Shown here: positions 1 to 29,051 of the stretch, piece by piece
Layout of the letters: each line of letters begins with the position of its first letter
Position numbering within the stretch: the first letter of the stretch is position 1
Assembly: GCA_029259935.1 (NCBI GenBank)
Contig: JAJDEH010000161.1
Location: 1 to 29,051, forward strand
Length of the DNA stretch: 29,051 nucleotides
DNA from: Planctomycetota bacterium
Lineage (GTDB): Bacteria; Planctomycetota; Planctomycetia; Pirellulales; Pirellulaceae
Reading direction: 5' to 3'
Translations under genes and position numbers: made by a program
Notes under the pieces: generated by a model
Seen by the model: the letters and a program-made list of their open reading frames with translations, nothing else
Databases searched by the model: none
What the model was told of the DNA's origin: nothing

Positions 1-616
1 AATGGACCGCATCCAGAAACACCAGCGCCCCGGCTTCGTGGGCCCAACCAGCAATCTCGCGGACCGGATTGACGGTGCCGACGGAATTTGAGGCACAGCC
101 GACCGCGACCAGCTTGGTCCGATCGCTAAGCTTGCCCCGCAGGTCATCGAGATCCAGCGTGCAATCCTCTTGATGAAACTCGACGAACTTCACGGTGGCC
201 CCGGCGTCTCGGGCCGCTAACACCCACGGCGATACGTTGGCATCATGGTCGAGCCGCGTTACCAGGACTTCGTCTTTGGGGCTCCAGTTTCGCGCCAACG
301 ATCGCGCCAACGCGAATGTTAAAGTGGTCATGTTGGCACCGAACACGATCGTGTCGGGATCGTCCGTCCCCACGAAATCCGCGACCGCGCGGTGAGCCGC
401 ATGCAGCACTTGATCGCTCTCGCGACTGGTGGCGAACAGGCCTTCATGATTGGCGTTGTTGTGCGCCAAGTAATGACTGACCGCGTCGATTACTCGTTGA
501 GGAACTTGCGTTCCACCGGGTCCGTCGAAATAGGCCGCCGGATGGCCATCGACTTGGCGCGAAAGAGCGGGAAATTGGCGGCGACAGTCGGCGACTTGTT
601 CGGGGGTGAGACTCAT
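1..616 (-). CDS. Class-V aminotransferase / cysteine desulfurase-like protein (partial, C-terminus outside window)
   Basis: About 205 N-terminal codons are present; the gene runs off the left edge. The translation opens MSLTPEQVADCRRQFPALSR, followed by YFDGPGGTQVP, an N-N-A-N-H-E-G stretch and FATSRESDQV. This is the typical opening of the SufS/CsdA-like PLP subfamily modelled as TIGR01976. The segment LDHDANVSPW matches the substrate/PLP region, and the last residues, FLDAVH, contain the aspartate that pairs with the PLP pyridine nitrogen. The Schiff-base lysine lies outside the window. The ATG at 616-614 overlaps the TGA of the upstream ligase gene as ATGA, indicating translational coupling. 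Fold and PLP use are confident. Whether it desulfurates cysteine or acts on another substrate cannot be told. Confidence 0.88.
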   Translation of the reverse strand, partial: MSLTPEQVADCRRQFPALSRQVDGHPAAYFDGPGGTQVPQRVIDAVSHYLAHNNANHEGLFATSRESDQVLHAAHRAVADFVGTDDPDTIVFGANMTTLTFALARSLARNWSPKDEVLVTRLDHDANVSPWVLAARDAGATVKFVEFHQEDCTLDLDDLRGKLSDRTKLVAVGCASNSVGTVNPVREIAGWAHEAGALVFLDAVH

Positions 617-1887
617 CGTTGATCCACAAACCGCTTTCCCTTGCCTTCGAATCGGGGCAAGCTGCCAAGGGGAACTGTTTCGACTTCAACATTCAGGCCT
701 AATCGAACCTGAAACTCCTTTTGCACGCGCGAGGGATCTTCCAAGCGATCCTCGATTTCGATCCGCAGGCTGTCCATTTCGCTGACCTTGAAAACCGTCA
801 TTCGATATTCGACGACTTCGGGGAAGCTTCGTAAGATTTGTTCGACGGAACCAGGAAACACATTGACGCCGCGAATGATCATCATGTCGTCGGACCGCCC
901 CAAAACGCCACCTGCCAGCAGCACAAATCGGCAATGGCCCGTGGAATTCCAAGTTGGTCGCACTAAATCTCCCGTGCGATAGCGAATCACCGGACAGCCG
1001 GCACGCCCCAGGTTCGTCAGCACCAACTCCGAGAGTTCGCCTTCGCCCGCGGCAGCGCCCGTTTCGACCGACAAGAATTCGGCGATGAACTCACTTTCGT
1101 TGACGTAGATTCCTTGCCCCTCGGCATCCGAATAGCCCCAGGGCCCAACTTCGGACGCGCCGCTATGATCGGTTATTTTCGCGGCCCAAGCGTTTTCAAT
1201 GCGTTCGCGAATCGCGGGGATTGAGCCGCCCGGTTCGCCGGCCACGACGACGCGGCGGATCGGCAACGACTTGATATCAATCCGGTTCTCGGTGGCGACC
1301 TCCGCCAAATGTAGAGCATAGGTTGGAGTACAAAAGAGCACGGTCGCGGACGCCGTTCGCATTAGCTCCAACCGGGCAAGCGAACTCAATCCACCTCCCG
1401 GAATCACCATGGCTCCCCGCGCGGAAACGGCGTCGTTCGCACTCCAAAATCCGATGAAGGGGCCAAAGGAAAACGCCATCAGGGCGCGGTCGTGTTCCTC
1501 CATCCCCGCCGCGTCCAATACGAATTGCCACGACTCAAGCCACCAGCGCCAATCATCTTCGGTATCCAGCACGACCATCGGCCGCCCATGCGTTCCCGAC
1601 GTACGGTGATAGCGGATGTAGTTCTCAGCGGGGTAGGTGAGATTCGCCGCCAGGTCACCCGCTTCCGGGGTCGTGATCAACTCTTCCTTGAACGTATAAG
1701 GAAGGGTGCTGAGTGCGTCGAGCGACTCCAGCGGCAGCTTGGCGTTGCCCAGCTTCTCGGCGTAGAAGTGGTTTTGCGGGAGGATCGCGTCCAGCAGCGA
1801 ATTCAATCGCGCGAGCTGGTGTTGTGAGAGCGATTCGGAATTGAGGCCCTCAAGTCGACGCCGCTTTTCATATCCAGTTCGCAACAT
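613..1887 (-). CDS. Phenylacetate-CoA ligase-like AMP-forming acyl-CoA ligase
   Basis: The 424-residue protein is close to the usual PaaK length (~430). Adenylate-forming motifs appear in order: RTSGTHGRPMVV (phosphate-binding loop), VVAGEPGGSIP, DHSGASEVGPWGY (A5-like aromatic motif), YRTGDLV, GRSDDMMIIRGVNVFPG at the hinge to the small C-terminal domain, and FEGKGKRFVD at the end, carrying the adenylation lysine. It should activate a carboxylic acid with ATP and transfer it to CoA in the cytoplasm. Phenylacetate is only the family default, since no paa catabolic genes lie nearby. It is translationally coupled by ATGA to the PLP enzyme downstream. I see no clear Shine-Dalgarno before the ATG at 1887. 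A TATCAT hexamer lies about 9 bases upstream of that ATG, so a leaderless transcript is possible. Confidence 0.88.
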   Translation of the reverse strand: MLRTGYEKRRRLEGLNSESLSQHQLARLNSLLDAILPQNHFYAEKLGNAKLPLESLDALSTLPYTFKEELITTPEAGDLAANLTYPAENYIRYHRTSGTHGRPMVVLDTEDDWRWWLESWQFVLDAAGMEEHDRALMAFSFGPFIGFWSANDAVSARGAMVIPGGGLSSLARLELMRTASATVLFCTPTYALHLAEVATENRIDIKSLPIRRVVVAGEPGGSIPAIRERIENAWAAKITDHSGASEVGPWGYSDAEGQGIYVNESEFIAEFLSVETGAAAGEGELSELVLTNLGRAGCPVIRYRTGDLVRPTWNSTGHCRFVLLAGGVLGRSDDMMIIRGVNVFPGSVEQILRSFPEVVEYRMTVFKVSEMDSLRIEIEDRLEDPSRVQKEFQVRLGLNVEVETVPLGSLPRFEGKGKRFVDQR

Positions 1888-1952
1888 GGTTGAATGATAC
1901 GATTTCGCGGACCGTGGTAATAGGATGCTGGAATGCCGCGGACCCCCTCGAA

Positions 1953-1973
1953 TTCCCCCTTGGCAAGGGGGAG
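1953..1973. repeat. Short G/C hairpin repeat, copy 1
   Basis: Arms CCCCCTT (1955-1961) and AAGGGGG (1965-1971) flank a 3-base GGC loop. It is embedded in a longer conserved context, GACCCCCTCnAAnTCCCCC before and GAGAAC after, that recurs at 15050-15084 and, more diverged, at 9420-9446. It lies between two minus-strand genes, downstream of the phosphatase gene and upstream of the ligase gene. It resembles dispersed REP-like intergenic repeats. No run of T follows on either strand, so it is not an obvious intrinsic terminator. Confidence 0.7.
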
Positions 1974-1998
1974 AACGAAGAGATCAAATCACTTCTCG

Positions 1999-3072
1999 TC
2001 AATTTTCGACTTTTACGATCACCACCGTCGCGTCGTCGCGCTGCGCGGTGTTTTCCGCGAACTGCCGAATCGTCCTCAGCAGGCAATCGACTATTTCCTC
2101 GGCGGGGCGGTCTCGATTCTCCTCGACGACGCGCATCGTTCGCTGCATGCCGAATTGCTCGCCGCCGGGCGACTCGGTTTCTGGTATTCCGTCGCTGACC
2201 AGCAGCAAGATGTTTCCGCCGTGCAACTGAAGCATGGGAGCGTTTTCCACGGTGGTGTCCGGCACCGCGCCCAGCGGCGGACCGCCGAATGAGAGTGTTT
2301 GGTGCAGGCCTTCTCCGTTCAATAGAAAACCGTCGTGGCCCGCGCTGCCGTGAACGAGCGTTTTGTTCTTCGGGTCGAGCCGCGCGAGAAACGCCGTGAC
2401 AAAACGACCATGATCCACATCGGCCGCGATCGCCCGATTCGCCAGGGTCAGCATCACGCCGACATCGTCGTGAGTTTGCGCCAAAGCCCGCAGGAATGCC
2501 CGCGTCGACGTCATCAACAGAGCCGGTCCCGTGCCATGCCCGCTGACGTCGGCGATGACGACAAAATAGGAACCGTCTGAAAGTTCAATGAAATCATAAT
2601 AATCACCGCTGGTCCATTCCGCCGGCAGCGACGCTCCCGCCAAATCAAAACCCTCCAAAATCGGCGCGGATGCAGGCAGCAATTTTTGTTGTATTTGCCG
2701 AGCCAGTTGTAATTCGGCCTCGGCGTCTTCCACGACGTTCTCCAGGCGTTGTTTCTCCTGCTTGAGCAAATCCTCGGCCTGGGCAATCTCCACGAACAGG
2801 GGCTCGATCAACGCCACTCCGCCCACGAACAACACCGACACGAGCAGCGCCGAGAGACAAGCAATCCACAACGGAAACTCGGCGCTGATCTGAGGCTCGT
2901 TGCGCCACACGATCAACAACACGGCGATTTCCAGAATCGACAGCATTCCCGCCGCGCCGGAAATCAAGACCCATGCCGAATACCAACGATAGCGCTTGTT
3001 CAGTCGCAGCGCCAGAATGGCGGCGGTGATTTGGGCCAGCACGGCCAGGATGAGGACAATCTTAAATGGCAT
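1999..3072 (-). CDS. Membrane-bound SpoIIE/RsbU-type PP2C serine phosphatase
   Basis: The 357-residue protein has three hydrophobic segments (about 4-22, 32-56, 66-90), then a charged coiled-coil linker (~97-130) and a C-terminal SpoIIE-type PP2C domain (~135-355). Family motifs are visible: ARQIQQKLLP entering the domain, SGDYYD (metal-ligand D157), ADVSGHG (D175), SAGHDG, LVSDGIPE (D294) and RDDATVVIV (D346/D347). Proteins of this group dephosphorylate an anti-sigma-factor antagonist in partner-switching pathways. No antagonist (STAS) or anti-sigma kinase gene is in this window. It lies 45 bp after pntB on the same strand and may be co-transcribed with the transhydrogenase genes, but the functional link is unknown. 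There is no PAS, GAF or HAMP module, so the membrane part is the likely signal input. Confidence 0.92.
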   Translation of the reverse strand: MPFKIVLILAVLAQITAAILALRLNKRYRWYSAWVLISGAAGMLSILEIAVLLIVWRNEPQISAEFPLWIACLSALLVSVLFVGGVALIEPLFVEIAQAEDLLKQEKQRLENVVEDAEAELQLARQIQQKLLPASAPILEGFDLAGASLPAEWTSGDYYDFIELSDGSYFVVIADVSGHGTGPALLMTSTRAFLRALAQTHDDVGVMLTLANRAIAADVDHGRFVTAFLARLDPKNKTLVHGSAGHDGFLLNGEGLHQTLSFGGPPLGAVPDTTVENAPMLQLHGGNILLLVSDGIPETESPGGEQFGMQRTMRVVEENRDRPAEEIVDCLLRTIRQFAENTAQRDDATVVIVKVEN

Positions 3073-3117
3073 GTCTTAGTCACTACCCATCCACCACGAC
3101 CCACGCCGCGGCGAGCG

Positions 3118-4542
3118 TTAGCCTTCTTTGATCGCCGTCACGATATCCAGCACGGCCTGCTGTCCGTCGCCGAACAGCATCAACGTGTTGTCCGCCGCGA
3201 ACAAAGGATTGGGGATTCCGGCGAATCCGGGGCTGAGGCTGCGTTTGATGACGATCACGGTTCGCGCTTTATCCACGTCGATGATGGGCATCCCGGCAAT
3301 CGGGCTTTGCGGATCGGTGCGAGCGACGGGATTCACGACATCGTTCGCGCCGATAATAACCGCCACGTCGACCGTCTCCATCGTCGGATTGATGTGGTCC
3401 ATTTCCTTCAGTTTTTCATAGTCCACATCCGCCTCGGCCAACAGCACGTTCATGTGGCCCGGCATACGGCCCGCCACGGGATGAATGGCATACTCAACCG
3501 TGGCGCCCTTTTCCTCCAGCAGGTTGCCGAGATCGCGAACGGCATGCTGGGCTTGGGCCACGGCCATTCCGTAGCCGGGAACGAAAACGACCCGCTGGGC
3601 CGTTTCCAAGATCATCGCCACATCGTCGGCCGACGTACTGCGAACGTTGGCATAAATCTCGTCAACATCGCCAACCGCCGCCCCGCCGCCCATGCTGCCA
3701 AACAACACGTTGACCAGCGATCGATTCATCGCCTTGCACATCAAGGTTGTCAAAATAATCCCCGAGGCTCCGACCAGCGACCCCGAAATGATCAAGACAT
3801 TGTTGGGCAAGACAAAACCGGTCGCGGCCGCGGCCAGCCCGGAATAAGAATTCAACAGCGCAATGACCACCGGCATGTCCGCGCCGCCGATTGGATTTAC
3901 CAGCAAGAATCCCAAGGCCGAAGCAAATAAGACCAGCACCACGTAAAAGAAGACGCTGGCATAGCTCCACTCCGGCCCCGCGTCATTTTGCGTGGGACCG
4001 CAATTATACACCAGTCCGGCCAGGAAAATGAGTACTAACAAGGCCAGGAATCCATTGACCACATGATGGTAAGGAACCTCGATCGACTTCTTGAAAAAAT
4101 CCAGCTCTTGCAACTTTCCGAAGGCGACCAGGCTGCCAAAGAACGTGATGGCGCCGATCAGCCCCGACATTCCGATCGCTACCGCCACATCGACGGTGGT
4201 TGGATTTTTGTGCAACAACTCGGCTCCCGCGACAAAGACTGACGCGCCGCCGCCAAACCCGTTGAACAGCGCCACCAGTTGCGGCATCTGCGTCATTTGA
4301 ACCCGATAGGCGAACACTCCGCCCACGCCGGCACCCGCCACAATTCCGATCAGGATGAAGGTGATGCCAACTTGGGCCCCGCCGCCATACATGGAGACAA
4401 AGGCACCGGCCACCGCCACCAGCATTCCCGTCGCGCCCAGCAAATTGCCACGGACCGCGGTCCGCGGATGGGCCATGTTCTTCAGTCCAAAAATGAACAG
4501 GATGGCCGCAACAAGATATAACAGATTGCTTAACGTTTCCAC
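3118..4542 (-). CDS. pntB: NAD(P) transhydrogenase subunit beta
   Basis: The 474-residue protein matches PntB (~460 residues). It has an N-terminal multi-span membrane domain (~1-270), with NGFGGGASVFV at 94-104 and the proton-channel region, and a C-terminal NADP(H)-binding domain III (~300-474). Domain III shows VPGYGMAVAQAQHAV (321-335), GRMPGHMNVLLAEADV, GANDVVNPVA and KRSLSPGFAGI. PntB with PntA couples hydride transfer between NADH and NADP+ to proton movement across the membrane, supplying NADPH. The start is GTG (4542-4540) with AAGGAT about 6 bases upstream. It lies 35 bp after pntAB on the same strand. Confidence 0.97.
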   Translation of the reverse strand: METLSNLLYLVAAILFIFGLKNMAHPRTAVRGNLLGATGMLVAVAGAFVSMYGGGAQVGITFILIGIVAGAGVGGVFAYRVQMTQMPQLVALFNGFGGGASVFVAGAELLHKNPTTVDVAVAIGMSGLIGAITFFGSLVAFGKLQELDFFKKSIEVPYHHVVNGFLALLVLIFLAGLVYNCGPTQNDAGPEWSYASVFFYVVLVLFASALGFLLVNPIGGADMPVVIALLNSYSGLAAAATGFVLPNNVLIISGSLVGASGIILTTLMCKAMNRSLVNVLFGSMGGGAAVGDVDEIYANVRSTSADDVAMILETAQRVVFVPGYGMAVAQAQHAVRDLGNLLEEKGATVEYAIHPVAGRMPGHMNVLLAEADVDYEKLKEMDHINPTMETVDVAVIIGANDVVNPVARTDPQSPIAGMPIIDVDKARTVIVIKRSLSPGFAGIPNPLFAADNTLMLFGDGQQAVLDIVTAIKEG

Positions 4543-4577
4543 GAGCTAATCCTTGGCAGTCGCACGGCAATCGGCGA

Positions 4578-5102
4578 CTACTTTCTTTGGAACATAGCCA
4601 ACATACGGTGAGTGACCCAGAATCCGCCAACCACGTTAATCGTCGCCAAAGCCAGCGCGAGCATTCCCACGAAAGAAGAAAAACTCATCGCCCGCCCCGC
4701 CATCAATAGCGCGCCCACCATCGTGATCCCGCTGATGGCGTTCGAGCCGGACATCAAGGGCGTGTGCAAGGTCGGCGGCACCTTGGTGATCATTTCAAAG
4801 CCGACAAAGATTGCCAGGACAAAAATTGTCACGCTGGCGATTAAGCCTTGCTTCCGCGTTTTTGCATCGGCAGCCGCATCGGACTTGGCGGACTTGGCTT
4901 TTTTAGGCAGCGGATTCTGTTTGGTTTTTTCATCTTGCCGTGTACCAGCCGGATTCGTGAACTCTTCCGTCAACTGCCGACGCAAATTCTTTTGAGTTGG
5001 TTCTTGTTTGTCGTCGGCGACCGCGATTAGGGCGCCGACCATCGCCATCGCCGAAGCGACCAGCAGCAGGGATGACCCAATGAGTTTGCTCTTGCGAGTC
5101 AT
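4578..5102 (-). CDS. pntAB: NAD(P) transhydrogenase alpha subunit, membrane part, with N-terminal extension
   Basis: The C-terminal ~90 residues are a standard PntAB/PntA domain II, with IFVLAIFVGFEMITKVPP, LHTPLMSGSNAISG and LATINVVGGFWVTHRML. Stand-alone PntAB subunits are about 100 residues, but this one has 174. The first ~80 residues add a signal-like hydrophobic stretch (LLLVASAMAMVGALIAVA, ~12-29) and a lysine-rich, low-complexity linker (~30-85). The gene overlaps pntAA by ATGA (5102-5099), as in organisms with a split alpha subunit. The extension makes the topology unclear: a cleaved signal peptide would put the linker outside, whereas the core normally starts from the cytoplasmic side. 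The core assignment is very secure. Confidence 0.94.
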   Translation of the reverse strand: MTRKSKLIGSSLLLVASAMAMVGALIAVADDKQEPTQKNLRRQLTEEFTNPAGTRQDEKTKQNPLPKKAKSAKSDAAADAKTRKQGLIASVTIFVLAIFVGFEMITKVPPTLHTPLMSGSNAISGITMVGALLMAGRAMSFSSFVGMLALALATINVVGGFWVTHRMLAMFQRK

Positions 5103-6436
5103 GAATTGTCCCCCGAATCGGATTTTGACTCGTTGTCGTCATCCTCGGTTTCATCTTCTGAATCGAAGGGAATCGGCGCCAGCTCGTCCCGGGAGGTATC
5201 CTCGGCGGGCTCGCCGCTGGATGATTCTTCGGCCGCTGGTTCATCCTGGCCCTGGTCTTCGGCGACCGACGAGTCCGTTTCCAGGGGAGGCAATTCCAGC
5301 AAGTCACGCACCCGCGGATTGAAGACCTCGCCATCTTGCGTAACCAAAGTGTCGGCGATGATCTCGTCTTGGAGGTCGAGATTGAGTTCCCCGTCCTTGA
5401 CCATGTTCAACAGGAACTTGGTCACGTTGTTCGAGAACATTTGGCTGGCGTGATTGGGAATCTCGGAGGGCAGATTCGTCGGTCCCAAAATCACCACGCC
5501 GTGATCCACGACCCGCTCGTCTGGGTTGCTGGGCTCGCAGTTGCCGCCCCGTTCGGTTGCCAAATCGATGATGACGCTGCCCTGTGACATGCCGGCAACC
5601 GCCTCGGCCGTGATCAACATGGGCGAAGGCTTGCCAGGAATCGCTGCCGTGGTGATCACCACATCGCTTTCGGCAACCACACTGGCCATCAATTCTCGTT
5701 GTTTTTTGTAAAACTCGTCCCCCATCGCCTTGGCATAGCCACCTTTGTCCTCGGCCTGGCCCGCTTCGAGTTCCAGTTCGACGAACTTGCCGCCCAGGCT
5801 CTCAACCTGCTCACGGCAGGCAGGGCGCACATCGTAGGCATGCACGACGCCGCCCAGGCGTTTGGCCGTGGCGATGGCCTGTAAGCCGGCCACCCCGACG
5901 CCCACGATGAAGACCCGCGCCGGCGATAATGTCCCGGCGGCCGTCATCAACATGGGAAACATTTTTGGCAATTCGGTCGCTCCCAGCAGCACGGCCCGAT
6001 AGCCGGCAATCGTCGCCTGCGAGGAGAGTACGTCCATGCTTTGGGCGCGGGTGATCCGAGGGATCATTTCCAGGGAAAAGAACCGGACACCTGTTTCCGC
6101 CACTTTGCGGACCGCCTCGGGTTCGCCCAGTGGATCGCACATCCCAATAATGGCCTGTCCGTCGCGAAAATGCTCTAAATCGCTGGCCCCAGCCTCTTGA
6201 TTGGCCCCAAAACCACGGACCTGCAGCAGCACGTCTCCGGACATCGCCTGAGCGTGGTCATTGACGATTTGGGCACCCTTGTCTTGGTACTCTTCATCGG
6301 AGAAACCGGCCTGATCGCCCGCTCCCGCTTCCACCTGGATCTCACAACCGGCTTTGATCAGTTGTTTCAGGTTGGCGGGCACTAACGCTACCCGGCGTTC
6401 GCCTGGATAGGTTTCTTTGAGGACCGTGACTTTCAT
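5099..6436 (-). CDS. pntAA: NAD(P) transhydrogenase alpha subunit, soluble NAD(H)-binding part
   Basis: The protein resembles domain I of PntA and alanine dehydrogenase. It starts MKVTVLKETYPGERRVAL and contains RAQSMDVLSSQATIAGYRAV, then a Rossmann motif GVGVAGLQAIATAKRLGG (~179-196) followed by AYDVRP. I place the start at the ATG 6436-6434, because homologues begin at this MKV. An in-frame ATG at 6469 would add 11 residues without support. Residues ~388-445 are an unusual tail very rich in Glu, Asp and Ser (for example SEDETEDDDNESKSDSGDNS), absent from ordinary PntAA. It is the first gene of the pnt cluster and is divergent from rplM. Confidence 0.95.
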   Translation of the reverse strand: MKVTVLKETYPGERRVALVPANLKQLIKAGCEIQVEAGAGDQAGFSDEEYQDKGAQIVNDHAQAMSGDVLLQVRGFGANQEAGASDLEHFRDGQAIIGMCDPLGEPEAVRKVAETGVRFFSLEMIPRITRAQSMDVLSSQATIAGYRAVLLGATELPKMFPMLMTAAGTLSPARVFIVGVGVAGLQAIATAKRLGGVVHAYDVRPACREQVESLGGKFVELELEAGQAEDKGGYAKAMGDEFYKKQRELMASVVAESDVVITTAAIPGKPSPMLITAEAVAGMSQGSVIIDLATERGGNCEPSNPDERVVDHGVVILGPTNLPSEIPNHASQMFSNNVTKFLLNMVKDGELNLDLQDEIIADTLVTQDGEVFNPRVRDLLELPPLETDSSVAEDQGQDEPAAEESSSGEPAEDTSRDELAPIPFDSEDETEDDDNESKSDSGDNS

Positions 6437-6574
6437 GTCTGAAACGTGCCTTAACCCTTGATGTGACAAGGCGAAATCGCTAAACTACGCGTTTCCCGCC
6501 AGGCTGTCGAGGCCCGTAGGACGAAACCCTCCCCGACAACCAGGGTCCGTGACGAACGAGAGGAATGAGAATAA

Positions 6575-7018
6575 GTGGTTGCCACGAAAACTTATATGGC
6601 CAAGACGGGCGAAGTCAACCAGAAATGGTGGCTCGCGGACGCTGACGGCAAGATCGTCGGCCGTTTGGCCAGTGATATTGCCGTGATCCTCATGGGGAAA
6701 CATCGGCCGACCTACACGCCGCACGTCGATACGGGCGACTTCGTCATTGTCGTCAATGTCGAGAAAATCGTGTTCACGGGCCAGAAGTGGGATCAGAAAC
6801 AGTACACCCGATATTCCGGCTACCCCGGGCTCAAGTCGGAAAACGCCGCCCGACGCCGAGAGCGCCAGCCAGAGCGAATCCTGCACGAGGCCGTGCGCCG
6901 CATGCTTCCCAAGAACAAACTTGGCAGCAAGATGCTGTCGAAATTGAAGGTCTATGCCGGACCCGATCATCCGCACCAGTCGCAGCAGCCAGAACCGAAA
7001 GATTTAGGAACAAAATAA
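6575..7018 (+). CDS. rplM: 50S ribosomal protein L13
   Basis: The 147-residue protein aligns with bacterial L13 along its length: WWLADADGKIVGRLAS, GKHRPTYTPHVDTGDFVIVVN, RRMLPKNKLGSKMLSKLKVYAG and a QQPEP end. The start is the GTG at 6575, preceded by GAGAGGAA at about 9 bases. Beginning there preserves the TKTYMAK segment that aligns with the N-terminus of other L13 proteins, which a start at the ATG 6596 would lose. It lies three bases from rpsI, the widely conserved L13-S9 operon. L13 is an early assembly protein of the large subunit. Confidence 0.97.
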   Translation: MVATKTYMAKTGEVNQKWWLADADGKIVGRLASDIAVILMGKHRPTYTPHVDTGDFVIVVNVEKIVFTGQKWDQKQYTRYSGYPGLKSENAARRRERQPERILHEAVRRMLPKNKLGSKMLSKLKVYAGPDHPHQSQQPEPKDLGTK

Positions 7019-7021
7019 GCC

Positions 7022-7435
7022 ATGGTCGCCACCAAACAGGACAAATTGAATAAAGACTTTCTTGGAACGGGCCGGCGCAAGTCGTCTGTCGCTCGAGTGC
7101 GAGTTCGGCCCGGCAGCGGCAAAGTCACCATCAACAAGCGCTCGATGGATGAGTATTTTCCCAATTTGCAAGATCGTCGGCAGATCATCGACACGTTGTC
7201 GGAAGTTGGCAAGTCGGACGATGTCGATGTCGTCATCCGGGTCTCCGGGGGCGGCAGTACGGGCCAGGCCGGCGCGTGCAAGATGGGCATTGCCCGCGCG
7301 CTCGTCAGCCTCGACACCGAACTGTTCCAGCCGCTTCGAGATGGCGGGTTTCTGACGCGTGACTCCCGCATGAAAGAACGCAAGAAGTACGGGCTGCACG
7401 GCGCTCGACGGGGCACTCAGTTCTCGAAACGTTAG
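7022..7435 (+). CDS. rpsI: 30S ribosomal protein S9
   Basis: The 137-residue protein has S9 hallmarks: GTGRRKSSVARVRVRPGSGK, the GGGSTGQAGACKMGIARAL core, LTRDSRMKERKKYG and the C-terminal GARRGTQFSKR. The basic SKR tail reaches the ribosomal P-site tRNA in known structures. It is the second gene of the rplM-rpsI operon and is followed by a strong intrinsic terminator. Confidence 0.98.
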   Translation: MVATKQDKLNKDFLGTGRRKSSVARVRVRPGSGKVTINKRSMDEYFPNLQDRRQIIDTLSEVGKSDDVDVVIRVSGGGSTGQAGACKMGIARALVSLDTELFQPLRDGGFLTRDSRMKERKKYGLHGARRGTQFSKR

Positions 7436-7473
7436 CCAACCGCCAGAACGAACTTTGGCAATCCAACTAATAG

Positions 7474-7508
7474 GCTCGCGACGAGTGCCACTTGTCGCGA
7501 GCTTTTTT
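7474..7508 (+). terminator. Intrinsic terminator of the rplM-rpsI operon
   Basis: A perfect 9-bp stem, GCTCGCGAC (7474-7482) with GTCGCGAGC (7494-7502), encloses an 11-base loop and is followed at once by six T (7503-7508). It lies 38 bp after the rpsI stop and only 26 bp before the ATG of the symporter gene. Confidence 0.93.
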
Positions 7509-7534
7509 CGTAGCCCGAGCGACCGGAATACCTG

Positions 7535-9280
7535 ATGGCCAAACGCAAGAACAAGAACGCGAACCGTTCTCCCGGCAAGCCGCCGGAAAGTCACTCGGGC
7601 AGCGGAAGCCATCTCACTTGGTGGATTGTCGGCGCTATCGTTGTGGCCATTGGTCTGGCGCTGGTTTGGCCCAGTCTGGCAATCCAGTTCGAAGTGGGAG
7701 GTGAAATCTTTCTGCGCGTCTTGCAAATGGTGGTGGTTCCGTTGGTCATGGCCAGTGTGATGAGCGGCATTTTGGGACTGGGCGACGTTCGCAAATTGGG
7801 CCGGCCCGGCGCGTATGCCATCGCCTATTATTTCTGTACGACGGTCATGGCCGTCGTCACGGGGTTGGTCGTTGTCAATCTTGTCAGCCCTGGCACGAAC
7901 ATTGAAAAAGCCCTGGTGGAAGATGCGCGCAAAGAAGGAGAAGAGACGGTTGCGCACGCCGGGGGCGGCAGCAAGGGCACCAAGATCCAATGGCACAACG
8001 TCACCGGCGATCGCGCTCAAACAGCCGCCACCAGCAAGAATGCCTCGGTACCCGAGAACGGAATCTGGAATGTACGGATCGTCATTGATCAGGTCGGCGA
8101 CGCAACGAAGCCAGCCACGGGCAGGGTTACCTGGAGCGCTGACGGCAACGAATTCCAGCCAGTAATAAAACGTGATTTTCTAACCAAACAGGAACTAAAA
8201 GAAGAAAAAGCAGCCGACAAGAAAGAGAACGACAAGGAAGTCGGCATCTTCAAGGCCGGTAAGCAAGCCGACACCTATCGCACGACGTCTCCGTTGCCGA
8301 TTCCACCGAGCGCCCGGTATGTGCAAGTCACGTTGGAACCGCAGCAGGGCGGCAAAGAGAGCATCATCGAGGCGTATGTCGTTCCTGGCCCTCCGTCGAT
8401 CGCCGACATCCTGAAAAACTTGGTGCTGATGTTGTTTACCAAGAATCTGCTCGGATCGATGGTGGAAATGAATCTGTTGCCGCTGATTGCCTTCAGCATC
8501 GTCTTCGCGTCGCTGTTAACGACGCTGGGCAAGGAATCAGAAACGATCAAGTCTTTGGTCGTCAGCATCAACGACGCGCTGATGAACTTCATCTTACTGC
8601 TGATGAAGCTTGCACCGCTGGGAATTTTCTGCCTCGTCGCCGCGCGATTCGGAAAAGCTCAGCAAGACGGCGAGTTTCTCGACCTGATCAGAGTTCAGGC
8701 CTGGTACACATCCAGTGTGTTGATCGGTCTGGCGTTCCACGCCGCACTCACCTTGCCGCTGATTCTTTGGTTTTGGACAGGGCGGAATCCGTTTCAGTTC
8801 ATCGGGCAGATGTCGCAAGCGATTCTAACGGCGTTTTCCACGGCCAGTTCGACCGCGACTTTGCCTGTTTCGATGGAATGTGCCGAAAAGCGGGCCGGCG
8901 TGTCACGACGTTCGACGGAATTTGTATTGCCGCTCGGTGCCACCGTCAACATGGACGGCACCGCGTTATACGAAGCGGCGGCGGCCATCTTCATCGCCCA
9001 AGCCTACGCGGTGGTCGATCCGACCTTTGTCCTCACGCTAGACAAGCAGATCATCATCGCCTTGACCGCGACCTTGGCGGCCGTCGGAGCGGCCGGCATC
9101 CCGGAAGCGGGCTTATTCACCATGATGATCGTGCTAAACGCCGTCGGCCTGCCCTTGGAGCTGATCGGACTGATCCTACCCATCGACTGGCTGCTCGACC
9201 GCTTCCGCACGGCCGTCAACGCCTTTGGCGATTCCATCGGCGCCGCAGTCGTCGACCAAGTCATGCCGACGGAATCGTGA
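7535..9280 (+). CDS. Dicarboxylate/amino acid:cation symporter (glutamate transporter family) with large 3-4 loop insert
   Basis: The 581-residue protein belongs to the SDF/DAACS family (GltP, DctA, GltPh), whose members have ~420-450 residues. Family motifs are present: RVLQMVVVPLV, the first re-entrant loop STASSTATLPVSM (436-447), LPLGATVNMDGTALY (466-479), the second re-entrant loop AAGIPEAGLF, and DRFRTAVNAFGD in the last helix. D555, R558 and N562 align with GltPh D394, R397 and N401; arginine at that site fits an acidic substrate such as aspartate, glutamate or a dicarboxylate. Residues ~120-286 form an insert between TM3 and TM4 not found in GltPh. It includes VTWSADGNEFQPV and ARYVQVTLEP, reminiscent of a discoidin-type beta-sandwich (inference), plus a Lys/Glu-rich helix. 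It probably imports substrate with Na+ or H+. Confidence 0.93.
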   Translation: MAKRKNKNANRSPGKPPESHSGSGSHLTWWIVGAIVVAIGLALVWPSLAIQFEVGGEIFLRVLQMVVVPLVMASVMSGILGLGDVRKLGRPGAYAIAYYFCTTVMAVVTGLVVVNLVSPGTNIEKALVEDARKEGEETVAHAGGGSKGTKIQWHNVTGDRAQTAATSKNASVPENGIWNVRIVIDQVGDATKPATGRVTWSADGNEFQPVIKRDFLTKQELKEEKAADKKENDKEVGIFKAGKQADTYRTTSPLPIPPSARYVQVTLEPQQGGKESIIEAYVVPGPPSIADILKNLVLMLFTKNLLGSMVEMNLLPLIAFSIVFASLLTTLGKESETIKSLVVSINDALMNFILLLMKLAPLGIFCLVAARFGKAQQDGEFLDLIRVQAWYTSSVLIGLAFHAALTLPLILWFWTGRNPFQFIGQMSQAILTAFSTASSTATLPVSMECAEKRAGVSRRSTEFVLPLGATVNMDGTALYEAAAAIFIAQAYAVVDPTFVLTLDKQIIIALTATLAAVGAAGIPEAGLFTMMIVLNAVGLPLELIGLILPIDWLLDRFRTAVNAFGDSIGAAVVDQVMPTES

Positions 9281-9390
9281 CATGTCGGCAAAACCTGATT
9301 AATTGTGGTGCGGGCGTCCAACCACGTCTTCCGAGTACACCCTCTAAAACGACGGGCCATTGCTCCCACAATCCATCAATTCACGTTCTC

Positions 9391-9398
9391 GCTACAAT
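9391..9398 (+). promoter_or_regulatory. Putative extended -10 element, GCTACAAT
   Basis: GCTACAAT lies 78 bases before the chosen start of the ceramidase-like gene. The same octamer occurs before the SGNH hydrolase gene (15087-15094), and GCTAGAAT before the di-haem oxidoreductase gene (21633-21640). I see no good -35 hexamer at 16-18 bp, so this is tentative. Confidence 0.4.
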
Positions 9399-9419
9399 GG
9401 ACGCGTACATTCGCCCCCA

Positions 9420-9446
9420 AACTCCCCCTCGCCACAAGGGGAAGAA
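9420..9446. repeat. Short G/C hairpin repeat, copy 2 (diverged)
   Basis: The core CCCCT (9425-9429) pairs with AGGGG (9437-9441) and is followed by GAAC (9443-9446), as in the copies at 1953 and 15063. The loop is longer and the arms shorter than in those copies. It lies in the leader of the ceramidase-like gene, which argues against extending that gene to an upstream in-frame ATG at 9360. Confidence 0.55.
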
Positions 9447-9476
9447 CTTCAGGCGCGCATTCCGAAAGCACTCAAC

Positions 9477-10895
9477 ATGACGATATTCGTTTCAATTCGT
9501 TGGGCAGTTTGTTTGCTGGCCATATTGTTTACGGCCAACCGTGCCTTCGCGGATCTCAAGGCCGGGGCCGCGAGAGTTGATATTACGCCCCAGCCAGGTG
9601 TGTCACTGGACGGGCCGATTAGCAAGAACGGGCCGGTCACGCGGGTGCACGATCGGCTGCATGCTCGCGCGCTGGTGCTGGATGACGGATCGACTCGGCT
9701 GGCGATCGTCATTTGCGATGCCTGCATGATTGGTCGCGATGTCTTCGATGCCGCCAAGAAGACAGTTCACGAATCGACGGGGCTGCCGACAAGCAACATA
9801 TTGATTGCCGCGACCCATACGCACGCTGCGCCACGACTGGCGCACATCGGCCGCGAGCCGATGGACGACGAGTATCATAAACTGGTCGCCAAACGAGTTG
9901 CCGAAGCGATCCTCCAAGCGGAGAAAAATCTGCGTCCGGCGCGGATTGGATATGCCTCATTCGACCGCCCTGACTTGATCGCTTGTCGCCGCTTTCTCTG
10001 TAAGGCGGGAAGCGTGGGGCCCAATCCGTTCGGCGAGGCGGGCGAACGCATCAAGTCGGTGGCCGGCAAGTCGTCGGCCGTTATCGAGCCAGCGGGACCG
10101 GTCGATCCTCAGTTTTCAATTCTGTCGGTCCAACACGACGACGGCCAGCCGCTGTGCGTACTCGGAAATTTCAGCGTGCATTATTGCGGCGGCTATCAGC
10201 GGGGCGTGGTGAGCGCTGATTATTTTGGTTACTTCTCGCAAGCCATGGAATCCGCGCTGGGCGGCAGCGGCGATCATCCGCCCGTGGTCGGCATCATGTC
10301 CAACGGAACCAGCGGCAACACCGGTTCTTTCCAAAGGGCCGGCAAGAAGTTCGCGCCGTTTGAAGGATTGCAGTTCTATGGCCGCTTGTTGGCCGAAGAA
10401 ACTGCCAAGGCGATGAAAGATATTCCGTACCGCTCGGACGTCACGCTAAAGATGGTGGAAACGGAGCTTGAGTTAGATGTTCGCCGGCCCGACGACCAGC
10501 GGCTGGCGTGGGCGCGGCGCGTACTGGAGAATCCAACGGAAAAACAACCGCATCGCTGGGCCAAGATCTACGCCCAAGAGGCCCGGCATTTGGAAAGCTA
10601 TCCGGCGACTCGAAAGATCAAACTGCAAGCGATTCGGATCGGCGATGTTGCAATTGCCGGCTGCCCTTGCGAAGTGTTCGCCGAAACCGGCCTGGCCGTC
10701 AAGCGGGATAGCACCGCCAAAAAAACGTTCACGATCGAACTGGCCAACGGTTACGCCGGCTATTTGCCTCCTCGAAAGCAACATGAACTGGGCGGCTACG
10801 AGACTTGGCCCGCTCGGTCTAGCTTTTTGGAGGTGGGTGCCGAAGAGAAGATTCGTACGACGCTGCTGGGACTGATCGAACGGGTTACCCGCTGA
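9477..10895 (+). CDS. Exported neutral/alkaline ceramidase-like protein
   Basis: The 472-residue protein has a signal peptide (VCLLAILFTANRAFA, cut near residue 25) and a neutral-ceramidase N-terminal domain. It starts with AGAARVDITPQPG, contains the zinc-site THTH (H114, H116) and a second histidine in GNFSVHYCGG (H235), then VSADYFGYF. The NGTSGNTGSF segment carries S279, which I align with the nucleophile region of the Pseudomonas enzyme. It lacks the C-terminal immunoglobulin-like domain, so it is shorter than true ceramidases (~650 residues). Planctomycetes often encode several such proteins, and the real substrate may be another amide or ester. I chose the ATG at 9477 because it begins the signal peptide; the in-frame 9360 start would translate a repeat. 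Convincing as a family member, uncertain in substrate. Confidence 0.88.
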   Translation: MTIFVSIRWAVCLLAILFTANRAFADLKAGAARVDITPQPGVSLDGPISKNGPVTRVHDRLHARALVLDDGSTRLAIVICDACMIGRDVFDAAKKTVHESTGLPTSNILIAATHTHAAPRLAHIGREPMDDEYHKLVAKRVAEAILQAEKNLRPARIGYASFDRPDLIACRRFLCKAGSVGPNPFGEAGERIKSVAGKSSAVIEPAGPVDPQFSILSVQHDDGQPLCVLGNFSVHYCGGYQRGVVSADYFGYFSQAMESALGGSGDHPPVVGIMSNGTSGNTGSFQRAGKKFAPFEGLQFYGRLLAEETAKAMKDIPYRSDVTLKMVETELELDVRRPDDQRLAWARRVLENPTEKQPHRWAKIYAQEARHLESYPATRKIKLQAIRIGDVAIAGCPCEVFAETGLAVKRDSTAKKTFTIELANGYAGYLPPRKQHELGGYETWPARSSFLEVGAEEKIRTTLLGLIERVTR

Positions 10896-10959
10896 CCAGG
10901 GGCTGTGTTTGCACTCAGTTGCCCGCTCTTGGCCAACTGGGCACGCATTCCGAAACTAG

Positions 10960-10987
10960 GGGCGGCGTGGGACGAATTTCGCCGCCC
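10960..10987. repeat. 8-bp inverted repeat upstream of the tripeptidyl peptidase gene
   Basis: GGGCGGCG (10960-10967) and CGCCGCCC (10980-10987) are perfect arms with a 12-base spacer. The repeat ends 7 bases before a TATAAT hexamer, so it covers the expected -35 position. It could be an operator, or a terminator-like hairpin for the upstream gene, although it lacks a T-run. Confidence 0.5.
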
Positions 10988-10994
10988 GGGCAAC

Positions 10995-11000
10995 TATAAT
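10995..11000 (+). promoter_or_regulatory. Putative -10 hexamer of the tripeptidyl peptidase gene
   Basis: A perfect TATAAT lies 38 bases before the ATG at 11039. The -35 region 17 bp upstream (ACGAAT) is poor and sits inside the loop of the inverted repeat at 10960-10987, which would suit activator or repressor control. Prediction only. Confidence 0.45.
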
Positions 11001-11038
11001 GAATCCAAAATTCCTTGGATTCCGTGAGGTTTGCTTCC

Positions 11039-14000
11039 ATGTCGATATTGAGAAGAGTTCTTGGCTTTGTTTCACATCCCGTAGGACGGAGATCCAAGCA
11101 AAGCCTAGTTTCGGCGCTGGTCGTCTTGTTGGCCGTCGCCCAACTGGTTGCTGCCGACGACGGTTCGTTCCCGGTCGACGGAATTCTGCCCAAGCGCGAA
11201 ACGGGGGCCACGCGATTCCTCAAGAAGCATCCCGACCACGATGGCCGTGGCGTGATCGTCGCCATCTTTGATACCGGCGTGGACCCCGGCGCCGCCGGCT
11301 TGCAAGTAACGAGCGAGGGGAAGCCCAAAGTGGTTGATCTCGTGGACGGCTCCGGCAGTGGCGACGTGAATACCTCAACCGTTCGCAAGCTGGACGGCGA
11401 CAAGATCACGGGACTTACCGGCCGCGATCTGCAAATCCCCAAGGCATGGCAGCAGAAGAACAAGTCGGGCAAGTACCACGTGGGCATCAAGCGAGCCTAT
11501 GAGCTGTATCCCTCGCGGCTCGTACCGCGTCTGAAGAGAAAGCGGCGCGAATCGTGGGACGCTGACCAGCGGGCGCTGGTAACCAAGTTGCAGCGCGAGA
11601 TCGTTGCCTTCAATGAAGCCAACCCTAAGCCAAAGGCAGACAAGAAAAAGAGCGGCAAGGATTTGGAAAAGCGGCTCGAACTGTTGCGAGCCGCGCAGAA
11701 AAGTTACGACGATCCAGGGCCCATCCATGACTGTGTCGTATTTCACGACGGACAAGACTGGCGGGCCGCCATCGATACCGATGAAGACGGCGACTTGGCC
11801 GAAGAAAAGCTGTTGACGAATTATCGTAAGGAGCGCGAGTTCGCCACGTTCGGTGATGAAGATTTGTTGAACTTCGCGGTTAACATCTATGACGATGGCA
11901 AGCTGCTTTCCATCGTGACTGATTGCGGCGCGCACGGAACTCACGTGGCCGGTATCGTGGCCGGTTGCTATCCCGATGCTCCCGAATTGAATGGGCTGGC
12001 TCCCGGCGCGCAGATTGTTTCCGTCAAGATCGGTGATCGACGTTTGGGATCCAGTTCCACGGGCACCGGTGAACTGCGCGGGTTGGCCACCGTTTTGCGA
12101 AACAAATGTGATCTGATCAACATGAGCTACGGCGGCGCGACGAGCGATCCCAACGCGGGGCGGATCATTGAACGTTATTCGGAAATCGTCAACAAACACG
12201 GCGTGATCTTCGTGGTCAGCGCCGGCAATAATGGCCCGGCGCTGTCGACCGTCGGTTCGCCGGGCGGCACGACGTCGGCGATTATTGGAGTTGGCGCGTA
12301 TGTCTCGCCGGCGATGATGCAGGCCGAATACTCACTGCGCGAAAAGCTCCCCGAGATTACCTACACCTGGTCGTCGCGCGGACCGACTTTTGACGGCGAT
12401 GTCGGCGTGAACATCAGCGCGCCCGGCGGCGCGATCGCTCCTGTTCCCAACTGGGTCCTGCAGCCCAACATGCTGATGAACGGGACCTCGATGTCTTCGC
12501 CCAATGCGTGTGGGGCGATCGCCTTGATCGTTTCCGGTCTCAAGACCGAGGAGATTCCCTATTCGCCGCATTCCGTACGCCGGGCCGTGGAAAACAGCGC
12601 CCGGCCGCTGCGCAACAGCGACCAGTTTGCCCATGGCCGGGGCCTAATCCAGGTCGACGCCGCATTTGAATTGCACAAAAGCGGGGCGAAGCCAGGCCAG
12701 GAGCAGGTGCGGTTCGAAGTCGACCTGCCCCAGATGAACAACCATCGTGGCGTCTATTTAAGGGAACCTCAAGAGACAGCCCGTGTTTTGGAAACGCAGG
12801 TCCGCGTGCGGCCGCTGTGGCACGACGACGCCGACAACCGCGCCAAGGTGGCCTTTCAAAAACGCATCAAAATCGACGCGACCGCCGACTGGGTCGAAGC
12901 GCCCGGCCATCTGCTACTGGTTCATGGCGGGCGCAGTTTTGAAATCCGCGTCGATCCCACCGAGTTGGACCCGGGAGTTCATTTCGCCGAAGTCGTGGGC
13001 ATTGACGAAGCGTCGCCCGATTGCGGGTCGGTGTTTCGCTTGCCGGTGACGGTGATCATTCCGGAGTACATCGACAACGAGGCCAAAGCCTGGCGCAAGA
13101 AATTGAGCCTGCGGCCTGGAAAACTGCAGCGAAACTTCATCGCCGTCCCGCGCGATGCGACATGGGCCGATTTGACGATCCGTTCCGGCGACCAGGAAGC
13201 CGTCCAGCGACTGGTGGTCCACGCCGTCCAGCAACTGCCCAAAGAGTCGTTTCGGTCAAATGAGTTCAAGCAATACATTTCCACGACCCCCAATGATTAC
13301 GAGGTCCGCAGCTTCGCCGTAACGGGAGGCCGCACGCTGGAATTATGCCTGGGCCAGTATTGGTCGAGCCTGGGGAATGGCAAGTACGAATTTGAATTGG
13401 AATTCCACGGCGTTCGGCCTTCGGACCCCAACTTGGTGTTGGACGGCGGTCAGATTTCCGGCCGGCTTGACGTTTCCGCGCCGTTTCGTGAAGAGTCGGT
13501 CTCTCCCAGCGCCTCACTGACAACGCTGCGGCAAACCTATCGACCAACCAAAGCAACGATCCGCGCGCTTTCGCCCGATCGCGACGCCTTGCCCGACCAT
13601 CGGCAATTCCATGAACTGATTTTGGAATACGCCATCGAACTAGATAGCGAGATTCAAATCAATCCGCGAACCGCGTTGGAAACACACGACGAATCTTGGC
13701 TGTCCTACAGTTCGCGTCTGTGGCAGATCTTTGACGCCCAAAAACAATTGAAAGGCAATGGCGGCGCGAAGCTGCCCAAGGGTAAGTATGTGCTGCGCTG
13801 GCATGTGCGGCACGACAGCCTGGCGGCTCTGGAAAAACTCAAGTCGATGCCGATGCTGTTAGACTGCAAGTTGAGCAAGCCGATCTCGCTGGATGCCTAT
13901 TCCGACCCCGACGACCTGACGGCGCGAGGATCGAAGTTTGGTACACAAACGCTGCAGTGCGGCGACCGGCAAACGATGTATTTTGCCGTCCCCACTTCGT

Positions 14001-14893
14001 TTCCCAAAGCCGCCCGCGAAGGCGACCTGCTGCGGGGGACGGTGACGTTCGGCAAGACGAACGAGAGTCTGGCCGGCGCGGGCAAGCGGCCTTCCGGTTT
14101 CTCGATCAGCGTGAAGGTTCCTCCCAAGAAGAAGGAAACGCCGCCGGAACCCGCGTCGAAACCCGCCAAGAAGAAAACACTGGCCGAGAAGGTTCGCGAA
14201 ACCCAGCTCGCGCATTTGGCGACGCTTCGAAAGGCCAAAGACCGCAAGGCCTTTGACCGTCTGAGCAAGCGGCTGTTGGAGAAAAAGCCCGGCGACAGCA
14301 AAGTGCTGATCGAACAGCTCAACATGCTGGACCAAGAGGACGGACGCAAACAACGACTGCCCGAAATCGTCACACAGTGCGACCGGCTCATTGCCTTGAT
14401 CGATCAGGGCAAACTCGCCGCTCACTATGGCGTGAACATCAACCCGGACGACGAAGAGGCGGCCAAGACTCGCAAGGAGATGGACAAACAAAAAGCGATC
14501 CTCGTCGACGCGCTATATCGTAAGGGCCGCGCATTAGCCTACATGGACTTGCCGGAGAAATACGGCAAGCCTGGCGAGCCGCCCGCGAAACAGTTTCCGG
14601 ACAAACGCGAGGACCGCGACAAGCTGTTTGAGGACAACTTCGCCCAGTTGCAGAAATGGGCCGACGTCACCGAGTCGAAATATGTACTCCTGCACATTCG
14701 ACGCGAACGGCGGCACGGTCGATTTGGACTCGCCCTGGAGTCGGTGAATAAGGAAATCAAGTCGCAACCGCCCAAAAAGTTACTCTTCAAAAAGCGTGGC
14801 GACATCTACGACGAACTGGGCTGGAAAGGCTGGCGCGATTACGAGCGCAAATGGATGCTGCTTCGCTTTCCGGCCGACTATCCGCCGTTTTAA
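11039..14893 (+). CDS. Tripeptidyl-peptidase II-like subtilisin protease, exported
   Basis: The 1,284-residue S8-family serine protease has the catalytic set D78 (AIFDTGVDPGA), H299 (CGAHGTHVAGI), N397 (VSAGNNGPA) and S484 (NGTSMSSPNACG). The ~220-residue gap between Asp and His and the giant length are hallmarks of tripeptidyl peptidase II. That enzyme removes tripeptides from free N-termini and in eukaryotes forms huge cytosolic spindles. The ~800 residues after the catalytic domain include beta-rich modules and a Lys/Pro/Ala-rich linker (PKKKETPPEPASKPAKKK) before a helical C-terminus. The start is the ATG at 11039, with GAGG about 9 bases upstream; the in-frame TTG at 11015 is less likely. 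The N-terminus has a basic region, then VSALVVLLAVAQLVAA, indicating export. Neighbouring exported hydrolases fit peptide scavenging. Confidence 0.92.
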   Translation: MSILRRVLGFVSHPVGRRSKQSLVSALVVLLAVAQLVAADDGSFPVDGILPKRETGATRFLKKHPDHDGRGVIVAIFDTGVDPGAAGLQVTSEGKPKVVDLVDGSGSGDVNTSTVRKLDGDKITGLTGRDLQIPKAWQQKNKSGKYHVGIKRAYELYPSRLVPRLKRKRRESWDADQRALVTKLQREIVAFNEANPKPKADKKKSGKDLEKRLELLRAAQKSYDDPGPIHDCVVFHDGQDWRAAIDTDEDGDLAEEKLLTNYRKEREFATFGDEDLLNFAVNIYDDGKLLSIVTDCGAHGTHVAGIVAGCYPDAPELNGLAPGAQIVSVKIGDRRLGSSSTGTGELRGLATVLRNKCDLINMSYGGATSDPNAGRIIERYSEIVNKHGVIFVVSAGNNGPALSTVGSPGGTTSAIIGVGAYVSPAMMQAEYSLREKLPEITYTWSSRGPTFDGDVGVNISAPGGAIAPVPNWVLQPNMLMNGTSMSSPNACGAIALIVSGLKTEEIPYSPHSVRRAVENSARPLRNSDQFAHGRGLIQVDAAFELHKSGAKPGQEQVRFEVDLPQMNNHRGVYLREPQETARVLETQVRVRPLWHDDADNRAKVAFQKRIKIDATADWVEAPGHLLLVHGGRSFEIRVDPTELDPGVHFAEVVGIDEASPDCGSVFRLPVTVIIPEYIDNEAKAWRKKLSLRPGKLQRNFIAVPRDATWADLTIRSGDQEAVQRLVVHAVQQLPKESFRSNEFKQYISTTPNDYEVRSFAVTGGRTLELCLGQYWSSLGNGKYEFELEFHGVRPSDPNLVLDGGQISGRLDVSAPFREESVSPSASLTTLRQTYRPTKATIRALSPDRDALPDHRQFHELILEYAIELDSEIQINPRTALETHDESWLSYSSRLWQIFDAQKQLKGNGGAKLPKGKYVLRWHVRHDSLAALEKLKSMPMLLDCKLSKPISLDAYSDPDDLTARGSKFGTQTLQCGDRQTMYFAVPTSFPKAAREGDLLRGTVTFGKTNESLAGAGKRPSGFSISVKVPPKKKETPPEPASKPAKKKTLAEKVRETQLAHLATLRKAKDRKAFDRLSKRLLEKKPGDSKVLIEQLNMLDQEDGRKQRLPEIVTQCDRLIALIDQGKLAAHYGVNINPDDEEAAKTRKEMDKQKAILVDALYRKGRALAYMDLPEKYGKPGEPPAKQFPDKREDRDKLFEDNFAQLQKWADVTESKYVLLHIRRERRHGRFGLALESVNKEIKSQPPKKLLFKKRGDIYDELGWKGWRDYERKWMLLRFPADYPPF

Positions 14894-14898
14894 GAGAT

Positions 14899-15034
14899 GG
14901 CTCTGTTAGGATCGTTCGCGAAACAAGTGTCGCGTTTTGATCAGCCGTTGGGCGTTAGCCCCGGTTTTTCAGAACCAGACACTAACGCATTCCGGTCAAT
15001 GGGACACTAATTGCCCGAACGATCCTTAGAGCCC
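14899..15034. mobile_element. MITE-like nested palindrome (~136 bp)
   Basis: Several pairs of inverted arms are nested around one centre. They are GGCTCT (14899-14904) with AGAGCC (15029-15034), AGGATCGTTCG (14908-14918) with CGAACGATCCT (15016-15026), AGTGTC (14926-14931) with GACACT (15003-15008), and GCGTTAG with CTAACGC nearer the middle (about 14953-14989). Terminal inverted repeats without coding capacity suggest a miniature transposable element, or a long REP-type hairpin. It begins 6 bp after the peptidase stop codon. I could not identify a target-site duplication or a parent IS. Confidence 0.55.
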
Positions 15035-15062
15035 AGAGCGACGCTCGCGACCCCCTCTAACT

Positions 15063-15080
15063 CCCCCCTGGCAAGGGGGA
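15063..15080. repeat. Short G/C hairpin repeat, copy 3
   Basis: CCCCCT (15064-15069) pairs with AGGGGG (15074-15079) around GGCA. The flanks GACCCCCTCTAACT and GAGAAC match the copy at 1941-1976 almost base for base. It ends 7 bases before the GCTACAAT element. Confidence 0.7.
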
Positions 15081-15086
15081 GAACTT

Positions 15087-15094
15087 GCTACAAT
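15087..15094 (+). promoter_or_regulatory. Putative extended -10 element, GCTACAAT
   Basis: This octamer is identical to the one at 9391-9398. It lies 134 bases upstream of the SGNH hydrolase start, leaving a long 5' leader that contains the dyad at 15149-15165. No clear -35 is visible because the hairpin repeat occupies that position. Confidence 0.4.
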
Positions 15095-15148
15095 CTGCCA
15101 CACCATTTTCCGGCATCGCGTGACTTGGGGCCGCTCGCTAGATACCAT

Positions 15149-15165
15149 GGTGAACTAGGTTCACC
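15149..15165. repeat. Perfect 7-bp dyad in the SGNH hydrolase leader
   Basis: GGTGAAC-TAG-GTTCACC lies 63 bases before the ATG at 15229 and downstream of the putative -10. Its size and 3-base spacer fit a dimeric repressor operator or a small RNA hairpin. I cannot assign a regulator. Confidence 0.5.
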
Positions 15166-15228
15166 GCCGCGCGCCGCCACGGCACGCCCGAAACGATGCT
15201 CAAGCCAACAACTTCGGAGAAGCCCGCC

Positions 15229-15963
15229 ATGACTTTCGCCCTTCGTTTCACCACTTCCTTGCTAATCTGCTCGTTGCTTTCGCTGCTGCTTGTCACCTCG
15301 GCCAATGCGCAAAAGACAGCAGCGCCGCACGACGCCATCAAGCCGGTACCTCGGGCCGGTGGCTGGATGAAACGTCATGAAGCGATGAACGCGCGTGTCA
15401 AAAAAGGTAACGTCGATCTAGTATTCATCGGCGATTCAATCACCCAGGGCTGGGAAGGGCGAGGCAAGAACGTTTGGGCCAAGTTCTATGGCAAACGGAA
15501 CGCCGTCAATTTGGGCATCGGCGGCGATCGCACTCAGCATGTGCTTTGGCGATTGGACAATGGCAACCTCGAGGGCATCGCGCCCAAGGCGGCCGTGATC
15601 ATGATCGGTACCAACAATTCCGGCAGCAACTCACCGGAACAAATTGCCGAGGGCGTGACCCTCATCGTGCGGCAGCTTCAGAAAAAGACGCCCAAGACCA
15701 AGATCCTTCTGCTGGCCACCTTTCCGCGCGGCGCGACTCCCTCGGACAAGCGGCGACAGGTGAACGAAAAGAGCAACGCTATCGTGGCCAAGTTGGCAGC
15801 GGACGAAAATGTCTCCTACCTAGATGTCGGCAAGGATTTTCTCGGCGAGGACGGTTCGCTCTCAAGGGAGATCATGCCCGACTTGCTGCACTTGAGCGAG
15901 CCCGGCTACACCATTTGGGCCGAGTCCATCGAGCCGTCATTGGCCAAGCTGTTGGGCGAGTGA
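15229..15963 (+). CDS. Exported SGNH/GDSL-family hydrolase
   Basis: The 244-residue protein has a signal peptide (TSLLICSLLSLLLVTSANA, cut near residue 27) and a GDSL-like hydrolase domain related to PAF-acetylhydrolase subunits. The four SGNH blocks are visible: VFIGDSITQGW (nucleophile S70), NLGIGGDRTQ (oxyanion glycine), MIGTNNSG (N129) and DLLHLSEPGY (D218, H221). It should cleave esters such as acetyl groups on carbohydrates or lipids outside the cytoplasmic membrane. The ATG at 15229 is supported by GGAGA 8 bases upstream and by the signal peptide; the in-frame ATG at 15196 would bury it. It is convergent with the NHL protein gene. Confidence 0.93.
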   Translation: MTFALRFTTSLLICSLLSLLLVTSANAQKTAAPHDAIKPVPRAGGWMKRHEAMNARVKKGNVDLVFIGDSITQGWEGRGKNVWAKFYGKRNAVNLGIGGDRTQHVLWRLDNGNLEGIAPKAAVIMIGTNNSGSNSPEQIAEGVTLIVRQLQKKTPKTKILLLATFPRGATPSDKRRQVNEKSNAIVAKLAADENVSYLDVGKDFLGEDGSLSREIMPDLLHLSEPGYTIWAESIEPSLAKLLGE

Positions 15964-15988
15964 GCCGGTCCGTAATCGGCATTCTTGT

Positions 15989-16897
15989 TTACGGTTTGCG
16001 GGTCAGCTTTTGAAATCGCTGGCCTTTGATTTCACCGACGTACAAGTTTCCGTCGATGTCGGCGGCCAACATGTGCGGGAGCTGAAACTGGCCCGGCTTG
16101 GTGCCTGTGCCGCCCCATGATCCAATGACTTTTCCGGCGGCGCTGAGTTGCAGCACTTTATTGGCGCGGCCGTCAGCCACGAATAGGTTGGCTTGACGGT
16201 CGTAGGCCAAACCGAACGGCGCAAAGCCGGTCCAAATTTCCAGCAGCTTCCCGCGCTCGTCGAAAACTTGAATGCGATCGTTCTCGCGATCTCCGACGAC
16301 AATCCGGTTCTTGTTGTCGACGACGAGCGTATGAGGCAGGTTAAACTGGCCCGGCTCCTTGCCGGCCTCGCCCCATTGCGCCAAGAAGCCGCCATTGGGT
16401 GTGAACTTCATCACACGGCTGTTGCCGTAGCCGTCGGAAACATAAATTTCACCCCGGGGACCGAAGGCGACGTCGGTCGGTTTGTTGAACTCGTCAACGC
16501 CGTCGCCAGCGGTTCCGGCTTTGCCCAAGGCCAAAAGCTGTTTCCCCTGGGGGTTGAATTTCATTACTTGGTGGTTGCCGATGTCCGTGACCCAGACATT
16601 GTCATCATGGTCGATACGCAGCCCATGAGCCGTGTCGATCGCGTCGTCGCCCCAAGATCGAAGAAACTTGCCGTTTCGATCCAAGCAGATGATGGGCTGC
16701 TTACCGCGATGGAACAGATAAATATTCTGCTTGCTGTCGATTGCCACGCCGGAGCAAGCACCCAGCGTGATCGTGTCGGGCAGTTCAAAAAACCGGCCGG
16801 CGGGGGTGAAATCAATTTCTTGCGCCGCGTTTTCGCGGTTGAACGCCGCAGCCAACGTCAAACCAACGATTACCCATCCAAACACCGACGATTTCAT
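15989..16897 (-). CDS. Exported NHL-repeat beta-propeller protein, peptidyl-amidoglycolate-lyase-like
   Basis: The 302-residue protein has a signal peptide (SSVFGWVIVGLTLAAAF) and at least five NHL blades. Examples are HGLRIDHDDNVWVTDIGNHQ, FNKPTDVAFGPRGEIYVSDG, FNLPHTLVVDNKNRIVVGDR and FQLPHMLAADIDGNLYVGEI. The wording and spacing of these blades resemble the lyase domain of peptidylglycine alpha-amidating enzyme, which uses histidines and zinc or calcium. Function in bacteria is unproven, and many NHL propellers are only binding scaffolds. The ATG at 16897 is fixed by a near-perfect GAGGAGGT about 6 bases upstream; an ATG 15 codons earlier would run through this ribosome site. It is divergent from the phosphoesterase gene. 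Confidence 0.88.
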   Translation of the reverse strand: MKSSVFGWVIVGLTLAAAFNRENAAQEIDFTPAGRFFELPDTITLGACSGVAIDSKQNIYLFHRGKQPIICLDRNGKFLRSWGDDAIDTAHGLRIDHDDNVWVTDIGNHQVMKFNPQGKQLLALGKAGTAGDGVDEFNKPTDVAFGPRGEIYVSDGYGNSRVMKFTPNGGFLAQWGEAGKEPGQFNLPHTLVVDNKNRIVVGDRENDRIQVFDERGKLLEIWTGFAPFGLAYDRQANLFVADGRANKVLQLSAAGKVIGSWGGTGTKPGQFQLPHMLAADIDGNLYVGEIKGQRFQKLTRKP

Positions 16898-17009
16898 GTG
16901 ACCTACCTCCTCTACGTCCGAATCGGACCGCGCGGCCCTCACGCGATGCTATCATAGTTGCTGGCGACCCGTGTATCCCCTTCCCTCCTTTCACACTGAT
17001 GAAACCACC

Positions 17010-17948
17010 ATGAGCAGCACCCATCGAGTTGAAACCCGCGTCTTGTTTCTGACATTGATTCTCTTGTCGGTAACGGCGGCCGCACAGGAGACGGATTTTC
17101 GTTTTCTGGCCACTGGGGATTTGCCGTATTCACCAACTCAGGACGCCAAATACCGGCGACTTCTCAAACAGTCTGAAAGCGAAGATTTTGAATTCCTGAT
17201 GCACGTCGGCGACTTCAAGGGCGGCAGCGTTCCCTGTTCGGATGATGAATTCGAGAAGATCCGCGATCTCTTTCACGCTTATCCCAAACCGGTCGTTTAC
17301 ACGCCGGGCGACAACGAATGGACCGACTGCCATGCTGTTGGTGCCGATCCAATTGAGCGGCTCGCCAAGCTGCGAGAGTTATTCTTCAAGGACCGCCAGA
17401 CACTGCGGCTCGACACATTAAAGGTTGTGCGTCAAAGCCGCGAAGCGAAGTTCGCCGCGTTCTCCGAAAACTATCGCTTTTCCAAAGCGGGCGTGCTGTT
17501 CGTTGTCGCGCATGTTGTCGGCAGCGGCAACAACTACAGACCCGACCATCCGCCGTCGATGAAGGAATTCAACGGTCGAAACGCGGCCAACCTTGCTTTC
17601 TTGAAGGAGAGTTTCGCGGAGGCGATTGCCAGCGATGTGCCGGGCGTGGCGGTGGTGATTCACGCGAATCCGGATTTCGAGCGAGGAAGCAAAAGAGGTT
17701 TCCAGGAATTCCTGGCGGCGATGCGCGAATTCTTGGCAAAGTATCGTAAACCGGTTGTTTGTATCCACGGCGACTCGCACTACTATCGAATCGACAAGCC
17801 GCTGAAGGACACATCTGGCAAAACGTATCTCCACTTCACTCGCATGGAGGTTTTCGGGTCACCTAATGTGGCGGGGGTGGTCGTCTCGGTCGACACGAAA
17901 GACCCGCAAGTGTTCAGCTTCAGACCCTATTTCGAAACCGCCCGCTAG
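17010..17948 (+). CDS. Exported calcineurin-like metallophosphoesterase
   Basis: The 312-residue protein has an N-terminal signal (VLFLTLILLSVTAAA, cut near residue 25) and a metallophosphoesterase pattern: ATGDLPYS (D37), HVGDFKGG (D68), TPGDNEW (101-103, in place of the usual GNHD/E), a V-V-I-H-A-N-P segment and HGDSHYY near the C-terminus. These would bind a two-metal centre. GDNE instead of GNHE is a variant that may change specificity, but asparagine in the third motif is kept. The substrate is unknown. The ATG at 17010 starts the signal peptide but has no strong Shine-Dalgarno; an in-frame GTG at 16971 would add 13 residues. Confidence 0.88.
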   Translation: MSSTHRVETRVLFLTLILLSVTAAAQETDFRFLATGDLPYSPTQDAKYRRLLKQSESEDFEFLMHVGDFKGGSVPCSDDEFEKIRDLFHAYPKPVVYTPGDNEWTDCHAVGADPIERLAKLRELFFKDRQTLRLDTLKVVRQSREAKFAAFSENYRFSKAGVLFVVAHVVGSGNNYRPDHPPSMKEFNGRNAANLAFLKESFAEAIASDVPGVAVVIHANPDFERGSKRGFQEFLAAMREFLAKYRKPVVCIHGDSHYYRIDKPLKDTSGKTYLHFTRMEVFGSPNVAGVVVSVDTKDPQVFSFRPYFETAR

Positions 17949-18096
17949 TTGGGCACTACCGCACAATTCGCTGGCAGTCGACTTCTTCGGGTTGCAAATA
18001 TTACGAAGCGATCTCGAATCCCAGTCGCGGCATTCGTCCAGAGAATGGCGGGCAATTCCCGTGCATTTAGCATCATCGGGCACTCACCCTAGACGC

Positions 18097-18125
18097 CGTG
18101 CCGCTCCATCCGCCGTGGCGGCACG
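18097..18125. repeat. 8-bp inverted repeat between phosphoesterase and BON genes
   Basis: CGTGCCGC (18097-18104) and GCGGCACG (18118-18125) are perfect arms around 13 bases. It may end phosphoesterase transcription, but it lies ~150 bp after the stop and is followed only by CTTATTGCTTT, so it is a weak terminator at best. The rest of 17949-18212 shows no gene. Confidence 0.45.
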
Positions 18126-18212
18126 CTTATTGCTTTACGAAAAGGGACGCGAGTTTGAATCAAATGCGCCATGTTTCACCATTCCAGGTCACGGACCAAA
18201 GCGGAGACCAAC

Positions 18213-18437
18213 ATGCCCGAAGACTTCCAGCGGGATCAAGATCTTCAGCGACGGATTGAAAGCTTTCTATTTCAACGCCACATTGGCGCACTGCGCCGAG
18301 TCCACGTCGCGGTCAACAACGGGTGCGTCGCCATTCAGGGCCGAGTGAACTCGTTCCATGAAAAGCAGCTTTGTTTGAACTGCTGCCAGCGTGTCGCGGG
18401 AGTAACGCGAATCACCGACCAAGTCGAAGTTGCCTAG
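18213..18437 (+). CDS. Small BON-domain protein
   Basis: The 74-residue protein has a single BON fold. The pattern is an amphipathic helix (DQDLQRRIESFLFQ), then VHVAVNNGCVAIQGRVNSFHEKQL (the characteristic strand, glycine and helix) and VAGVTRITDQVEV at the end. BON domains bind phospholipid or other hydrophobic ligands in proteins such as OsmY. This one has no signal peptide or lipobox, so it is probably cytoplasmic or part of a larger assembly. It carries a CLNCC cluster, unusual for BON. The start is the ATG at 18213 with GGAG 7 bases upstream. It is convergent with the symporter gene. Confidence 0.8.
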   Translation: MPEDFQRDQDLQRRIESFLFQRHIGALRRVHVAVNNGCVAIQGRVNSFHEKQLCLNCCQRVAGVTRITDQVEVA

Positions 18438-18488
18438 GGCTTTATTACAGCTTGATCTCATCCGATTCAAGGCTGCGGTCACGCAACT

Positions 18489-20546
18489 CTAGGCCGATTG
18501 TTCTGGAGGCTTCTTCGCTGATGACTGGGTCATCAGCGAAACGACGATCAAAGTGAGGAAACCGAGCGGGATCGTGACGATGCCGGGTTGTCTAAAAGGA
18601 ACGACTGCGTAGTCTTCCGATAGACCATAGATCTTGGTGAAACTGTCAGCACTCAGCAGAATCCAGGCCAACGAGCTGACCATTCCGACGATGACCGCCA
18701 CGATAATTCCTTGTTTCGTCACACCTTTCCAGAACAACAGCATCACCAGGGAAGGCAGATTCGCGGACGCCGCGACGCTAAACGCCCAGCCTACGAGATA
18801 GCTGACGTTCATCCCTTGAAACAGAATTCCCAAGACGATCGCGATTCCTCCCACCACGACGGAAGAAATCTTGGCGATGCGCACCTTTTCGTGATCCGTC
18901 AATTTAACCCCAAGGAAGCTGGAGATGAGATCGTGCGTCACCGCGCCGCTGGACGCTAGAATCAGCCCGCTTACCGTGCCAAGCACGGTCGTAAAGGCGA
19001 TCGCCGAAATTACGGCGAACAGCCATTCGTTCATGCTCTTGGCCAGCAACGGGGCCGCCATGTTGCTGTCGGTGACGTCCAGCGAACCGCTGGTCATCGC
19101 GCCCAGCCCCAAATACAGAGTCAAGATGTAGAAGAAGCCAATGCTGCCAATCCCCACGATCGTACTCTTCCGCGCGCTCAGCGTATCTTTCACCGTGTAA
19201 TAGCGGATCAAGATGTGGGGCAGTGACGCCGTTCCGCAAAACAGGGCCAGCATCAGCGACAGAAAATTCAGCTTGGCAATCGGGTTGTCGCTGCGAATTC
19301 CCGCGAACCGTGGATGCTCGCCAGGCCGCAGAATGTGACTTCCCGGTGTTGGCTTTTGAAAATAAACCTTGGTTGTGCTGCCGTCGCCGTTCTTGATCAC
19401 CTTGTTTCCCCACAAGATGACCTTGCTTTCTTGTAGCGTACTAAAGAACGACTGCGGCCCCAGTGGACCGGTCGATTTCTTGCCATCCGGCAACTCCACG
19501 AGATGTCCCACGGGGTGCAGTTCGGCTTCGCCCCTCTTGGTTCCCTTCTCCTTGCCATTGACCAATTCCTTGCCGTCCGTGGTCTTGGTCAGTGTTTGCG
19601 CTTCGTCGAGCTGAAACTTACCGTTGTCCAGCGCGCGCAGACTCCACACGGAAACCACCTTGGTTTCATTATCCTCGATTCGCACGAACGGCTTGTCTTG
19701 CCAATCGCCGGTCAGCGGCAAAACGGTCGACTGCTCAAACGCGGCCAGCGACTCAATTTCGGAATAATCAACCCGCCAAGCTTCTTCCGTTTCGCCGTTC
19801 CGCACGCGCACTAACGGAGGACTGGCCTTGGACTGGGCCGATTGTTCGGCTTGAGGTTTGGAGAGTTTTGTTCCCGCGACAGGGCCGTGAGATTGAAACT
19901 CATGTCCGTCGATTCCGCCTGCTTCGACTGTAAAACCGCGGGACAAGATCATGATCGTCAACACGGCGCTAAAGATGACCAGCAACGAACCTTTGAGAAA
20001 CTGAACATAAGTAGTCGAGACCATCCCGGCGGTGACCACGATGACGATCACCGTCGCCCCCACGAGGACGACACCCACCCAGTGGGGAAAGCCCAGCAAC
20101 GGCTGAATCAGCACGCCCGCGCCGACCATTTGTGGGATCAGATAAAAGATGCTCACGGCGAGCGTACTGATCCCGGCGGCAAGCTTGATTCCGCGCGAGC
20201 CAAACTTGGCATCCAGCGCGTCGGCGAACGTGAATTTCCCCAACCGCTTCATCGGTTCGGCGACCACGAACAGCGCCACAATCCAGCCCGCCAAATATCC
20301 GATCGAGTACAGAAAGCCATCGTACCCATAGAAGGCGATCATGCCGCAGATGCCCAAGAAAGACGCGGCCGAAAGATAGTCGCCCGCGAAAGCGATCCCG
20401 TTCACGAACCAAGGAATCTGTCCATGGGCCGCAAAATATCCTTGCGACGATTTGACGCGATTACCAAAGTAGAAACTGATTCCCAAGGTAATGGCCACGA
20501 AAATGAAAAACACGGCAACGGCAACGGTCGAGGCTTCGTAAATCAC
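18489..20546 (-). CDS. ActP-type cation/acetate symporter (SSS family) with long central insert
   Basis: The 685-residue sodium:solute symporter is closest to the acetate permease group. Evidence includes ITLGISFYFGNRVKSSQGYFAA, the conserved FAGDYLSAASFLG, IPQMVGAGVLIQPL and GTASLPHILIRYYTVKD, which matches the ActP helix-7 motif. E. coli ActP has 549 residues. The excess is a segment of ~200 residues (about 208-418) between TM6 and TM7, where ActP has about 40. The insert is hydrophilic and holds repeated acidic, basic and aromatic patches without a recognised motif. I start at the GTG 20546-20544. It overlaps the DUF485 stop as GTGA, has GAGGAG about 10 bases upstream, and puts the first helix at the normal distance. 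The ATG at 20594 would add 16 residues inside the upstream gene. Confidence 0.92.
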   Translation of the reverse strand: MIYEASTVAVAVFFIFVAITLGISFYFGNRVKSSQGYFAAHGQIPWFVNGIAFAGDYLSAASFLGICGMIAFYGYDGFLYSIGYLAGWIVALFVVAEPMKRLGKFTFADALDAKFGSRGIKLAAGISTLAVSIFYLIPQMVGAGVLIQPLLGFPHWVGVVLVGATVIVIVVTAGMVSTTYVQFLKGSLLVIFSAVLTIMILSRGFTVEAGGIDGHEFQSHGPVAGTKLSKPQAEQSAQSKASPPLVRVRNGETEEAWRVDYSEIESLAAFEQSTVLPLTGDWQDKPFVRIEDNETKVVSVWSLRALDNGKFQLDEAQTLTKTTDGKELVNGKEKGTKRGEAELHPVGHLVELPDGKKSTGPLGPQSFFSTLQESKVILWGNKVIKNGDGSTTKVYFQKPTPGSHILRPGEHPRFAGIRSDNPIAKLNFLSLMLALFCGTASLPHILIRYYTVKDTLSARKSTIVGIGSIGFFYILTLYLGLGAMTSGSLDVTDSNMAAPLLAKSMNEWLFAVISAIAFTTVLGTVSGLILASSGAVTHDLISSFLGVKLTDHEKVRIAKISSVVVGGIAIVLGILFQGMNVSYLVGWAFSVAASANLPSLVMLLFWKGVTKQGIIVAVIVGMVSSLAWILLSADSFTKIYGLSEDYAVVPFRQPGIVTIPLGFLTLIVVSLMTQSSAKKPPEQSA

Positions 20547-20785
20547 TTGGCTTGCTCCTCGTCCGTCTGTTCCCCTCTTGATCGGCAGATCCATCCATAC
20601 GCCACGGCCAGCACCAAGGCCGCCACAATCAATCCGAACCCATAGATGATCGCCAGGTTGATCCCGGCAATCGGCATCAACTCCATGGTTTGCGGCGAGA
20701 AGGCGTTAAGGAACACAAACCCGCCGTACAGGAGCAGATAGACTCCGAACAGCGAGAGACCGATTCGAGCGTCGCGTTCTTGCAT
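20543..20785 (-). CDS. DUF485-family small membrane protein
   Basis: The 80-residue protein has two hydrophobic spans (about 9-29 and 43-65) in a DUF485 pattern: LYGGFVFLNAF, then GINLAIIYGFGLIVAALVLAVAYGW. It matches the YjcH-like subunit that precedes actP in the E. coli acs-yjcH-actP operon. It overlaps the symporter gene by GTGA, so the two are almost certainly co-translated and form one transport unit. The acetyl-CoA synthetase gene of that operon is not present here. Confidence 0.9.
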   Translation of the reverse strand: MQERDARIGLSLFGVYLLLYGGFVFLNAFSPQTMELMPIAGINLAIIYGFGLIVAALVLAVAYGWICRSRGEQTDEEQAK

Positions 20786-21140
20786 ACTAATTCACTTGGT
20801 CGATGAAAGCGGTTGCATCTATTAGCCCGCGGCGCGGCCTCGCTAATAGTTGTGGCAGGCGGGGCGGGAACAGAGTATTGAAAAAGTCAACAGACAGGCT
20901 AACCACCATGAACTGTCGCGCCAAGCCACGGCCCCGTTTGGTCGTTGAGCATCTCGCAAGGCGGTTGCGATCGGTGCCCGGCGAGACCGATTAGAGGCAT
21001 GATGACCGTCATAGCGATGTGTCCCTTGATTCGCCCGCCCTTTCGTTGGTATTCCGTTCCGCACATGACGAATAAAGCGGATATTCGACGTACACTTGCC
21101 AAACTCTGGCGTATATTTACCGCAACCAACGGAGATCGTG
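20786..21140. other. 355-bp intergenic region, no gene supported
   Basis: This divergent region lies between the DUF485/ActP pair and the PilZ gene. Short ORFs exist on both strands but have shadow-like composition and no ribosome site. Visible structure: an 8-bp inverted repeat (20819-20849), ATCGGT/ACCGAT arms at 20970-20991, a small dyad ATGAC-C-GTCAT at 21002-21012, and TATATT at 21112-21117 near the PilZ start. Confidence 0.75.
20819..20849. repeat. Perfect 8-bp inverted repeat upstream of the DUF485 gene
   Basis: CTATTAGC (20819-20826) and GCTAATAG (20842-20849) flank a GC-rich 15-base centre (CCGCGGCGCGGCCTC) that can fold further. It lies 34 bases upstream of the DUF485 start, in the probable promoter region. 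It may be an operator or a dispersed hairpin repeat. Confidence 0.5.
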
Positions 21141-21551
21141 ATGACAATTGCGGAGCAGGGCAAACAAACTGATTTTTTCCGCTCGGTTGACGACTACCTT
21201 CGTCAGCAGGAGGACTTGCAGCCGACGAGTGACCGGCGGCGTACGCCAAGGTACTCGTACCCGACGGTGGCCATGATCGCATTCTGCGAGCCGCGTCAAC
21301 TGCCGCAAATCAACCAATTTCAGTCGGTCTTGTGTCGCGATATCTCACGGGGCGGTTTTTCCTTTTTCCTGTCGATCTCGCCGCCGAAAGACCATTTGGT
21401 GGTCGCCTTGCGGCGCGACGCCGACTACCTGCCGTTGCGGTCGCGCGTGATCTACTGTCGACGGGGTGAAGGCACGATGGAAGAACAGATCAACATCATT
21501 GGCTGCGAGTTTCTCTGTCGCCTTGAGTTCGCCGACGGTAAGATTCGCTAG
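21141..21551 (+). CDS. PilZ-domain (cyclic di-GMP-binding) protein
   Basis: The 136-residue protein has both PilZ ligand motifs: RxxxR (R33 to R37, in DRRRTPRYSYP) and DxSxxG (D67, S69, G72, in CRDISRGGFSF). Beta strands follow, with LVVALRRDADYLPLRSRVIYCRR. An N-terminal helix of about 28 residues precedes the domain. It should bind cyclic di-GMP in the cytoplasm and act as an effector of surface attachment, motility or envelope behaviour. The partner is unknown. The start is the ATG at 21141, with GGAGAT five bases upstream; an in-frame ATG at 21096 would place this ribosome site inside the gene. Confidence 0.85.
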   Translation: MTIAEQGKQTDFFRSVDDYLRQQEDLQPTSDRRRTPRYSYPTVAMIAFCEPRQLPQINQFQSVLCRDISRGGFSFFLSISPPKDHLVVALRRDADYLPLRSRVIYCRRGEGTMEEQINIIGCEFLCRLEFADGKIR

Positions 21552-21632
21552 CTGGCCTTGCCTCGCGAATACCAGCGTCTGATCTCCTGAATTCTTCAGA
21601 CCGCAATTCTCTTTCATCCATTGCAGTTCTAC

Positions 21633-21640
21633 GCTAGAAT
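21633..21640 (+). promoter_or_regulatory. Putative extended -10 element, GCTAGAAT
   Basis: GCTAGAAT lies 56 bases before the di-haem oxidoreductase start. It differs by one base from the octamers at 9391 and 15087. A -35 candidate at 21612-21617 (TTTCAT, 17-bp spacing) is poor. Confidence 0.4.
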
Positions 21641-21696
21641 AGCGCCGGTTACTGGCAGCGCCGTGGTTCTTCCTCTACTTTCACGGAGACAAACCC

Positions 21697-23007
21697 ATGG
21701 CAAAAGAAATCACTCAGAAGTACTGGAAATGGATCGCTGGTACGGTTCTCGGCGTGGGCATCATGTGGTTCTTCGCGGCTCGATTCGTGGATGCCTGGAG
21801 CCGCCGTCCGACCGAGGAACGATTGTCGCTGGGGCGTCAGATTTTTGAACACGAGTGGCAGCGGGACGACCCACTGGCCGGTGAAGGCGACGGACTGGGA
21901 CCCGTCTTCAATGAAAAATCATGCGTGGCCTGCCATTTTCAAGGCGGCGTCGGTGGTGGAGGAACAAACCGATTTAACGTCTTGGCCTACGAGGCAATGC
22001 CTGCTGGCGACCGGACGAGTCCCTCCGGCGGAGTTGTTCATGCGTTCGCTATTGACGAAAAATTTCAAGAGAGCCGCGATATCATCAGCCGACGATATCC
22101 CATTCAGCCCGGCGGCACCAAGGTTGTCAACGGATGCGAGCAACGGACACCCTCGTTCAACCCACTTGATTTTGAAGAGATCAACACGCCGCCCTTGTTT
22201 GGATTGGGATTGATCGATGACATCTCGGAACTGTCGATCGGAATGAATGGTGCCGGGCGCCGGCTGGGGAAAATGTCCAAGGAACTAGAAGGTGATTTTG
22301 GACAAGGTACGGTGGGTCGCGCACGAGTGCTTCCGGATGGCCGACTGGGGCGATTTGGCTGGAAAGGTCAGTTTGCGAGCGTGGAAGAATTCGTGGCCAC
22401 GGCGTGCGCCGTCGAGTTGGGTCTTTCGAATCCCATGCGTACTCAAGATGTCCCTCAACAGAATGTGCCCGACAGCCAGGCCAAGCTGGACATCGACCGC
22501 CGCCAATTGAGAGCCCTAGTCTGTTTCGTGGAAAATCTGCCACGGCCGGTCGAAATTCTGCCCAGCGATGCCGAGCAGCGCGCACTGGCCGTTCACGGCA
22601 AAGAGGTCTTCGCGGCCGTTGGCTGCGCCGACTGCCACACGCCCGATCTGGGAGGAGTAGATGGCGTCTATAGCGATTTTCGCCTGTACGACGTCGACGA
22701 ATCCAAAGACCCCGCCTATCGCGAGTTGCCCGACGACCTGGTACTCGCCGCCAGCCACCCGCTGCCTAGCGAGTGGAAGACTCCGCCGCTGTGGGGAGTG
22801 GCCGATTCCGCGCCCTACTTTCACGACGGACAATCAAGAACGCTGCGAGACGCGATCTACCGTCACGGGCACGACGCCTTGGCGTCCCGCAAGAAATTCG
22901 AGAAGCTGGGCGACGACGAGCAAAACGCGGTGATCGCGTTCCTGGAGACCTTGCGAGCGCCTCCCGGACTTGCACCCGCGGGCAGCCACGACGACGTCGA
23001 TCATTAA
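21697..23007 (+). CDS. Membrane-anchored di-haem oxidoreductase (DHOR / cytochrome c peroxidase-like)
   Basis: The 436-residue protein has an N-terminal anchor or uncleaved signal (~11-28) and two c-type haem sites, CVACH (76-80) and CADCH (310-314). The context is that of the DHOR family (pfam06537): GEGDGLGPVFNEKSCVACH, NTPPLFGLGLIDDIS, WKTPPLWGVADSAPYFHDG and RDAIYRHG. Members are thought to be periplasmic electron-transfer or peroxidase-like enzymes, and many are uncharacterised. GGAG lies upstream of the ATG at 21697. It is convergent with the nitrilase-family gene, the two stops being 7 bp apart with no room for a terminator between them. Confidence 0.92.
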   Translation: MAKEITQKYWKWIAGTVLGVGIMWFFAARFVDAWSRRPTEERLSLGRQIFEHEWQRDDPLAGEGDGLGPVFNEKSCVACHFQGGVGGGGTNRFNVLAYEAMPAGDRTSPSGGVVHAFAIDEKFQESRDIISRRYPIQPGGTKVVNGCEQRTPSFNPLDFEEINTPPLFGLGLIDDISELSIGMNGAGRRLGKMSKELEGDFGQGTVGRARVLPDGRLGRFGWKGQFASVEEFVATACAVELGLSNPMRTQDVPQQNVPDSQAKLDIDRRQLRALVCFVENLPRPVEILPSDAEQRALAVHGKEVFAAVGCADCHTPDLGGVDGVYSDFRLYDVDESKDPAYRELPDDLVLAASHPLPSEWKTPPLWGVADSAPYFHDGQSRTLRDAIYRHGHDALASRKKFEKLGDDEQNAVIAFLETLRAPPGLAPAGSHDDVDH

Positions 23008-23014
23008 ACGACCG

Positions 23015-23980
23015 TCAGCGTTGTGGTGCTTGAGAGTTGGTCGAACCGGACGCTGGCGTCTTGGCGGGAGCCAGCGGCCGCTGTTCTTCGTAGAGACTGG
23101 GTTGAAACCGACTTGCATAGAAGCCGGTGGCCTTAGTCAGATCCAAGTCGACAACTAACAATTTTTCCTCGCCGCGCGGGACGAATTCGACAAGGTCGCC
23201 GTTAGGATCGATCACGCTGGACGCGGAATTCTGCCGGCGCATGGCACGGTTGACGCTGACGAAGTAGATCGAATTTTCCTCGGCGCGGCACTGCATGGCC
23301 TTTTCGTAAAACGATTCGCCCCACTTCGTCGTCGGGTTTGGCTCAAGATGATCCGAACCCGTGACTTGCGGCTGAAAGACAATTTGAGCGCCGCGCACCG
23401 CGGCCCAGCGCACGGTTTCTGGGTATCGCCAACCTTCATGGCAGATCGAGATTCCGAACCGCACGCCATCCACGTTGAACATCTGACGCTTGCCGTCTGG
23501 AACAAAGTTCTCCGACTCGCCACCGGGCGTAATCTGATTCTTTGTCTGATGTCCCAGCGTCCGCCCGTCGCGCCCCATGACGAACGCCCGGTTTTCCAGT
23601 CCGCGCTCGGTTTTCCATTCCACGCCAATGATGGCTGCCACTTTATGAAGTCGGCACGCGGCGGCAATCTCCTTGAGTGCCCGCTCCATCGCTTGTTGGT
23701 CGACCGCCGGCAGATCTCGATCCGCGCCTCGCAACCCTGGCAGATACGTTTCCGGAAAGCAAACGATGGCCACGTCTCGCGCACCGCATTCCGCCAATGT
23801 CGTTTTGACTTTCGCAACGCCTGTTTCAATATTCGGCGCACGTTGTAGCGACGCCAAACCAACACGTACCTGGATGGGTTGCGGGGCTTTCTCGCCAGCC
23901 GTTGCAAAAAGTGGACTGGAAAAAACGACGGCGACCGCGAAAACCCGAGCCAACACGTCGGTTCGATTCGGATCTATCAT
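23015..23980 (-). CDS. Exported nitrilase-superfamily carbon-nitrogen hydrolase
   Basis: The 321-residue protein carries the Glu-Lys-Cys triad: E77 (CFPETYLPG), K147 (HQTKNQITPGG) and C180 (ISICHEGWRYPE). It should hydrolyse an amide or nitrile C-N bond. A signal peptide (RVFAVAVVFSSPLFATA, cut near residue 29) directs it out of the cytoplasm, which is uncommon for this normally cytosolic superfamily. The second motif is KNQ rather than the usual K-x-H or K-R-x, giving little clue to specificity. The C-terminal ~25 residues are a Pro/Ala/Ser-rich tail. It is upstream-isolated by a 615-bp gap. Confidence 0.88.
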   Translation of the reverse strand: MIDPNRTDVLARVFAVAVVFSSPLFATAGEKAPQPIQVRVGLASLQRAPNIETGVAKVKTTLAECGARDVAIVCFPETYLPGLRGADRDLPAVDQQAMERALKEIAAACRLHKVAAIIGVEWKTERGLENRAFVMGRDGRTLGHQTKNQITPGGESENFVPDGKRQMFNVDGVRFGISICHEGWRYPETVRWAAVRGAQIVFQPQVTGSDHLEPNPTTKWGESFYEKAMQCRAEENSIYFVSVNRAMRRQNSASSVIDPNGDLVEFVPRGEEKLLVVDLDLTKATGFYASRFQPSLYEEQRPLAPAKTPASGSTNSQAPQR

Positions 23981-24077
23981 GATGCAAGAACTCCAAATGG
24001 GTGAGCGCTACTTATAGGCAAAAAACTCGCTAATCTTGAGTCAAGTTTAGCGACCGACGGGAGCGGGCAATCAAGCC

Positions 24078-24115
24078 CGAGCGATAGCTCGTATTTGGTT
24101 CGAGGCCCGGCCTCG
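24078..24115. repeat. Two adjacent short hairpins
   Basis: CGAGC-GATA-GCTCG (24078-24091) is followed 9 bases later by CGAGGC-CCG-GCCTCG (24101-24115). Both are perfect and small-looped, close to the start side of the nitrilase-family gene. They could be part of a structured RNA leader on either strand, or a dispersed hairpin repeat. Confidence 0.5.
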
Positions 24116-24334
24116 TTAAATTCTCCGTATAGAGTGTAACCAACGATGCGGCGTGGAATTGTGTTGAAGAGAAGGAGGCTTGAGGGATTGGGGGAGTTGA
24201 GAACGCTTCCAGGCCATGACGGAGGTGTTACGACCCGAAATCTCCTGCGAGTCAAGAGAACCAATCTTGAAGGTCGCACATTTCCTTTCGTCGGACCAGA
24301 TGGAAGGGTGCCGTTTATCCGCGACCACGTGGAA

Positions 24335-24364
24335 GCTGCGTCGAAAGATGCTGCGTCGAAAGAT
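24335..24364. repeat. 15-bp perfect tandem duplication
   Basis: GCTGCGTCGAAAGAT occurs twice without a gap (24335-24349 and 24350-24364), inside the region that lacks a supported gene. Confidence 0.9.
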
Positions 24365-24595
24365 ACAGCGATACACCGCCGCCCACGTCCGCAATTATTC
24401 CAAATCCCCAGCCCAACGCAAGAAATCGTTGGTGATTTGGACCAACCCGCGTCGCGATTGCTTGCGGTCCGAGACCTGTTCATTGATAATTGGCGGCAGG
24501 ACTGACTGGCAAGGATGTCCGATTCTCGATGGAGTCGCTCAGACGCCTATCTTCAGGTCACCCATGGGTAACCAATAAATCTGCGAGGCGATCGC

Positions 24596-25660
24596 ATGGA
24601 CTTTCCCTGCCCGAATTGCCGAATCGAGCGTGAGTCTCTCGAAGCCCCATGCCTCCATTGCGGTTGGTCGCCCGTTCCCGTGTCGGGAGCCGCGGGAGCC
24701 ACGAGTGACACGCGGCAGCCCGCTCCGCCAACCGCACAGCGTAGTGCTCCCTCGTCGTCGCCCAGTCTCTGGCCTCTCTTGGCGATCGTATTCGCGATTA
24801 TTTTCTGCGGCGTGGCGTTCGCCGCCGTTTGGTTCGGTGCGAGATGGATTAGTACGGCCATGAATAAGACGTTGTCCGCCGAATCACGCGATCTCGCGGA
24901 CGAATTCTTTGAACAGGGTCAGCAATATTACGACAACGGCGAGAGTTCAGCGGACTTCCACAATGCTGTCAGGAATCTTACCAGGGCGATCGAATTGGAT
25001 TCATCGTTTGCCGAAGCCTATAACGTACGGGCGTTGACTTATCACGAGTTAGGTGATCGGGAAGCCGCGATTCGCGATTACAATCAAGCAATTCGGTTGG
25101 AACCGGACGCCTACGAATACTACAACAATCGCGGTGTGACTTGGCACGACATGGGCGACTATGCGAAAGCGATCGATGACTTTAGCGAGTCGATTCGGCT
25201 TGAAAGCAGAGTACCGCATTCGTATTGCCTGCGGGCCCTCAGCGCCTATGCAAGCGAAGACTTTAAATCGGCCAAACAGGATTTGGAAAAAGCGGTCACG
25301 CTAGACCCGTTCGCCGACTCGCTTGACTACGACACGGCGGACTACAGCTATGATGTTGCGCAGCCGAAAAACCATTTGGCGAGGTTCCTAGCAACGTGCC
25401 CCGATCCTGAGTTTCGTGACGGTCCGCGCGCCGTCGAATTGGCTTCCGAAGCGTGCCAGGACGCGGGGTTCGATTTTGAACCCTTCATCGACACGTTGGC
25501 GGCGGCGCATGCCGAAAACGAAAACTTTGCGGAAGCCATCAAGTGGCAGACCAAGGCGATTGAGGAAGCATCCCTGGAAGATGTCGCCGAAATGAACGAG
25601 CGCCTGAAACTCTACAAACAAGACAAGCCCTACCGCGCCAGCAAGCTTCGCCCTTACTAG
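24596..25660 (+). CDS. Zinc-ribbon, single-span membrane protein with TPR repeats
   Basis: The 354-residue protein begins with a zinc-ribbon (C5-x2-C8 and C19-x2-C22, in FPCPNC and CLHCGW), then a Pro/Ser/Ala linker and one membrane helix (~58-82). After that come tetratricopeptide repeats: three clear ones at ~115-245 (AYNVRALTYHELGDREAAIRD, YYNNRGVTWHDMGDYAKAID, YCLRALSAYASEDFKSAKQD) and a second block at ~262-340 with FLATCPDPEFRDGPRAVELA and FIDTLAAAHAENENFAEAIK. TPRs mediate protein contacts, so it is probably a scaffold. With the ribbon inside the cell, the repeats would be outside. The start is the ATG at 24596 with GAGG 8 bases upstream. Confidence 0.88.
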   Translation: MDFPCPNCRIERESLEAPCLHCGWSPVPVSGAAGATSDTRQPAPPTAQRSAPSSSPSLWPLLAIVFAIIFCGVAFAAVWFGARWISTAMNKTLSAESRDLADEFFEQGQQYYDNGESSADFHNAVRNLTRAIELDSSFAEAYNVRALTYHELGDREAAIRDYNQAIRLEPDAYEYYNNRGVTWHDMGDYAKAIDDFSESIRLESRVPHSYCLRALSAYASEDFKSAKQDLEKAVTLDPFADSLDYDTADYSYDVAQPKNHLARFLATCPDPEFRDGPRAVELASEACQDAGFDFEPFIDTLAAAHAENENFAEAIKWQTKAIEEASLEDVAEMNERLKLYKQDKPYRASKLRPY

Positions 25661-25765
25661 CCTGCTGGTGCGCGCCTGCTCGCTAGTGAATTCCAAGATA
25701 CATCGCACCTCCGACGGAGTCTTGACCACTGGCTGAAATCGATCGTTGCGTCCCCCGTCCCGATC

Positions 25766-25781
25766 TTCTAGTTTTCTAGAA
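25766..25781. promoter_or_regulatory. BlaI-type operator 1 (upstream of -35)
   Basis: TTCTAG-TTTT-CTAGAA is a dyad with perfect 6-bp arms and the same half-site as operator 2. It ends 8 bp before the -35 hexamer of the repressor gene. Confidence 0.8.
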
Positions 25782-25789
25782 AAACATGC

Positions 25790-25818
25790 TTGACGGCTAT
25801 CTCAAGGACCTGTAAATT
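25790..25818 (+). promoter_or_regulatory. Promoter of the blaI-like/M56 operon
   Basis: The -35 TTGACG (25790-25795), a 17-bp spacer and the -10 TAAATT (25813-25818) fit a housekeeping sigma factor. The -10 overlaps operator 2, and operator 1 lies just upstream of the -35. Confidence 0.75.
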
Positions 25819-25832
25819 CTAGTTAACTAGAA
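25817..25832. promoter_or_regulatory. BlaI-type operator 2 (overlaps -10)
   Basis: TTCTAGTTAACTAGAA is a perfect 16-bp palindrome that overlaps the last two bases of the -10 and covers the transcription start. Repressor bound here would block RNA polymerase. Its centre is 51 bp from that of operator 1, about five helical turns, so both dyads face the same side of the DNA. Confidence 0.85.
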
Positions 25833-25862
25833 GACGGCGAACCCAGGGAGAGCATACAGCCG

Positions 25863-26261
25863 ATGGCGCGCCCCCGATCCGAATACCCGACCGGTTTGGA
25901 GCTTCAGATTCTGCAGATCCTGTGGGCCGAGTCGCCGCTGCCGGTGCGCGACATTCGCCTGGCCTTGGCGGGACAAGAGCGGGATATCGCGCATACGTCG
26001 GTGATCACGACGCTGAACACGATGGTCGACAAACGCTATCTCAAACGGACCAAGCAAGGCAAGGCGTTTCTGTTTTCTCCGCGAGTTTCAGAAGACGAAG
26101 TCTCTCAGGGCATGATGTCCGATGTCGTGAACCGTGTCTTCGGCGGCTCGGCGACCGCAGCCGTTTTGAGCCTATTCGACTCTTCTCAACTCGACGCGGA
26201 TGAACTCCAGGAACTGCGTCGACAGATCAATCGCAAGGCGCGAGAGCAATCGAAGGATTAG
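25863..26261 (+). CDS. BlaI/MecI/CopY-family transcriptional repressor
   Basis: The 132-residue protein has the typical length. Its winged helix spans ~8-75: GLELQILQILWAESPLPVRDI, the recognition helix AHTSVITTLNTMVDKRYL and the wing TKQGKAFLFSP. A C-terminal dimerisation/cleavage region (~76-130) contains SQGMMSDVVNRVFGGSATAAVLSLF, matching the region around the BlaI cleavage site (N-x-x-F-x-G). It should bind the two TTCTAG dyads upstream as a dimer and repress itself and the protease gene downstream. In the classical bla/mec system the repressor is inactivated by proteolysis when the membrane partner senses its ligand. GGGAG lies about 12 bases before the ATG at 25863. Confidence 0.95.
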   Translation: MARPRSEYPTGLELQILQILWAESPLPVRDIRLALAGQERDIAHTSVITTLNTMVDKRYLKRTKQGKAFLFSPRVSEDEVSQGMMSDVVNRVFGGSATAAVLSLFDSSQLDADELQELRRQINRKAREQSKD

Positions 26262-26267
26262 TAAACA

Positions 26268-26318
26268 ATGCGTCAATCTTCATTCAACAGTCACCATTTT
26301 CTAGGCTTGCAACTATGA
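26268..26318 (+). CDS. Possible 16-codon coupling ORF between repressor and protease
   Basis: The ATG at 26268 opens MRQSSFNSHHFLGLQL and its TGA (26316-26318) overlaps the ATG of the M56 gene as ATGA. AAGGA lies about 11 bases upstream, whereas the M56 start itself has no good ribosome site. This suggests translational coupling rather than a functional peptide. Chance cannot be excluded for so short an ORF. Confidence 0.35.
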   Translation: MRQSSFNSHHFLGLQL

Positions 26319-28507
26319 CTCCGCTGCCTATTTTTGACTCGCAGTTTTGTTCGCTTTTGACGTTGACTCTGCTGCACTTTTTGTGGCAAGGAGTGGCGAT
26401 CGGATTCGTGGCGTTGTTGGGCAATTTTCTGTTCCGCCACGGCTCAGCGCATGTGCGATGTGCGGGAAATATGTTGGCGTTAGCTGCCATGTTGACCTGC
26501 CTGCCGATCACATTTATTGTCTTGGCAACCAAGCACGATGAGGTCACGGTGGTGACCGGCCTGACGGAGCAGCCAGAGACGATCACGCCTTGGGTAGCTC
26601 CTGTCCCGAGATTGCCCGCCGGCGAAAACGTCGACGGGAAGCCAATGGAAATCGCCGCTGGCCCCATCAGCGTAGCGGATCCCTCGGAAACTGAGGAGCT
26701 TCGACCGCCACGCGAACAGCAGCAGGTCGCGGTCGCCGGCACGGCGCTACCTCGCTGGGCTCCTTGGGCAACGCTGGCTTATGGCCTGGGATTAATGATA
26801 ATGTTCGCGCGATTGGCGCGGGCTCATTGCTTCGGTGCACGATTCCGCCAGGACGCGACGCCGCTTGCCGAAAATGGCTTGCTCTCGATCCTTGGCCGCG
26901 AAGCGCGGAAGATCGGGCTAAGGGCCGTTCCCCAAGTGGCTTGGAGTCGTCGCGTTTGCGTCCCGGTCGTGGTGGGCATTTTTAACCCCATGATCTTGTT
27001 GCCGGGATCGATGATGACGGGCCTGTCGGTGGATCAGGTTCAGGCGTTGCTAAGCCACGAATTGGCCCACATTCGCCGTCACGATCACTGGCTAAACCTG
27101 TTGCAGCGATGCACCGAGGCGGTGCTGTTTTTTCATCCTGCCGTTTGGTATGTCAGCCGACGAGTCAGCATCGAACGCGAACATTGTTGCGACGACTTGG
27201 TGTTGGCCGCCGGATGGACTCGGCTTAACTATGCGGATGCATTGCTGAAAATGGCCGAGCTGTGCGTGTCGCCGAGCAGTCCCGCGCTGCCCGCGGCCCT
27301 GGCGGTTTCAGGCGGAAACCCCACACTGTTCAAGCAACGGGTGCTGCGAGTCCTGGCGGCTGACGCGAACCCTAAACTGCGCATCACACCCGTGGGACTG
27401 ATCGTGGCCACTGCCTTGCTCGCCGGACTGTTGTCGACTCCTTTCTTGCTTCAGAGTAGGGCCACGCCTCCTGACACTCCGTCGCTGATCCAAAGCGATC
27501 CGCCCGTTGGCACACCTGCCAGCGACAAAGGCACGAAAGCGACCACAGCCGATGTTCAGGTCGGACAGCGAGAAGATGAAGAGGTCCGCCGCGCAATCGA
27601 GCGGGGCGTCGAATTCCTTCAGCGGCGCCAGGGCGGTGACGGATTGTGGCCGTATCCCTCGAAGTCCATGAGCGGCGGTGCCACGGCACTTTGCACGCAC
27701 GCGTTGCTGGCTTGCGGAACGGACGAATCGAACGAGGCCGTCAAGCTTGGCTTAAAGCAGGTCCGCGACATGGAACTCTCGCACACTTACTCCGTCGCGC
27801 TGCGGATCTTGGTACTCAGTTCTGTCGACGAAATGGGTGACCGTCCCTTGGTGGAGAAGAGCCTTCGCTGGATGGCCGAAACACAAACCGCGGAGGGTAA
27901 CGCGGCCGGTGGGTGGTCGTATGGTCCCAAGCGATCGCGGCGGGCCGACGGTTCGAATACTCGGTTCGCCGTCTGGGCGCTCGACGAAGCCCGAAGAAAG
28001 GGATTCACTGTACCGGAAGAACTGTGGCGCAACGTGGGCGACTACTGGCTGAGCAGCCAGCGGGCGGACGGCTCGTGGGGCTATCAAGTTTCGAGCATGG
28101 GAACGCGCACCATGACCTTGTCGGGCATCTTCTGTCTGCTGGCCGTGCGAGAGGCCGTGGCTGACGAAGCACTGCACGGCCAGATTGACAAAGCGGTCGC
28201 TCGCGCCTGGACCTGGCACGACGATCGGTTCCAAGCCAAGGATCACGCCGAGGCGAAAACGTGGCGCTACTACGGACTGCAGGTTCTGGCCTCGGCTCAC
28301 GTCAAGAAGTCGGGTTTGTCCGGCAAGCGGTTCGAGGCCGCGGAGCCAATTCGCCTTCTGCTCGACCAGCAATCCATGAGCGGCTCGTGGCAGGAGGGAA
28401 GTGCCGGGACGCCGGAGTTGAAGACCAGCTTGGCTCTGCTGGCGTTGATTGACTTCTTGAAGGCAAACGGGTCATCGCCACCGAAACCAGCGAACGAAGG
28501 GCCGTGA
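26315..28507 (+). CDS. BlaR1-like M56 membrane metalloprotease fused to a QW-repeat alpha/alpha-toroid domain
   Basis: The 730-residue protein has an N-terminal M56 module with membrane spans at ~13-40, 49-71, 149-168 and 358-380. Its gluzincin site is HELAH (248-252) with the third ligand in EREHCCDD (E289), followed by the FHPAVWYVSRR-type region of BlaR1. After the last span comes a Pro/Thr linker (~381-420), then ~300 residues resembling a squalene-cyclase/prenyltransferase toroid. QxxxGxW motifs start at Q439, Q582 and Q686, with a looser one at Q524, amid repeated helical pairs. No DxDD catalytic motif is seen. By analogy with BlaR1, the C-terminal part should be outside the membrane and act as sensor, and the protease should cleave or trigger cleavage of the repressor encoded upstream. 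Ligand unknown. Confidence 0.9.
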   Translation: MTPLPIFDSQFCSLLTLTLLHFLWQGVAIGFVALLGNFLFRHGSAHVRCAGNMLALAAMLTCLPITFIVLATKHDEVTVVTGLTEQPETITPWVAPVPRLPAGENVDGKPMEIAAGPISVADPSETEELRPPREQQQVAVAGTALPRWAPWATLAYGLGLMIMFARLARAHCFGARFRQDATPLAENGLLSILGREARKIGLRAVPQVAWSRRVCVPVVVGIFNPMILLPGSMMTGLSVDQVQALLSHELAHIRRHDHWLNLLQRCTEAVLFFHPAVWYVSRRVSIEREHCCDDLVLAAGWTRLNYADALLKMAELCVSPSSPALPAALAVSGGNPTLFKQRVLRVLAADANPKLRITPVGLIVATALLAGLLSTPFLLQSRATPPDTPSLIQSDPPVGTPASDKGTKATTADVQVGQREDEEVRRAIERGVEFLQRRQGGDGLWPYPSKSMSGGATALCTHALLACGTDESNEAVKLGLKQVRDMELSHTYSVALRILVLSSVDEMGDRPLVEKSLRWMAETQTAEGNAAGGWSYGPKRSRRADGSNTRFAVWALDEARRKGFTVPEELWRNVGDYWLSSQRADGSWGYQVSSMGTRTMTLSGIFCLLAVREAVADEALHGQIDKAVARAWTWHDDRFQAKDHAEAKTWRYYGLQVLASAHVKKSGLSGKRFEAAEPIRLLLDQQSMSGSWQEGSAGTPELKTSLALLALIDFLKANGSSPPKPANEGP

Positions 28508-28633
28508 GTATCCCGTTCCCAAATCGTGCCGGTCGTGTTACTTTTGATGTGGGGAAATTTGTTGTGAAGTCCGAGGTGGTGAAGCGATAGCAATTCGGCC
28601 GATCCACGGGCTAGAGCCGATGGATCAAATGCC

Positions 28634-29051
28634 ATGTCCGCCAACTCTCGAATCCTGAACGTGTGGTTGCTGCCCACCTTGGTGGCGGCGGAGGATTTGG
28701 CCGGCGGCACGGTCGTCGTCATCGACGTGCTACGCGCCAGTACCACCATCGTGCATGCGCTGGCAAATGGCGCGCTGCGAATTCTCCCTTGCTTGGAAGT
28801 GGACGAAGCTCGCGAAAAAGCTCGCGATCTCAAACAGTCGGTCGTATTGGGCGGCGAACGAGAGGGCCTGAAAATCGACGGCTTCGACCTGGGCAACTCC
28901 CCGGTCGAATTCACGCCCGAAACGGTACGCGGCAAAACGGTTGTCTTTACCACAACGAATGGAACCAAGGCCCTGCAACAGTGTGGCGAAGCAGCGCGAG
29001 TCTTGATCGGATCGTTTGTGAACTTGTCGGCCGTCTGCGGCGAACTCAATG
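28634..29051 (+). CDS. comB: 2-phosphosulfolactate phosphatase, ComB family (partial, C-terminus outside window)
   Basis: About 139 N-terminal codons are visible before the window ends. Family signatures are clear: VVVIDVLRASTTIVHAL, VVLGGEREGLKI, DLGNSPVEF and VVFTTTNGTKAL. ComB hydrolyses 2-phosphosulfolactate to sulfolactate, a step of coenzyme M synthesis in methanogens; in bacteria the family probably serves sulfolactate or related sulfonate metabolism. The ATG at 28634 gives the normal N-terminus (~20 residues before the first strand). It follows the M56 gene by 126 bp, and no shared operon is evident. Confidence 0.9.
   Translation, partial: MSANSRILNVWLLPTLVAAEDLAGGTVVVIDVLRASTTIVHALANGALRILPCLEVDEAREKARDLKQSVVLGGEREGLKIDGFDLGNSPVEFTPETVRGKTVVFTTTNGTKALQQCGEAARVLIGSFVNLSAVCGELN

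Follow-up and report, generated by a model that had tools for sequence, protein, structure and literature searches.

The closest described counterparts of the locus analyzed here are the BlaR1/MecR1-BlaI/MecI systems of staphylococci and Bacillus licheniformis. According to the available text of PMC9834060, the BlaR1 protease cleaves its repressor to release it, and the loop between TM2 and TM3 (EL1) competes in the sensor pocket and is displaced by beta-lactams; in S. aureus BlaR1, 37 residues separate His205 from Glu242 and 52 separate E242 from R294. While BlaR1/BlaI is known as a beta-lactam switch, the present locus appears to combine the same chassis with an unrelated sensor. It lies in a 29,051-nucleotide stretch of DNA from a Planctomycetota bacterium (hereafter the window).

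The M56-BlaI locus and its surroundings

A sequence-only reading of the window had placed a BlaR1-like protease at positions 26315-28507, which proved correct. The gene lies on the forward strand, with its ATG at 26315 and its stop codon ending at 28507, encodes 730 aa and was recognized as an M56-toroid fusion through Pfam and NCBIfam matches together with structural models. The M56 peptidase domain (PF05569, E 1.9e-29) covers residues 154-316 (26774-27262, +). Motif scanning and alignment located the zinc-binding motif HELAH at residues 248-252 (H248 and H252; 27056-27070, +), and the third zinc ligand motif, E289-x-x-x-D293 (27179-27193, +), follows 37 residues past H252. In the aligned sequence, the gluzincin motif HExxH...ExxxD is intact, with the same 37-residue spacing as in BlaR1/MecR1. 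R342, 53 residues past E289, is nearly invariant in a 33-sequence alignment, and BlaR1 cryo-EM structures are among the matches of the full-length AlphaFold2 model (best E 1.2e-4).

The predicted membrane helices come in the same order as in BlaR1/MecR1. TM1, TM2 and TM4 pass the hydropathy threshold; TM3 falls below it and appears only as a helix at residues 144-180 in the model. TM4 (residues 360-378; 27392-27448, +), seen by hydropathy and in the model, is the final membrane helix ahead of the toroid. Between TM2 and TM3, the model places a putative extracellular loop (residues 82-143; 26558-26743, +; mostly pLDDT <50), which would be the counterpart of EL1 as described in the available text of PMC9834060. 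The charge distribution, with 5 basic and 10 acidic residues in loop 78-147 and 22 and 14, respectively, in the protease loop, agrees with a predicted N-out/C-out topology, by which the toroid and the C-terminus would be outside the cell. A C-terminal part outside the cytoplasm, on which the sequence-only reading depends, agrees with prediction only.

Directly upstream of the fusion gene lies a gene for a BlaI/MecI/CopY-type repressor of 132 aa (25863-26261, +; PF03965, E 9.9e-29), which is itself preceded by near-identical 16-bp palindromes. The palindrome search gave operator-like site 1, TTCTAGTTTTCTAGAA (25766-25781), with two 6-bp half-sites and a 4-nt spacer, and operator-like site 2, TTCTAGTTAACTAGAA (25817-25832), a perfect 16-bp palindrome. 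These two are the sole matches within three mismatches in the window (0.01 expected). Between the operator-like sites, a consensus match only suggests a sigma70-like promoter (TTGACG-17-TAAATT; 25790-25818, +; one pattern found against a shuffle mean of 0.1), and site 2 overlaps the end of its -10 hexamer. This arrangement supports the earlier proposal that the repressor, the two operator-like palindromes and the M56-toroid gene form one putative unit.

The same gene order recurs in related loci. We examined 32 sequence pieces, taken as best-scoring matches rather than by random draw, of which 30 carried an M56 gene. A BlaI-type gene adjoined the M56 gene in 29 of these 30 loci, in 28 directly and in the 29th (L067) on a longer piece; the exception, L070, lies at a contig end. 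Palindromes with half-sites of at least 6 bp and a 4-nt spacer, counted within 230 nt around the blaI frame start, were found in 22 of 29 loci (the 28 plus the window) against 2.06 expected, and seven of the 29 had two or more (0.1 expected); some of the 29 loci come from closely kin genomes. Typed by eye, the half-sites were CTAA/CTAG/CTAT or CGAA in 15 loci and of other kinds in seven, and seven loci had none. The dual-palindrome layout of the window, at 51 nt, is repeated in L042 at 52 nt.

None of the remaining window genes (transhydrogenase, tripeptidyl peptidase II, symporters and others) points to a target. The 23 scanned ORFs of the window, a set that leaves aside the truncated ORF at 2-616 and overlapping ORFs, included no isoprenoid gene, and Rfam gave no match. 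About 200 bp upstream of blaI, a TPR protein (24596-25660, +) begins with an N-terminal CxxC...CxxC stretch that resembles a zinc ribbon. Other window genes encode a di-haem oxidoreductase (21697-23007, +; DHOR, PF06537, with additional cytochrome c-type matches), a bacterial tripeptidyl peptidase II (11015-14893, +), which is a subtilase with TPPII domains, and a neutral ceramidase-related protein (9360-10895, +; PF04734).

Fold and motifs of the C-terminal toroid

The sequence-only reading had proposed a cyclase-type toroid in the place of the sensor and had called for structure prediction and fold comparison. Both bore it out: AlphaFold2 predicted twelve long helices in the full protein as well as in the domain alone (domain-only model: pLDDT 92, pTM 0.92), and Foldseek and VIA-align both matched the models to (alpha/alpha)6 toroids. 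The predicted toroid follows TM4 and spans residues 411-720 (27545-28474, +). Its closest solved folds are AprG and squalene-hopene cyclases (SHC), and its nearest solved relatives include ones that act on sugars and ones that act on isoprenoids. Searching a viral fold library brought no hit with E 0.001 or lower.

Three exact QxxxGxW motifs, as noted earlier from the sequence, were located by motif scan: QGGDGLW (residues 439-445; 27629-27649, +), QRADGSW (residues 582-588; 28058-28078, +) and QSMSGSW (residues 686-692; 28370-28390, +). When residues 417-730 were shuffled, none of 10,000 shuffles reached three such motifs and nine reached two. The exact motif is not constant in the family, with zero copies in P0014 and P0015. 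A DxDD motif, which had likewise been reported as not visible, was found nowhere in the 730-aa fusion protein by motif scan; the string occurs somewhere in 6 of 34 other scanned proteins, that of P0012 sitting in its sigma part. Squalene-cyclase PF13243 matches residues 492-590 with 22.6 bits, under its cut-off of 26.1, a match to TIGR01787 (2.3e-6) is far under the curated cut-off, and prenyltransferase PF00432 has no Pfam match in the window fusion protein. The models contain one toroid only, the second toroid of class II cyclases being absent. An active class II cyclase is disfavoured for the window protein, which is without DxDD. A thioester-domain identity was rejected as well, since the motif scan found no CGEQ thioester motif in the window fusion protein; among its relatives, P0008 has CGEQ at 234, and P0027, P0153, P0217, P0225 and P0226 carry PF07678 labels.

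A profile built from eight toroids found SHC in the PDB (hmmsearch, E 9.4e-19), and hhalign of toroids against five SHC proteins of planctomycete genomes gave a probability of 97.9. The DxDD motif of SHC carries the catalytic acid, which fits the D303 mutants in the titles of SHC PDB entries. Among several alignments, the eight-toroid profile sets the family signature GGWSY...DGSN (residues 532-548; 27908-27958, +), together with the T that follows it, against GGF...DVDDT of SHC and also against the matching region of drimenyl-diphosphate synthase. Two hhalign registers scored nearly equally (100.1 over 155 columns and 99.4 over 253), the longer of which puts DGSN on DVDD. In the PDB profile search, other SHC registers outscored the DxDD-DGSN one (20.7 and 17.9 versus 10.9 bits), and the end-to-end ranges of the structure match would fit another register too. 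Given that competing registers score alike or higher, the replacement of DxDD by DxSN is the best-covering reading and not proven, the equivalent position being ambiguous. In this best-covering register, the DxDD acid is gone in 168 of 168 toroids.

Whatever the cyclase register, the residue counts in the 168 full toroids hold. D545, Y536 and Y590 are invariant (168/168 each), and W534 (167), M600 (165), N548 and W588 (162 each) and T601 (161) are nearly so, while position 547 is S in 149, A in 18 and V in one, and never D. The N-termini of the inner helices, taken as a set, were not clearly more conserved than the domain average (permutation p 0.059). A conserved ring at these six positions was rejected on this ground, and only single conserved residues are named here.

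Recurrence of the fusion and other carriers of the toroid

The first homolog search yielded 35 proteins, including that of the window, with toroids on M56, DUF4159, WD40 or sigma70 proteins or standing alone. The sequence-only reading had suggested a search for further M56-toroid fusions near blaI, and such fusions were indeed found: by home-made profiles, M56 and toroid occur together in 35 of 271 fetched proteins (the window's is one of them, and the toroid of P0068 is partial). In all 33 of these 35 that could be assessed, having the zinc-motif pattern, a hydrophobic segment separates zinc motif from toroid. Sigma70 and toroid are combined in 56 of the 271 proteins, with a hydrophobic segment between them in 54. 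With the same domain behind membrane segments on sigma factors, the toroid looks like a portable sensor. Two Gemmataceae MAGs carry sigma-toroid genes (L006, 5008-6903; L007, 4837-6900), and no description of these or of the sigma70 factor P0012 and its relatives was met in our literature search. Nor did this search show a study of an M56-toroid or sigma-toroid fusion, so that the prior characterization with another function that the sequence-only reading had allowed for did not come to light.

The fusion is not a one-off in these sequence sets; it recurs, and M56 relatives bear many further C-terminal modules beside the toroid. Among the best 120 of 1448 such relatives, at least 25 had toroid labels by Pfam, at least 13 WD40-type labels (several accessions that we take to be WD40-type) and at least 10 redoxin labels; PQQ, HEAT, secretin-type and other domains also occurred. 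This variety of modules fused to the M56 chassis points to a general signalling type. In Planctomyces sp. SH-PL62 (MAG; L002/L069), the M56-toroid ORF after blaI reaches up to 2714 aa, and in a second Planctomyces MAG (L070) the end of the contig truncates a similar fusion. The M56-toroid relative P0036 ends in an LTXXQ domain that scores under its cut-off. Another M56 protein, P0065, matches both the cyclase model PF13243 and pectic acid lyase PF09492 in its C-terminal part (27.5 bits for the latter, whose cut-off is 22). In L133 (3193-8097, -), an M56 protein is longer by some 290 residues, which stand between its two matched M56 parts at the place taken by the TM2-TM3 loop in the window protein.

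In a sample of 392 genomes from the phylum, the fusion came only from G002 and from G011, where the toroid match of the M56 protein is weak and broken (E 3.8e-10) and its Pfam cyclase match is under cut-off; blaI adjoins in both. This count is a lower bound, because the best two or six candidates were scored per genome and many pieces end inside the M56 gene. Toroids as such are plentiful, with 14-28 matches per genome in eight genomes, some genes being counted in several pieces. In a tree of 83 toroids, the M56 label needs five changes, four of them forced by starred branches, hinting at repeated recruitment of the toroid to M56. We claim no number of origins, since P0006 is labelled as other though it is the G002 fusion piece, and fragments from short contigs spoil the sigma count.

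Proposed switch, alternative readings and known systems

The gene order, palindromes, intact protease motif, position of the toroid after TM4 and recurrence of the module support, at the level of sequence and models, a BlaR1/BlaI-style proteolytic switch with a recruited pseudo-cyclase toroid as sensor, which we consider reasonably probable. Against it stand the small number of fusions among the 392 sampled genomes (a lower bound), the toroids on proteins that lack a regulator part, the inner-helix N-termini, whose conservation did not clearly exceed the domain average, and a TM3 supported by the model and not by hydropathy. The BlaI-type repressor would bind both palindromes around the promoter and keep its own operon, and probably unlinked targets too, repressed. 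In the cytoplasmic membrane, the fusion protein would take an N-out/C-out orientation, with the zinc protease on the cytoplasmic side and the toroid outside. A ligand would be bound by the toroid, perhaps displacing the disordered TM2-TM3 loop of about 60 residues; the signal would pass via TM4 to the protease, and the activated protease would cleave the repressor, by analogy with BlaR1. A sensory role of the toroid is likely, as we infer from its position and its fusion to two unrelated types of regulator. A cyclase-like enzyme fold without the DxDD acid would have been recruited for sensing, and this can be likened to BlaR1's own sensor, which is related to class D beta-lactamases.

Beyond this, we tentatively propose that Planctomycetota use the toroid as a portable pseudo-enzyme receptor, in which one conserved set of residues (W534, Y536, D545, N548, Y590 and M600-T601, presumed to line a pocket) would read one class of envelope or extracellular compound. 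BlaR1-type proteases would have acquired the toroid, as would sigma factors, in which it follows a membrane helix, and the DUF4159 and standalone forms may act on or carry that compound. If this were true, planctomycete M56-BlaI pairs would form a large undescribed family of one protease and one repressor with interchangeable sensors. The window offers a compact testable unit, with two genes, one promoter, two operator-like sites, a foldable domain and a few invariant residues.

The toroid might instead dock another protein of the envelope and sense assembly or stress and not a small molecule, a reading that we consider unlikely. In its favour, the other C-terminal modules of M56 relatives include WD40-type and HEAT repeats, both protein-binding types, and a MoxR-type ATPase gene stands beside the DUF4159-toroid gene in the single such neighbourhood scanned. 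Against it, no partner is known, and the top conserved residues fall in the short motifs GGWxY, DxSN, WxY and MT rather than being surface-spread (as judged along the sequence, unmapped on structure). The fetched loci, some of them overlapping, contain 55 DUF4159-toroid ORFs; in L129, one of them (6667-9204) is divergent from the MoxR-type ATPase gene (9465-10481).

Given that the toroid also occurs on proteins without a regulator part (P0003 and DUF4159 proteins), it may serve more generally for binding or catalysis. A tethered working enzyme, with a sugar or a glycan of the envelope as a conceivable substrate and with signalling that responds to substrate or product, is improbable: the toroid is fused to two unrelated types of regulator, which favours sensing, we identified no known catalytic motif, and the shared toroid fold shows no function.

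To a similar degree, we doubt that the toroid is an isoprenoid or hopanoid receptor. Homology to SHC is clear, and an SHC gene over the curated cut-off is present in seven of eight toroid-carrying genomes; against this stand the loss of the DxDD acid in the best-covering register, conserved positions that include D, N, S/A and T, and a scan of 23 window ORFs that contained no cyclase gene. We do not favour an isoprenoid ligand, since the sugar-acting AprG is the nearest single-domain fold and since Asp, Asn and Thr, alongside Trp and Tyr, are among the top conserved residues. Finally, an ordinary BlaR1-like beta-lactam or cell-wall sensor, for which the M56 plus BlaI organization and an NCBIfam blaR1 match at residues 158-364 would speak, is very improbable, and beta-lactam sensing was rejected, since Pfam found no penicillin-binding domain up to E 1 in the 730-aa fusion protein and the blaR1 match reached 72.7 bits against a cut-off of 400.

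The proposed switch with its toroid sensor shares with BlaR1/MecR1 an adjoining BlaI-type repressor and upstream palindromes. It differs in the toroid, which replaces the beta-lactam-binding C-terminal sensor, and in the window palindromes, which have CTAG-type half-sites and a 4-nt spacer. Like squalene-hopene cyclase and drimenyl-diphosphate synthase, it has the toroid fold, QW motifs and detectable sequence homology; unlike class II terpene cyclases, it has only one toroid, lacks DxDD (the best-covering register gives DxSN) and belongs to a membrane regulator. Cyclase chains of <370 residues also exist (8pak, MstE). By Foldseek, the single-domain structure nearest in fold is AprG, a transaldolase from Streptoalloteichus tenebrarius (E 1.9e-7, 17% identity, TM-score 0.67); the likeness is one of fold, and AprG, sugar-processing by its entry titles, has no regulator. 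The WD40 ECF sigma factors of planctomycetes differ in that the window protein is a protease, and toroids go unmentioned in the available text of PMC8567305; as described there, these factors are likewise regulators with extra modules, and the toroid, too, is found on sigma factors.
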